Source: Sphaerolaimus hirsutus
Lineage: Eukaryota; Nematoda; Chromadorea; Monhysterida; Sphaerolaimidae
Length of the DNA stretch: 64,000 bases
Direction: 5' to 3'
Assembly: GCA_964036195.1 (NCBI GenBank)
Contig: OZ038460.1
Coordinates: 1,925,504 to 1,989,503 of the forward strand
In this document: positions 1-64,000 of the stretch, one piece after another
How positions within the stretch are numbered: position 1 is the first letter of the stretch
How the letters are laid out: the number at the start of each line of letters is the position of its first letter
The notes under the pieces: model-generated
Database searches by the model: none
Told to the model about the DNA's origin: nothing
What the model saw: only the letters and a program-made list of their open reading frames with translations
Position numbers and translations under genes: made by a program

Positions 1-263
1 ACTTACTTTTTATTGGCATCGGCGGAAAATTTCGTTTTTTTCAGTAGTGAATGCGAGTATTGTTGTAAGTATTTTACCTTGTGGATTTTGGTGGATATTT
101 ATGGGACTTTATTCAGATAAGGTACGGTAGATTTCACTGTAAAGTGTGCAGTCGATAAACTTGGTCGAAAATCAAATTCCCTTGTTTGAATACATACGCC
201 TCCACTCGAGAATGTGCATTTTTCGGCACAATTCACATGTTTTTGTAATATACATTAAAATAA
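1..263. other. AT-rich sequence without a gene; part of a dispersed repeat
   Basis: No coding frame is convincing here. Bases about 104-151 resemble 18206-18250 and 45194-45240; the shared core reads roughly GGTAGATTTCATTGTAAAG. This is therefore one end of a dispersed repeat rather than unique sequence. Confidence 0.5.
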
Positions 264-602
264 TATACCGTATTTGCTTGAATAGTTCCCCCCTTGAATA
301 ATTCTCATCCCCTCGAATAATCCACCCCTGTAAGACGAGTGGGGAAATAATAATTCCTCCCTTGAATAATTCCCCCCTTAAGAGACTTGATCAATTTGTT
401 GTGCCCAATTTTAACAAAAATGGCACATTATTGTGTTAACACAGCATTTTTCATCGAATGAGTTGATAGAATCACGGTTGAAAATTTTGACGAAATAATA
501 ATTACCCCCCTCGAATAATTCCGCCCCTCGAATAGTTCCCCCTCAAAAAAGTCTGACGAAATAATAATTCCCCAGGGGGATTATTCAAGCTAATACGGTA
601 TA
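264..602. mobile_element. TA-type MITE, CCGTATTT ends, CTTGAATAATTCCCCC unit
   Basis: Begins TATACCGTATTTGCTTGAAT and ends with the near inverted complement ATTCAAGCTAATACGGTATA. Near both ends it carries several copies of a TCGAATAATTCCCCCC-like unit, inverted at the right end. The interior (about 385-480) matches the copy at 45879-46191 over most of its length. TA flanks both CCG...CGG ends, so the target duplication is TA or the inverted repeat includes it. It has no coding capacity. Confidence 0.85.
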
Positions 603-2373
603 CGTATTTTGCTTGGGTGTACTTTTGATGTGTTTTGATTGATATTCATAAGCTTATTTGAGCCTGCAATAGTCTTCAGTTTTCCAACTATACCATGGTT
701 TATATGTCCCTGCTTGAATTCAATCCCCATCTCTTACACACTTTACAGTGTATCTATGTTTTAAAAAACAAGACAAAAATAGCAAAGAAACAACAGAAAC
801 CCAGTGATTTTCCGGCAAAACATCACATTTTATGCGTGAGCAAGAAAACTTGCATCAACACCCCCCCCCCCCATGTAAAATACTCGTATTTATTCAAAAA
901 TTTCCCACCCCAAAAACTCGGATGTTTGATCAGCAGAAGAAACAACAAGCGCTCACACCTGAGACTTGAGAAAAAAAGGAAAAAAATTTTTTGCCAAATT
1001 GTGTGCAAAAAAGTGTGCAAGAGCAATGTGGGTTTCTAATTTTGCAATTTCATTTGCGCACGGGCAAAAGTTTGCGCGCGCGGCAAAGCGGCAGGTGCAA
1101 AAATTGTCATGAGACTTATCTGACCGGCGGCACGGCACTGCGCAGCGGCGGAAAATTTGCAAAGTTTTATGCGAGTGATCTAAATAGTTGGTTAATGGTG
1201 GTAAAATGCTTTAAATGACTGTTAAAAATGAGAAAATATACAGAAGTTGTTTCTATGAATAAATAGGTAAATATATAAATACAAAGCTGGAGGGTAATCC
1301 ATTCTCAATTTTTAGGTGAAATGTTGAGTCATGAATCCATTTTTCATATCGCACTATAGATAACCATTTAAGTATTTACAAAAATGGGATATAAAAAGTG
1401 CCAGTAAACTTTGAACACATTTAAACACACTTTGAATCTTTAATTCACTGAACGATGTTTCCATATGACTTTACATGAAGACATTTGATAAACATTTACA
1501 TTCAATACATCAACAAATAAAAAGTCTAAACATACCAAACCCTATAACCCCCCCTCCCTCCCCCAATAACCCCCCCCCCCAATAACTCCAACCCCCCAAT
1601 AACCCCCCCCCGGCAATGTCAACTGGCGCTAGCACACAGAGACAAGTGCAAACTTCCACAGTGGTGCATTCATGACAGCGGCACATATAACTTGCCCAAC
1701 AACAAGTAAAGTAACGAACTTAACTCTGTTAAAGGCTGGCGCACACTTGGTTTTAGTTGTGGAAAATGAGAATATTTGGAAAGGGTGATTTTGATGATAA
1801 CCAGGAAAAATACAACAATGAGTGGATGGAGGGGGGGGGGCTTTTTGAATTTCGCGGGGAATAGTCCTTGGCAGACACCCCCCAAAGAAAAAAAGGGTAA
1901 TCTAACACCAAAAAGCTTCACCCATCCCCGATAAAAATCGAGCCCCACCCCCTAAATAATCCAAAATCACTTTCACCCCAAAATAATTCATCATCACTTT
2001 CACCCCCCCAACCACAAAAATAAAAAAGAAACCGAAAAAATACGAAAAAGTATGCGCCGCACCTAAATCGCAGTATGAAATATAAGGGGGCATTTATCAA
2101 ACGTGCGCGTGCGCTACTAGTTTAGTCTGCATGAGACAACTTCTTAATCAACACATTGGGCGCGGGCACTTTAACCGCAACTTTAAAGTGAAAGCAATCT
2201 AATTAAAGTTGGCAACTTTACTGCGGCCGCCGCGCGACACTTTAGATGGATAAACACAATGTGGGAAGGATGTGTGTATTTATTTAAGAGGATGAACGAA
2301 TGAGGTAAGTTTCTGATGCGGTTGAAAAAAAATTGTGTTGGAATGATGAAATGGAATAAAATCGAATTGATAT
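603..2373. other. Gene-free stretch with short low-complexity tracts
   Basis: Holds a C-run at 871-882, GC-rich sequence at 1075-1150, a CCCCCAATAA-type tract at about 1543-1614 and a CACCCC-rich stretch at 1875-2010 in which CACTTTCACCCC occurs twice. Open frames here are short, overlap on both strands and mostly lack ATG. I see no gene. Confidence 0.5.
1543..1614. repeat. CCCCCAATAA-type low-complexity tract
   Basis: Irregular alternation of C-runs with AATAA. It resembles the subterminal CCCCCC(T)AATAA blocks of the CCGTATTT MITEs, but no terminal inverted repeat was found, so it may be a relic. Confidence 0.5.
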
Positions 2374-2639
2374 TAGGGTTCAAACGGGATTGACTTTTCG
2401 GGATCGGGACTGGGAAAACTGAATCATGATCGGGATTTTGACAAGGTTCTGCTAATAAGGTTTCTTTTCTAAATTTTTTTCTAAAACACACTTCAACGCC
2501 AGAGAAGTGGCATAAAGCAAACTGGACGTCTCCGTTCACACTTACCAGTGCAAAAAAAATCATTTTTCCACTAATTTTTCCGGGATCGGCATTGGCGTGA
2601 CGGGATTAGGATCGGGATCCGAATCCAATTTGAATCCTA
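2374..2639. mobile_element. Degenerate hAT-type MITE, TAGGGTTCAAAC ends, GGGATCGGGA words
   Basis: Left end TAGGGTTCAAACGGGAT matches the intact copy at 28756. The right end has decayed to ATCCAATTTGAATCCTA. Words such as GGGATCGGGA flank a non-repetitive centre. No target duplication survives. It is assigned to hAT through the intact relative, which has an 8-bp duplication. Part of a 126-codon minus-strand frame overlaps it, but that frame is mostly repeat. Confidence 0.7.
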
Positions 2640-3663
2640 ATATCGATAATTTTAAATATATTTGATAATACCCTATAGAATATCGATAATTTTGAAAAAC
2701 AATCGACAATAAAAATGCCAAATCTTTCAAAAAACACATTTAAACACCACAGCAGGGGGTAAAAAATCATTCCTCAACACCTACAGCGCAAAGTTTCGAG
2801 ACAAAGTGTTTCACACAGTTAGGTGTGATCCCGATATGTAAATACATACATATGATTCATGCGACATCAAATAATAATGCATACATAACAAACATTGCGT
2901 AAAGTACATGTACATACTAATACTTGGTCTGATTCAAAATTAGTGGGGCAGTTTAGTTTCGGGAGTAATTTGTGCTACTTAAATGTGTATGAATGTGTTC
3001 AATATTATGAGAATACTCATGTTTTCCACTGATTTGCAAGAATTTTAGGTGCCAATTAAACAAGTAGATAAGTGACAAGAAAAGTAGTAAATGATGGTAA
3101 AGTTATCAGTGGAGTCATGTGGCAAGTGAACTTGTAAATTAAAATACCTGTCAATCGACTATCCACCCTACAACGTTACTTATTACTTACCAATTTTTGC
3201 CACTTATCTTTAGATTTGGATCAAAAAAAAATAAGCTAGCCATGCATATGACATTTTTCAGGCAAACAGAAGATTTCTGGTCAAATTAACATGGTATCTG
3301 AAACTTCACTTAAAACTTAAAACTTTTCCATTGAACTTTACCAGTTAATTAAAAGTTATCAAATTTGTAATTGACAGATGATAGTTTCAAGAAACAAAAG
3401 TTTTGGATTATTGTTGTGTTGTTGAATAAAATGATATCATATTTTACATTTTCAGAAATCCTTGTTTATACTGGGCTAATATTTACCACAAACAATAAAT
3501 AAGTTCATCACAATATTCATTACATTGTCCCACCACTTCTGGAACAGACTATGTATTCTAAGTACTACATATCTAAATACACAATGTTCAAGTGGACTAC
3601 AAACAGAGAAACACACCAGTACAGAAGTTGCGTAAAAAACCTCAAACTTGGCACAGTGAAAAC
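2640..3663. other. AT-rich unique stretch
   Basis: TATCGATAATTTT occurs twice near 2640-2695, and AAGTGACAAG-type words lie at 3060-3130. No convincing frame, RNA gene or complete mobile element is visible. Confidence 0.4.
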
Positions 3664-3804
3664 ACCAGGGCTAAAATCTAATTAGAACTTAAGGCGCCCT
3701 GAGTGAAAGAATTTAAGCGCGTCCAGCGCACAGATTCAAGCATTTACTCCCCTGTTCAGCGCCTTACGTGCGCCTTACATTCAAATTGAAATTGGGACCA
3801 GGGT
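3664..3804. mobile_element. Short MITE with AAGGCGCC / GGCGCCTTA subterminal words
   Basis: Imperfect inverted ends: CCAGGGCTAAAATCTAATTA on the left, and sequence near 3780-3803 whose complement begins CCTGGTCCCAATTTCAATT. Inside are ACTTAAGGCGCC and GCGCCTTAC in inverted order. Relatives are at 8783-8876, 13975-14165, 26095-26146 and 29675-29716. Confidence 0.6.
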
Positions 3805-3984
3805 AAAGCGAGGGCTAACAGTATTTATGACTCATGACATTGCCTCCATGCATCAAGTTGAAGTCTTTTTATGCACTCAGTTTGATGCACATTTTTGATG
3901 ATCAACCTTTTTTCTAAATATAGTCACTGTGTTTCAAGTTTCATTTTTTTAAATTATCAAAAAATAGTGATAGACAAGAATATC

Positions 3985-4168
3985 ATGCTTGTTTACAAAT
4001 ACTTTTTTAAATTTTTTTGCATTTCTTCACAATTACGTTTTCTGTACTCGCATACTTTCAGAGTAAGTGAGACCCAGTATTTTTTCGGGAGGAAACGTAA
4101 ACGTATTTACGCAGTACTCGAGTATACGTATTTATCGAGTAAACGTAAATACGTTTTAACAACTATGC
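3985..4168. mobile_element. Relic of a CAGAGTTG hAT element (ACGTAAACGTA words)
   Basis: ACGTAAACGTATTTACG-type words in both orientations lead into TACGTTTTAACAACTATG, a one-base variant of the CAACTCTG terminus seen at 25735 and 31122. The left end is not clear. The 105-codon frame at 3895-4212 runs through it and is not considered a gene. Confidence 0.55.
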
Positions 4169-4559
4169 TACAGAAACGACTGAGACTACAAATTGAGCAC
4201 ATGAAACGCTGACTCAACCAATTCAAAACTTGCGTCATGCAATTAACCGACCATGGCATTTTAAATTAATTGAATTTGTTGTTATTTTTATTTACATACA
4301 GCCAGGAAGTCAGGAAAATTACAAGATATTTCAGAATAGAACAGGATTTATTATAAAACAGTACTCGAGAGGGAATAATTTACGAAATAAATATCAATTG
4401 AACGTTATTCACGAATTAAATTGCAGATGCTCAAGGGGCCCATTCTGAAAATTTTCAACTGTGAATTCAAAAATCAGGACAAGCCACAATTTTTTACCAT
4501 TTGTCAACCCTCAGTAAAAATTTACTTAAAAATTTCAATCCTCATCAAAACTGCAGTAA

Positions 4560-4655
4560 AATTTTCAGTTGACACTTGACAAGCAATTCGCAACTTTTCT
4601 CCATTCTTGACACTTAACTAGTCACTTGTCAAGTTGCACAATTGAATCCACCCTT
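4560..4655. repeat. GACACTTGACAAG-rich repeat
   Basis: TTGACACTTGACAAGCAATT and TCACTTGTCAAGTTGCAC face each other as imperfect inverted words, as in the CTGGGGCCAATTCC MITEs. True ends were not found. Confidence 0.4.
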
Positions 4656-4940
4656 ATTTGCATGCAACTTTATGCTTAGTCACACTCGCAAATCTATTAG
4701 CATTTGTATGCTAGAAGTCGGATGCGTAAAAACGTGAACACATCGGGCAGAAAAGAATACAGTTTTTTGCTATTTAAACCCATACTTTTGCACACAGGAA
4801 ACGTTTTTTAAGCGACAAAAAAAGTGACAACAAAAAGGCGCCACTTTTTCGATGGAATGCCGTCTGCATAACTTTACGAATTTCCGACCGCGCCCGAGCA
4901 CAATGGCCGCCGTTGAATATTTGAAGCAACACAAGTGATT

Positions 4941-5131
4941 GCGGCACAATTCCAATTTATGTCAAGTGACAAGTTTCAATCTTGACAAGTGTCAATATTG
5001 TCAATTAAAAATCGCGCGAAAACCTTGAACAAAATATAACTGAAACTGAAACTTCGCTTGCCATTTCACAGGGCATTTTACATGACTTTGCGTGACATTT
5101 GACATTTGACAAAGTTTGGAATTGTGCCCAG
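4941..5131. mobile_element. MITE with GGCACAATTCCAA ends and TGTCAAGTGAC words
   Basis: Left GGCACAATTCCAATTTATG and right TTTGGAATTGTGCCCAG form a terminal inverted repeat. Subterminal words are TCAAGTGACAAG and CATTTGACATTTGACAAAG. It belongs with the CTGGGGCCAATT group. Confidence 0.65.
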
Positions 5132-5575
5132 GTGAAAACCAAGGCACACCTCACTTTTCAGTGCTCGATTCAAAGCGGCCTACAAACAGGATATGTAATT
5201 CGGAACAGATAAAACTAGGGAATGGCCGCGCTATCTGCGAGTTGTTTTTTTTTAAGAAATGCATCGCACTACATTTTGTGTGTGCACTCGCGGACACTAC
5301 TTCAGGGGGGGTCCCCAAGGGGGTGCGGACGACTACCCCCCCCCCCTGGATTGAACATTGAAGCATTGAAAAATGGATCATTTTGAGAAAATAGTATTGA
5401 ACATGAGCTCAGAAAATCGTTCAAAATTAAAATATCTCTCGAAATAATTTTTTTGGATCTCCGTCAGAAGGAGTTGACTGATTGCTCGTTCCAGTCAACT
5501 TAAAGGTGTCTGTGATTGATCAGTTTTCAATATTTCGTTTGTCAACTAGTTTGAAAGCCGCCATTGATTTCACAC

Positions 5576-5823
5576 ATACCGTATTTCCTCGAAATACCCC
5601 CCTCAAAATGGGCACTATGAATTTGCGGTCCGGAAAATGCAACACAGACGTTCAAAACACTTACTGTGTTACGTTAGAACATCATTTATACCATCTACAT
5701 CCTTATATAAGGCTGTAAAAACTTATAAATGGTGGTTATTGTAGCATTTTTCACGTTTTTTCTCTCAAAATTTTCACTCTGAAAAAATAAACCCCCGGGG
5801 GGTAATTCGAGGAAATACGGTAT
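5576..5823. mobile_element. TA-type MITE, CCGTATTTCCTCGAAATACCCCC ends
   Basis: Starts ATACCGTATTTCCTCGAAAT and ends TTCGAGGAAATACGGTAT. A block of C follows the left end and precedes the right one. The interior (5630-5770) matches, in inverted orientation, the two halves of the interrupted copy at 54502-55593, so this copy serves as its uninterrupted reference. TA lies at both borders. Confidence 0.9.
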
Positions 5824-5877
5824 TTACATATCAACCTATCAAAAACGCATTTACCAAGAAACTGTACACGGACCCCC

Positions 5878-5904
5878 GGGGGTCTCCAAAATTTGGAGAC
5901 CCCC
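5878..5904. repeat. Perfect palindrome GGGGGTCTCC...GGAGACCCCC
   Basis: A 27-bp perfect inverted repeat centred on AAAATTT. The GGTCTCC word recurs at 28305, 30448, 31620, 33170, 35460, 37690 and 38000, always next to G or C runs. Confidence 0.7.
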
Positions 5905-6247
5905 GAATCAAGTATTAAAAAGACCCCAACTGTTGCGCAATTTCATTTCCATTTCTCAGTTGAACTATGGTAGGCTATAAAAAGTGCGAGCACTGTTTTT
6001 GTGCAGTTTTTGTAGAAGCGAAAGTCAAGTACGGGAAATGGCCTATTTGAGTGAGAGAAACAGCTTTCTTTGAACTGAGGAAACATGAACTACCGTAAGA
6101 CTTTGAATTGAAAGTATTCAAATAATCGTGGAAAATGGGGACACTTTTCAGGACGAAACGTACTTTTTCAAGTGTCAAAGAAAGTGGCAAGTGGTGAGAA
6201 AAGTTTAATTTGTGGGTCAAGTGACAGCGAAAGTTTAATGTAAGCTA

Positions 6248-6492
6248 TACTCCGGTTACTTTACACCCTGCACGCGTGGTTCCCGCTGGAAGTGTGCCAA
6301 CGATGGTTAACGCGTCCGAGTTTCATAAAAAGATGACAAAATTGATTGTTGTTATAATGTTATTCATTAACATATTCACATCGATGAATTTTTTCATATT
6401 TTTACGAAAATCGAATGATTTAATAATCATTGGCACGCTTCCAAAACGAGACATAAATCAGTGCGAGGGCAGAGTATCACGTACGCCGAGTA
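6248..6492. mobile_element. TA-flanked MITE, TACTC(C/G)G ends
   Basis: 245 bp from TACTCCGGTTAC to CGCCGAGTA, with TA on both sides. The interior has a second inverted repeat (GGAAGTGTGCCAACGATG / CATTGGCACGCTTCC). The copy at 43377-43621 is also 245 bp, inverted and very similar by eye; 53755-53984 is a third, more diverged copy. The frame at 6276-6572 lies inside it and is not a gene. Confidence 0.85.
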
Positions 6493-7261
6493 TACATATT
6501 ATTAGTCGACACTTTTCTTGTCACTTGATTACCTTGTCACCAATTGGCACTAGAACAAAAATATTATGGTAATGATTTATGCGAATGAATAAAAATTCGC
6601 CCCAGTAAAAAGTATGTTCGCTCTCGATATATAACAAAGGCCGTTTGAATACTTTGAATGTAGTAATAAATATCCGACTAATTGTTTTTTCAAAAATATT
6701 TACAAGCCGAGCTCAAGGCACATCAAATATTGGCACCGATCCAAGAAAAGGCATAAATAAGCGATAAGTTCGAAAACTTGAATAATTTTCAAACAATACC
6801 GGAAATAAATGCCAGGTGCCGAAAAAAATACATAAAAAGTGTTCAGTGCGTAAAATACAACACTTTGTTTATTTTACGGGTTGCAGAAAATTTAAAAAAG
6901 GAACTAACAAACGGGTATCGATTGCGGAATTGTTACGCTTTTCCGCGGTGTGAAAATGCAATATATTTAGAATAGCATACAGTAATCAGTCGATTAGCCA
7001 GCCAACGCAATTAGAAATTTTCAGCCTGAAAGAAAAAATAGTTTTTAATGATCAATTTTTAATGAAAAGTCAAAAATCACTTATTCTATCAATCGACAAA
7101 TTACGGTAGTAAAGAGTGTTCACAAGTTGTGCACTGCGTTGCAAAAACTCTAAAAATATTACACTAAGGATAGTGATGGAAAAGTGTTAAAATTAAGGCG
7201 TCTTTCAACGAAACTTTTCTCAAAATAAAAATGCAGAGCGATTTTTCTATCCGTAAAATCC

Positions 7262-7420
7262 CGTGCCGTCACGCACCCTGTAAAGTGTACATAAAAGTGT
7301 CAAAGTCATGTAATATGTCAATAAAAGAAAAAAGAAAACATTTTTGACTGAACTTGGGCATTTTTCATGACAACTAACAAATTTAAATGTCATTTTATTG
7401 GGTGCGGGACTGCCACCAGG
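7262..7420. mobile_element. MITE with GGCAGTCCCGCACCC ends
   Basis: Left GTGCCGTCACGCACCCTGTA pairs with right GGGTGCGGGACTGCCACCAG. Between them are GTGTCAAAGTCATG-type words and a TTTTGACTGAAC centre. It belongs to the group with copies at 20824, 26303, 26549, 31391, 37448, 39307, 40003, 45275, 61710 and 62985. Confidence 0.7.
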
Positions 7421-7615
7421 AAAGAAATACCAGCGCCATGGCGCCTTAAAACCACTAATTAAGAGTGAAAACCACCGACTTTTACACACAAACACAGTGG
7501 CCTTACTTTACTATTTATTGTGTAAAAATGGGAGTTTTTCCGGACAAGCAGCAACTGTCGCAAAAATTTTGGCAATGTGTCAATTCGTCAAAAATTGTGG
7601 CTTGTGAAAGTGTGC

Positions 7616-7806
7616 CACATTTGGAGCCAATTTCAAGTGTCAAGTTGTCAAGAATTGAGAAAAGTTACAAATGAATGTTTAATATTTATCGACGAAAAAT
7701 TCACTTAACGGTTACTTTTTGGGGATACTTATCGCCCTGAAATTTAACAAGCGATTTGTAACTTTGTCGACACTTGACAATTGAAAATGAGAGGAATTGG
7801 CCCCAG
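7616..7806. mobile_element. MITE with GGxGCCAATT ends and ACTTGACA words
   Basis: Left TTGGAGCCAATTTCAAGTGT and right GAGAGGAATTGGCCCC are imperfect inverted ends. TCAAGTTGTCAAG and CGACACTTGACAATT are subterminal. Same group as 4941-5131 and 10040-10394. Confidence 0.6.
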
Positions 7807-7932
7807 GATGGTGTAACGGACGCCAAAAATTAGTTGGGATATCGGTTTTGCTAAAGTGTGAAGCGACATGTGCCGCTGCAGAGGCGAAAAATCTCACTTA
7901 TTGTGAAATATTCCTCTGAATATATACACTCA

Positions 7933-8181
7933 CTAGTTGACAAGGACGCCAAATGTCAACTGGTTCCCATCCCAATTCAAAGCTTGCTTACGAGCCGCCG
8001 AACGACGATCAAATATAAAAGTGTTGAATCATGTTGCAAATGAAGCTGTAGCGTTGAAGAAATATTACAGTGCACAAGGCTGGAATGAAGTATATGTGTA
8101 CACAATAATGCATAGCGTTACTCGTGAGCAAGCTTTGAATTGGGACTGGAACCAGTTGACATTAGGTATCCTTGTCAACTG
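7933..8181. mobile_element. Long-inverted-repeat MITE, CTAGTTGACA ends
   Basis: The left arm (CTAGTTGACAAGGACGCCAA continuing through CAATTCAAAGCTTGC) is mirrored by the right arm (GCAAGCTTTGAATTGGGAC through CCTTGTCAAC), giving arms of about 55 bp. The left arm recurs alone at 49486-49575. The 139-codon frame crossing it is repeat-derived. Confidence 0.8.
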
Positions 8182-8782
8182 TTATGTGGTGCCAATTCCC
8201 CGCCGCTGCAGAATATTTATTTACAAGCCGCGGGGCCGTCTGTTGTATTCTGGACAAAAACTGAACACACATTTTTACTCACTCGCTTACTACAAAATGG
8301 GAACTTATGTACACAAATTGCGAAAAGCGACGCTGTACAAAAAAAGTTTCAAATGACAAACGAGCGCTACCGTAACCGGATGAAAAGGAAATTTAGATTT
8401 TTTTGTTTTGAAAGTTTTTTAGAGGAAATTGGGTGGGCTGCCAAAATGATTTTATGAGTTATCAAAGTGCTCGAAAATGGAAGTAAAAATATTATCCAAG
8501 GTGTGTTACCGGGTGATGTCAGATTTCGTCGGATAAAAAAATGAATATACATTCAACGCCAAATTAAATACTCATAACGATCGGAAATAACACAGCACTC
8601 AATTCTGAATAAATGTAAAAACCTACCCACCCTGTAACGCCCATTATTTCGCTAGCTGGGATTACAGCACATTTAAGAGTTTTCTCAATTTTCCGACGGC
8701 AGTAACTCTTCAAAAAGTGATAGTTTCTGAACAGTCGCGCGCCTGGCACCAAAAGCATAAACATTGTACCCGGGTTTACAGG

Positions 8783-8876
8783 GTGGCCCAAGTTGGGAAT
8801 TTAATTAGAATGTAAGGCGCACTAGATAAGGCGCCTTAAGTGCGCCCTACATTCTACTTGAATTTATAGCGCAGGG
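8783..8876. mobile_element. Short GGCGCCTTA-type MITE
   Basis: AATTTAATTAGAATGTAAGG faces CCCTACATTCTACTTGAATT, with AAGGCGC words between. Same group as 3664-3804. Confidence 0.55.
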
Positions 8877-8967
8877 GTTTGATTGATTTTGGAACTGTGA
8901 GTGGTTGGATAAGAATAACTGCTGACATGTGACAAGAAAAGTGGTACCTAATTTGTAGTTTTCAAAT

Positions 8968-9055
8968 TGGATTGACTTTTTGGGATAGCGATAGGGATTG
9001 GTGTTTTGAACTTTCGGGATTGGGATCAGGATATGGGATTGGAATTATATTTTGC
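8968..9055. mobile_element. Relic of the GGGATTGACTTTTCGGGAT hAT MITE
   Basis: GGATTGACTTTTTGGGAT followed by GGGATTGG and GGGATCAGGATATGGGATT words matches the left end of 2374-2639. Neither terminus is intact. Confidence 0.5.
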
Positions 9056-10039
9056 ATTCATCAATTTAACCAAGGTTATAAGTTGACTGTCACTTATCAC
9101 TTCTTTTAATCCTTTATTGTCACATCTCAAAATGTGGAAAGGTGGAATTGATCGAGGAGAGTCATTCTTTTCCTCACTCATAACTTATTTAAATTAAGTA
9201 TTTTCAAGGGGAAACTTATTCAAGGATTTATGGTATATAGAATTAGAATCCTACAGTCAATGCATTTACAGTGCCTTTGGTAGTCTGGTATTGGATAGCT
9301 GAGAAAATGATTATGCACAATTCGTTTCGTTAGAATCAGACACGACCCACAAAAAATGCAAATTTGCAAATTCACGTGAGCCACCCGGCAAACACCAATT
9401 TTTTGTCGAGTTCGAGAAAAGTGAAACTGTTCCTGATGGCGCGCCACTTTAAAGTGATCTGTGGGAAACGGGGGGGGGCGGCACAATCGACTCTTATTTC
9501 GCCATTTTTACGGCCAACTTTTCGCGCGATTTTTGCGGCGCGCAAAAATTTAAAGCCGAAAAATTCCGAAAACAGCCGTGCGCCAGTCAAGAATTTTAAC
9601 GGGGCTTTTAAAAAAGTTGGAATTCGCCGCGGCACGATTGCGAAAGTGCTTACAAAATTGATCCCGAAACATATACTTGATTTACTCGATGCCAATGTGA
9701 CAATGTGACAAAGTATTTTCATTCATAAAAATCAATTACCAAACCCCAAATTCAACTACAAATATAACCCCTAATCCCAACCCCAACCCCCAGCTCAAAA
9801 AAACCCTCACTACACAACAACCCTACCCACTGTTAAGCAGGGAGCATATACCTACACATCTAAATGAATATATAGCGCCGCTACAGTAACACAGCGCAGC
9901 GCACACCATAACACAAACCGGGGGGGGGGTGTTTGTAGCCGCGAACAAAGAAACAAAGAAACGCAGTGCTCTGCGGCGCCGACGGCAAATCAAGGGCCGC
10001 CCGGCAATTTCATAGCCGCCCTACTGCAGGGGGGGGGTG
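9056..10039. other. Mixed stretch: unique AT-rich DNA, then GC-rich patches
   Basis: 9060-9360 is AT-rich with no signal. 9430-9640 is CpG-rich with GCGCGC words and open frames on both strands (114 and 116 codons); neither has a recognisable domain and the two-strand openness reflects composition. 9760-9830 is an AACCCC/ACCCC-rich tract. 9900-10035 contains G-runs and GCCGC words. Confidence 0.4.
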
Positions 10040-10394
10040 CCTGGGCACGGTTTTAGGACATGTCAAGTGGTGGGACAAGTGATTGACAAGTGGAGGGAGG
10101 TTAATGATTTGTTGTGAAGTCATGTGGAGGGGAGAACTGGGTTGGAATTTGGCTGGTTGCCAAGTGACAGGGAAAGTGATTTGTGGTGAGTCAAGTGACA
10201 ATTGAACTTTAAGTTACAAGTAAGATTGTAAATGAGAACAACTTGTGCATCTAATAAACCACACACCAATTTTCTCACCACTCGTGCAAAATCGACCCAC
10301 TTGAATATCTGATCAACACTGACACTTGACAAACACTTGACACTTTTCACTTCTCACCACTTGACAAAATGATAAATCAAAAACCGGCCCCAGG
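10040..10394. mobile_element. MITE with CCTGGG ends, CAAGTGGTG words
   Basis: Left CCTGGGCACGGTTTTAGG and right AAAAACCGGCCCCAGG are inverted ends of about 355 bp. Inside are repeated CAAGTGGTGAGAC- and GACACTTGAC-like words in opposite orientations. Its right border abuts the candidate exon at 10395-10510. Confidence 0.65.
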
Positions 10395-10510
10395 TGGGGT
10401 TGCACAGGCAGGCAAACCGAGCAGAGCATGTGCTCCTTCATCACCAGCTTCATGTGCTCTTTGTTTCGCATGAACACACCGGCGCACATCCGGCCGCCAC
10501 AGATTTGATC
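10395..10510 (-). CDS. Candidate exon, Cys-rich (C-x4-C ... C-x2-C), function unknown
   Basis: On the minus strand, the frame starting at 10510 gives DQICGGRMCAGVFMRNK, then a Lys/His/Met-rich stretch, then MLCSVCLPV. It has a C-x4-C pair, alternating H/K residues suggesting a helix, and a C-x2-C pair, as in small zinc-binding modules. Codon choice (CAC, AAG, CTG, GTG, GAG, ATG) and local G+C stand out sharply from the AT-rich surroundings. No clear splice sites: the nearest upstream AG precedes a run of ten C, and downstream is the MITE at 10040-10394. It could be an exon of a host gene, an exon fragment carried by a transposon, or chance. I do not recognise the family. The segments at 10964-11095 and 11451-11543 on the same strand may belong with it. 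Confidence 0.3.
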
Positions 10511-10963
10511 ATTTGAGGGGGGGGGGCTATTTATTATTTATATGTTGGTTTTGAGTTGACGGTGGGAGTTGACGGTTTTGTATCATATGTGGTGAGGCGG
10601 TTTGTGATGTGTCAAGTGTTTAGGGATTGCTACGAATTGCGTTTTAAGTGTCGAATAGTTTCAAGGGTTTTGATTTTCAGACTTTTTTCGAACTTTTTGG
10701 CACTTCATATGTACAGTATAATGAGAAAGTTCAATTTATTCTACCGATATTTTGCAAAAGGCTATTTGCATTTTCGATATATCTACCTAACTACAATAGG
10801 AGTTATGTACAAAGCAAAAACAGAAAGTAAAATTGGCAAAAAAGTGACAATAAAACGCAATGAGGAAATAAATTCATGAAGAAATAAACAACTTATGCTG
10901 TCACTTCAAAATGTTTCTCATCACTTAAGAGCATCAAAATGTCAACTCAAAATTGTCAAAAAT
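10511..10963. other. No supported gene; GAGTTGACGG words
   Basis: Contains a G-run at 10517-10526, two GAGTTGACGG(T) words at 10553-10577 and AT-rich sequence. A 107-codon plus-strand frame (10556-10879) has no domain and no codon preference. If the flanking candidate exons are one gene, this would be an intron. Confidence 0.35.
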
Positions 10964-11095
10964 TCAAAATTCAAGTGCCAAATCTGCACTCAGCCCATCC
11001 AGCTCCATTTGATGGAGCATTTCCAACGTTTTAAATGTGTTTTTCACAGTCCAAACCATGCATTTTATGCCCGGGCACCGGAGCAATGCGCCCAG
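10964..11095 (-). CDS. Candidate exon, C-x4-C module, unknown function
   Basis: The minus-strand frame is open for 43 codons from 11095, just after a TAG that could be the end of an AG splice acceptor (CTTTCGTAG). It reads LGALLRCPGIKCMVWTVKN followed by a Leu/Met/His-rich segment. C-x4-C with the same spacing as at 10395-10510, followed by a probable helix, suggests a repeated module; this is an inference from a very short match. The plus-strand frame 10895-11131 overlaps it and is the alternative reading. Random frames of this length are common in this window. Confidence 0.2.
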   Translation of the reverse strand: MGALLRCPGIKCMVWTVKNTFKTLEMLHQMELDGLSADLALEF

Positions 11096-11450
11096 CTACG
11101 AAAGCTTTTTTTAAGTTTCGCTTTCAATTGAGCGAAATGGCGGCAAGAATGTGGTATATATAGGGGCTGTAATGAATGGAAAATGGCCGGAAAATGACCG
11201 GGAACGAGTGTTGAGTTTAAAGAGAAGGATATATGGGGTTCAAACTACTTTTTGCACTGATTGGTGTTGATTGAACCAACTACAAAAATTCTAGTTCAAC
11301 TTCTTTTGTCCCTTTGAAACCCATCACTTAAACCCATAAACCTCTCTTGTCACTTGAGACTTTTGAAAAAAAAATTCAAAAACGATTGAATATCCACATC
11401 GAATAGTCATAAATAAATAATACGTTCATGATACAAAATAACTTAATGGT
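11096..11450. other. Possible intron; TATA-like sequence
   Basis: GTATATATAGGGG lies at 11153-11165, and the rest is AT-rich without repeats that I recognise. If the three minus-strand candidates form one gene, this would be an intron. Confidence 0.3.
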
Positions 11451-11543
11451 TCAAACACGGCATTTGGTGGGCTGGAAGTAGACCACGGCAATCCCATTCA
11501 AGGGCATCACATTGTCGCAACTTATGTTGAGGTACTTATGTAC
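11451..11543 (-). CDS. Candidate (terminal?) exon, unknown function
   Basis: The minus strand from 11543 reads VHKYLNISCDNVMPLNGIAV and then VYFQPTKCRV before a stop. AG dinucleotides upstream (GATAAG, CATAAG) could serve as acceptors. The residue mix is protein-like and G+C is raised. It is only 30 codons long and is listed because it lies on the same strand as, and about 0.4 kb upstream of, the C-x4-C candidates. Confidence 0.18.
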   Translation of the reverse strand, partial: VHKYLNISCDNVMPLNGIAVVYFQPTKCRV

Positions 11544-11811
11544 TTATCAAGTGACAAAGTTCCGGTAAGTTGCCATGAAAAAAGGTTCAAATAGAATTCT
11601 AACAGACTGGGATAGGAGTACACATTGTGGAGCACAAAACTTAACTAAAAATTTTAAAAAAATCATTGTCTATTACATTTCGGAGTGTATTATACAACAG
11701 TAAATATCACAACTATTCATTTAGTTCAAGCACACAAACAAGATAGTGGCATAGTTGTATTTAGGCTCATTGAAACAAGCCCCGGGAGACACCTAGTGAA
11801 TACATAATAAC
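11544..11811. other. No supported gene
   Basis: AT-rich, without repeats recognised elsewhere in the window except CAAGTGACAAAG near 11550. It ends at the duplication ATAATAAC that flanks the next element. Confidence 0.4.
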
Positions 11812-12256
11812 CAGGGACGTAGCCAGGATTTTTGAGCGGGGGGGGCGGATTGTATACGGAGCCCGGCGAACGGGGGGGGCGGCGCCCCCCCCCCCTAAAA
11901 TTTTACCCCTGTTCTAGGGGAATGGCGCCATGGCGCTAGCGCCATTCGTAGGCGCCACGCCATGGCGCCACTGGCGTTGGCATTGGCGCCAAAACAGCAG
12001 TATATGCCTGTATTTTACAGGCATATACAGCGACATGGACAGAAATTGAGTCCATTTTCACTGGCTTTTAGGCAGCGGAGACTGGTCAGACAAAAAGATA
12101 TGTTGTGAAGGGAGAATGCGCGCTTGCGCGCAAAAATTTTTCAAACTGTCGACAAAATCGTCGTCTGAAAGTGCCATTTCAGGCACATTTTTTGGTCCGG
12201 CCCGGGAAGGGGGGGGGGCGGCCGCCCCCCCCGCCCCCCCCCTGGCTACGTCCTTG
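11812..12256. mobile_element. hAT MITE, CAGGGACGTAGCCAGG ends, GGCGCC words
   Basis: Ends CAGGGACGTAGCCAGG / CCTGGCTACGTCCTTG, flanked by a perfect 8-bp duplication ATAATAAC (11804-11811 and 12257-12264). Each end carries G- or C-runs of 7-10 bases. Bases 11925-11995 repeat ATGGCGCC-type words, and 12116-12132 contains GCGCGCTTGCGCGC. CAGGG ends plus an 8-bp duplication are standard hAT criteria. Sister copies: 32408-32853 and 36551-36939. Confidence 0.93.
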
Positions 12257-12480
12257 ATAATAACCGCTCACAAGGCCACTGGAGACGAGTCGCGCTTGGG
12301 CACTTTTGAGATTTTTTATTTAATTTTTATCCAGAAAATAATGAGTGGTGGAAAAAAGTTATAGTTAGGTAAGGATGGTTGAAAAATATAGTTCTTGTTC
12401 TTGTTGGAATATAGATTTGTATTCAATTTGTTGAATTGTCTCTGTTATTTGTTCTAATTTTTTAAGCCAAAATTAAACTA
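12257..12480. other. Right target duplication and AT-rich flank
   Basis: 12257-12264 is the right copy of ATAATAAC. The rest is AT-rich, with no gene. Confidence 0.5.
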
Positions 12481-12485
12481 CGTTA

Positions 12486-12522
12486 CATTTCTTTGGATCA
12501 GTGCATTTCTTTGGATCAGTGC
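12486..12522. repeat. Two-copy tandem repeat, 18-19 bp unit
   Basis: CATTTCTTTGGATCAGTG occurs twice in direct tandem. Short and apparently recent, because both copies are identical. Confidence 0.75.
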
Positions 12523-13429
12523 CAAGTTTCAATTGCACATCTAATTTGATGCGCGTCAAGGCTGGCTTTATAACCTGTTGCATAACAATAAGTCTCTTCA
12601 CTTTTCAGGTAGAACATTATACACATTGCAAAAATACGTCTCACAAACAATCCCAAAATCGGCGCACCAATGTCCAACCGCCACCGGGGAAACAAATTCC
12701 CAAAAGACACAGGCAACACAAGGCTTTTTTGTCGCCGGCGCGGCGAGCGCATGCATAAAGCATGCGCAATCGGGACGCGCGGCCCAAAATGAAATGCTAT
12801 TACATATATGTGAATACAAGCCAAGCCACTATAACATGCGCGGCGGGACATTGCCGCGCTACTATAGCCCCGTTGGTAGTACTACGGCATGTAAGCGAGC
12901 GGGGCGATATTTTACACGCGCACTGCACTGCAGCTGCAGCGTGATTGGGCAGTGCACTGCAAAGAGAAGGTGGGTGGCAAGGGTTTTTAGAATGGGTGTT
13001 TTTTATTTTAAAAAACTTGGGTGTGTGATTTGCAAGGTTTTAAGAAACTTGTTGCAGACGAGTTATCGGGTCAGTGTGATTTAAAACTTTTTATTTTTCA
13101 TACTAATGCTTATGCTCATCATAATAACGAGTTGAAAATATGACAGCTATGCCTTAGTATTCATTCAAGTAAAAACCTATTGAACATGTCGTAAATACTA
13201 CACTACCCGAAATAAAGAAATAACCATCTTTAAAAAAAAACTATTTTAAAAACTTTTTTTAAAAACCCATCTAAAAACCACTTGCCACCCCCCAGCCAGC
13301 TGCTGCAACGCGACGCTGTCACAGCGCGGCACACGCACCGGGCGCGCAGTAATGAATAAGCGCCGCGCGCACATGCTTTTTGCATGCAGCGCAACACAAT
13401 GCACATGCATTGCAGTGACTCATCGCGGG
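12523..13429. other. GC-richer stretch with inverted arms; no supported gene
   Basis: Arms at 12968-13020 (GGTGGGTGGCAAGGGTTTTTAG) and 13235-13295 (its imperfect complement) face each other across about 210 bp. GCATGC and GCGC words cluster at 12740-12960 and 13310-13430. The 168-codon plus frame (12578-13084) and 111-codon minus frame overlap and neither has a domain. I read this as a decayed inverted-repeat element. Confidence 0.4.
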
Positions 13430-13545
13430 GCACTGCGAATTGAGGGCCGAAAATAATGAGCGTGCGTGCAGTCGAGCGTGAATTTTGGTAGTCAGTGATG
13501 TAGTAATCGAAGCGTTCTTGTTCTAGATAGTGAAGCGGGGGGATG
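13430..13545 (-). CDS. Candidate exon inside a 161-codon frame, unknown function
   Basis: On the minus strand GCCATTTCTAG is a good acceptor-like sequence. The frame after it reads VIPPLHYLEQERFDYYITDY and continues QNSRSTARTLIIFG, with mostly C-ending codons (TTC, TAC, ATC, CGC, GTC). No family is recognised and no clear donor is visible. The plus strand is also open here from an ATG at 13554, so this is weak. Confidence 0.18.
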
Positions 13546-13555
13546 ACGTCTAGAA

Positions 13556-13775
13556 ATGGCGGCCCGCGAACTAGTTGACAATTTGCGTACTGCGTTGAGT
13601 TGCGTACTAAAAATTTGGAATTTGGCACCAGTGCCAAAGTAAAAAGTGCCACACGAAGTTTGGTGCTCGGTGCCATTTTGCTGTGGCACCAGGTCTGCAT
13701 TGGCGCTAGTACCACATTCTAAATCTTTTGTGAGCAAATGAAAGCAGTACGCAATCCGTCAACTAGTGCGGGCGC
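13556..13775. mobile_element. Inverted-repeat element, ACTAGTTGAC ends
   Basis: CGAACTAGTTGACAATTTGC / GCAATCCGTCAACTAGTGCG are inverted arms that extend to CGTACTGCG / CAGTACGC. TGGCACCA/TGGTGC words fill the centre (13622-13695). It belongs to the TAGTTGAC group with 7933 and 17530. Confidence 0.55.
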
Positions 13776-13890
13776 CGACAATTTTGTGTTTGATGGACAA
13801 AAAGTAAAACTTGGCTCGGTGCCAGAATTCTGCGATCATAATTCAAACATTGGCGTGGATAAAATAAACGGCCGCAAGTTATTCCACTGA
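13738..13890 (+). CDS. Short ATG-started ORF, 50 residues, unknown function
   Basis: ATG at 13738 opens a 50-residue frame, MKAVRNPSTSAGADNFVFDG then QKVKLGSVPEFCDHNSNIGV and DKINGRKLFH, ending at TGA 13890. The composition is balanced and unlike the repeats. The first 13 codons lie in the right arm of the element at 13556-13775, so either the ORF begins in a transposon end or the true start is elsewhere. Frames of this length occur by chance in this window. It could be a final exon entered downstream of the arm. Confidence 0.2.
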   Translation: MKAVRNPSTSAGADNFVFDGQKVKLGSVPEFCDHNSNIGVDKINGRKLFH

Positions 13891-13974
13891 CCGCATGGTT
13901 TCCGACTGAACAAAGAATATTAATGCACAATGAACGAATAGTTGCACAGTTACAGATGTCCGAAATACAGTGCG

Positions 13975-14165
13975 GCCAAATTCAATTTTAATGTAAGGCG
14001 CCCGACACCCGAATAAGCGAGTAAATTCTAAAAATAAATACAGAACTTTTTCCTTGAAATAAATATGAAAGATGCTCGATGAAATATAAAATATGAAAAT
14101 GTTTGTCGTCACTATTTTTTCCTCTAAACCCCGCCTTACCTTCAAATTGAATCTGGGCCCAGGCC
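13975..14165. mobile_element. GGCGCCTTA-type MITE
   Basis: GGCCAAATTCAATTTTAATG on the left faces CCTTCAAATTGAATCTGGGC on the right, with GTAAGGCGCCC subterminal. Same group as 3664-3804 and 8783-8876. Confidence 0.55.
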
Positions 14166-15100
14166 AGGCACAACAAATACGCCACAACTTGCAAACTCAT
14201 TCACATGCTAATCCGGTCAGCGAGCGCACGCATTTGCACATGGAAAATACAGTGTGCCGCCGCCGCCGCGGCACATACTCATGCATCATCCGGGCAGTTT
14301 TGAAAATACAGTGTGCGTGGTCACTGTAAAAATACAGTGTGGCCCAAGTTTTGTTTGAATGAATATGGTACTTTTGGGGACCTAATTTGGGTGAAAGTTT
14401 CTGTTTGAAATGCTGTGTTTGAGATATTATACAAGAAATGACGGAGCGATGTTTTGCAGAGGCAAATAGATAATAAGCGTTCAGTGACTTAAATATGATG
14501 GCTGGATTTCTCCAATCAATAAACTAACATAAAAAAGCATAAATACAAAAAAATCATTTACAACCAATAAGAAATCGACCAAAATCCCCCAAAAAGAACT
14601 TCTCAACTCAATTACTCGCACTAATTTCGACACACCCTATAAAAACAGTTCCTACCAACGCAACAGAACACAATGGCACGATGCCAACTATAATAACGGG
14701 TTAACTGAATAAATCGAGTGAATCCCAGATTAGAAAGTGCCGCCATGTGGTCACGATTGTGAAGTGATGAATGAAGTGTTATATTCACATTTCACAAGTC
14801 ATCGCATTCACACAGGCCCCCCGTTGAGGGGGGGGGACACTTTTCGCATTTCAATGAGCATTGTGTGAGATTTTTCATTGTGATTTGAGGCGATATTTCG
14901 GGGACCCCCCTCGTGAAGTGACATGTGGCTTAGCACTTGACTTGTATTTTACATGTTAAATAGCTATAATACTTGATAAGTATACTTGAGTTTGGGCTCT
15001 GTGAATGGAGCAAAAGTCCCCCCCCCCCGCTGCGACGACAAGTTGTCTACGTGTTATAGACAATAGTATATTTGATCAAAAAAAAGTTAAAGATGCCAAA
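14166..15100. other. No gene seen; mixed sequence
   Basis: CCGCCGCCGCGG at 14256-14270 and ATACAGTGTG(C/G) three times between 14244 and 14342. G- and C-runs lie at 14817-14836 and 14902-14910. Otherwise AT-rich and unremarkable. Confidence 0.4.
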
Positions 15101-15159
15101 TGCCTCCAATCAAACCACAGTATCTACGCATCATGTCACACGCAATTTCGCATGATTCA

Positions 15160-15375
15160 CACGCGGCGGCGGCGGCGCGACTGCAGGAAAGTTTGTGTCG
15201 CCGCGGCGCTGATTGGCTGCCGCCCGCCGCTGGGCCAGGCCCACTTCGAACAAACTTCCCCCCGCTGCAGTTGTTGCGCAATTCCGAAGTAGCGCCGCGC
15301 GGCAAACTTTTCTCGCCGCGGCGGCTGAAACTTTGCCGCGCGGCGGCTAGATAGCGGCCGTCGCGCCGCCGAGTT
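15160..15375. repeat. CpG-rich GCCGCGGCGGC cluster
   Basis: Dense GCCGCGGCGGC / GCCGCGCGGC words within an AT-rich background. Single copies of the same words occur at 14256, 16620-16660, 17262, 17898, 22085, 35337 and 35920, suggesting one more subterminal-word MITE family. Ends were not found. Open frames on both strands here are compositional. Confidence 0.5.
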
Positions 15376-16690
15376 ACCGTATGATAAAGAAAACTACATG
15401 GTTGCGGGGATATATCGCGTAGAGCATCGAAATATGCGGAAAATTATTGAAAATCGAATATCGACACAGAAAATATCTGCAAATTGCTCCCAGCACAAAT
15501 TAGAAAGCTGCCAAATGCGGGTCAAATGAAGAAACTAAGCCTCTTAAGTACAAAATTGGCACTTACTTTTATATGAAAAGCCTATGAATCCAAGTACTTA
15601 AACAGGCAATAAATGTCTCACAAAAATTGGGCATATATGAGCATTTACATACTAAAATACACGCATGCAAAACACGTATATAGCCCACATAGCGCGGCAG
15701 ATGTTCATATCACATACCACATGCTGCGACAACATGTACATACCATTTTTACATATCATACATAACATACAAATCCATTGTTGGTTGGCCCACTGTGAAA
15801 GTGAAATATGAAGCCCATAATCTGAAACTATCTGAAATTGAGGTCTAAAATAGACAGTAATAACGCGAAAATTAGTGTATAGAGAATGCGTGTGCACCGG
15901 AAATGGCTCATGCAATAAAGATGTATCCAGATACAAGTTGCATGGACATTTTTGTCATTTGATCAGATGGGAAAATTATGGGAATGTACAGAGGTGGTTA
16001 CTGGGTTTGTATACTTTGAATGGAACTTAATTTTTGGGAATGGTGATTAAATTGACAAAAAGATGCATGACAAGGAGAAGAAAAAATTTCACTAAATTTA
16101 CTGTACACTGTCAAGTGAACTGTTTTGGGGAGTTTTAAATGAATAAGTCACTTCACATGGCGTTATGCAATACACCGATTTGCATTATGTAAGTGGAAAA
16201 AATTTTGCTAAAAATATGTATTCTAAATTTCAAAAACAAATAAAAAAACTACTCCAACAAATCATCCTAAATTCAAACACAAAAACAGCAAATACCCAAA
16301 TACCCCCAAGCCTCAAACAACCCCCTGCTTTAGAAGATACTAAAAATAATAAAAAAACACTACATAAATGAAAGAGAATGCAAACAAAAACCACAGCAAA
16401 ATTTGGCACCCAGCCAAAAATACCCCCCTTGGTAAGAATTAGTGACGCCAAGTAAACAAATACCCTCAAATACCCCCCCTTGCAAACTGTCCACAAAGAA
16501 ATCGTGATGCAACGGTAGTACATATATAGGGTCGAAACGAAGCGAGAAAGTGGCTACAATCAAAACGAAGCAAGGTCAGTAGGCTTAGGAAATCCGACGT
16601 TTGCACATGTCTCTTTGATGTGCCGCCGCGGCCATTGTGTGACGCCGCGGCGGCGGGAAATTTGCGATTTTTGAGGTTATGTAAAGTGAC
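15376..16690. other. AT-rich, no gene seen
   Basis: No repeats recognised at 15376-16250. 16280-16480 has AAATACCCCC-like words on the strand that also gives a 97-codon minus-strand frame; these look like a TA-type MITE relic. Confidence 0.4.
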
Positions 16691-16699
16691 ACATTTTGA

Positions 16700-16810
16700 G
16701 GGGAAATGGAAAGTGAAGTGAGAAGTGGAAAGTGAAGTGGAAAGTGAAGTGTGAGGTAAAATGAAAAATAAAATGAGAAGTGGGAAGTGAAATGAAGTTC
16801 TCTGAAAAAA
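16700..16810. repeat. GAAGTGGAAAGTGAAGTG purine-rich repeat
   Basis: Irregular tandem of AAGTGGAAAGTGAAGTG-like units. It reads as the body of an AAGTGAGAAGTG element like 25740-26060, interrupted at 16822 by the next MITE. Confidence 0.5.
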
Positions 16811-16821
16811 TCACTTCTACT

Positions 16822-17240
16822 TACCGTATTACCTCGAATTAATCCCCCCCCCCTTGAATTAACCCCCCCCCCCCCTCGAAATACCCCCCCTAAAATTCGG
16901 CTGAGTAAAAAATAAACCCCCCCTCGAAATACCCCCCCTTAAATTGAGTGTAAAGAGAACGTACATGACAAATACCGCAGTTTGTCATCTGTACAATGCG
17001 GAACACACGTAAAAAATGATGATTGAGTGATGTCAGGGAATGGTTTATGTGTAGATACAGTTATATATGCCTATAAACACATATACATCTATGTAATTGT
17101 TTGATTTTATTACGTCTGAGTATGGGGAATTTCTGAAAATTTCTGGCGAAATAATAGACCCCCCCCTCGAATTATCCCCCCCCTCAAATTTTGCTGGCGA
17201 AATAATAAACCCCCTGGGGGTATTTCGAGGTAATACGGTA
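16822..17240. mobile_element. TA-type MITE, CCGTATTACCTCGAA ends
   Basis: TACCGTATTACCTCGAATTA / TATTTCGAGGTAATACGGTA ends. Several (CCCC)CCTCGAAATACCC units lie at the left and their complements at the right. The interior (16940-17020) matches the partial copy at 63777-64000, including GAACACACG. TA at both borders. Confidence 0.9.
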
Positions 17241-17529
17241 ATTGTCTCAAACCTACAATTCCCCGGCGCCGCGGCGCGACACATCTCATGACTCCATACT
17301 TACTTATGAGTTCCTAATGCGACATCGGGGCGGCGTGATCTTTGTTCATGTGCACCGCAGCGAAAATTGTCGTGAAAACAGACAGTGCACATGACGGATT
17401 AAGTGCGGAAAAAAGTGATACAGAACATACAAATGATGATACATACAAATGAGTGTTGGCACGATGCCAAGTTTTCTTTCTTATTGGAATCGTTGGAATG
17501 ACAGTTTTTTCTATGGGTGGTGGAATTGC

Positions 17530-17752
17530 CAGGCGCAAACTAGTCAACATCGGATGACAACTGGTTTTCATGTCAATTCATATTTCAGTTGACGGGACGG
17601 GACGTTGGTTGAATGTGTTGAATGCACAGGTTGAAAGAATATATGTTAGGGCATGTGCGTTTGAACGTGGTTCTGCGACACGTCAACTGAAAGCTGAAAA
17701 GACATGGAAACTAGTTGACAACCGATGTCAACTGAATATTGTGCGTAGCACC
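17530..17752. mobile_element. Long-inverted-repeat element, GCGCAAACTAGTCAAC ends
   Basis: Left GCGCAAACTAGTCAACATCG with TTTCAGTTGAC is mirrored by right GTCAACTGAAA, GGAAACTAGTTGACAACCG and ATTGTGCG. The arms span roughly 60 bp around a short centre. The overlapping 66-codon frame is repeat-derived. Confidence 0.7.
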
Positions 17753-18734
17753 AGATATGTATCAATGTAAACGTTTGAATTGTACCGAATGTATTGTCAG
17801 GGCTTTCCCATGACTTTTGCGCGCATCAAATCAAAAGTTTGAATGGCAAACTTCAGCAATGTATTATCAAAAAGTTTCGCTGCGCTTTCTTTGATATCTG
17901 CCGCGGCGGCATGTGCAAAATTGAAAGCTAGCTTACGATTTTATTGAAAATTGTAGCCATTTTCCGGACTTTCTCCACTTGTGAGGACTTAAATGAGTTG
18001 GCCATTTGAATTTTCAAAAGTACAGAATTTATTTATAATAAGAATATATATTTTTTAAACATTGAACTGATACGGACTGTAGGCTTTACAAAGAATGATT
18101 ACCATCTGTTGGTGAATAAAATCACATTAAAACATGGTACCGTGATAATTAAATATCTCATACTGATAGTAATGTAACGTGACGAAAACACCTGAAATAT
18201 TTGCTTTTTATTCAGCTGAGATATGGTAGATTTCATTGTAAAGTGAGCAGGATATAAGAGGTCCCAGAAATTTACTCACAAATCTCTCAGTTCTCCAAAA
18301 GTCCAAATTTCCAAATCTATCTAAAATATTATAACTCTCAAAAATAGTCATAACTATCAGCCATAAAAAAGCACACACGGTACGGTACATAAATACATCT
18401 AATCCTCACAAAAGTATACAAACAGAATTTTCATTCACGAAATTCAAACGCTCAAACAGCCAGCGTCAATTTTGAATGAAATATATAATAAAGGGGGGGG
18501 GGATTTGAAGAAATCAGAGTCGAATTCCCAGCAAACAAGGGCATGAGAATTGTAATTCAACATTGATTTTTTCCCTGGCGCCAGAAATGCTCTTTGCATG
18601 GAAATTTGCATGGATTAAATTGGCATTGTGCACAAGAAACAGATTCCCGGGTGCATTGGCTTCAATTTATTTGAGTTTTTCAAAATGGGAATGTTTACAT
18701 TGGGCAATGGCACAGTTTACTACTGAAATTTTGA
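17753..18734. other. AT-rich DNA with a dispersed repeat at 18065-18252
   Basis: GTAGGCTTTACAAAGAATGA and GGTAGATTTCATTGTAAAG are shared with 24150-24370, 45040-45245 and 58585-58630. A G-run lies at 18493-18502. No gene seen. Confidence 0.45.
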
Positions 18735-18906
18735 AAATTAGAAATTCATAAATCGGCCTTCCATGCATTTTAGTTTACAGTAGGAAGTTATTTGTTTTCT
18801 CCGTCAACTGTAGTTGACGAACACATAATTACAGTCAACTCTAATGCTATTGAAAAAAAATACTAAATTTTTAGTTTACTGGCAGTAAACTAGTGTGCGC
18901 AGCGCC
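18735..18906. mobile_element. CTAGTGTGCGCAGCGCC-ended MITE
   Basis: ATAAATCGGCCTTCCATGCA, TCCGTCAACTGTAGTTGACG and terminal CTAGTGTGCGCAGCGCC match copies at 28484, 29270, 34155, 43690, 52293, 56090 and 62373. The centre GTCAACTGTAGTTGAC is palindromic. The left end is unclear. Confidence 0.65.
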
Positions 18907-19242
18907 AATAACTCAAAGTTACATAACATAACTTCTTTTGTAATGTTGATATTCATCTTTAATGCATGGACATTTTAAGTTTTTATCGTGTCAGACCAGT
19001 AACGAGATAAAATCAACTGTGCATAATTTTTTGGGGGTAAAATAAGAATGCATTGAAGTTGACCATAAATGACACAAATTTTGTCGAAAAACGGCCGAAA
19101 AATTTGGAAGCATTCAAGAGATTTCACCATGGGTTTCATTTGATTTCCAAATTCAAACATTTTCCCTTGTTTTCCACACAATTCACGACAACTTAAATAA
19201 AAATAAAAGGATTTATCGAAATAAAAATACGTTAAATCCCTG

Positions 19243-19452
19243 TGGTGCCAATTCCACAAGTGGAGAAGTTAAAAACCAATGGAGGAGTGAAAAGTGAAAT
19301 GGCAAGTAAAAAGTTTAAAGCTAGGTAAGTAAGATTAGCAGTGAGAAGTAAAAGTCTACTCACTTCAATTTTTGCTTGTCACTTTTCACTTGTCAATTTT
19401 CACTTCTCATTTCAGATGTTTTTTACTTCTTCACTTGCGGACTTGAGCCCTG
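19243..19452. mobile_element. MITE with GGTGCCAATTCCACAAGTGG end
   Basis: The left end faces TTTTTACTTCTTCACTTGCGG and GGACTTGAGCCC. The body is AAGTGAGAAGT words and their complements. It is related to the interrupted element at 24835-26090. Confidence 0.6.
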
Positions 19453-19774
19453 TTATCTGGATTCAAAGCTCAAACTGAATATTTTAAAAAAAGTAAAAGA
19501 AAATAACCCAGACCTTCCGAAGCTGCATGAGCGCAGACCGAAACCGCGTTAACAAATATCCATTTTTACTTTGGCTCAAAATGACAAATGACCACTAATT
19601 TCAAGTTCTAACGCGCTAACGAACGCCGCTTGTATTTGTCTGTATTTTATTCTCTCGCTGCAGTGTTCTGAAATCGCATTGATCAAGCTTTCTAAAAAGC
19701 CTGGCGCTTCTATAGCGTGAAAGGCATACAGGGTGGGTCAATTTCCCAGCGAAAATGGGGTCTGGGAAGCGTGT

Positions 19775-20345
19775 GAAGCACGTTTCACACCTGTGAAGCG
19801 GCCTTTGTGAAGACACTTCACATGCTTCAACGCGCATTGTGCGTTTTTAGGTGAAGCATTTGGCACATGCGTGATCAACATGATGCCAGAAAAACGTCAC
19901 AGCTACAGATTGGAAGCGCGTGAAGCGGCCTTTGTGAAGACACTTCTACACACTTCACGAAATTTCAAATGAAGTATTTTTCACACACTTCACTTAGCAT
20001 CACAATTATCAAAGTTTGTCAAGCGCGACTCCCAAATGACGTTGGCAAATTTACATTGCATGGTTTGGGAAGTGCTATGAAGCGTTTGCGGGTATAGTGA
20101 AGTATTTTTACACTAATGCTGTGAAGTCTTTTCACAACAGTTCATGGCACATCACACACACACAATATTTGCAGTGTTGCACATCCTTCAGAAACTGCGT
20201 TGGCATACTTTGCATGTTTGGTGAAGTGAGGTGAAGAATGCTGACAGACTGTGTCAGTGTGAAGATACTTCACAATGCTTCACTGCAGATCACACACCAC
20301 TTTGTTGCAGCTACCACACAGCTTGTGAAGGAATGCTGCACTGAA
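19775..20345. repeat. GTGAAGCxxTTCAC-rich repeat region
   Basis: Many GAAGCG(T)GTGAAGC, ACTTCACA and TGAAGTATTTTTCAC words in both orientations over about 570 bp. GAAGCGGCCTTTGTGAAGAC occurs twice (19796 and 19921). Related regions are at 36345-36530 and 44632-44740. Probably a MITE with a GTGAAG subterminal word, but its ends are not certain. Confidence 0.6.
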
Positions 20346-20823
20346 GGCTTTTACTGAAGTCTGGGCTTGGGGTTGCAATGGCATCCATATTCAACATTGA
20401 TGTTTTATATTTTTTCAACATCTTTGATGTGAATATTTGATATCTAGAAATGTTCAATATTCCATACGATATCCCGGTATTTTTGAGACAATACTTGATT
20501 TGATTTGATATGTTTTAATTTTGATAATTGATGAACTCACACTTCCAGGCCACTTTCACACCCACCAGAAGTAAGGTTTCGTTTCTTCGCCATTTAATTC
20601 ACCAAAATAACCCGGAATGAAAATTTCATTCCAGCGAATTCAACAAAGCACCATGTACTCCAAGGCCACATTTGTTATATAGCTATCCACAGGAACCGGT
20701 AATGTAAATTTGAGAATAATAGATGAACTATTTTAAAGGTATAATTCTACCAACTCTCAAAATGATCAAGGGTGCTGGGTGGAAAATTTTCAACGCTTTG
20801 GATAAATACCCCTAATTTTAGGT

Positions 20824-21003
20824 CAGTGTACTCACATACCTTGGAAAGTGAAAAGTGTCAGATCAGGTAAAGTGTCAGGTAAAACGTCACTTACAATTAA
20901 AAAAAAAGATTTTATTACTGAACTTTTGACACTTTACATGACAATTGACAAATTTGTATGATTTTTGAAACTTTACTTTAACTTTTACAGGGTGTGAGAC
21001 TGC
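20824..21003. mobile_element. AGTGTCAA-type MITE, degenerate ends
   Basis: AAAGTGTCAGATCAGGTAAA at the left faces TTTTGACACTTTACATGACA and ACAGGGTGTGAGACTGC at the right. Same group as 7262-7420. Confidence 0.55.
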
Positions 21004-22556
21004 TATCTTTAACCTGTCTTTATAGATTCAGTTACTTTTGGAAACTCTTTTTACACTATCAATGTTACCATTCTCAGTCATCTGCATACACATTTATTAA
21101 AAAGTTTATGCTTTATATTCACCCCAGTACCCCCATATCTTGGAGACCCCTTTTAGACTGCCATAGTATCTAGTATTTAGTTTAGAAGGTAGTTAAGCTT
21201 TTCAATTGGTATCTTTAATCAAAGGTACATGCGCATCTAAAAATGAGCACATAGATACAAGATTGCTAATCGAATTCATAGTAGACAAAGGCAAGTTAAT
21301 GATAGCAACTCATCTAACAAAACAAAATGTACTGTATCCATTTATCTAACAATCCTTAGAACCAAACCCACAGCCTCTGGTAACCTACTTTTTTATATTA
21401 ATGTGTTTTCCACCCACTTCTCAATGTAACAAGTAAGCATTTCTTTGATATCAGTGTTATAAAATGGAGTCACTGAATGATGGGCTGTACTGTTTTGCAA
21501 GTGTAGCAGATCACAAGCTGGTTGGTAGTGTAAAATTAGCACGGTGCTGCTTTAGGGTTGCAGCACCACTTTGATATACAATGTTGTGTTGAAAATCAAT
21601 AATAGAAAGGTTGAGATAATATTGACTTATGAATATCAACAGGAAAGTATTGGGATATCATTGTATATTGATCATGATGAGATCAAACATTATGGAAAAA
21701 ATTGAATATTAATATTAAGAAGCAATGTATTTGCAAACTCAGTGCTGTGAAATTTGATAACTAAATGTAACTTGCACTCTCTACCTTTGGTGAAATTTTC
21801 CCCTCAAATGCACCACAGCCCGGCAACAATTCTAACTTACATTTACCATACATCATTCGCTGCAAAATTCTCAAGGTTAACCCTAAAAATTTAGAATTTG
21901 AACTTCAACACTAACCCACAAACCCAGTTCCATAAAACCCCCAAAAAACCCTCACTTGCAAAACGTCGCACTTGCAAACCGGTACACCCACGCAAAACTA
22001 GGCAAATGGAACATGAATACAGTACGCCAATACGCTGGCATTTTACTTTCGAATAGTCAGTTTGCAAGCGGCGCTGATGGATGGTGTGGCGCCGCGGCGC
22101 AGCGAAACAAAGTGCAAAAGGAAATTAGCGGTTCTCACTTCGAGAATCCCCCCCCCCCTCGAGTGAGTACCGTAAGTAGTGACTTTCGGTTTGTAATGGC
22201 GCTGGGAATGGCGCCAGGGTTCTTTGTTTATGGCGCCAATTGTAAGTTTTGGAGTGGGAAACTGTACGGTACGGTAGGTTCAATTTTCGGTAAATTACTG
22301 ATTAATCTTCAATAATAATTTGTGGAGAAATATTAAAATTTTATATAGCAAATATTTTTATTTGGATCAAATTTTATTTGTGTGAAATCTAGAGCTAACT
22401 CAATAATTTCCTTGAGAAATTTAGCGCCAGGCGCATACTACACCATTACATTGCTTAGTTACCCAGTCTAGAAATGATCAGGGTTCATTTCTGAATATCT
22501 CGTTCAAAGTGGGGAGGTGTATAAAATGGATAATGATTGTGGGGGTGTATAAGGTA
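21004..22556. other. Mostly unique sequence; one short ORF; GGCGCC relic
   Basis: A 36-residue ATG frame at 21464-21574 (MESLNDGLYCFASVADHKLV then GSVKLARCCFRVAAPL) is protein-like but short. 22195-22242 has ATGGCGCTGG and GGCGCCA words. A C-run lies at 22147-22157. No other feature is seen. Confidence 0.4.
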
Positions 22557-23239
22557 TAGGGTTGGAAAAAATCAATTTTTTTTAACGCCTTGATTTTTTT
22601 TAAATCAATTTTTTAATTGATTTTTTAAAATTAAAATCAGATTTTGTTTAAATCGCCCAAAATGGGGGTATAGAGAAAAAATATATGTATGTTAAGTGTC
22701 AGACAATGTATTGTTATGTCTATTGTGGTCATTTTATGACTGTGGAGTCATGGAATAGCATTATAAGCAGTGATTTCTTTCAAAAATATCCATTTTACGT
22801 TGACTAACACGTATATCGCCTTTTGTCGAACATTCGTGACTTCAAGTGAAGTTCCGCATGGAATAGTGCTTAAATAAGGTTTTAAGAGAAGGCTAATACA
22901 TTGACAGTGATGTTACACACTGTAGAAGTATGTTGGAGTACATTGGTTTGATATTATATACTACACTAGCATATCATGGCTCATTATTACATGGTAAGAT
23001 GAATAAATGGAAGATTTTACACTAAAAATGCCCCAAAACCCATGAAAACACCACAAATGCTAATATGTATGAGAAATTGCGCGCTTGCGCGCAAAAAAAT
23101 GCTAAATACCTAGTGCAAGTCTACCAGAAATTTTGCCTTTTGATTTTTTAAGATTAAAATCAGTTTCCACCCTTTGATTTTTTTTAAATCAAATTTTTTA
23201 TGTAAAAAATCAGTTTAAAAAAATCAACTGCCAACCCTA
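22557..23239. mobile_element. hAT MITE, TAGGGTTGG ends, AATCAATTTTTT words
   Basis: TAGGGTTGGAAAAAATC / TGCCAACCCTA ends with a perfect 8-bp duplication ATAAGGTA (22549-22556 and 23240-23247). Subterminal words are TTGATTTTTTTTAAATCAA-like. The core (about 22740-23120) matches the copy at 38658-39317, including TATTATATACTACA and the GCGCGCTTGCGCGC block at 23077-23094. The other copy carries different subterminal words. Confidence 0.93.
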
Positions 23240-23247
23240 ATAAGGTA

Positions 23248-24659
23248 CCACAAGACATCTGCCCGGGAGACATCCCGTTATGTCTGGTGAGACATCTATA
23301 GAATTGAAAAACTCAAACAAAATTATGTGGATGGGGAAAATGAACAAATTTCTATGTTATAAGTGTCAACAACATTGCATCGCTGCGTCTGACATAGATT
23401 TCATGATTTCAAGTTACAAGAACGCGGCATCATTCCAGCAGGTAAAACTTGAGAAGGGCGGGCTATACACAAGGCTCCATAAACAAACAGTTCACAGTTC
23501 AAATTCTGGATACTCTTACTGCTTGTCTACATACAGAATTTCCATCAGATGTCTAGTGATCCATAAGGAGATGTCTACAGAGATTCCATAAATTGGATGC
23601 AACTATTTGAGTGGGCGGTAATTTTAGTTTGGGATGAAGAACTTCTGCAGTGAACAAAAAAATTGTGCGAGATTTGATTGACCCGATATCGTTTTTCTCG
23701 GGCAGCCCGATTCATTGTATCCGGGGGTTCTTGTGGGAGTTTTCGAATGATAAAATAGATATAAATATAAAATGAATTTCAAGATATATATTTGGTAACT
23801 CATTTTACCTGTGTATTTTATCCATAGCAAAGTTCAACACACGGAAAACAAAGTTCATGCTACCACAATCAAATTAAATCATTTCCCCCATGGTTTTACA
23901 AGTCAAAATGGTAACAAAGGCTGAAAAATGTATTAAAAATAATGGAGTGATTTGTTTCCGGTCGCGGACCACGCAAACAAACTTTTAAATCCCAAATTAC
24001 ATTTTCAGTGATCCCATTCTCTTGCTGAAAACTATTTATACATGATGATTTTGATGGTATTTCCCACTTTAAAATCATATTAAAACGTGCAGTGCTGCCC
24101 CCGCACGGCTTTAGTAAGCATATTTTTATAATCTATAATTTGGAAAACTCTTAATTTGGATGTCTAATGTACTGACAGATTTTATTGCGTAGTTTAATCA
24201 GAATGTTACCGTAATTTGATGAATCGAGTCACATTATAGATTCTGCTGATAATGTCTCAAACATAATGAAAACGCTGTATGAGATCAAATATTTTTGTAT
24301 GAACATTTCAGGTTATTTTTGGGATAACAATTTAATGAACAGTGTCCAGTCAGTAGGCTTCACAAAAACACTGCAATTATCAATTTTTTAAAATAAAATT
24401 CAACTGTAAAAAGTGAGCATTCAAAATTTCCATGGACAACACAAAATCACTTTCAAAATGAAGCAACAATGTTTGCACACAAATAAATGAAAGGAAGGCA
24501 GGTGTTTTAGAAAATTAGCCACTCGGTGAAAAGCAATCAAACGAACTGCACAAACAAATTAATTAGGTATTATTGTTTTATGCTGCATGATGCTCATTAC
24601 AGTTTCATGTTACTACAGTATTTTGATATTTATCGGATTGGGGCAGTTGGACAGTTATA
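23248..24659. other. Unique AT-rich stretch, no supported gene
   Basis: The 103-codon plus frame at 23280-23591 (CYKCQQHC near its start) has no recognisable domain and ordinary composition. 24150-24370 holds a diverged copy of the GTAGGCTT(T/C)ACAAA repeat. Confidence 0.4.
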
Positions 24660-24777
24660 TACCGTATTACCTCGAAATACCCCTAGGGGGTTTATTATTT
24701 CGCCAGCAAAATTTGAGGGGGGATAATCCGAGGGGGGGGGTTATTCGAGGGGGGGGATAATTCGAGGTAATACGGTA
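24660..24777. mobile_element. Minimal TA-type MITE, CCGTATTACCTCGAAATACCC ends
   Basis: A 118-bp copy made almost only of the two ends: TACCGTATTACCTCGAAATA / TTCGAGGTAATACGGTA, with GGGGGGATAAT(C/T)CGAG units. TA at both borders. Confidence 0.85.
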
Positions 24778-24866
24778 TGTTTAATTGTGGTTTCATATTT
24801 ATTAGTTACCTGTTTACCTACATGAAAAGAGGTGCAGGGGTCAATTCCGCACGTGGAGAAGTAAAA

Positions 24867-25735
24867 CAGAGTTGTTAGAATTACTGAACTTTTTTCAAAA
24901 GTATATGTAAACGTAAGTATTTTTTTTTTACTCACCACAAAGTATCGAAAACGTAAAATACTTTTTTTTTACTCGTACGTACGCGTAAATTTGGGTACTT
25001 TTCTTGAAAGTGTAGAAACGACCACTTTTCGTCATTCCTGACGCTACAGCTTTTGTGAGGCGTCAATATTATTTCAAGTGGGTGTAAAGTGGGCACTTTT
25101 TCATGCGTTTACCGCACAACATACCTATGTTTTTGTTTAAGAAAATGATAGAAAACATAGTTTGCAGGGTCTCTTTATTGTAGGAGATAAAAATAGCAAG
25201 AATAGCGGCAACAAAAATACAACCTAACTCATCCAAATCTGGTAAATCACTAGAAACACTTCTTATAATTGAAGCGACTGAAAAGCTCCTTCTCTAATGT
25301 TTCGGGAGCGAGGTGCAACCCTTTCCCAACACAAACCAGTGCCCAGCTTCATCCAGCCCACTTCATCCCCAGCTGGGATTTCAGCGGTACCGGACGAATC
25401 ATCCATTCCATCGTCGCTCTCGCGACTCGTTTCCACTTCGATTGTCTTCGCAGCCATTTCGATTTGGTTGCGTTTTTTTATTTTTAAAGCGCGCTACCCC
25501 CGCGTATCTTTTATATTCAACGGAACCACGTCTGTAAATACATAGCACTGTAGTCACTTTATAAATACCCCCCACATTGAATTTTCTGAAATACATTTTA
25601 TGTACGCGTATGCTTTGAAAATGTACGCGTACGAGTGCGTACAGTATTTTTTTTTAAAGTATATGTAAACGTATTTACCGCGTACGCGCGTACGCGTATT
25701 TTTCGAGTAAACGTACGTACCTTTTAACAACTCTG
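24867..25735. mobile_element. hAT element, CAGAGTTGTTA ends, ACGTAAACGTA words
   Basis: CAGAGTTGTTAGAA / TTTTAACAACTCTG ends with a perfect 8-bp duplication AAGTAAAA (24859-24866 and 25736-25743). ACGTAAACGTA and TACGCGTACG words lie within about 130 bp of each end. The centre contains an ATG-started minus-strand frame at 25263-25457 that looks like a transposase start. It is a deletion derivative, too short to encode a full transposase (usually more than 500 residues in this superfamily). Confidence 0.93.
25263..25457 (-). pseudogene. Putative hAT transposase N-terminal remnant
   Basis: 64 codons from ATG at 25457 to a stop at 25263. It begins MAAKTIEVETSRESDDGMDD and continues with an acidic, Ser/Gly-rich stretch. 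It lies centrally in a hAT element, has GC-rich third positions unlike the flanks, and resembles in style the acidic start MDSDDDVVAVDS in the related element at 54670-55486. No BED finger or catalytic core follows, so it can only be a remnant. Plus-strand frames across the same bases (25269-25545) are shadows. The assignment is inferred from position, not from a domain match. Confidence 0.35.
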
Positions 25736-25743
25736 AAGTAAAA

Positions 25744-26060
25744 TACCATTTGCGAAGTGAGAAGTGAAATGAGAAGTAAAAAGTTCATTAATGTTTTAAC
25801 TTTCTGATTCTCACTTCCCATTTTACTTTGTATTTTACTTCTCATTTCAATTCTCACTTCTCATCTCACTTCTAATTTCTCACTTCTAATTTCACTTCTC
25901 ACTTCTCATTTTACCTCATATAATACTTCTAATTTCACTTCTCACTTCTAATTTCACTTCTCACTTCTCATTTTACCTCATATAATACTTCTAATTTCAC
26001 TTCTCACTTCTAATTTCACTTCTCATTTCTCATTTCACTTCTCACTTCCCAAATGGTTTT
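25744..26060. repeat. ACTTCTCACTTCTAATTTC tandem array with a ~63-bp higher-order unit
   Basis: A short unit, TTTCACTTCTCACTTCTAA, alternates with TTTTACCTCATATAATACTT. The composite block of about 63 bp is present twice in near-identical form between about 25865 and 26000. It forms the right half of the element at 24835-26090. Confidence 0.7.
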
Positions 26061-26094
26061 TTACTTCCCCACTTGCGGAATTGACCCCAGGTAC

Positions 26095-26146
26095 CAAATT
26101 CAACAAGAAGCGTAGGCCTTACGTTTTAATTGAATCTGACCCCAGG
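26095..26146. mobile_element. Very short GGCC(T)TTA MITE next to the previous element
   Basis: CCAAATTCAACAAGAAGCG faces CGTTTTAATTGAATCTGACC. It ends CCCCAGGTA, and the preceding element also ends CCCCAGGTA, so the two were probably inserted side by side at related targets. Confidence 0.45.
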
Positions 26147-26302
26147 TAGATTACTTGAGCTAACAATAATATTGTCCAAAATAGTACAAACATTTGCTTT
26201 CTGCACAAATGTAACTGAAATGATCGTAATTATTCCTGGGTGATTAATTAAGGAATAACAAGTGATACTAAGCTTAACTTGAAATTTGGATTCTCATGGG
26301 GC

Positions 26303-26487
26303 CTGGGGGCAGTCCCAAGCCCTGTAAAGTGTAAAGTAAAGTGTCAAATGTAAAGTCAAGTGCAAAGTAAAGTGTCAATTGCCATGACAAAAGTAAAGTA
26401 AAGTGTCAATTGTCATGCAAAGTTCAATAATAGAATCTTTTTCCTTTTTTGTTTTGATTGACACTTGACTTTGCATTTGACTTTTTA
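26303..26487. mobile_element. GGCAGTCCCAAGCCCTGTAAAG MITE, truncated on the right
   Basis: The left end CTGGGGGCAGTCCCAAGCCC is intact. Words AAAGTAAAGTGTCAA run to a GATTGACACTTGACTTTGCA right half that stops before the terminal repeat, where the shared 63-bp segment begins. Confidence 0.7.
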
Positions 26488-26548
26488 AGTGCTTTGTTTT
26501 ATTTGGATGGATTTTTGGGTGGGTTGGAAAATTTCTTTTAAAAACTTT

Positions 26549-26746
26549 CTGGTGGCAGTCCCAAGCCCTGTAAAGTGAAAAGTAAAGTGTCAAATGTAAA
26601 GTCAAAGGCAAAGTAAACTGTCAATTGTCATGCAAATTTAAGTAATAAAATCTTTTCTTTTTTGTTTTGATTGACACTTGACTTTGCATTTGACTTTACA
26701 TTTGACACTTTACTCTACACTTTACAGGGCTTGGGACTGCCACCAG
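26549..26746. mobile_element. GGCAGTCCCAAGCCCTGTAAAG MITE, complete
   Basis: CTGGTGGCAGTCCCAAGCCC / GGGCTTGGGACTGCCACCAG are perfect inverted 20-mers. The interior is nearly identical to 45275-45472 in inverted orientation, and the two copies also share the flank 26486-26548 (= 45473-45540 inverted). Confidence 0.85.
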
Positions 26747-27209
26747 GTCCTTTGGTGGACAAGTGTCAAATGTTAAGTCAAGTGACAAGTAAAATGGTTA
26801 TCTTCATTAAACTCATCACTTTTAACTTTACTTAACACATGCCACTTTTCTAATTTTTTTCCACTTGCAGGATTACAGCATTTGGTGTTATTTTTATAAG
26901 CGGGCAGGTTATAAGAAGAGTGAAAGTGAAAAACAAATTAAGAGTGACAGGTTAAATTGTGCACGTAAACACTTGACACTTTTTACTTTCGTTGTCACTT
27001 GGCTTACCAATTATCACTATTTTTATAACTAGGTATTTTACTTGCGACAATGCCAGAAGGCAGGAAATATTAGTATAGTAGTCCAGGATGTTGAAATAAA
27101 ACTGATTGACAATTGTTGAATTTGACAAATTTTTATTTCACCGCATTGGAAAATTGACAAATTCCCTGAACACGTAATCAAAGGGGTAAAGCAGTTAAGG
27201 GTATTGCTA
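26747..27209. other. CAAGTGACAAGT-type words, then AT-rich DNA
   Basis: GACAAGTGTCAAATG and TCAAGTGACAAGTAAAATGG at the left face ACACTTGACACTTTT at 26970-27000. Probably decayed MITEs. No gene. Confidence 0.4.
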
Positions 27210-27397
27210 TACTCGGCTGCGATCACAATTAGTATGAAAACCCACCATTATAATCTGAATAATGAACCAAAAATTATACAGTTTTTAATCAATATATTTT
27301 GTTTTTACTATTGAAAAATTATTTAGGAAATTTATCACAAAATTAAATTCATTTAATTATGGCAGGTTTCCATATTAGGTGTGCTGTCCGCGGAGTA
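27210..27397. mobile_element. TA-flanked MITE, TACTCGGC ends
   Basis: TACTCGGCTGCGATCACAAT / GTGCTGTCCGCGGAGTA ends with TA at both sides. The inverted arms run about 45 bp, to ACCCACCATTATAA / TTATGGCAGGTTTCC. Homologous to 44279-44475. Confidence 0.8.
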
Positions 27398-27990
27398 TAT
27401 CGCAAAGCTTTTCAGACAGTTTTTCTAAATAAATGTCTAACAGACAATGAAAAGTTTAAAATAGACATGAATACTATTTATATTTTTAGACTCGATCACT
27501 ATTTGTAATTTTTGTAATTTAATTTAACCGATAACCATTTATGAAATACTTCTTGCACAAACAATGATGAAAAATACCTCAAAAAGGGGAAATAATAGCT
27601 CAAATCCACACTGAAGTGAATACTATGTAAAATACTTGTAAATATTTATTTACTATAAATATCTCTCCAAACGAAAAAATCAACACCGATTTTCCCACAA
27701 TAAAGCAAAACGACGCAAAAACAAGGAAAAAACACACAACACAAAGACTTTCAGAAAATCGTAAAAAGGCTAACCCCAAAGTTTGTCCGGAAAAAGTGGC
27801 CTTCGCTATGAAAATTATCCATAAATGGAATCCATTTATTCAAATTTTAAAAGTCGTTATGCAAATTTTTATCTCTGCGAATTTGTGAAGTCCGGTAAAT
27901 TTTCTGCAATTGTAGTGGGGGAATTCTTAGGATTATAAACGCGATATAAATGTAGTGGTAAAAAATTGAGAAAATTGTGATGGATAAAAT
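27398..27990. other. AT-rich, no feature seen
   Basis: No convincing frames on either strand, and no repeats recognised elsewhere in the window. Confidence 0.45.
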
Positions 27991-27997
27991 TCTACCA

Positions 27998-28200
27998 CCT
28001 ACACTAGTTGAGTTGACAGTTGCTCACCAGTCAACTGAAAAATCTGTCGAAAACATGTTTTATTAACGATAATGCAGAAGTCTGGTCAGTTGACAATGGT
28101 TGACAGAAAGCAAACTGGTGGCTGCGCTCCCGTCAACTCAAGGTGGTAAAACAGATTTTTCAATTGACGACTGATGGACTGTCAACTAATGTGAGTAGCC
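27998..28200. mobile_element. CTACACTAGTTGAGTTGAC element
   Basis: CACCTACACTAGTTGAGTTG faces GTCAACTAATGTGAGTAGC. Inner pairs are CAGTCAACTGAAAAATCTG and CAGATTTTTCAATTGACGAC. Related to the CACACTAGT group. Confidence 0.6.
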
Positions 28201-28483
28201 AAATTTTGTCGCTTATCGTAATCAGGGGTCGCTAGAACTAAAAAATAAATACAATGTCTATCCGTTTCCGGGACCCCACCCTCAACAAAACCCCTTGGAG
28301 ACACCCACAATAAAAATGCGAAAAAATTGGACATCCTTAATCAAAATTGGACATCCTCTGGACACCCCCCAAAAAAATTCGCTTCGCAACAAATTCAAAC
28401 AGCCACAAATTTAAAAGTCCCACCATTGATGAAAACCTCCAATTGTAAATATAAATAAATAGGTAAAATGTAGCCCACGCACA

Positions 28484-28690
28484 CTACCTAGTACACCGAC
28501 GAAACCTGGAAAACTCATAAATCAGTTTCGAACGCAGCTGAGTTCACCAGAATGAATAATTCTTGATCGCCGTCAACAGCAGTTGACTGACTCTTCATTC
28601 TGGTCAACTCAAACGTGTTCAAAACAGATTTACGAGTTTTCCAAATTTCGGTGGTGTACTAGTGTGCACAGTGCGATTATATGCAAGATG
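28484..28690. mobile_element. GCACACTAC / CTAGTGTGCAC-ended MITE
   Basis: Left CGCACACTACCTAGTACACC and right GGTGGTGTACTAGTGTGCAC are inverted ends. Arms include CTCATAAATCAGTTTCGAAC / GTTCAAAACAGATTTACGAG. The centre is GCCGTCAACAGCAGTTGAC. Confidence 0.75.
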
Positions 28691-28755
28691 TTTAAAAGCG
28701 GGGAGGTCGGCACGCTAATGACTTTCACATGGCACATGCAAAGTGGCCGCGTAGC

Positions 28756-29236
28756 TAGGGTTCAAACGGGATCCCGATCCCGATCCCGTGAAATTCCGGG
28801 ATTTTGCAGTCCCGATCCCGATCCCGATCCCGAAAATTTCCAAACCCGATCCCGACAAACTCCCAAGCTCGGGATCCCGATCCCGGAAAAATTAGTGAAT
28901 TTATAAAAAGTGAAAAAATGACGTTTTTGCATGCAAAAATGTGAACGAAACCCCCCCCCCCCCCCAGTGTCCATTTTATACCACTTTTCTGGCATCCAAC
29001 AGTGTTTTGAGACCTTGATGAACAACTGTGGATGCCAGAACATTGGCCAAAATCTCTATCCCAAGACCCCAATCCCGATCCCGAAAAAATGCCAATCCCG
29101 ATCCCGAAAAAATGCCAATCCCGATCCCGATCCCGTGACCCCAATCCCGGCTAATCCCGATCCCGATCCCGATCCCGAAATCTCAAAAAAACAATCCCGA
29201 TCCCGATCCCGAAAAGTCAATCCCGTTTGAACCCTA
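28756..29236. mobile_element. hAT MITE, TAGGGTTCAAACGGGAT ends, CCCGAT word arrays
   Basis: TAGGGTTCAAACGGGAT and ATCCCGTTTGAACCCTA are perfect inverted ends flanked by the 8-bp duplication CGCGTAGC (28748-28755 and 29237-29244). CCCGATCCCGATCCCG arrays occupy roughly 120 bp on the left and 180 bp on the right, in the same orientation on both sides, so the element is not a perfect mirror. A 14-base C-run is central. The overlapping 107-129-codon frames are readings of the hexamer. Confidence 0.95.
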
Positions 29237-29269
29237 CGCGTAGCCGCACAAACATTCACAAAGCGACAA

Positions 29270-29502
29270 GATACACTATATAGTTTTCTGGCGAAATTCC
29301 AAAAAAAAATTGTAAACTCATAAATCAACTTTGAACGCATTCCAGTTTAACAGAATGAATCATTTTTAATCTCCATTAATATTAGTCGACGGACACTTCA
29401 TTCCGGTAAACTCAAATGCGTTCAAAGCGAGTCAAGCTAAATAGTTTTCCAGTTTTTTTTGTTGAAATTTCAGTAGAAAACTAGTGTGTGTAGCGCCAAT
29501 GA
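29270..29502. mobile_element. CTAGTGTGTGTAGCGCC-ended MITE
   Basis: ACTCATAAATCAACTTTGAA and CAAATGCGTTCAAAGCGAG are arms. The right end is CTAGTGTGTGTAGCGCC. The centre is diverged. The left end lies near TACACTATATAGTTTTC, next to the duplication of the preceding hAT element. Confidence 0.65.
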
Positions 29503-29732
29503 AAGATGCTGCCGTGCAGGGCAATGCATGGGGTGTTATTTCGCTATCTCATATTTGAATTTTTCACATACTCGTGCATTTGACATCTGGAGCTAATTTA
29601 GGACTTTTAATATTTCCCATTGTGCGGTACAATAGCGTGAATTCTGCTAGCACCCTACTCCCTACTCACTCTCTTATCGGGCGCCTTACGTTCTACAAAT
29701 TGGATCTGACCCCAGGTATTTGCACCCAAGAT

Positions 29733-29889
29733 TGGTGATGTAAAAGCGTCATGGCGCTGGAAGCAAAAAGATCCATGGCGCTTGGCGCTATCTTGCTGTG
29801 GCGCCATTGATGCTTGGCGCCATGCCCATGAAAAACGCCATGGCGCTTTTGGCGCTTGGCGCCAAAGTCCTGGCGCTTTTTACATCACA
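29733..29889. mobile_element. hAT MITE, TGGTGATGTAAAAGCG ends, ATGGCGCTTGGCGC words
   Basis: TGGTGATGTAAAAGCG / CGCTTTTTACATCACA ends. The direct repeat ACCCAAGAT (9 bp; 8 with one ambiguous base) flanks both sides (29724-29732 and 29890-29898). The interior is ATGGCGCTTGGCGC words. A near-neighbour of the TAGTGATGTTAAAGGC elements. Confidence 0.88.
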
Positions 29890-29899
29890 ACCCAAGATG

Positions 29900-30630
29900 C
29901 ACCCGGCGCCGCGCATGGCCGCGCGGCAAAAACGGCTATCAAAATGGCCGCGCAATTGCTGCAGTTGCAGCTTTTAGTTTTCACGCGCTGCACAAAAAGT
30001 CGAGATGCTGCATAGTTTTTTTGCAGCGCGAAATTGAGATGAATGAAGCTCTTTTGTTGCTTGATGGTATTAGTTTTAGCTAAATAGGGGGTCCCCTGAC
30101 TGGGGGGGGGTGACTGGGATTAGCATTGGAAAATCACTTTGAGATTTATATTTTAAAAATATACAACAAAATATAAGCTTTTTATAATTCATTTATATGT
30201 TTGCTAGAATTATCCAGCTAGATTCAATTGTAAATATCTTCTTTTTGAGAGATTTTCTGAGATTTTCAGAGATATCAGAATACATAAAAAAACATCGCAT
30301 TTAGCTGTGTTTTTTTTATTGTGGGATTTCTCAGAGATTTAATTATGTTTTTAGAGATTTTATGACATTATAAATATTTAATGACATTTCCTGAAAATCA
30401 TCCAATTTTCAATGCATTTGTGAAAGTGTCCATTTAGGGGGACCCCCCTGGAGACCCCCCATATTTTTCACATCTCAATAAAGGGGTAGCGGCCGGCAAT
30501 TTTGTACAGCGCAGCGGAAAAGTAATCGTTGGCAGTGTGTTTTTGAAAAATCGTTTGCGAAAATGATGAAACTGTTCCGGGAGAGTGAACAAGAAAATCT
30601 TCCTACGGGTCATGATTTTGTCCCAACGGA
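29900..30630. other. GC-rich patch then AT-rich DNA; GGGTC blocks
   Basis: 29900-29990 has GCCGCGCGGC and CTGCAGTTGCAG words. GGGGGTCCCC at 30087 and GGGGGACCCCCCTGGAGACC at 30437-30456 may be the two ends of a decayed element whose interior repeats GAGATTT(T) words (30245-30360). No gene. Confidence 0.4.
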
Positions 30631-31122
30631 CAGAGTTGTTAAAAGTATTTAGTTGACGTTTTTAAAGTGTTCGTAAACGTAGAGTACTCTGAATTAGCTA
30701 CTGCCCTAGAGTGAAAATGTCAAGTAAATTATTTGACAGGAATACATTGTCGAATGTCAAAATACCTTTGACTCGGAAATAGCTAAAAGGAAACACATTA
30801 GTACTTCAAATATTTACACACATAAAAGTAAAAGTACTTTTGACACTTAAGAAAACGTGAAAAAAACGATTAAAATGCTTTACACAAGAAAACGTGGCAT
30901 TTTTAATGCATAAAAATTTAGGAGCAGCTTTTTCAAGAGAACTATCAAAAATGCAAAACGATACTAGGACGTTATTTGCAATAGTGAATCTGCAAAAAAT
31001 ACGTTTTCATATACTTGAATACTTTGAAAAATATACGCATCAGGAAACATAAAAAGTACTCTTTCGGGAGTAATCGTAAACGTAAAAATTCCAGTAAACG
31101 TAAATACGTTTTCCCAACTCTG
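30631..31122. mobile_element. CAGAGTTGTTAAAA hAT element, older copy
   Basis: CAGAGTTGTTAAAAGTA / ACGTTTTCCCAACTCTG ends. AAACGTAAAAATTCCAGTAA and related words are near the right end. No matching 8-bp duplication remains. The interior has no long frame. Confidence 0.75.
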
Positions 31123-31390
31123 AAAATCCCGTCTCACGATTCACAAATACCAAAAAAGTGTCTCGTGACCGAGATTCCATGAAACTTCGCTCGCAAATAT
31201 GTAGTCGGGTACGTAAACGAGAAACTTCACGCTCCAATGGCTTATGAAATGAAGTTTCCCACTACTGTGCCGCGTGAAAATATATAACATAACCCCGGTG
31301 ATTTGTACTTGTAATTGGAAAATAGATTACGATATTTTGCATGTGTACGTGAAATTTTAATAGACAGTGAGACATGACTTGTGTCGGGTG

Positions 31391-31565
31391 GTATACTGGC
31401 GGCAGTCCCGCACAATGTAAAGTGCCAAATGTCATGCAAAATGTCCAAAGTTAACCGATAAAATAATTCCTTTGTTTATTTTGATTGACATTTTACATGA
31501 TACTCGACACTCGACTTAACACCTTACTGTGGAACTGCCCAATTTACAGGGTTCGGAAGACATGC
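31391..31565. mobile_element. GGCAGTCCCGCACAATGTAAAG MITE
   Basis: Left GGCGGCAGTCCCGCACAATG. Right side ACACCTTACTGTGGAACTGC and ACAGGGTTCGGAAGACATGC are decayed. AATGTCATGCAAAATGTCC faces ATTGACATTTTACATG. Confidence 0.6.
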
Positions 31566-31590
31566 TGCCACTTAGACTGAATAAATTTTT

Positions 31591-31861
31591 GTTCCGCGTC
31601 CGAAAGGGGTTTGTATGCGGCAGGGGTCTCCAGGGGGGTGGTGGGGGGGGGGGGGCTGCCCCCCCCCAAATCGTCCAGCTATCTATCTATCCCTGAGGCC
31701 TACAAACGCGGACACATCAATGTGATCGATAATGTGAAAAATTCAGGCCTACATGTAAAACTTCTCCAAAATTTCCAATGATGGGCGTGTTCTTTTTCCG
31801 AAAACAACAATTTTTGAAAGACTCTTTTCGCCCTTCGGAAAAAAACGTTCGGACGCGGAAC
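31591..31861. mobile_element. GTTCCGCGTCCGAA-ended element with G/C runs
   Basis: GTTCCGCGTCCGAAAGGGG and CGTTCGGACGCGGAAC are inverted ends. The left subterminal block has GGGGTCTCC, a G-run of 14, a C-run and ATCTATCTATCC. No target duplication recognised. Confidence 0.65.
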
Positions 31862-32399
31862 CAACACGTTCAGTGTGTGCAGCGACAATATGTCCCAACA
31901 AAAATCGACAAAGTAAATTTGAAAAACTTATAGTTAAAGTCGAGTTTAGATATTGACAAGTTATATCGTCAGAGCACTACAAACGTTGAAACGGTTGAAA
32001 GTATGTACTACCATACTATTCATGTTTTATTTTCATTACGCTATGTGAACTTTTAGGGTTGGCAGCTATTTTTCAAACTTTTTTTAAAAACAATCATTTA
32101 TAATCCCCTTTTCACTACATACTTCGCAACTACAACAACATAAACCTATTTGGATACACAATGGAGGTTGTTTTCATAACTGTTGTGGCATTTTTTAAAC
32201 AGAAATTTTAAAATAAAAACCATTAAAATAAAATAAAATCATTTAGTTAGAAAGAGGAACTAGGTATTTAATTAATTATATCCACAGCCAATTGTAGCCA
32301 GAAATTACCAGCACGTAAATTATTGTTGTAGTATGTAATATAATAAACTTGACAATTGATTGAACTCCTTTCCGAATACCTTCTTCTATAAAAATCCGC
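31862..32399. other. AT-rich, no feature seen
   Basis: No long frame or repeat recognised. The stretch ends at the left target duplication of the next element (AATCAAAT, 32400-32407). Confidence 0.45.
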
Positions 32400-32407
32400 A
32401 ATCAAAT

Positions 32408-32853
32408 CAGGGACGTATCCAGGATTTTTGAGCGGGGGGGCTGCTTGTTTACGGAGCCCGGCGAACGGGGGGGGCTCAGCCCCCCCCCCAATTTTTCCCT
32501 ATATAGGGACGGAAAGGTGTTTTGGCGCTAGCGCCATACAAAGGCGCCACACCATGGCGCTATTGGCGTTGGCGCCAGCGCCAGAAATCACTTTATATGT
32601 ATGTAAATACGCATACATATACAGCGAAAGTGGCAAAAATGTGTTTATTTCCAAGGATATTGGTTTACAGGGACAGTTTCGCTGAAAATACAATGCATGG
32701 GGAAGAAATTGCGCGCTTGCGCGCAAATTTTTTTAGAAACATCGAAAATTATATAGGAAAAGTTGCATTTTCCGGGACTTTTTTAGGTCTCACCCCGGGA
32801 AGGGGGGGGGGCTGCAGCCCCCCCCCGCCCCCCCCCCCCTGGATACGTCCTTG
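32408..32853. mobile_element. hAT MITE, CAGGGACGTATCCAGG ends
   Basis: CAGGGACGTATCCAGG / CCTGGATACGTCCTTG with a perfect 8-bp duplication AATCAAAT (32400-32407 and 32854-32861). GGCGCTAGCGCCA and GGCGCCAGCGCC words lie at 32524-32584, GCGCGCTTGCGCGC at 32709-32726, and the GGGGGGGCTGCAGCCCCCCC block near the right end. Second copy of the 11812 family. Confidence 0.94.
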
Positions 32854-33089
32854 AATCAAATCAAGGTAAGATAAATAACAATCACAACCAATAACTATAA
32901 ATAACAACCGAGTAAACAATAAACATCTAAGGTAAGAAAGTTTAAACTAGAAAATTAGGATACATTGGGGAAAAGTGCGTTGTGTGTGACCTTCGAGAAA
33001 TTTTCTATGTATCTAAACACTATCATTCCCAATGCAATAAACAAAACACGGAAGTCAATGTAATCAGTCAACAGATTCAAACCATACAG

Positions 33090-33480
33090 AAAGGGGTCTA
33101 CTCGGGGGGGGGGGTGCGGGGGGGGGGGGGGTTACGCTAGCTAGCTATTTATCCTAAGGCAAATCTTTTGGCTACTGTCCCCTGAGACCCCCTGAAACAA
33201 TCGGCCAGCTATCTGGAGCGAGTTTTCAAAAAAAATTGTACCCCAATTTTTGTTAAAAATCCTAATTTTGATACCTTTTGAAACGCGATCACATTCGAAA
33301 TAGGTAACTATAGTTCGTTTGACTTATTGCCGATTTTCAGCTATTTTTCACCTACTTTTAACGATTTTTCTCCCTTCCCTTCCTTCTACAGCTTGAAAAA
33401 AGTCCATATATTGAACCCCCCCAACCCCCCAGAAAATTTTTCAGCTATCTATCAGTGGGGAGGAGCGATTTACTATATGA
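33090..33480. repeat. GGTCT / CAGCTATCTATC repeat, copy 1
   Basis: Long G-runs (33103-33130), GCTAGCTAGCTATTTATCC, GGCCAGCTATCTGG and CAGCTATCTATCAGTGGGG. Bases 33339-33460 match, inverted, 37780-37870 (CTATTTTTCxCCTACTTTTA, then ACCCCCCCAACCCCCC). Ends not established. The small open frame through it appears in both copies because the repeat is shared. Confidence 0.6.
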
Positions 33481-33643
33481 ATCCCCACAGGGATCCAAAT
33501 ATACAAGACCCCCTGCAGAGTGACAAAAATGGTACTTTATAAAATAGAAAAATTTAGTGTGTGTTTTATGTTTTTAAGAGATGTTTACTACCTTTTTAAA
33601 ATGATAATGTGAACTGTTTACTGGAGTGAACAAACTACATTGT
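33481..33643. other. AT-rich, no feature seen
   Basis: Nothing recognised. Confidence 0.4.
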
Positions 33644-33886
33644 GCGTACACACACTAGTTTTCACTGTGAATTCGTGTGAAAACTGAATTTTTTTCAAAT
33701 GCGGATTAATCAACACGGTTGAATGATTTAATTTAATTTAAATGTGAATTTAAATTAATGATAGTTTAAATTTAAAAATTTGAAAACTAAAACACATAAA
33801 GCATACAATAAGAGTAGGCTGGATGTGGCCATGTGGCCATTTCAGTTTTCACACAAGTCACGGTGAAAACTAGTGTGTGTAGGGCC
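33644..33886. mobile_element. CACACACTAGTTTTCAC-ended MITE
   Basis: CGTACACACACTAGTTTTCA and CGGTGAAAACTAGTGTGTGT are inverted ends. Arms continue to TTCGTGTGAAAACTGAA / TTCAGTTTTCACACAAG. The centre is ATTTAAAT-rich. Confidence 0.75.
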
Positions 33887-34154
33887 ATTTTTGAAATTAG
33901 TAGATATCTGGATGTTATTTGTCATTATTTTAAATATTATATATAAATAGTTGGAAAATGGGGTTTATAATGTGGCAAATGGCTGATTCTGTAAGATATA
34001 AAATATTGAGAATAGATAAAATATTTTGTTAAAAAGTGCTGATTTACATGGAAAAGGCTGCGGGTAAAAGGGCAAGTAAACCCGTAAAATATAAAAGTGG
34101 TGATTTCTGGCAAAAAAATCAACTTTTAATCTAACTAAATGTTGCTCTATAGTC

Positions 34155-34322
34155 TATAGCGGAAACTGATAAATGTGTGTTAAACCAATTTCAGTTTACT
34201 AGAATGAATCATTTTCGATCTCCGTCAACAGTAGTTGACAAACTCCGGTAAACTCAAACGTGTTCAAAGCTGGTTTATAAATTTTCGAAATTTCTACCTT
34301 AAACTAATGTGAGAGTCCAAGA
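34155..34322. mobile_element. AGTTTACT...AGTAAACT type MITE with CCGTCAACAGTAGTTGAC centre
   Basis: GATAAATGTGTGTTAAACC and GTTCAAAGCTGGTTTATAAA arms surround a palindromic GTCAACAGTAGTTGAC centre. Same family as 28484 and 52293. Terminal CACACTAGT is degraded. Confidence 0.6.
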
Positions 34323-34719
34323 TGTATATATTAAGACAACAATGAAAAATAAAGCCATTTAAAAAAGTTTTACATGCAGTCGACGCATCTGATTATAAGC
34401 ACTTTTGAAAAACTTAAAGTAAAGTGCATTATGTTTAGTAGAAATCTACAGCTGTGTCACGGAAATCTACACAACTTCAACAATGTCTTCAACAAAAAAT
34501 ATTTTGTAAAAATGACGATATCAATCCCCGGGGCGTGTGCAAACACAACTATCTACCTTAGTTCAAAAAGTCACGAAAACCATGTCAATTACCCCCACCG
34601 GTCCGTTACAGATACGGGGGGGGGGTGAAATTAAATCGTGTCAAGTGGCAGATGTCAAGTTAACCGTGAAGTGATTCCTTGTAAAGTGCTAACAAGGCAT
34701 CTGAATGTTCACTTGTCAG

Positions 34720-35080
34720 CAGAGTTAAAAAAATACCAAACTTTTTTCAAAGTACGCGTAAAATATTTTGTTTTTACTCACCCATCGAGTACAGAAAGCG
34801 TAAACTAGGAATTTTTTACTTTAACTCGCGAGTAAATATGAGTAAAATACATTTGTTTCCAGCAAGCGTAAATTTGAGTATTTTCTCACTCAGGAAAGCG
34901 TAAAAGCGAGTAAAATTACCTTTTCTTTCTGGAAAAAGTAGAAGGGAGCCTTTGAATGTTTACGCTAGACAACAGCGTACAGGCGTGTACAGATACTTTT
35001 TTCAAAGTATGCGTATGCGTATTTACTCGGTACTCGAGTATGCGTACTTTTTGAGTAAAAGTAAATACTAATTCACAACT
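34720..35080. mobile_element. CAGAGTTAAAA hAT relic, CGAGTAAA / GCGTAAA words
   Basis: The left end CAGAGTTAAAAAAATACC and the right end AATACTAATTCACAACTG resemble the CAGAGTTG family. Interior words are AAAGCGTAAA, GCGAGTAAA and TACTCGAGTATGCGTA. CTTGTCAG before and CTGTCAG after may be an eroded target duplication. Confidence 0.55.
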
Positions 35081-35439
35081 GTCAGATCACAGTCGAGGGC
35101 AATTGGAACTTTACTTAAAATAATTCAACAGGGCATTTCAAACTTTTCATATCACTTGATAACTTGACAGCGCACTTGACAGAACTTCACTTGTCACTTA
35201 ACGGCGCACTTGACAAGTTGCGCATTCGTCACCAGGGCGCACAGAATTTATCCACCCATTACGACACCTCGAACGAGACAATTTTCAACATTCCTAAAGC
35301 GAACAATACCATATGAAAGATCGGCAGTTGGAAAGTGCGGCGCGGCGGCAGGAAAAAAACCTATCCGAATTCAAACGGAGCGTAAGTAATTTAGTCAACG
35401 CTATGGGAAACTAGTGAACTGGCCGCAGGATCACACTGG

Positions 35440-35515
35440 GGGTAAAATTCTGGCGTCAGGGGGTCTCCAAATGGTACCCTCCAATGGGTACCCCCCAAAT
35501 GAGATGGGTGTCTAT
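35440..35515. repeat. GGGGTCTCC block
   Basis: GGGGGTCTCCAAATGGTACC and CAATGGGTACCCCCC form an imperfect palindrome similar to 5878-5904 and 37690-38010. Confidence 0.45.
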
Positions 35516-36344
35516 TTGTGTTGGACCACTGTTGGGCGATAAATATGTTGCAGAAGTTTTTGGCTATTTTACCTGTCTTTTCTCTGATAAACTGATCCTT
35601 CTATTCACATAAAGTCAAATGAAGTATAAAATGCAAAATTTGAGGACTACAGGGTAATAACTAATCAAAATTGGCTCAGGACAAAGACAAAAAAGAACAA
35701 TTTCCCTATAACAAATCATCGAAATTTCAAAAATTCTAACTTTGAGTTTCCAAAAAACTTTGGCGCTGCCGCGCCACACGACACAAAAATGCTTGGCGCC
35801 AGCGCCACACACAAAAACTCGGCACCATAACCCCGCGAGGGGCGGGTCGCAATCAATCCACCATCTACAGTTATTTTCGAGTCACTTTTCGCACGTTACT
35901 GCCGCCTGGTCCAGTTTTTGTGCCGCGCCGCCGCGGCGACATAAAATATATCCAACTAAGGGAAGAATTCTTGCAATTTGTGCAGTTTGAAGTATGTAGG
36001 TAACTAGGTAGGTGCGTACTTGGATACATGACAAACTGCATAGATCGAATCATAAGTGAACCAATTTACAAGCATTTATTTACAAGCAGTCAGGGCTAAC
36101 TCTCTAATTCAGTGATGCATGGGGTTGCATGCATGTTGATATTTACACATCAAAATAAAAATATTTGATGATAAAACGGGAAACATATTGAGTCAACTAA
36201 GTATTCATTTGATAATTTTTACACTTGTATTGAAATTTTTTTGTGTAAAATGATCAAATCTACCACACAAAAAAGGAATCAATGACACTTAAGTCTACTC
36301 CCACACATATTATGTCATTTTTCTGCTGTTACTGCAAAAATGGG
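35516..36344. other. No gene seen; GGCGC and GCCGCGG relics
   Basis: TTGGCGCTGCCGCGCCA and TTGGCGCCAGCGCCA at 35760-35812 are GGCGCC-MITE remnants. GCCGCGCCGCCGCGG at 35922-35937 is an isolated CpG-rich block. The rest is AT-rich. Confidence 0.4.
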
Positions 36345-36530
36345 TGTCTGATGCAAAGTGAAGCATTATGAAGCATTTTCACACTGACAATTTGCAACAC
36401 AGATTAGTACTTCACTGTGCTTCATGAAAGTTTTTGTGTGAAGACATGTGAAGAATCTGTGATGACAGTTCAAGCATGTAGAAGATGCTTCACAATGATG
36501 CTAGTGGAAGCTTAGTGGAAAAGTGTCCCT
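36345..36530. repeat. GTGAAGCATT/TTCACA repeat region
   Basis: GTGAAGCATTATGAAGCATT, GTGCTTCATGAAAG and GATGCTTCACAATGATGC words. Smaller relative of 19775-20345. Confidence 0.5.
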
Positions 36531-36550
36531 TCATGTACATCCATCCCACT

Positions 36551-36939
36551 CAGGGATGTATCCAGGATTTTTGAGCAGGGGGGCTGCTTGTTTACGGAGG
36601 CCAGTGAACGGGGGGCTCAGCCCGCCCCCCCTAAAATTTTAGCTACAGAGTGCGGAATGGCACCATGGCACTGGCACCACTTGCGTTGGTGCCAGCGTCA
36701 TGGAACGCTGCATATGCATGTAAATAAACATACAAAAACAGCAAAGTGTATTTTTGATGATTTGCAGCCACATGGAACAAATCTAATGATAATACCTTAT
36801 GTCTGGCAAAAAATGCGCACTTGCGCGCAAAAATTTTTACACTGATGTCGAAAAAGTCGCATTGGCCACTTTCTGGTCTCACCCCGGGAAGGGGGGGGGG
36901 CTGCAGCCCCCCCCCCCCGCCCCCCTGGATATGGCCCTG
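36551..36939. mobile_element. hAT MITE, CAGGGATGTATCCAGG ends, GGCACC words
   Basis: CAGGGATGTATCCAGG / CCTGGATATGGCCCTG with a perfect 8-bp duplication ATCCCACT (36543-36550 and 36940-36947). The internal words here are ATGGCACCATGGCACTGGC rather than GGCGCC as in the two sister copies. GCGCACTTGCGCGC lies at 36812-36830. Third copy of the 11812 family. Confidence 0.93.
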
Positions 36940-36947
36940 ATCCCACT

Positions 36948-37447
36948 TCCACACATTACATCAGCTAATTATTTGCAGTGTATGATATTTTCAATGTTTG
37001 GTAAAGTAATCCTCCTTAAGTCTGTTTAAACACCATATACATGTTTTACAGCACATCAAAAAAAAAATTTTATGTGCAAAACAAAACAAAAATCTTTCAA
37101 AATGATCAACACCAATAAACAAATCATCTCACTTGCAAAACATCACACTTACAAACCGTAATTCTCCCCTGGAAATTTCCAAAAAGTGATTTTCCACTCA
37201 AAGTATCCCGCGCCGCAAAGGGCAGACAATGATCTTAGAGTACAGAACAAACTAGTTCCACATTTTTGAGGTATTCTATATAAATCAATCCACATGGATA
37301 TAGATTGATAAATACTTTGCAGTGATTGGTTGTATGACCAATCATGCTCTATTTGAGGGAGGGCAGAAATAACTTTTGCATGTGATATGGCACTGGGGTT
37401 GGGTAGATATATTTACTGTATTAAGTAAAGATCTGGATGGGACACTT
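36948..37447. other. AT-rich, no feature seen
   Basis: CTCACTTGCAAAACATCACACTT-like sequence at 37128-37152 resembles 21951-21975; otherwise unremarkable. Confidence 0.4.
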
Positions 37448-37590
37448 CTAGAGCCCTGTAAAGTGTCATGTAAAAAGTAAAGATAAATGAAACATGTCAA
37501 CTTTTATCGTTTTTTGCCAATTTGTCATAATGTTTAACATGACTTTCTACACTTCACATGACATATTACACGGTCTGAGAGTAGAACCTG
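37448..37590. mobile_element. AGCCCTGTAAAGTGTCATG MITE, degenerate
   Basis: TAGAGCCCTGTAAAGTGTCA faces ACACTTCACATGACATATTA and ACACGGTCTGAGAG. Same group as 7262-7420. Confidence 0.55.
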
Positions 37591-37689
37591 AGCAATTACG
37601 ATACTTGACAAGTGACACGAAAAGTGGCAAGTGGCGAGTAAGCTTTAAGCGGTAAGTCAACTGACAAGTAAACTTGTAAGTGACAAGTA

Positions 37690-38010
37690 ATCTAGACACA
37701 GGGGTCTCCTAGATTTTGACATTCCGGGTGGTTAGATAGATAGCTGGGCGGCCTCTGGGATAGATAGATAGCTGGGGAAAAAATTGGGGGTTGGGGGGTT
37801 GCGGGGGTTCGATATATAGACTTCTCCAGGGAAGAAAAGGAAGAAAAATGGCTAAAAGTAAGCGATCTGGGGGGGGGTTAGGGGGTATAAGCCCAAAATT
37901 TTGCCTCCGGGATAGATTGATAGATAGCTGAGCGGCCTCTAGGATAGATAGCTGGGCGGTTTGGGCAGGGGTACCCCTAACCCCCCTCCCCATTGGAGAC
38001 CCATGTCTAG
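37690..38010. repeat. GGTCTCC / GATAGATAGCTGGGCGG repeat, copy 2
   Basis: GATAGATAGCTGGGCGGCCT occurs, with variants, about four times (37737, 37765, 37923 and 37953). GGGGTCTCC at 37700 faces TTGGAGACCC at 37993. Bases 37780-37870 match 33339-33460 inverted. The 133-codon minus frame is repeat-derived. Confidence 0.65.
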
Positions 38011-38650
38011 ATAAATAAATGTCGGCCAAAACATTGACTTTACAGGCGTTGTTTGTGACTGTGTATGAAGTGTGTCGAAAAAGTTTGACTATTTTTCCGC
38101 ATGACTTCATTTTAAGTAAAGTACACCTAGATAGACATTTCGTGTCGAAAAATGTTAATAGGTATATATTTTTACAATGTGTACAATGACAGATACATAC
38201 TGATTAGTACTAAAATTTTAGTGGTATTTTATGGTGAATGCGCAAGAAAAAACTTATGAACTACGGTAGTTCGCAATTTTAGACACTTTCGCAACATTCT
38301 CACAAAAAACTGCAGCTTATAAATTAATTTAAGATAAAAATAAAATCGAATGGAGAGTAAACGCGACCCAAAATAGCCTAAATTTAAACTCAAACTAAAA
38401 AAACACAAATCTCCATTGACAAGAGTGTAAATATGAGAAATCAGTCAAACAATAAAACATTCTAGAATGGCTTGTGAAAGGAAACAATGCAAATCAATGC
38501 GGCATAATGTCGTCCTAATCAAAAAGGCATCAGACGCAGAAATTTCTAGAGATGGCAAGAATTCATTTCTGGGTTTCAGGATTTCATAAAAAAAGAAAAG
38601 TAATTTTTCCGAGAAAAAAACCCGTGATGAATGGGTAACTTAATAAAACA
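38011..38650. other. AT-rich, no feature seen
   Basis: No repeat recognised. The stretch ends at the target site of the nested element below. Confidence 0.4.
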
Positions 38651-39497
38651 CTCCCAGTAGGGTTGGAAAAAAACGTTTTTTTTAACTCGATGTTTTTTAA
38701 AAAAAAACAACGTTTTTTTAAAGCTCCCAGATATGACCTTGTGTCAACATATATAGGTATATCAGACAGTGGCAATACTCTGTGATGTGATATATGACCA
38801 TATAATGCCTGTGGAGCCATGGGATAGCATTATAAGTGGTGATTTGTGTTAAAAATATCCATTTTTCGTCGGCATATCGTTCGTATATCGCCTTATAGTC
38901 AAATGTTCGTGACTTCACGTAAAGTTTGGCACAGAATAGTTATCAAACAAGGTTATAAAAAGAGGTTGTCACTTTGGGAGTGATGTTACACACTGTGGAG
39001 GTACATGGAAGCACATTACCTCAATATTATATACTACAGCAACATATTACGGCTTATTAACCCATGGTAGCAGATAGAAATGGATACTTTGATACTAAAA
39101 ATGCCACAAAACCAATGAAAACAACCACCAATGTCAATTTGTGTGTGAAATTGCGCGCTTGCGCGCGAAATTTTTGCAAAATACCTAGTGCTTAGTACTA
39201 AAAATTTCAGCCGATGTTTTTAAATAAAAAAAAACATTTCGGACATCATGTTTTTTTTATAAAAAAAACGTTTTTTTTAAATAAAAAACGTTTGTTAAAA
39301 AACATCGGCCAACCCTAACTCCCAGACCATGTAACATGCTCTGTAAAATGTCAAACATCATTAAAAGTGTCAAAAATAATGTAAAATGCCTTGTAGAATG
39401 GCAAAACACATTTGGCATTTAACTGGACATTTTACATGACTTTTAACACTTTGCATGACATTTGACATTTTACAAGTCATTTTACAGTGTCTGGGAG
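38651..39497. mobile_element. CTCCCAGAC MITE carrying a nested hAT MITE
   Basis: The left end CTCCCAG is separated from the rest by the hAT copy at 38658-39317. After it, ACCATGTAACATGCTCTG leads to AAAATGTCAAACATC words, with the right end ATTTTACAGTGTCTGGGAG. Without the insert the element is about 180 bp with CTCCCAGAC / GTCTGGGAG ends. Confidence 0.75.
38658..39317. mobile_element. hAT MITE, TAGGGTTGG ends, AAACGTTTTTT words
   Basis: TAGGGTTGGAAAAAAACG / CGGCCAACCCTA with a perfect 8-bp duplication ACTCCCAG (38650-38657 and 39318-39325). The core matches 22557-23239, but the subterminal words are AACGTTTTTTTT and ATGTTTTTT instead of TTGATTTTTT. GCGCGCTTGCGCGC is at 39151-39168. Confidence 0.93.
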
Positions 39498-39789
39498 CGG
39501 TTTCAGCTCTGTTATTTATTAAACAAAATCTATAGTGCAGCACGTATCCTTTAATAACCTGAGCAAAAAAAATTACCCGGAAAACTCGAGAAAGAAAATT
39601 CCAACTTTTTAACAACACCAGCCGTCATCAAGTCAAAAACTCGGGCCAAATGTATATAAAGAAATCAAATCGAAAATCAAAACGCTGGGCGCATCGGGTC
39701 AAAGTGAAAGCATTATGAATGTTTGATTGAAGGAAACTTCCGCTGCGCATTACGAATTTACGACCTGGCGGCAAAGTTTGTAACAAGCG

Positions 39790-39826
39790 GGCGCCTGGGG
39801 GCAGTCCCGCCGCACGGGGCAGGCCC
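39790..39826. mobile_element. Left part of a GGCAGTCCCGC MITE
   Basis: CGCCTGGGGGCAGTCCCGCC matches the left terminal repeat of the 7262 group and is cut by the foldback that follows. The remainder is at 40003-40180. Confidence 0.5.
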
Positions 39827-39998
39827 GATACGCACATCTGCCCGTTTTTTTCACTTGACACTTCGTCAAGTGATTTTCAGATATGAGTGAAGTGAAAAAA
39901 GTTCACTAATGTCATTGCGCAACTTTTTTTCACTTTACTCATATCTTAAAATCACTTGGAAAAGTGTCAAGTGAAAAAAACGGGCAGATGTGCGTATC
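39827..39998. mobile_element. Foldback with ~75-bp arms
   Basis: GATACGCACATCTGCCCG and CGGGCAGATGTGCGTATC are perfect ends. The arms continue through TTTTTTTCACTTGACACTT and TATGAGTGAAGTGAAAAAAG with few mismatches, leaving a loop of about 20 bp. Inserted in a GGCAGTCCC MITE. Confidence 0.85.
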
Positions 39999-40002
39999 AG
40001 TG

Positions 40003-40180
40003 CACGCCGTCCCGCACCCTGTCAAGTGTAACGTCAAGTGACAATGTCATGTTAAATGTCAAAAAAAATATCAAAAAACATTTTTACAGTACTTTTGACA
40101 CTTTGCATGACAATTGACAAATTGTATGACATTTCACACTTTAGCTTACACTTTTCATGGAGTGGAGCTGCAAATGGTTA
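40003..40180. mobile_element. CGTCCCGCACCCTGTCAAGTG MITE
   Basis: CGCCGTCCCGCACCCTGTCA faces TTTTGACACTTTGCATGACA and a decayed right end CATGGAGTGGAGCTGC. Same group as 7262-7420. Confidence 0.6.
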
Positions 40181-41894
40181 CAAATGGTGCTTAGTGACAA
40201 ATAAAGTGTAAACACGGCAATTAAAGTTTCAAATCGGTTAAAGCAGATTGTGGTTGAAAATGTTCTTGACACTGACCACTTGACACGACTGACACTGACA
40301 ACTTGACTGACACTTGACACGACACTTGACAATGTGAGGAATTGCCCCCAGAGGAAAACCAAGAAAGTGTTTTTTATGAAATCCCATGAGATACAAGTCA
40401 TAATATTTGCATCGCTTGAAGTTTCTAATGCTTAAAGCCAAAAAAGGGTGGAAATAGGCCATAAAAATCAAGAAGTAAATGTTACACAACATAAACAAAT
40501 GCTGTGTCTATTCAGGGTCCTATTTCAGACACTGCATAGTGCCCATAAATTGACATAAATATTTCAGACAAAGATTCTGATTATAAAATTCGTGTGTAAG
40601 GTCTCAATTTTCTGTGAAGTGTAGCTATACATACAATTTCATACATTATACTGGTAATGGGAAGTTGGATTTTTGTCTGAAACTTTGCAATTTGTAGCAA
40701 ATATTTATACTGCCCCTGGTTTCCAATTACTAGCAAACTGTTCACTGATTATTTAAACTTTTTAAGGCAATATATGACACTTCTCCAGACACCTTAAACT
40801 TTATTTAAAACTTTTCACTTGACAGAAACTCGTGCAGACCCCAAACCCTACACATCCAACCAAAAAAATCAAGTCAATCAAAACCCCAAAATGTCAAATG
40901 AAATAATGTATCAAACCAGCAAAAACATGACACTGTAAAAAAAATGATCGCAAGAAAACAAAACACCTAAAAACTGCAATCACTCAATGTAGAAATTCCC
41001 CTGGGAAAAATGACAAAGAAAATTATGGATCGTAGGGGGACTTTCATCATTTTCACTTGAAAATGACCTTTTCGGAGATATCAGAGTGCCCTTTCACTTC
41101 CGTTCCGCGGAGTTGTGATTTGCGATTAGGGTTGCAAACGAAACCCGACCCGGCAAGACCCGACTGATTACCGATTCCTCAAATTAGTGACAGATACGTC
41201 AAGTGACAAGTAAATAAGTTACAAATATTCCACATAATTGATCTATTTATAACTTTCAAAGTTTGATTATCACTTTCCTTAGCCACTTGCAAGTTGTAAG
41301 TTGTGATTATAGTAACAAGCAAACTTTAAAAGTGATAAAGTAAAGTTATATTGGTATTTATCTGACATTTACCACTTTTCTTGTCAATTGTCAACTTGAT
41401 GAAATGGCACAATACCTGATTGGGGTCAAATTGGGGCTGTATTTTTGTGTCTCCAGGACTGACATTTTAAAAAGTTGGGATTCACATCAGGATTTCCCAA
41501 AACTTCAAAAAAATTGACATTTATAAATTCTCATGAATTGTGAGTGATCCAATCCAATTGTTGGTAAAGCAGGTAAAGTGTTAAGTGACAACTAAAGTTA
41601 CCAAAGTGGCAAGGAAAGATTGCACTGACAAGAAAATTTGAAAGTCTTGATATTTTTGTTATTGTTCTTTCTAAGTGCCAAAGTTTTCTGCTATTACTTT
41701 GCATCACTAGTGTTTCCTCACCACTTTAAACTTTTCCTATGTCTTGGAAATTAAGTAAAGTTTTGATCTATTCAAAGCGGCATAAAGTTTGAAATGATAG
41801 CGCCATTAAATATTTTACTTCGGATGGATTGATTGACGAGCGAAGAAAGAAAGATTTTGGCATCCATTTTCGATGTAACTATGTATATAATAAA
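40181..41894. other. No supported gene; AAGTGACAAG words
   Basis: 40255-40335 repeats CTTGACACGACACTGAC-like words next to ATTGCCCCCAG. 41190-41410 and 41570-41660 carry TCAAGTGACAAGTAAA and TAAAGTGATAAAG words and their complements, probably two decayed MITEs. The rest is AT-rich. Confidence 0.4.
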
Positions 41895-42146
41895 ATGGTA
41901 AACACGCAGTTAGTGGGAAATATTATTAGCCCGACACGTCGGGCAGCCCGATTCCGAAAAATGGATTTTAAAAAGGTCGCCCAGAAAAAAAGATGGGGTG
42001 ATTTTAATTCCGCCCTGGAGAACCATTTTCGTGCAGAAATTCTGGATAAATTACTTAGAATTCGTTTGAAAATTGATTTCTTACTTGACAAAAAGAAGCG
42101 AAAACCGGACATTGTATTGCGAAACGTTTTTTTTCGCTTTGTGTAA
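41895..42146 (+). CDS. Hypothetical ORF, 83 residues, basic, unknown function
   Basis: ATG at 41895 (the frame is open back to a TTG at 41829) to TAA at 42146. It begins MVNTQLVGNIISPTRRAARF, then a Lys/Arg-rich stretch with RKMDFKKVAQKKRW, then LDKLLRIRLKIDFLLDKKKR. It lies in a stretch free of MITEs that I recognise and looks more like a protein than most frames here. The antisense strand is also open for 120 codons, which argues for composition. The stop overlaps TGTGTAAGT, which could be a splice donor, so this could be an internal exon. Confidence 0.22.
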   Translation: MVNTQLVGNIISPTRRAARFRKMDFKKVAQKKRWGDFNSALENHFRAEILDKLLRIRLKIDFLLDKKKRKPDIVLRNVFFRFV

Positions 42147-42609
42147 GTCCAATTGACGGTTGGCACTTGTCCAAAACGTAAATATCCGCTTTTAAACAAC
42201 ATGGAAGCGTGAACGTTTGTAGAAAAAATAGCTAAAAACAACGATACATGGAAAAAATCGATGAATGTAAAAAAAATACTACAAAACGTGGGAAAAGGCT
42301 AATAACGTACATATTTACCTACGAAGCGGCAATTTTTTCATTTTGAGAAAAGTGGTGCGATAACAGTTTGAAAATGTCGCCTTGACAAACATGAATTTGA
42401 CAATGAAAACAATTTGTTGACAGATAAACTACATTTGGCGGAGAGAAGAAACAACAGTTTGTGTTAAATTTACTTCACTTCTCTGAGAGACTGTGGTCAA
42501 TACCGCAGGTTATAAGTGAGAAGTTACAACAAGTGAAGATCAAGTAAAAAGTTTAAAGGCATTCAATACCTATAAGAGGCAAGCCAAGACATACCTACCT
42601 AATTGTTTT
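42147..42609. other. AT-rich, GAAGTTACAACAAGTGAAG words
   Basis: 42497-42570 resembles the left part of an AAGTGAGAAGT element that continues after 43046 (CACTTATAAATTGACTTGTC); the two MITEs between them look like later insertions. Confidence 0.4.
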
Positions 42610-43045
42610 TACCGTATTTCTTCTAATAGAACGGCATACCTCCAATAGAACGGCACCTCCAATAGAACGGCAGGTTTTGGCACACTTTTGCGCTCACGAA
42701 AACAATAGAACGGCAGCCTCCAATTGAACGGCACCTCCAATAGAACGGCAGGTATACATTATGGTCCGAGTGTGCCAAAACACAAAAATTAGTAGAAAAT
42801 GGATTGTGAGAATGTTCAATGCGTGCAATCAATTAGCTGCTAAATGTCAAATCGATGCTCTTACATTAAAATATTGCTCAAGCTTCATTAGAAATAAGGC
42901 TCATGTTCACATAAGAAATGTGTGAAAAAATCGGTTAAAAAAATAGAACGGCAGTCTCCAATAGAACGGCACCTCCAATAGAACGGCAGGTAAAAAAGTT
43001 GACGAAAAAATAGAACGGCGCTCTTCTATTAGAAGAAATACGGTA
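42610..43045. mobile_element. TA-type MITE, CCGTATTTCTTCTAATAGA ends, AATAGAACGGCA unit
   Basis: TACCGTATTTCTTCTAATAG / CTATTAGAAGAAATACGGTA are inverted ends with TA at both borders. Unit CCTCCAATAGAACGGCA (17 bp) occurs several times at 42630-42755 and again at 42950-42990 in the same orientation. The centre is unique. Confidence 0.9.
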
Positions 43046-43208
43046 TTTGTTTTTCAAAGTGTTATTGTTAAAAATACCTTTTCTGACTTGCCATTATGTC
43101 TTTTGATTTGCTACTTATAATTTGACTTGTCTTTAAACTTCTTACTTATCTCTTCACGTGGCACTTATAAATTGACTTGTCTTTTCACTTGCCATTTGTC
43201 TATTGACT

Positions 43209-43298
43209 TACCGTATTTCCTCGAAATACCCCCAGGGGGTTTATTACATCGCCAGCAATTTCTAGGGGGGTGAGAGGGTAATTCTAGGAAATACGGTA
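43209..43298. mobile_element. Minimal TA-type MITE
   Basis: TACCGTATTTCCTCGAAATA / ATTCTAGGAAATACGGTA, 90 bp, with CCCAGGGGG centred near the left and GGGGGGTGAGAGGG on the right. TA at both borders. Confidence 0.85.
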
Positions 43299-43376
43299 TA
43301 GGTAAATTGACTCGTCTCTTGACTTTTTCCTGCCCTTTCATTTCGCTAATAACTTATCACTTATAAGCTCTTTTTA

Positions 43377-43621
43377 TACTCGGCGGACATGATACTCTAC
43401 CCTCGCACTGATTTATGTCTCGTGTTGGAAGCGTGCCAATGAGTATTAAATCATGCGATTTCCGTAAAAAGATGAAAAAATTCATCGATGTCAATATGTT
43501 AATGAATAACATTATGACAACAATCAATTTTGTCATATTTTTATGAAACTAGCACGTGTTAATCATCGTTGGCACACTTCCAGCGGGAACCACCGGTGGA
43601 AGGTGTAAAGTAACCGGAGTA
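43377..43621. mobile_element. TA-flanked MITE, TACTCGGCGGAC end; inverted copy of 6248-6492
   Basis: 245 bp from TACTCGGCGGACATGATACT to TTACTTTACACC-complement CCGGAGTA. TA flanks both ends. By eye roughly nine bases in ten match the copy at 6248-6492, read on the opposite strand. Confidence 0.88.
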
Positions 43622-43689
43622 TACGTGCTCACTTGTGCAATTTGCACCTCACGGAATCCATCTTGTAAACTGGCAAATTTCATCGAATA

Positions 43690-43905
43690 TGTTGAAAGTT
43701 TCTAATGCGTTTAAAACAGATTTATCAGTTTTGGACATGGAAACCTAAATTTTGTAAACTATAAAACAGCTTTGAAACATTTGAGTTTGCCGGAAAAAAA
43801 GTCCATTATCTAAAAAATATGAGGATCAAAAAAGTGATTTTGTTAAACTCGAATTCGTTCAAAGATGATTTATAAGTCTTCGAAATTTAAGTTGAAAACT
43901 AAAAA
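43690..43905. mobile_element. Degenerate GTTCAAA(A/G)xxGATTTAT MITE
   Basis: ATGCGTTTAAAACAGATTTA and TTCGTTCAAAGATGATTTAT arms, with CATTTGAGTTTGCCGG in the middle. Terminal CACACTAGT is lost. Same family as 28484. Confidence 0.45.
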
Positions 43906-44214
43906 AATTGCACGAAAATTGATGTATAATGTCAAAAAATCTCAGAACATTTCTCTATGAACCACAAAACAATTGAAACTGGGCCCAAAATCGAACAGAA
44001 AATCGCCCAAAAATGGCTACAAACTTTCCAATCAAAAGATATATAAAATAATACGCAAAAGTTCAATGACGCCTCAGGTTCATCCGCTCAAGTGTAAATA
44101 AATTTCGGCGCCCATAAAAAAACTACAATATCACAATGGCAAAGATATGGGAAAACCGCCAGTGGTCAGCGCACGGGAGATTGAACTTGACATTCAGGGG
44201 CGCAAAATGTTGTC

Positions 44215-44560
44215 GCAAAGTTTGCGTCAAAAAATACTTATGTCTTGGTCGATAACGCGGCAGCTGGATACTTATGTACACTCGGCGGACCGCAATGTAT
44301 GTGCAGAATCTTACCATAATTTAATGAATAAAATCTTGTGATAATTTCGTAATAAATTACCTAGTCTTGAAAAATGTAAAAATGAAATATTTTGATGAAA
44401 ATTTTTATAATTTTTGCTTCATTTTTCAGACGGGTTATGGTAGGTTTCCATACTAGGTGTTATTTCCGCAGAGTATACGAACGTTCACAAAAAATAATTT
44501 CCAAAAGAAAAAGGCGGAGTCGTGTACAAGCGATGAATTTTTTTTCACGAAACGTTTTTT
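44215..44560. repeat. Dispersed repeat interrupted by a TA-flanked MITE
   Basis: 44240-44278 (TGTCTTGGTCGATAACG ... GGATACTTATGTA) and 44478-44545 (CGTTCACAAAAAATAATTTC ... AAAGGCGGAGTCGTG) are contiguous, on the other strand, at 56930-57045, which lacks the MITE between them. The homologous DNA there is an empty site. Confidence 0.8.
44279..44475. mobile_element. TA-flanked MITE, (T/C)ACTCGGCGGACC ends
   Basis: CACTCGGCGGACCGCAATG / GGTGTTATTTCCGCAGAGTA. TA sits at 44277-44278 and 44476-44477. Arms include TCTTACCATAAT / GTTATGGTAGGTTTCCATAC. Homologous to 27210-27397. Insertion into TA is supported by the empty site at 56930-57045. Confidence 0.88.
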
Positions 44561-44631
44561 CTCTAAAACCCTGAAACGTTCGATCACGTAAATATTTACG
44601 TTATTAAATGCATAGCGTGTCAGTAAATTAC

Positions 44632-44740
44632 AAAAAGCTAGTTGAAGTGAGTGGAAGACACTTCACCGTAAACTTCGTGAAGTGTGTGGAAGTGAGTGGA
44701 AGTGCCCTCACAGAGCGCACTTCCACACACTTCACGAACC
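44632..44740. repeat. GTGAAGTGTGTGGAAGTG foldback
   Basis: GAAGTGAGTGGAAGACACTT and CGTGAAGTGTGTGGAAGTG on one side and CACTTCCACACACTTCACG on the other, around CCCTCACAGAG. Related to 19775-20345. Confidence 0.6.
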
Positions 44741-45039
44741 CATTTTTTGCTGTGATTGTTTTCTGCCAATGACAAATGGCATATATGTCCTCTAAGTAGA
44801 ATGATAGTGCCAAATAAAAAGGCATTAGTGTTATTTTCATCCCAAGTCAAAGGTCCTTGTACCCTTCCACATGACAAATACTTTTGCATCACTTTTGATT
44901 TGTTCCTTGCAAGGAAATGTATTATTATTTTTCTATTTGCAATCAAAGGCTACCATTTTTAATGAGAAAAAATGCACAGATAATTTTAACAACTTTTTAA
45001 GAATCTTAAAACTTTTTAAAAAAACCGTCAAAGTATAAC

Positions 45040-45245
45040 GTGTCAGATCCAGTTTACTGATCGGACTTCACACTAAACCAAGATTGTTACTGTATTTTGA
45101 TGAATTAAGTCACTTTGAAAATTGTGCACCAGAAACACACACCCAAAGTGAGAAAGAACAATGTGAAGTGACGAGAAAGAAAGAAATTTTTTGGCTTTTT
45201 ATCCAAATGGATTATGGAAGATTTCATTGTAAAATGTGCTGTTAG
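45040..45245. repeat. Dispersed repeat (TGTATTTTGATGAATxAAG / GATTTCATTGTAAA)
   Basis: TGTATTTTGATGAATTAAGT and ATTGTGCACCA recur at 58589-58626 and, diverged, at 24208. GAAGATTTCATTGTAAAATG recurs at 18222 and 130. Terminal structure unclear. Confidence 0.5.
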
Positions 45246-45274
45246 TGAGCCATAAAACTTTATATTTATCTCAA

Positions 45275-45472
45275 CAGGGGGCAGTCCCAAGCCCTGTAAA
45301 GTGTAAAGTAAAGTGTCAAATGTAAAGTCAAATGCAAAGTCAAGTGTCAATCAAAACAAAAAAGAAAAGATTTGATTACTGAAATTTGCATGACAATTGA
45401 CAGTTTACTTTGCCTTTGACTTTACATTTGACACTTTACTTTTCACTTTACAGGGCTTGGGACTGCCACCAG
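45275..45472. mobile_element. GGCAGTCCCAAGCCCTGTAAAG MITE, inverted near-copy of 26549-26746
   Basis: CAGGGGGCAGTCCCAAGCCC / GGGCTTGGGACTGCCACCAG. Interior nearly identical to 26549-26746, and the right flank 45473-45540 also matches that copy's left flank. Confidence 0.85.
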
Positions 45473-45540
45473 AAAGTTTTAAAAGAAATTTTCCAACCCA
45501 CCCAAAAATCAATCCAAATAAAACAAAGCACTTAAAAACG
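45473..45540. repeat. Flank co-duplicated with a MITE
   Basis: AAAGTTTTAAAAGAAATTTT followed by CCAACCCACCCAAAAATCAA matches the complement of 26486-26548 almost perfectly and stops at TTAAAAA in both places. Confidence 0.8.
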
Positions 45541-45878
45541 AGTAAAAATTTACAATGATCAACTAGTCGCCTCGAAAATCGGCAAACCCAAAATCTCACC
45601 ACACAACAGTCAATTGATATTGAACCCCACAGAGAATATACCCAACTGAATATACCAAAACTGAACCCATACTTCAACAATGGGACGCGGTGCGAATAAA
45701 TAATGTAATGTAATACATTACACTGCTCTCATGCATTGTGCACACGCGCAATGTCACCTTGACGGAGTGGGATTGGGGGTGGGAAAATGGCGCCTGGCGC
45801 CAAAAAAATGGCGTTGGTACTGGCGTCAAAGTGAGTTTGTGTGATGTGGACGTGGTTTGAAGTATCTTGAAGTGTAAA

Positions 45879-46191
45879 TACCGTGTTTGCTTGAATAGTT
45901 CCCCCCTCGAATAATCCCCCCTGTAAGTCGAGTGAGGAAAAAATAATCCCCCCTCGAATAATCTCCTCTTAAAGATATTTGATCAATGATTTGTGCCAAA
46001 TTTTAACAAAAATGGCACGTTTTTGTGTGAAAAATGCATATTTCATCAAATGACTTGATAGAAAGATACTCAAAAAATTTTGACGTAAGAATAATTCCCC
46101 CTCGAATAATTCCCCCCTCAAATAGTTCCCCCCTCAAAAAAATCTGGGGAAATAATAATCCCCCAGGAGGATTATTCAAGCAAATACGGTA
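45879..46191. mobile_element. TA-type MITE, CCGTGTTTGCTTGAATAG ends
   Basis: TACCGTGTTTGCTTGAATAG / TTATTCAAGCAAATACGGTA with CCCCCTCGAATAATCCCCCC units on both sides. Interior ATTTTAACAAAAATGGCACG is shared with 264-602. TA at both borders. Confidence 0.9.
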
Positions 46192-47682
46192 TTTGTGCTA
46201 TGATGCTTCATTCTGTTGGCAAGAGCTGTGCAGCAACATACAATTTTTTGGTGAAGTCAAATGCTTTACTATGTTTTACACAAACAAGTTTCAAGTGTAA
46301 AAATGTACATTATGTGTCACAGCACTGATACTGCTAAGTGCCTTAACAATTTTGGAAATGCATGGAAATAACATCCAACACGGTAACAAAAACAAACCAT
46401 GCAATCCACGTATACATTTCATTCATTCATATCCTTTAACAAAAAAGGAGTCACCGTGGCGCCAGCGCCAAAACCATGGCGCCAGTCGAACCCTTATCGC
46501 GGGGCTCACTCAACTCCGGCACGCAATTTATTAGCGCAGCGACGACTTTCGACCGTGAGCATATCCCCAGCGGACTTTTTTTGGGGGTCACACACTTTTC
46601 GGGTATATATCCGAAATTTGGGGGGGGGGTAGAATATCGAGATGATTGGATATTTATTTGCGGTCGGGGGGGGGGGGGTAAATTCGAAAATGTCCGGAGA
46701 GATTGTCAAGGTTATGGCTGGACTTGTTCATTCAGTCGATTATTTACCATTTGAGTTGCATTGTTCTGCGTGGTTAGACAGACACAACGGATTGTGACTT
46801 TGAAACTAGAGATCTAAATTTATACGTATTTAATTGAACACTTTGTCAAGCCAGGGAACCCAGGAATGTTAAAAATACCATGTCAAGTGTCAATATGAAC
46901 TTTTACTGCGAAATGAACTTATAGTTGACAAAGTGATACCTTTTTTAATTGTTGACAATCCTCTGGCTACAGAATTGGATATTATACAAGGGCTAATTCC
47001 ATATTGGGACAAACACAAAAAGACATGTTCACAAATACAAAAACTTGAATAGTGACACAAACTACACATGCATACCCAGAAAAATTGTTACAGTCATCTA
47101 TTGGATCTTTGTCTTTGACATTATTGTCTTTGAGAATATGAAATTTATTTCAAATTGTCCCAATCTGGAACTGCACCCTGGTAACTTAGGTTCCTGTTTC
47201 AAATCACTCAAATTTTAGCGCCGCACGTGCAGTCGCGCCGCGTGAGTTCAAACTTTTCAAAACCACAATTCTACAAAACTTCCACAGCTGCACAACAATC
47301 GGCTGGACATGCAATGTTTTATTGCATACCATTTCAATGTGTATCTTGAGTAATGACTGAATTTATGTGTAATTTTAGCTGATGGTGTGGTTCAATTGTT
47401 TATGTGAATACCAGAAGTAAATGAAAATGACATTTGGTGTTGTTTTTCAACTTTTGGATGTTTTTCAACTTTAGTTTTCTGATAGTCATCAAGTGAAGTT
47501 TCCTAGGCACAGCAACAATTACCACACACTATCAGACAAATTTGTCAAATGTAAAGTAAACTGAAAAGTGCTCACTAAAATCTTGTTTGTTTTTTTCTGC
47601 TGGGCATTTGACATTTTGCATCACTAATCATCATTTTATGTTCACTAATTTCACATGTTAGGCACTCCACATGCTGGCAACG
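46192..47682. other. No supported gene; G-runs and GGCGCC relic
   Basis: TGGCGCCAGCGCCAAAACCA at 46458-46477 and G-runs at 46619-46629 and 46665-46678 lie in overlapping open frames (46352-46754) that are compositional. 47215-47245 is GCGCCGC-rich. 47530-47650 has AAATGTAAAGTAAACTG words of the AGTGTCAA group. The rest is unique and AT-rich. Confidence 0.4.
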
Positions 47683-48050
47683 CTGGAATGTCAACTGATT
47701 TGGAGTCAACTCATTTTAGCTGAATTTAGGTTGCAGGATTATTTTTAAGTGCATATGTGGCAATGTTGAATAGGAATCAATATTGCCATGTGCATTTGAA
47801 CATGGTTTCACAACCCATAAACAAAAATCTTGTTGAAAACCATTTGACCAGTTGACATTGGGATGTCAACTGATGTCAACTGCACCAACCAGTTTTCATC
47901 AAGATTTCAGTTTATGGGTCGCGAAACCATGTTCAAATGCACATGGCAATATTGATTCTGTTTTGACATTGCCGCATGTGCACTTGAAATTGTCATGCAA
48001 CCAAAATTGAGCTAAAATAGAGTTGACACTGAAACCAGTTGACATTCCAG
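47683..48050. mobile_element. Large foldback, CTGGAATGTCAACTG ends
   Basis: CTGGAATGTCAACTGATTTG / GAAACCAGTTGACATTCCAG ends. Arms of more than 150 bp follow (TTTTAGCTGAATTTAGGTTG; TTGCCATGTGCATTTGAACA; CAACCCATAAAC and complements), meeting near 47860 at TTGGGATGTCAACTGATGTC. Arm similarity stays high throughout. It ends next to GTGTGTGTGGCGCC, as in the CACACTAGT family. Confidence 0.88.
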
Positions 48051-48273
48051 TGTGTGTGGCGCCTTACCAGGAGTGATTTTTTTACAGAAATCAATGTGAG
48101 ATTTTTGTCAACAAAAGGATTCATGGCGGGTGAAATATACATAAAGTTCGACTTAAAATTTCAATCAAGTATCCAAAATACTATACACTATCCACACCAA
48201 AAACTCCCAAAGGATACGCAATGCACGATACGTACCGATACTTCACATTCCCTCCATAAATCCGCCTGTACAC

Positions 48274-49210
48274 TAGTGATGTTAAAGGCACCGGGAAAAA
48301 TGGCACCGCACCGCACCGGCACCTTTGCCAACGCATGAAAAGGGCACCTGGCACCCTGGGGCACCGGCCAGAAAATGGCACCGCACCGCACCGGCACCGG
48401 TGCCTTTTGGAAAAAATGCCACCGGCACCGAAGGGCACCGGCGGGTTGCCGGTGCTAGCACCGAAAGGCACCGCACCGGGCTGGAATTTCTGAAGTAAAT
48501 ATCGGGCAGTTTCTCAGTGGTCTCACCTTTGGCAGTGCATATTTCCATGAATTTTCAACCGATTTTGATGGTTGAACACTTAAAATGATCAGAATGATGT
48601 GGCAATCACTTTTATGAAGCAATTAGAATGATAACAAATGAAAGATAAAATATTTAATTCACTGCAATGTCCATAGCCACTATTGTCTACTGATCGGAGT
48701 CGTTGCTGTACAGAGAATGGAACAATCTCTGTCATAAACTGACAACAAATTTTGAACAAACAAGTAAGATAAATAAAAAATATAAAAATGATTTAAAATT
48801 CAAAAAAAATTTAGATTCGCTCATCAGATACTGTATCGGGTATAATGGATTTCACAGTGTAGGTATATTTATTTGATGGGAGGTTTACAAAATAGGCAAA
48901 AACGGTTGGGTAAATATATCGCTGTTTTTTAAATATGAATAAGCACATACTATGGACAAAATTGCACAGCACATGAAGCCTTGGCCGGTGCCTTTCCCGG
49001 TGCCTTTTACCTTGCCTTGGTGCTAGCACCTTTGGCACCGGCAAAAAAATGGCACCGCACCGCACCGGCACCGGTGCTATTCTGAAAAAAATGGCACCGG
49101 CACCGGCATGGCACCCCTGAAGATTGCAATGGCACCGCACCAGCACCGGTGCTGGTGCCCTTCGGTGCCCAGCACCGGGGCACCGGTGCCCCGGTGCCTT
49201 TACATCACTA
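48274..49210. mobile_element. hAT MITE, TAGTGATGTTAAAGGCACCGGG ends, GGCACC word arrays
   Basis: TAGTGATGTTAAAGGCACC / GGTGCCTTTACATCACTA with a perfect 8-bp duplication CTGTACAC (48266-48273 and 49211-49218). GGCACCG(CACC) arrays fill about 210 bp on the left and 220 bp on the right. The central 480 bp is AT-rich and nearly the same in the copy at 52638-53535. The 200-codon minus-strand frame (48811-49413) starts outside, runs through the array and has no domain. Confidence 0.95.
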
Positions 49211-49485
49211 CTGTACACACCTGTGTCTACATAAAACCCCCCATGGTACAGTCCACACCAGCTGCCCTCCAAACTACACGCAAATAAATACAAGTCCGAC
49301 CCAAAACTCAAACGGTGCCATGCACGGCGCCCCAAAATTCGAAACAGCCACATGTCACATGGACGAAACAATAAACAAACAGATGCGTGCGTGCAAGGTC
49401 GCCGCGCCCGCAATTTGCCTCTCTAATTGGAGGCTGGCCCGTGCGAAGGGGAACGAATGCTAGTAGGGTTGTCGCATGGCTCTTC

Positions 49486-49575
49486 ACCCACTAGTTGACA
49501 TTGACACCAAATGTCACCTGGTCCCCATTCCAATTCAAAGCTTGCTCAGGAGCCCACCAACGACGTTCAAATTCA
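49486..49575. mobile_element. Left arm of a CTAGTTGACA long-inverted-repeat element
   Basis: CACTAGTTGACATTGACACC and CCAATTCAAAGCTTGCTCAG match 7931-8010. The right arm is missing. Confidence 0.65.
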
Positions 49576-50578
49576 AAAGTGTTGGATCAGTAGGAAAAGC
49601 AAAAGCAAAAAGCGGGAATAATATGGTAAATAAGTAGTGAATAAAGTCATGTGCTCGGTGAAGTGACAAGTCGTTTTGTAAACGTAACATGAATATCTCC
49701 CACCTTCCCTTGAGAAACCCCCGCATCTGACATTATTATTGCAGGCATAAAAAGCTTAAAAATACATCAAGCAAGTCAAATACAGAGGGAATTGTTCAAG
49801 GTCCTCTCTGAATCATTCAATGGGTTTGAGAATGAACTTTACTTCAAATTTTGTGCAAATGTTACAAAAAGTGTTACATCGAAAAGCTTACCCATCAAAA
49901 CTGTCTCATTAGAAAAGAAATCTTCGAGATATTTAATCAAGAGTATATGGTAAATCTAGATGGCTTATACTGTAAAATACAATCACTCTATAACTATGAA
50001 ATATCATAAATACCTACTGTATTTCAGTTTTGATTCGAACAGAAAAGTGTGTGGAATAGAATAAAATATAATAATGCGGTCAGTGGTAGTTTTAAATTGG
50101 GGTTCAGTGACACTATGCTGGGAACAACTGAAAGAAATCCGTGCGCGCGATCACTGTAAAATATGACACTTTACATGTGTATTTATGTGGGTAATGTATG
50201 TCATAAATTTTTTTCGGTGCCAACTTTGGGCTGGCGCCAAGTCAAGTGATAAGACAAGTTGACGATTATTTGAGAGAGTTATAAATTGCGGGTTATGTAG
50301 GTAATTAAATATAGCGTAATACACATTTATTACGTAACACATATTAATCATTTAACGCATAATTATTATATAACACATATTTATGAAGAAAATATGCAAC
50401 TAAAGTGACAGCCTTGTAAAGTGACAAGTTTGGAAAAAAGTTGCAAATTTCACGTAAAATGTCAACTCAACATAAAATTTCATTCAACACCCTGACTCGA
50501 CATGTAACTTTCCTCCATTCTCTCCACCTACTTCACATTAAACTCGACAAATCATAACTATTCTACAATCGCATCAGC
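49576..50578. other. Mostly unique AT-rich DNA
   Basis: No supported gene or repeat between 49740 and 50150. 50225-50240 has TTTGGGCTGGCGCC, and 50330-50390 repeats AACACATATTxAT three times. Confidence 0.4.
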
Positions 50579-50960
50579 ACCGTGGCGCCGGCCAAGGTGT
50601 CAGAAATCAACGATTTGATACCTGTATGCCGTCACGCCGTTGCACATAACCTCGTTGAGGGAATGAGGTGGTCATGTAAAAGCGCCAGCACCATGGCGCC
50701 GGCGCCATAGTTTTTGGTGGCGCCAGGAAAAATAGCACCATGAATGTTTTCATAGGATTGGCGCCAAGCGCCAATAAGCCGCAGTGAAAGAATGGATATG
50801 GGTTAAAAGCGCCACGGCGACGCGCCTCCTATCCCAGGGGTTAGCGCCATAGCGCTTCTCCTGGGCGCTAGCGACATGGCTCCATTTTCCCTGGCGTTAA
50901 CGCCATGACCACTTTTTCCTAGGCGCTAGCGTCATGGCTAGGCTCTGCACAGGTGGCCAA
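50579..50960. mobile_element. GGCGCC-word MITE cluster, decayed
   Basis: Two or more GGCGCC-rich segments. One begins TGGTCATGTAAAAGCGCCAG (50669), a variant of the TGGTGATGTAAAAGCG hAT end at 29733, and reaches about 50780. The other (50810-50945) has GGCGCTAGCG(A/T)CATGGCT repeats. No duplication recognised. Confidence 0.55.
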
Positions 50961-51154
50961 TCATTAGATCCAAGTGTCAAGTACAACTTGTGTAGGGATC
51001 ATGGAATTGACACAAAGCACGCGGTTTGGTTACTGGGGATGGGAAGAAACAGGGGACTTTTTAAGTGTTTTTTGTTGATTTTTTAAATTTACAAAATAAA
51101 AATATCTCCGACCACAAAACGATACAAAAATTTATAAATTACCCACAAAATATG

Positions 51155-51577
51155 TACCCTAAATCCTTTAATAAGACCCCAGGGGAGTTATTTTTTCGTC
51201 AGAAGTTTTGGAAGGGGGAGTTATTCAAGGGGGGGGGAGTTATTCGAGGGGAGGAGTTATTATTTCCTCGGGCAACTTGGAATTAATTCATTGTATGGAT
51301 GCAGTATATAAGCCCATGTAATTCAGGTATTTCACTGTCCAACAACAACAAAACAATGAATATACACTGCATACACATTATGTATCTGCTGTCACTGCCA
51401 TAGGCTACTATTCTTTTATAGTTTTGTATCGTATCCTTTTCATCAGAGGGAGGAGTTATTTAAGAGGGGGGAGTTATTCAAGGGGGGAGTTATTTTTTTC
51501 CTCACCCCGCCAGCAGGGGGGACTTATTCAAAGGGGGAGTTATTCGAGGAGGGGGTCTTATTCCAGGATTTGCGGTA
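51155..51577. mobile_element. TA-type MITE variant, ACCCTAAATCCTTTAATAAG end
   Basis: TACCCTAAATCCTTTAATAA / TTATTCCAGGATTTGCGGTA. Units GGGGGGAGTTATTCAAGG and GGGAGTTATTCGAGG (16-17 bp) are repeated at both ends in the same orientation. The interior (51250-51420) is unique. Confidence 0.75.
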
Positions 51578-51824
51578 GATAATTTTCAGAAATTTCCCAA
51601 CATTTTTGACCGGTGCATCAACAGAATGTACCTAGTTGACCTTGTTGACCATGCATCCATACCAAATACCTAGAATACAATGGCAAAATTTATCCACAGT
51701 GATTCAATGGCTGGGAGAGTTCGCTATGTCAACTGACTCTTTCTGGGAACTGAAAATAGGGGACGATGTTTTTTGAAAGAATGGTGGCATTTTTAGAATA
51801 CCTTTTTCGTACAAAGTGAGCAGG

Positions 51825-52246
51825 TACCGTAAATGCTCTATTAGGACGACCCCCCTCCAATAAAGCGACCTCTCCAATAGTACGACCCCCTTTGGCACGT
51901 TGTCTAAGTATAAAGCGACCCTCTCCAATAATGCGACCCCCTCCAATAATGCGACACCCAAAGAAAAATAAAAAATAGAAAACGGACGTAAAAAAATGAT
52001 GTTGCAATCTTCGGACGTTGCTAATTAGGTAAATTTAGCAAATTTTGTGGGATTGTGGTGATTTTTGCTTAACAATATTGTTTTACGATGCCTTGCTCAT
52101 ACGAGTTACATGAACATTTGAGTTGTTGAGGTGTCGAAAGATACAATGCGACCCTCTCCAATAAAGCGACCCCTCCAATAATGCGACCCCCAAAAATGTG
52201 CTGAAAACAATAAACCGACAGTCGCCTTATTGGAGCATTTACGGTA
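51825..52246. mobile_element. TA-type MITE, CCGTAAATGCTC ends, CTCCAATAATGCGACCC unit
   Basis: TACCGTAAATGCTCTATTAG / TTATTGGAGCATTTACGGTA with TA borders. CCCTCCAATAATGCGAC units lie at 51848-51958 and 52145-52190. It has the same architecture as 42610-43045 with a different unit. Confidence 0.88.
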
Positions 52247-52292
52247 TATATTTACAAATGAGGAATTCTAACAATTGTCCCGCTCCACGCAC

Positions 52293-52484
52293 ACTAAATT
52301 GTTTGCGGCCAAAATTTCGGAAACTTATAAATCGGCCTTGAACGCATTTGAGTTCACCGGAAAGAGGAGTCGGTCAACTACCGTTGATGGCTCCCCATTC
52401 CTGTAAACTCGAATGCATTCAAAGCCGATGTACAGCTTCTGAATATATTTGGCCGTAAACTATTCAATGTGCAGCCACAATGCC
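52293..52484. mobile_element. CGCACACTA-ended MITE
   Basis: CCACGCACACTAAATTGTTT / AAACTATTCAATGTGCAGCC ends with ATAAATCGGCCTTGAACGCA and TGCATTCAAAGCCGATGTAC arms. The centre TCAACTACCGTTGATGG is palindromic. Same family as 28484. Confidence 0.7.
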
Positions 52485-52637
52485 ACAAGATGACATATTC
52501 CTTTAAATAGTTTCAATAACGCTTTGCCAAAGTTTCAGAGCCCGGAAATAACCCGCCTAATTACAGTGAACTGTCATTATAAACCTATCATAAGTGAATC
52601 GCGAATTTTGTGGCAGCCCAGATCTCTGCCCCGACTG

Positions 52638-53535
52638 TAGTGATGTTAAAGGCACCGGGAAAAATGGCACCGCACCGCACCGGCACCGGTGCCTTTTGGA
52701 AAAAATGGCACCGGCACCGAAAGACACCGGCGGGTTGCCGGTGCTAGCACCGAAAGGCACCGCACCGGGCTGGAATTTCTGAAGTAAATATCGGGCAGTT
52801 TCGCAGCGGTCTCACCTTTGGAAGTGCATATTACCATGAATTTTCAACCGATTTTAATGGTTGAGCACTTAAAATGATCAGAATGATGTGGCAATCACTT
52901 TTATGAAGCAATTACAATGATTACAAATGAAAGAAAAAATATTTAATTCACTACAATAGTACAATGTCCATAGCCACTGTTGTCTACTGATCGTAGTCAT
53001 TGCTGTAAAGAGAATGAAACTATCTCTGTCATAAACTGACAACAAATTTTGAACAAAAAAGTAAGATAAATATAAAATATAAAAATGATTTAAAATTCAA
53101 CAAAATTTAGATTAGCTCATCAGATCACGTATCGGGTATAATGGATTTCACTGTAGGTATATTTATTTGATGGGAGGTTTACAAAATAGGCAAAAACGGT
53201 TGGGTAAATATATCGCTGTTTTTTGAAATATGAATAAGCACATACTAGGGACAAAATTGCACAGCACATGAAGCTTTGGCCGGTGCCTTTCCCGGTGCCT
53301 TTTACTTTGGCCCTGGTGATAGCACCTTTGGCACCGGCAAAAAAATGGCACCGCACCGCACCGGCACCGGTGCTATTCTGAAAAAAGTGGCACCGGCACC
53401 GGCATGGCACCCCTGAAGATTGCAATGGCACCGCACCAGCACCGGTGCTGGTGCCCTTCGGTGCCCAGCACCGGTGCTGGTGCCCTTCGGTGCCCAGCAC
53501 CGGGGCACCGGTGCCCCGGTGCCTTTACATCACTA
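52638..53535. mobile_element. hAT MITE, second copy of 48274-49210
   Basis: TAGTGATGTTAAAGGCACC / GGTGCCTTTACATCACTA. GCCCCGAC (followed by two extra bases TG) on the left and GCCCCGAG on the right are probably the 8-bp duplication with one change. The centre matches 48490-48960 closely. The right array has an additional CAGCACCGGTGCTGGTGCCC unit. Confidence 0.92.
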
Positions 53536-53754
53536 GCCCCGAGAAGCCAGTCCCGTTTGTTTGTCAATTAAAATCACTTTTTTAGTTGACCGCTAGTGGA
53601 GTGTCAACTAAAGTAGGTAATTTGCAAAGACATATTTATAACGATGATAAGAGGTGAGCATAAATAGTGACCAGAGTGAAAGTCACGCAAGAGAAACGGC
53701 GCCGCGCTGAGTTGACGCATTTGATTACCATGCTAATATAAAATCAAACATAAT

Positions 53755-53984
53755 TGCACCTTGGACGTGTGGTTCACGCTGGAAGCGTGCCAACGATACT
53801 TACCGCGTGCAATTTTCATTATAAGTTTAAAAAATTCATTTCTGATGTGACGTTATACGTTAAAACGTATTCACAACAATTATTTTTTCCATTTTTTTGT
53901 TGAACGATTGCACAAATTATAATTGGCACACTTCTAACGTGAGACATAAACAAGTGCGAGTGCAGAGTATCAATTTGCAGAGTA
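53755..53984. mobile_element. Third, diverged copy of the 6248-6492 MITE
   Basis: GTGGTTCACGCTGGAAGCGT and CCAACGATACTTACCGCGTG at the left, and TTGGCACACTTCTAACGTGA, GTGCGAGTGCAGAGTAT and GCAGAGTA at the right, match the other two copies. The left terminus is lost. Confidence 0.75.
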
Positions 53985-55029
53985 TAGAGATTAATATTAA
54001 AATTTAAAGGAACTAAAAAAGTCAGAGGGAAACACTATTTTATTGCAACAACTTCCGGTCTATTCGGTGAGTGAATAATTCACCAGAGAATTGTAAGGTG
54101 TTAAGTAAAGTCAGGAAGTTGAAAAACTTGTACCTGTAAGTAATCGAAAAGTACTTCTCAATACTTTTTATCGATAACTTTTATTGTCTTTTGACTACAA
54201 ATACCATATTCCTTGACAAACTCTGAATTATCATCGAGAACTAAAAAACGCTGAAATCAAATCACAAAAAAGTAGAAAAAATTGGCACTTTTCCAGCAAA
54301 ACCAGGAAATTCCACGTACGATATCACGGCCACAATATCGCCACAATTCACGGACAGGTATCAAATTAATGATACACAGGTGCGCTTCTACTCTGAATGT
54401 CCAAAAATCCCCCAAATACCGTATTTCATCTAATAGAGGTTTCAAATAGAAGGGCGTCTCCTATTAAAGATACATTTTTTCAACATCATTTGGTAACGAA
54501 GTACCGTATTTCCTGGAATTACCCCCGGGGGTTTATTTTTTCAGAGTGAAAATTTTGAGAGAAAAACGTGAAAAATGCAACAATAATAACCATTACTAAG
54601 TTTTTACAGCCTTAAATAAGGATGTAGATGGTATAAACGATGTTCTAACGTAACACAGTAAGTGTTTTGCAGAGTTGCGAAAGCGTATTTACGCTTACCC
54701 GAAATACCCGGGTAAATGGGTATTTATACTTACGCTTACGCTTACGCTTTCATAAAATACCCGTACGCTTTTTTACGCTTTCCCGGCCGAAATACCCGGG
54801 TACGAAAAGCGTAAAAAAGCTTTTCACACGGTTCAGTTTTACACTTTTGAAAAAGCATAAAACCACAAAAAAGAGTGAACGAAACTGCGTACAAAAAAAT
54901 TACTGCGTGCGTGCAGTAATGTGCTGGAAATAGTGGCACATTTACAAATTGTGTCGCAGTATGAATGTCTTGCTAATACTGTGTCGTCGAGCAAAATCGT
55001 GGCTTCAGATACGAAATTTTGGGCTGAAA

Positions 55030-55330
55030 ATGGATTCCGACGACGATGTTGTTGCCGTCGACAGCACTAACTCCAAGTTGGAAGATAAAAAGATGACTTA
55101 CCGTGTTTGTTCTAATAGAACGGCAGCCTCCAATAGAACGGCACCTCCCATAGAACGGCAGGCAAATAAAGTTGACGAAAAAAATTTAAATTGTGCTCTT
55201 CTATTAGAAGAAATACGGTAAGTGCCGCTGCCGATGAATTGCCAAACAACATAAATATGAGGGCAGACTACTAAATGGACGTCCGAAAAATGTACCTGAG
55301 AGCTTGATTTGGAAAGAATTCACTGAGAAA
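55030..55330 (+). pseudogene. Putative hAT transposase N-terminal remnant, split by a MITE
   Basis: ATG at 55030 begins MDSDDDVVAVDSTNSKLEDK, an acidic start. The frame runs into the MITE at 55099-55220. After it, in a different frame, 55268-55320 reads LLNGRPKNVPESLIWKEFTE. GRP followed by a W-x-x-F segment resembles the entry to BED-type DNA-binding domains of hAT transposases. There are stops and a frame change between the two parts, and the subterminal words begin right after, so it is non-functional. The family is inferred from its position in a hAT element plus this short resemblance. Confidence 0.38.
55099..55220. mobile_element. Fourth level: TA-type MITE, AATAGAACGGCA unit
   Basis: TACCGTGTTTGTTCTAATAG / CTATTAGAAGAAATACGGTA, 122 bp, with CCTCC(A/C)ATAGAACGGCA twice. 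A short relative of 42610-43045, inserted into the transposase remnant. Confidence 0.88.
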
Positions 55331-55673
55331 ACGTATCTTAAAAAATTTTTACGCTTACGCTTTTATTTACGCTTCCCAGGTATTTAAAAAATACCTTACG
55401 CTTTAAGTATCCATACTGAAAATTTGGAAAGTGTATTTACGCTTACGCTTACGCTTTCCAAAAATACCGGTATTTTAACAACTCTGGTGTTTTGAACGTC
55501 TGTTATGCATTTCCCGGACCACAAATTCATAGTGCCCATTTTGAGGGGGGGGGTATTTCGAGGGGGGGGGGGGTATTTCGAGGAAGTACGGTAAATAGAA
55601 ATTAGCAGGGGGGGGGGCTAAAAAGTTCATTAAAAAAATCAAAGGGCGCCCTTGTATTAGAAAAAATACGGTA

Positions 55674-56089
55674 AATGTGTCCACGCGAAATTTTGAATTT
55701 TCGCCGCCGCGTGAACCTCAAATCTGCAGTCGAAACCTCAGTTCAAACTTGCGGCCGCGCCGATTTTGCACATGCGATTTTTGATATATTTACGGTAGTA
55801 TTTAGCTTTGCGGACTATACCGGTCACTGGCGGGGAAGTGTTGTTTTAAAGAGGAAATTGTTGTTTTGCGTCTTTGTGTGTGGGAAATGAACTGTGCAAA
55901 ATGACAACTCCTTTTAATTATTATTCATTATGTTTAGTAGGGCACATAAATTATGCATTTTCCGTGTGCAATGACAATGTTTATATTCCTTTGCAAATTT
56001 TGTATTACGTACGTGTTTTATATTTTTTTTCCTGACGTTTGAGTTTTACAGGGTTCCAAAGTCTACAAGTGACATACATAAGTTTTTTT
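55674..56089. other. No supported gene
   Basis: The 71-codon frame at 55675-55890 starts at a non-ATG codon and has no domain. AT-rich beyond 55890. Confidence 0.35.
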
Positions 56090-56300
56090 CCGAAATTTAA
56101 AAAAAATTAAAAAACTGATAGATCAGTTGTGTTTGATGCATTTGAGTTTACCGGAATGGATTTTTCAATCGCAAATACACAGTTGACAGACAATTAGTTG
56201 ACGGACAAATAGTTCAATGACACCTCATTTCGGTAAACTAAAATGCGCTCAAGGTTGATTCGTGAGTTCTCAATTTTTTGACATTTCGCAACTAAAACAC
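56090..56300. mobile_element. Degenerate member of the GTTCAAxxxTGATT family
   Basis: GATCAGTTGTGTTTGATGCA with GAGTTTACCGGAATGG on the left, and CATTTCGGTAAACTAAAATG and CTCAAGGTTGATTCGTGAG on the right. The centre has CACAGTTGACAGACAATTAG. Termini lost. Confidence 0.55.
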
Positions 56301-56342
56301 TCTTTTTTGTAACTTCCCCGCCGCTGCCACTCAAACGGAGTT

Positions 56343-56398
56343 CCGGGGGGGGGGGGGTCTCTGCAAAGTTTGGCCCCCCCCCCCGCGGGCCAGGTGTA
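56343..56398. repeat. G-run / C-run inverted block
   Basis: CCGGGGGGGGGGGGGTCTC and GGCCCCCCCCCCCCGCGGGCC face each other around TGCAAAGTTT. Similar G/C blocks lie at the ends of the CAGGGACGTA hAT MITEs, but no terminal repeat is found here. Confidence 0.45.
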
Positions 56399-56929
56399 AT
56401 GACCATGAGTTCGGAAAATTGCACACAACTGTACATATATTTGTGTATGAGTTTGCGACCGCAAACAAAGGAAATACGACGTGGCATGGGGCTGATTTGA
56501 TATTGTACTTGTACTTTATACTTTTGTATTTGGTATGGTGTAGATTTCTGGTGTTGTATTTATACTGTTGGTGTTATTTACATAAAGTTTGATCAAAAAT
56601 GGTGTGAATAGTGGGCGAAAGTTTTGTGCCAGCTGATGTAGAATATATTTACCTATATGTATGTATTTTATCATGGATGAAAACAGATTTTCGATCCGTA
56701 TTTTTGGGAAATGGACTCATTCGTTAATCAGAGACCAATTGTGCAGGTTGACAAGTGACAAGACGTTTGACAAGTGGAGTTATAAGTAGTAGCAAGTCGA
56801 GCGACAAGTAACCATAGTATACTCTGCGGACCGCATGCTATGCATTTTTCTAAAAAAAACACTCCATCATGACGTCATCATAATTAAATTAATTCCAGCA
56901 AAAAAAATACATGACAGGAAAAAACATTC
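56399..56929. other. AT-rich; isolated TATACTCTGCGGACC end
   Basis: 56817-56838 reads TATACTCTGCGGACCGCATG, a terminus of the TACTCGGCGGAC family without a visible partner. No gene. Confidence 0.4.
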
Positions 56930-57045
56930 CTCGTTTGTGCGCGACTCCGCCTTTTTCTTTTTTCAATATATTTCTTTTTGTGAAAGTGCATACATAAGTA
57001 TCCAGCTCGCACGTTATCGACCAAGACATAAAATTCTTTCTTCAA
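56930..57045. repeat. Empty-site copy of the 44215-44560 repeat
   Basis: Read on the minus strand, TGTCTTGGTCGATAACG ... GGATACTTATGTATGCACTT runs on through TTCACAAAAAGAAAT to AAAGGCGGAGTCGCG without interruption. At 44279-44475 a MITE sits at the TA in the middle of this sequence. Both copies also encode YISIQLxRYRPRHK in one frame; this is probably repeat homology, though a protein origin is possible. Confidence 0.8.
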
Positions 57046-57141
57046 TTAGGTGGATTTATTCCGACTCACGTCTGTGTACTCCCGATTTATCCATTGGTTG
57101 GTTGGACTTCCAAACAACAATGGCAAAAACACACATATTAA

Positions 57142-58225
57142 ATACGGAAACTCAGTGAGTTTCCGTGTTTTTGTTTAACACGGAAACACGGAAACTCAGC
57201 AATTTTGAAAAACACGGAAACTCAAAGGAGTTTTTTTTCAGAGAACACGGAAACACGGAAACACAGAAAATACGGAAATGTTTTTTGAGTTTTTTTCAGG
57301 CACATGATTTGAACTGAACAATGTGAGTATGAACATACATACTGTATGTGTGTGTAGTATTTTTATATGTATTTGCATGAGTCAGTTTATCAGGCTCTCA
57401 ATAAACATGTTTCTGATGAGCTGACATGGTTTTTGCAAAAGAATGTGATGATTTGATGAAAAAAAAGATTTTGCTGCTGTCAAGTTTTGGTGTGGTTTTG
57501 GAGACAAGGCGGTGTATTTACTTAGCATGCCAGTGTCCACTGACAGTGTGGAGGGTCCCTTAAGCCAGTGCCCAGGATATTGGGCGCTAGGCATCTCCAT
57601 ATGAACCCATTTTCTCTTGAACGTGATTTTTTGTTGAAATTTAATATGAGGTGTTTTGGGATGGGTAAGTAGTTCAGATATGTTGAAGGCTTCAACGATG
57701 TGCATGTTCAGATATAGTTGCAGTTTAATCACACAGTACAACATACAGTGCACATCCATTGAAGTATTTTATTGTACAGTGTGAATTGTCGTTTTTTTGA
57801 CATTTTGTTGATGCTTATGCTTATTTGGACATGCTTATTTTTTGATTTTGTGGACTGTAGTGGACATTTTTGTGGACTTTTTGACACATGAACAAATATG
57901 CAGATCCTCAATACGTGAAACATCTATATCAGCAAAACCTACAGCAAAACCTATATTTATATGATAAGAAAACCCCTGTTTTCACATCAAAATGCTGTAA
58001 AATGCAACTTTTTGTTAGAAAACTTGAGTTTTTACCAAAAAAACTTGAGTTTTTACTAAAAAACTTGAGTTTTTACCAAAAAACTTGAGTTTTTACAGGA
58101 AAACTTGAGTTTTTTAAAAAAACACTGAAATAAAACACAGAAACTCAAGTTTTTTTCATGAAAAAAACTCAAAACACAGGTATTCATTTTTGAAAAACTC
58201 AAAACACAGAAAGTGTTTTTTATTT
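57142..58225. mobile_element. Possible element bounded by ACGGAAACAC and AACTTGAGTTTTT blocks
   Basis: 57142-57290 is made of ACACGGAAAC(T/A)C words in both orientations. 57975-58225 is made of AAAACTTGAGTTTTTAC (17-bp, four direct copies) and AAAAACTCAAAACACAG words. The ~680 bp between is unique and contains a 125-codon minus-strand frame (57382-57759) without a domain. The two blocks may be subterminal arrays of one element; no duplication or terminal repeat was found. Confidence 0.45.
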
Positions 58226-59195
58226 GAGAACTTACCCATCGTTGCTTCCAAAATTGAATTTTTCACCGCCAAATTGAAATGTGAAACGCGTGGAAAATGT
58301 TTGCAAAAATTTGAATTTCACAATCTAATAAAGGTGAGTGGCCGATTCGGTCCGTCTGTCAGCCACAATGCAAAGTTCACTTTTGCAGTACAAAAATACT
58401 GTCGGATAAAATACATGCACTGGACATGATTCGAAATTGGGTAGATACCTATGTATTTTACATGGGTTGTTTTGTTTGTCTCTGTTTGAATTAAAATAGA
58501 AAAATGAGGAAAATTTAGTAAAGATATAAGAGTCAAAATGTGTTATACAGGTGGGACAAAATCCATGCAAAGAATGTACCTAGCTGTATTTTGATGAATA
58601 AAGGCACCTGAAAATCGTGCACCAAATCACTAATTAAAATTATTTTATTTATTATTTTTATTTAGTTGAGAGTTGATGATACTTGATAGAAATGTAATGA
58701 AAAGAGAAAACATGATGTTTTTTTTTCTTCTTTATATGGCCCGTAAATACCATAAATAGATGATATGCTCGCTGCATAAAATTTATATCATACCTTTTTA
58801 CAGGGGGGGGGGGTTCTTTTCAAGAGGAGCTATTCCGAGGATGGAACCAATAGAGAAGTTACGGTATCCATAATAGCCGAGATGCATACTTGATATAAAT
58901 ACGACAAACATGAATATGACAAATAACATGGAGACTACAAAACTTCAAGGTCACTGAGTTTTATATCAGTATCAAAATTTGCCCAATTTGCTCAACAGAA
59001 TACACAATGCCTTCTCAAAAGTATTTACAAATAAATATCGGGTAGTGGTAAAAGTTTGTATTATTTTTAAGGTTTGTTAGTGTGAAAAATTTGTAGCCAA
59101 ATTTAAAAAAATGGAAATTAAAGATCAGTTATTTTTGTCGCTCAGATCAGATCCAATAAAAATAGAACAAAACCGTTTTGGGGAGGAAAATGCAC
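58226..59195. other. No supported gene; repeat fragments
   Basis: 58585-58630 matches 45088-45131. G-run at 58803-58813 with GAGCTATTCCGAGG and TTACGGTA (58800-58865) looks like a TA-type MITE relic. The rest is AT-rich. Confidence 0.4.
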
Positions 59196-59580
59196 TTGTT
59201 GACTTCTTGCACTCGAGAACATTTTTGTTCCTGCCGGCGTTGCGCCTGCCTTATGGGAAATTTATGGACTTGTTGACTTTTAGAATTCGGTGTCCATGAT
59301 GGACTTATCACATTTCTTGCGTTTTTTTCTCCAATAAAATAAGGCTGCGGAAGGTGGACTTGTCGACTTTTAGCCCAAAACTAAGTGGACTTGTCGACTT
59401 CTTGCCCAAACTTTTTGCATTTTTCCCTGAAAATGTCAAATTTGGCGCTTTGCCATATGGGCATGTGAGGTAAAAATTTTTTATGGAAAATAATGAAAAA
59501 TGTGCGGGAGTAGCCCCAGATGACGTTGCCGGGCCTCACTCAAAATTTTCATATTTTGGACTTGTCGACTTTTAGAATGG
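59196..59580. repeat. Interspersed GGACTTGTCGACTTTTAG words
   Basis: Five or six copies of (G)GACTTGT(C/T)GACTT followed by TTAG or CTTGC at about 59195, 59267, 59357, 59382 and 59557, with a partial copy at 59305. They are separated by unrelated sequence, not in tandem. All are in the same orientation although the core GTCGAC is palindromic. It may be a subterminal-word region of an unrecognised MITE. Confidence 0.6.
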
Positions 59581-59788
59581 ACGCCTCAATTGTAGACTAT
59601 ATTTATGGTATCACAAATGTCAACTGTTTTCGTGAACTGACGCGAGGCAGATATGAACAAGACCAGTTTCTAGTTGACCGCTGGCTGAAAGTCAATTGGT
59701 ACGTGTAGCCAAACAGTTCCAAAACCCGACAAACTTCACAGAGGCCGCTTCACGCACATCACACGTGCATTTTCTGACGTCACTGAAA

Positions 59789-60584
59789 CAGAGTTGTTAA
59801 AATACCGGTATTTTTGGAAAGTGTAAGTGTAAGTGTAAATACACTTTCCAAATTTTGAGTATGGATACCAAAAGTGTAAGGTATTTTAAAAATACCTAGG
59901 GAAGTGTAAAAAAAAGTGTAAGTGTAAAAAATTTTTTTAAAAAAAAGCTCTCACTGTTGAGCATTAGAATACACCACTGTTTTCACCTTCAGATCAATAT
60001 ATTTGTCATTTTTATGCATCATTTCACATTTTACTGCCTTTTATGAAACATTTCAGACTGTAGCAAATACTGTAGTGGTATGAAGTTCACTAATAATGGC
60101 ACTTTTTCAGTGTTGATTTTTACTGATTAAGCAATGCGATACACACTGCTTAAATGCAAGATTGGACATGCAGCAAATGTCAATGCAAAAGCCAGTTGAC
60201 TTTGTGTCCAGCTGGTGAATTTCCATTGATCTTGTCCTTTTTACAAAAGTATGATGAAACTAGAATAAATACCATGAGTACTGATCAAAGGTTGGAGATC
60301 AAAGGCCACTTTGTACATTTGCCATATTTTCTACATTCAATGCATAACTGCATGTGTGCACTGTGCAGTTATTTTTTGTACATGACCCTATTTTATGCTT
60401 TCTCAAAAGCATAAAACAGGGCCATCTGAAAGAAAAAAATACACTTTCTGTACCCGGGTATTTTACTCAGGAAAGTGTAAAAAAAGTGTATGGGTATTTT
60501 ATGAAAGTGTAAGTGTAAGTGTAAATATAAATACCCATTTACCCGGGTATTTCGGGTAAGTGTAAATACACTTTCGCAACTCTG
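59789..60584. mobile_element. hAT element, CAGAGTTG ends, AAGTGTA words
   Basis: CAGAGTTGTTAAAATACC / CACTTTCGCAACTCTG with a perfect 8-bp duplication CACTGAAA (59781-59788 and 60585-60592). Both ends align, inverted, with 54670-55486 almost base for base over about 100 bp each, except that nearly every AAGCGTA there is AAGTGTA here. The middle contains TTATGCTTTCTCAAAAGCATAA near 60393. The 86-codon frame at 60154-60414 has several Cys but no recognised domain. Confidence 0.95.
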
Positions 60585-60699
60585 CACTGAAAATCGACAA
60601 ATTTTCATCTACGTATGCCAATTTTTCGATAGATGAAAAACGATAGGAACTTTCCGCACAGCCAGCGTATAAATTTCAAACAGAAAGAGTAATTTGTGA

Positions 60700-61069
60700 A
60701 CAAGAATAGTGATGTAGATGTTGGCAAGTTGTTGGCGTTGTGAACGCCGGAGTGGCGCCATTTTGTTTTGACGCCATGAACACGAAAAGTGTCATTTTGA
60801 TCAAAACAGCACCCTGTAATCATGATGCAACGTGTAAAAAATTGAAGACAGCTTTGTTGATTGACAGGACAAAATGTGTGTGATAGAGTTTCCGTTCGCG
60901 TTTACCATGCACTTGCTTTTTCTCATCAAATTTGACAAATTTTTACCCGACTTTTCATGGCGTTATACTTGGTGTGGGTCTGGCCCCGGGCGCCAGCACC
61001 AACGAAAAAAAACGCCACGGCGCCCCTGGAGTTTGCCGCCAAAATTCCTGGCGCTTTTCACAGCACTAA
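60700..61069. mobile_element. GGCGCC-word MITE, partly recognised
   Basis: TAGTGATGTAGATGTTGGC at 60708 resembles the TAGTGATG hAT end, and GGCGCTTTTCACAGCACT at 61051-61068 resembles the other end. GGCGCCA words lie at 60752-60775 and 60986-61050. No matching duplication. The whole may be two overlapping relics. Confidence 0.45.
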
Positions 61070-61443
61070 ACATGACCGCAACTACATATAATATCGTAGA
61101 TTTTGACTGTCCAACTGAATCAAAGGCAATTTCGAGTTTTGACGCAACAATGAACAATTTCGGGGCGGCGGCCTTCATTTTACATGAAATTAGGATACAT
61201 GTCTCTCATTTTTGTAGTCAATCACGTGTCGTAATCGAGTGGGCTGACTTTGTGATTGGCGGGATATTGACGGAAAATTTGGAAATTCTGGTAAATTTTT
61301 TTCTTGAAAAGTCGAAAGTTTTCCACAAAAATCGTGAAATTCGAATATCTGTAAATACAATATTTTTGGAAAAAAAATTTAATTCGCAAATTATCAAAAA
61401 CACTTTTAAGTTTGAACACTTTTCCACAGAGAGTTTGCGGTAG
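61070..61443 (+). CDS. Hypothetical ORF, 124 residues from the internal ATG
   Basis: The frame is open from 60874 (189 codons), but the first 65 codons are MITE sequence. From ATG 61070 it reads MTATTYNIVDFDCPTESKAI, then a stretch with FILHEIRIHVSHFCSQSRVV and a Lys/Phe-rich tail. No domain recognised. The antisense strand is also open for 79 codons. It is one of the longest frames outside repeats, but AT-rich codon use is no different from background. Confidence 0.18.
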
Positions 61444-61469
61444 GCATCCTTAGCCAAATAGGAAACAAA

Positions 61470-61679
61470 TTGTTTTCATGTTCACCGTTGAAAATAGTCG
61501 TGTTTATTACCACGTTTGTGATAAATTTGGTGATGATTGGCAATCATTATGAAATTCAAGATGGATTTTATGTTGGAACCTATTTTATCTGTTGCATGGA
61601 TCGCATCACCAAATCAATGTTTTTCCCGATTTCATGTGCAATTTACAATAACAGTGACATTGCATGCAATATTACATAA
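61470..61679 (+). CDS. Hypothetical short ORF, hydrophobic start
   Basis: The frame opens at a TTG at 61470, with the first ATG at codon 22. A hydrophobic run (IVVFITTFVINLVMIG) could be a membrane segment, followed by DGFYVGTYFICCMDRITKSM. It ends at 61679, 27 bases after the previous ORF in another frame. Could be a second exon or chance. Confidence 0.15.
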   Translation: MFSCSPLKIVVFITTFVINLVMIGNHYEIQDGFYVGTYFICCMDRITKSMFFPISCAIYNNSDIACNIT

Positions 61680-61709
61680 TTGCATTTTGGAGAGACAACA
61701 ATGAAGTCA

Positions 61710-61852
61710 CCAGGGGACAAAGTGTCAAATGTCATGTAAAATATCAAACAATTTTTCAAACGTCACGCAAAATGTCAAAAGTGCAGTAATAAAATCGTTT
61801 CTTTTTTACATTTATGTAGCATATTACAGGGTGCTGGACTGAAGCCAGGGGT
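61710..61852. mobile_element. AGTGTCAAATGTCATG MITE
   Basis: CACCAGGGGACAAAGTGTCA faces GCATATTACAGGGTGCTGGA and CTGAAGCCAGG. Same group as 7262-7420. Confidence 0.55.
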
Positions 61853-62233
61853 CAATTCAATTGATAGCTGTAGTGATAGGAAAATGTTAGCGTAATAAGT
61901 CAAGTGTCAGCCGAACTTGTAAAGTTATTTTCCCATACAAATTCACTTGTCATTTTACTAAAATTATACTGACAACTCTCTCAACTTTTTACATCTCCTT
62001 TTCGATATTTTCCAAATATCCCGGTATCAACATTTTACCCTTTTGGCAATTTCCGCATTTCAAAGTTTCTATAATCATTCATTTGAAAGTATAAAAACAA
62101 ATGTGAGTGCCATATTACCTAACAATGCGAACTCTCAATATTTCAAGTCAATATTCGATATTGTTTCAAAATTTCCGATGTAAGAAACCGGATATTCTCA
62201 TACTCACAGCCATAAAAAGCTTTCTCTGCGCAG
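61853..62233. other. AT-rich, no feature seen
   Basis: GGGGTCAATTCAATTGATAG at 61851 is an isolated CTGGGGTCAATT-type end. Otherwise nothing. Confidence 0.4.
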
Positions 62234-62330
62234 TAGTGATGGAATGGCGCCATAGCGTTGGCGCCATTTCATGTCGCTGATAGGCGCCAGCGCCATAGCG
62301 CCGTGCTTTCAGGGCGCTTTTCAATCAGTA
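62234..62330. mobile_element. Small hAT MITE, TAGTGATGGAATGGCGCC end
   Basis: 97 bp. TAGTGATGGAATGGCGCC on the left and GGGCGCTTTTCAATCA(GTA) on the right. CTGCGCAG (62226-62233) and CTGCGCAC (62331-62338) are a 7-of-8 target duplication. The interior is GGCGCCAGCGCCATAGCGCC. Confidence 0.82.
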
Positions 62331-62372
62331 CTGCGCACCGTCACCTCAGTGCTACCGAGCCCTGCAATGTCG

Positions 62373-62552
62373 CTGCACACACCAGTTTACATGTTTTAAA
62401 ATTTTTCGTGAACTCACCATAAATGAGCATTGCACGCTATTGAGTTAACTGGAATTAGGTGTCTGTCAACTACCTTATTTTAGTAAACTCAAATTCCATT
62501 TAAAGTTGATTTACGAGTTGACTAAATTAAGTGTGTGCAGCACTTAACTATC
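62373..62552. mobile_element. GCACACACCAGTTTAC / AAGTGTGTGCAGC MITE
   Basis: CTGCACACACCAGTTTACAT / CTAAATTAAGTGTGTGCAGC ends. CACCATAAATGAGCATTGCA and TTTAAAGTTGATTTACGAG arms. Same family as 28484. Confidence 0.65.
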
Positions 62553-62984
62553 TTGCCGCAGTGCAGTGCATATAAATATTCACATTCCATTCAAGGTCAC
62601 CTCACATTCTCTTTTCGTACGCAGAAGTCGCGCAATATGCCACTTTTTGGCAGCTTGCCAACAATTCTCTGACAGCTGGATGGAAAAGGAAATGCAGCCA
62701 CCTGGCACGGAGGCCTATAAAATATAAATGAAGTGGCAAGAAAGCTTCACTTTATTTTGACTTGAATTTGTGCCAGAGGTGCATGTGGACAGATTGAATG
62801 GGGTGGGGGGGTGGAAAAACCGGAAACATTATAGGTATTTATACTCGGCGGACAACGTTGCAAGTCAACATAAATTGTGTCTTTGTCATCATTTCCATCA
62901 CTTATGAACCACTTTTCACCTTTCTCCCTTACGTGTGACTTCCAACGTCACTTTTTCATTATAAGTGAAGTTTCAGAGTGAAGT
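62553..62984. other. No supported gene
   Basis: ATACTCGGCGGACAACGTTG at 62842 is a lone end of the TACTCGGCGGAC family. G-run at 62800-62812. The rest is unremarkable. Confidence 0.4.
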
Positions 62985-63122
62985 TTCATAGGTGAAGTAG
63001 TGAGTAAAGTGACAAGTCAATCAAAACAAAGATTACAAAATGTTATTACTCAACTTTCGACATTTTGCATGACTTTTGACAATTTACTCAACATTTGACA
63101 CTTTACAGGGCGCGGTAGTGCC
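62985..63122. mobile_element. AAAGTGACAAGTCAATC MITE, right end intact
   Basis: GTAAAGTGACAAGTCAATCA faces TTGACACTTTACAGGGCGC. Same group as 7262-7420, with a left end lacking the GGCAGTCC part. Confidence 0.5.
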
Positions 63123-63776
63123 CCATGGCACCGGTGAAAAGACACAACAAAAACCGAAAAACACATCTGAGCGTACACATTTACAACCACTCATTGAATG
63201 CTCCAGTAAATTATGCAAGCGATTTTGGCCGTGCGAGTGGCACCAAAAACGACCTTGAAAATGCTAGGAAAGCACCTGGTGCTAGTATTTTATTAAAATG
63301 AAGCTTGGCATCATGTAGATGGATGGATTTCTCTATGCTATTTATCAGTTGAGGTCTGTTTATTTGGGAAAAATTTATTTTGATGGGGGTGGATGATATT
63401 GTTTGCTTTTTATACATTTAGCAGATGAAAGCAATTTCGCTTTATTTCTGGAATGAAACAATTGTTTAACTATAGACAAGAATGTGACATTTGGTGTGAA
63501 AGTAATGGTTAGCAGATTTTTCGGGCAACCAGAAATTTTAATTCATTTTACCTAATCGAATAATGGGTTATGTTTGACAGGCAAATGGCAATAGGTATAT
63601 AAATACTAATCTGACTTATTCAAATACTGATTTATTCAAATGGGATCTGGTGATTGCCATGACATTTTTGTATACAATCAATCGGGGTGCCCGAAAAAAG
63701 TGTCGGTTCAATTAAACCACACCCTCAATTTGGTCCACCAATGAACAAATTACGATCTCTTCACACAAATAAATAA
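63123..63776. other. AT-rich, no feature seen
   Basis: TGGCACCGGTGAAAAG at 63125 is an isolated GGCACC word. No gene or repeat recognised up to the next MITE. Confidence 0.4.
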
Positions 63777-64000
63777 CACCGTATTTCCTCGAAATACCCC
63801 CCCCCTTCTCGAGACCACTATGAAACAATCACCCCCCCTCGAAATACCCCCCCCCAGATTGAGTGTAAAGACAACGTACGTGACAAATACTGCAGTTTGT
63901 GTTCTGCGTAGTGCAGAACACACGTTAAAACAATGTCGGAATCATGTTAGAACACTGTTTATACCATCTATGTACTACTATTAGTCTACAGGAGTCTATA
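63777..64000. mobile_element. TA-type MITE, CCGTATTTCCTCGAAATACCCC end, cut by the window edge
   Basis: CACCGTATTTCCTCGAAATA followed by C-runs and CCCCCTCGAAATACCCC. Interior GATTGAGTGTAAAGACAACG and GAACACACGTT are shared with 16822-17240; TTATACCATCTATG is shared with 5576-5823. The right end lies beyond the window. Confidence 0.85.

Follow-up and report, generated by a model that had tools for sequence, protein, structure and literature searches.

Uniformly spelled subterminal words divide a family of hAT elements into three genome-wide classes

Introduction

Transposons of the hAT superfamily end in short terminal inverted repeats (TIRs) of the CAGNG type. Regulatory evolution has yet to explain how a DNA-binding protein changes its specificity when it has many sites to recognise at once. 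In Hermes, a hAT element of the house fly, repeats with an AAGT/AAGC core are described as lying beside the TIR, as an inverted pair and then further repeats, and the BED domain as binding AAGT followed by AT-rich DNA, with isolated AAGC bound weakly (PMC10368747). Maize Ac/Ds elements are described as carrying multiple transposase-bound subterminal hexamers (AAACGG) and as forming large non-autonomous families with varied bodies (PMC3260210), while in Herves a subterminal motif, CG/AATTCAT, is reported at both ends and confers element specificity (PMC3143072). The Mar MITEs of Drosophila are non-autonomous hAT elements whose mobilisation is believed to occur in trans (PMC3517528); the coral MITEs are piggyBac-like and unrelated (PMC2872659). 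The elements analysed here resemble the four hAT systems in sequence features of these kinds, and their words would likewise be bound by transposase.

Results

The 64-kb window, which is the whole stretch of DNA analysed, holds 54 AAGYGTA words against 16.1 expected, a number reached by none of 100 shuffles. Two non-autonomous hAT elements lie within it: copy 1, of the AAGCGTA (C) class, at 54670..55486 on the plus strand (817 bp), and copy 2, of the AAGTGTA (T) class, at 59789..60584 on the minus strand (796 bp) and thus inverted relative to copy 1. Both have the TIR CAGAGTTG...CAACTCTG, which fits CAGNG, and perfect 8-bp target-site duplications, GTGTTTTG for copy 1 (left 54662..54669, right 55487..55494) and CACTGAAA for copy 2 (low side 59781..59788, high side 60585..60592). 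Short words are repeated near both ends, with eight in each end cluster. The left cluster of copy 1 (54681..54813) consists of eight AAGCGTA, including an inverted pair, AAGCGTA-TT-TACGCTT, and a 6-bp tandem, (TTACGC)3, and its right cluster (55350..55456) of seven AAGCGTA and a forward AAGTGTA at 55429-55435; the whole copy has 15 AAGCGTA and two AAGTGTA. Copy 2 has 16 AAGTGTA and no AAGCGTA, eight of them in the left cluster (60440..60573) and eight in the right (59819..59926). Both copies are MITE-like, being short, with TIRs and duplications and with remnants of coding sequence at most. Copy 1 has an apparent transposase coding remnant at 55030..55092 (plus strand; MDSDDDVVAVDSTNSKLEDKK by translation), the like of which is present in several further C-class copies, and an apparent remnant of the start of a BED-finger exon at 55277..55330 (plus strand; GRPKNVPESLIWKEFTEK), equal by eye at 9 of 18 residues to the exon GHPKRLGDSFIWREFVDK of a hAT gene on C3.

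The initial annotation had reported that the two copies share their ends and that AAGCGTA is switched to AAGTGTA between them. This was borne out at 14 of the 14 aligned AAGCGTA words of copy 1, one of which adjoins a 1-base gap in the alignment; one more aligned word is AAGTGTA in both copies. The absence of AAGCATA from the words held as well (0 of 14) when changes inside and outside them were counted. None of the 14 copy 1 CpGs within words is retained in copy 2, as opposed to five of nine outside (Fisher p 0.004). Differing columns show no overall excess in words (14/100, other columns 16/183; p 0.22), and the notable point is that all words are switched identically rather than that word columns differ more. 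A lone AAGTGTA had been noted near 55430 in copy 1; it is present, but a second lies at 54840, and the one near 55430 is not stray, since 25 of the 26 listed uniform AAGCGTA right ends have it. As for the relatives ending in CAGAGTTG that had been named in the window, the element at 24867..25735 (words GTAAACGTA; 8-bp duplication AAGTAAAA; outgroup lineage) stands, but 3985 lacks an exact CAGAGTTG and 30631-31122 lacks a matching duplication.

Genome-wide, 4511 left ends were found, and none with reversed-pattern controls. Exact left ends fall into three classes on one scaffold, AAACGTA (A, 1247), AAGCGTA (C, 1072) and AAGTGTA (T, 962); the A class, on the same scaffold, was absent from the initial annotation, as were mixed-word elements with an AAGTGTA-family body. 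The mirror outcome of CpG decay, with AAGCATA as both left words, was found at three left ends, and 181 of 2218 left ends belonged to none of the exact C, exact T and mirror groups. Among the first 100 left ends listed, all on contig C1 like the 100 listed right ends, the word pairs were AA in 34, TT in 26, CC in 25, TC (AAGTGTA/AAGCGTA) in five and CA in one, with a non-canonical word in nine; same-class pairs thus made up 85 of 91, where shuffles gave 30.4 on average and never more than 48. Joining of ends on contig C1 gave 66 elements, with no right end for 34 of the listed left ends and with 17 of the listed right ends omitted, each having no listed left end in range. Left class equalled right majority class in 64 of the 64 that were testable (shuffles: mean 21.5, maximum 35). 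A chance origin of the word pattern is ruled out by the shuffles of window word count, left-end pairs and left-right class agreement. All four scored inverted words were identical in 56 of the 66, and mixed elements were a minority (four TC, two with a single C word among T); the smooth mixture set beforehand as the refuting outcome is therefore not what the elements show. Forward words at the right end usually depart from the class, reading AAAGGTA in A elements and AAGTGTA in C elements, so not all words follow the class of their element. In the target-site duplication survey of 35 left ends, 22 had a right end in reach whose duplication matched at seven or more of its 8 bases, and for the other 13 none was found.

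Two of the mixed elements, L015 (seven C words, four T, three AAGCATA) and L017 (eight C, four T, one AAGCATA), have bodies related to those of elements with T words throughout, and their own words are mainly C. The TC state is found in these T-bodied elements and also in the C-bodied L025, so there is no clean step along one path. A tree was inferred from 26 elements and 214 columns with every word column masked; L034, with a duplicated right end, was omitted, and L017 and L020 were included although their right ends have no matching duplication. L023 and L024 carry apparent duplicates of a single region and were each counted. L015 and L017 group with seven T elements in one clade (ultrafast bootstrap 94), and the T element with a transposase piece is placed elsewhere, next to a C element (support 32). 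The AU test speaks against strict monophyly of T (p 0.017), but KH (0.07) and SH (0.09) do not at the 5% level, and a constraint uniting T with L015 and L017 is not rejected (AU p 0.51). This suggests repeated switching to T words. An A copy sits inside one of the T copies and a C copy inside one of the A copies, and the classes were therefore probably active in overlapping times.

The words are better kept than the adjoining end sequence. For the C class, mismatches to the consensus were 3/505 in left words (rest 34/962) and 3/572 in right words (rest 87/1118), and for the T class 2/368 (rest 18/702) and 16/417 (rest 57/783), rates that come from 11 C and 8 T elements (two mixed elements omitted, no rate for three A elements) and in which sorting into classes by word itself favours conservation of the words.

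Transposase C-termini were found in AAACGTA-word elements (L066, L067, L070) and in AAGTGTA-word L068/L073. An A element on C7 (duplication CATGGTGC) encloses a hAT C-terminus with the dimerisation domain (PF05699, 4.5e-13) between the same ends, and a T element on C2, which is flanked by the duplication CCTGGTAG and lacks A and C words, holds a decayed one, whose 46-aa piece by itself matches no Pfam domain; the two are related but distinct, sharing 77% identity over 52 aa. C-class elements showed no C-terminus, and the T class only this type of decayed piece, once. The hAT gene on C3, of the outgroup lineage, combines a hAT dimerisation domain with a marginal BED match (zf-BED 7e-4, 20.0 bits, slightly below the 20.6 cut-off), and its putative BED recognition loop is the GGAGNLVKHVRRKH region. 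The element at 24867..25735 contains the antisense of the C-terminus of this transposase (tblastn C16:1950756-1950896, window 25253-25393; also by eye) and is apparently derived from the gene by deletion. Further places came from a PF05699 search (28), from tblastn with the C3 exons (at least 119 matches, 134 of 165 candidates scored; 36 matches in a further search) and from tblastn with the A C-terminus (at least 149 matches, 150 of 274 candidates scored). Among the matching places fetched, a minority, only derivatives were seen and no autonomous A, C or T elements. Five of the eight C-terminus places fetched (L078, L079, L080, L082, L083) have A-type word ends, partly decayed, beside CAACACTG, and none of the eight has C- or T-class ends. 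The C-word elements L086 and L087 have only the first BED exon, in a longer piece reaching CRHC (by eye; tblastn E about 0.11 each; no Pfam match for that of L086), and L089 is a C-class right end. The BED-like places L075 and L076 showed no CAGAGTTG within the fetched stretch. No BED was seen in the A or T class, and the places fetched from profile and tblastn searches yielded no BED recognition loop for any of the three.

Discussion

We favour the view that the two window copies, short and non-autonomous, represent two subfamilies of a single hAT transposon, and we likewise think it rather probable that their words are BED-finger sites respelled together while transposase lineages diverged. 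The 7-bp words would be subterminal repeats of which the BED zinc fingers bind several together, finding and pairing the ends, and a transposase lineage with a new preference at one word position would reward copies whose words had changed likewise; because many words would be read together, one spelling would come to occupy all or nearly all sites. At least two respellings would have taken place on the scaffold, from AAACGTA, probably the ancestral spelling, to AAGCGTA (position 3) and then to AAGTGTA (position 4). We infer the role of the words as BED sites, a difference in preference between transposases, the fixation of each spelling by selection for transposition, and the direction of change; conservation of the words bears indirectly on whether transposase binds them as it does the repeats of Hermes and Ac. 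Of what the initial annotation had concluded, whole-element coordination and a cause other than CpG decay stand, and the word classes are genome-wide families. With co-evolution with a transposase of new specificity, or capture by one, the C-termini are consistent, but no BED recognition loop was recovered in any class, so that the changed specificity is something we infer.

Several other explanations have to be weighed. Methylation-driven deamination of AAGCGTA would put the C-to-T change at a CpG, where it falls, the window is slightly CpG-depleted (CpG observed/expected 0.895, TpG 1.22, CpA 1.18), and decay is seen in some copies (L004, L015). Yet decay yields both products: off-class tandem words at the 100 listed right ends include five AAATGTA and four AAACATA in the A class and two AAGTGTA and five AAGCATA in the C class, whereas both left words are AAGTGTA at 962 left ends and AAGCATA at 3. 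Five of nine CpGs outside words are kept between the window copies, and AAACGTA and AAGCGTA differ without any change of CpG. CpG decay is thus rejected as the cause, as had been proposed earlier, and we give it hardly any credence. Escape from host methylation would explain the T word as CpG-free, with binding unaffected by CpG methylation because the site's only CpG is lost. Thymine carries the same methyl group as 5-methyl-cytosine, a change in this direction leaves the methyl group in place on the strand bearing the word, and a BED domain already accepting 5-methyl-cytosine would accept T. An inhibitory effect of hypermethylated DNA on the transposition of Ac is cited in PMC3260210. The difference between AAACGTA and AAGCGTA is left unexplained by such an escape, however, and the retained end CpGs speak against it; we regard it as improbable.

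Scarcely more probable is homogenisation, in which gene conversion or template switching in gap repair copied one spelling across the words. The number of (TTACGC)n units varies within the C and T classes, so slippage occurs and could spread a new unit in tandem, and right triples of C-T-T and C-T-C are each found at 2 of the 100 listed right ends. But single words beyond the tandem are also switched, forward and inverted alike and at the left end as at the right, and class-specific differences persist between them (mixed elements being assigned to the class of their commonest word). A stronger contender, though still an unlikely one, is a single transposase that accepts all spellings, the classes descending from one or a few masters whose uniform words were inherited with specificity unchanged. 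The overlapping activity suggested by the nested copies agrees with this, as does the lack of any class-specific BED among those seen. The Hermes BED is described as holding two related motifs through alternative side-chain positions (PMC10368747), Ac transposase reportedly interacts with hexamer-related sequences (PMC3260210), and hobo is said to mobilise Hermes (PMC3517528). The origin of a master with nearly all words changed alike is nevertheless left unexplained, drift would predict mixtures within elements where 56 of 66 are uniform in the four scored words, and related bodies carry mainly C words in L015 and L017 and all T words in others.

Within the reading of respelling by diverging transposases, we put forward tentatively, as a possibility rather than an expectation, that on one scaffold at least two rounds of respelling each took in all, or nearly all, of some fifteen transposase sites, that this left three mobilisation networks no longer sharing a transposase, and that partly respelled relatives (L015 and L017, also partly decayed) are preserved. 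If true, the elements would visibly record how protein-DNA specificity co-evolved across many binding sites simultaneously, a history in which the T step was possibly eased by thymine mimicking 5-methyl-cytosine, and they may show a route by which related transposons gain independence from each other's transposase. With thousands of copies in three spellings, some mixed, in one genome, the path can be reconstructed and binding is directly testable. They also caution that a C-to-T difference at a CpG between repeat copies is not necessarily decay.

The left end opens with an inverted pair comparable to that described for Hermes, and over its final 68 residues the C3 transposase matches Hermes; Hermes, however, is described as one element with its own repeat set, whereas here one letter differs in nearly all words between three genome-wide classes (PMC10368747). 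Ds classes vary in hexamer number, and the portion of PMC3260210 available mentions no class with a respelled hexamer. Herves has single-nucleotide variants inside one element, with no class-wide switch mentioned in the available part of its description (PMC3143072), and that of the Mar MITEs, to the same extent, does not mention word classes (PMC3517528).

Distribution and Uniformity of the Subterminal Words

The elements at window positions 54670-55486 (plus strand; copy 1) and 59789-60584 (minus strand; copy 2) are hAT-type insertions, each with a perfect 8-bp duplication and the TIR CAGAGTTG...CAACTCTG. Their ends can be aligned, over approximately 125 bp at the left and 145 bp at the right, and no similarity between the two interiors was found at an E-value of 1e-5. 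Copy 1 carries 15 AAGCGTA and 2 AAGTGTA words, copy 2 carries 16 AAGTGTA and 0 AAGCGTA words, and in the aligned ends, with copy 1 as reference, the change from AAGCGTA to AAGTGTA described in the initial annotation was seen at 14/14 AAGCGTA words. A further element ended by CAGAGTTG, at window 30631-31122, has no matching target duplication (CCAACGGA vs AAAATCCC).

The 348-Mb genome contains 4511 left ends of the pattern CAGAGTTGNNAAANNNTATTTANNNTTACC and 3866 right ends, while controls with the reversed pattern gave none. Three classes of exact left ends were evident: class A (AAACGTA, 1247 ends) with the prefix CAGAGTTG followed by G or C, and classes C (AAGCGTA, 1072) and T (AAGTGTA, 962), which share the prefix CAGAGTTGCG. 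The mirror form, with AAGCATA twice, was found in only 3 of the 2218 left ends having CGAAAG, and 181 of these 2218 lie outside the C, T and mirror forms. Among the first 100 listed left ends, both left words were identical in 85 of the 91 with two canonical words, compared to 30.4 in shuffles. Sixty-six of these 100 had a partner among the listed right ends; in this non-random sample, drawn from the initial 10.2 Mb of a single contig, all four inverted words were identical in 56/66 elements, and left and right class agreed in all 64 testable ones. Two loci on contig C1, at ~3.67 and ~4.00 Mb (L023 and L024), carry C-class insertions in pairs that resemble each other, with the first of the pair adjoining CTGTGGAC at both loci, and this region is apparently a duplicated segment.

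Between the C and T consensus sequences, 7 of 47 word columns differ on the left, all by one change on the word strand, against 5 of 87 other columns; on the right, where the T consensus is built from 4 ends, the values are 7 of 53, once more by a single change, and 10 of 101. For A vs C, with an A consensus of 3 left and 2 right ends only, they are 7/47 (one change) and 10/88 on the left, and 9/52 (6 being the class change) and 14/102 on the right. Word mismatches to consensus are ~6-15x rarer than in the adjoining end sequence within class C, and 5x (left) and 2x (right) rarer within class T, ratios that are biased because the words themselves were used to sort the classes. At right ends the forward word mostly departs from the class, being AAAGGTA in 33/33 uniform A and AAGTGTA in 25/26 uniform C right ends; perhaps this site is unread, or read differently, comparable to the left-right asymmetry of Hermes.

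Transposase Genes and Their Remnants

A hAT gene with introns, a putative BED-type finger and a dimerisation domain lies on contig C3 at 39900-46400 (L063, L065, L074), the examined stretch stopping short of its left end. Its exons, joined by eye, matched the hAT dimerisation domain (3e-16) and, marginally, zf-BED (7e-4), and the match to Hermes structures (8e-13) covers the last 68 residues of the protein only. A search with this gene at E up to 1 gave 36 matches, the strong ones outside the gene being to the BED part only; a genome-wide search with its exons gave at least 119, mostly to the C-terminal part. Since a sequence encoding a Tc1-like transposase (SPDLNPIEPIWGL, identified by eye) is located beyond its right end, the gene seems to be inserted in or adjoining another transposon. 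In the interior of the CAGAGTTG element at window 24867-25735, window positions 25253-25393 are antisense to the C3 transposase C-terminus, and by this match the element seems to have arisen from the C3 gene by deletion.

No whole A, C or T transposase gene was found among the loci examined. An A element of 1266 bp (contig C7) and a T element of 1053 bp (contig C2) are deletion derivatives retaining a transposase C-terminus, with 77% identity over 52 aa, and two more A-word right ends (L067, L070) carry one as well. C elements, including copy 1, retain putative remnants of an N-terminal start and of the first part of a BED exon, the latter reaching CRHC in L086 and L087. Judging by these remnants, A words and T words each accompany a transposase gene lineage, and C words probably accompany a BED-type N-terminus. 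Two successive BED-type N-termini, with recognition segments GGAGNLVKHVRRMH and GGTGNLVKHVRRKH, are also present at C1:12784300-12788300 (L075) in a stretch containing no CAGAGTTG; these are possibly hAT-derived genes.

History of the Word Classes

Class A is probably ancestral, because AAACGTA is common to the outgroup elements (the C3 lineage and window 24867-25735) and elements with the variant TIR CAACACTG; the C and T consensus ends are the nearest pair. Two nested insertions, each with its own duplication, were found, one of an A copy within a T copy and the other of a C copy within an A copy; thus A was still mobile once T copies existed. The clearest sign of a word change within a single body lineage comes from L015 and L017. 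In these two, AAGCGTA predominates and AAGTGTA and AAGCATA are in the minority. Their interiors resemble those of small T elements (L015 at 76-79% over 203-221 bp with 5/6, L017 at ~70% over 517-534 bp with 4/6), and both branch inside the small-T-element clade in a tree with the words masked. Forward AAGTGTA with inverted AAGCGTA occurs in 5 of the first 100 listed left ends and the reverse combination in 0, which suggests that the forward left word is more readily changed. L025, which combines such left words with a C-type body (94% to L021), and L004, weakly closer to C bodies, speak against a neat ladder; L004 and L015 show decay as well. Five loci (L078, L079, L080, L082, L083) have partly decayed A-type words, CAACACTG in place of CAACTCTG, and C-terminus pieces with 64-82% identity to the A element; in these the TIR was altered and the words were retained.

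Proposed Recognition of the Words

We favor class-specific recognition of the words over all rivals, and consider it reasonably probable. Short subterminal repeats are bound by hAT transposases, and several BED domains of Hermes act together (PMC10368747). Simultaneous reading of several sites would give an advantage to elements in which all sites match, which would explain word uniformity. That one tolerant transposase serves all elements, the classes reflecting descent from master copies, is unlikely, and homogenization of the words by conversion is improbable.

Decaying copies show both CpG products in their tandem words (5 AAATGTA and 4 AAACATA in class A, 2 AAGTGTA and 5 AAGCATA in class C), so that the T class as a decayed C class is ruled out, and the difference between AAACGTA and AAGCGTA involves no CpG change; CpG decay behind the class difference is thus most improbable. 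Escape from methylation is quite improbable; in the aligned ends, 5/9 non-word CpGs were retained in copy 2.

Subterminal-repeat recognition by hAT transposases is already known, and the present classes would be a variant of such recognition. In a search covering few subscription papers, no report was found of genome-wide hAT classes on one scaffold differing by a one-letter change of the subterminal word. The Hermes BED domain targets AAGT followed by AT-rich DNA and binds isolated AAGC weakly (PMC10368747). Here AAGT is likewise part of the T word, and AAGC of the C word, a likeness that may be coincidence since the BED domain here differs from that of Hermes.
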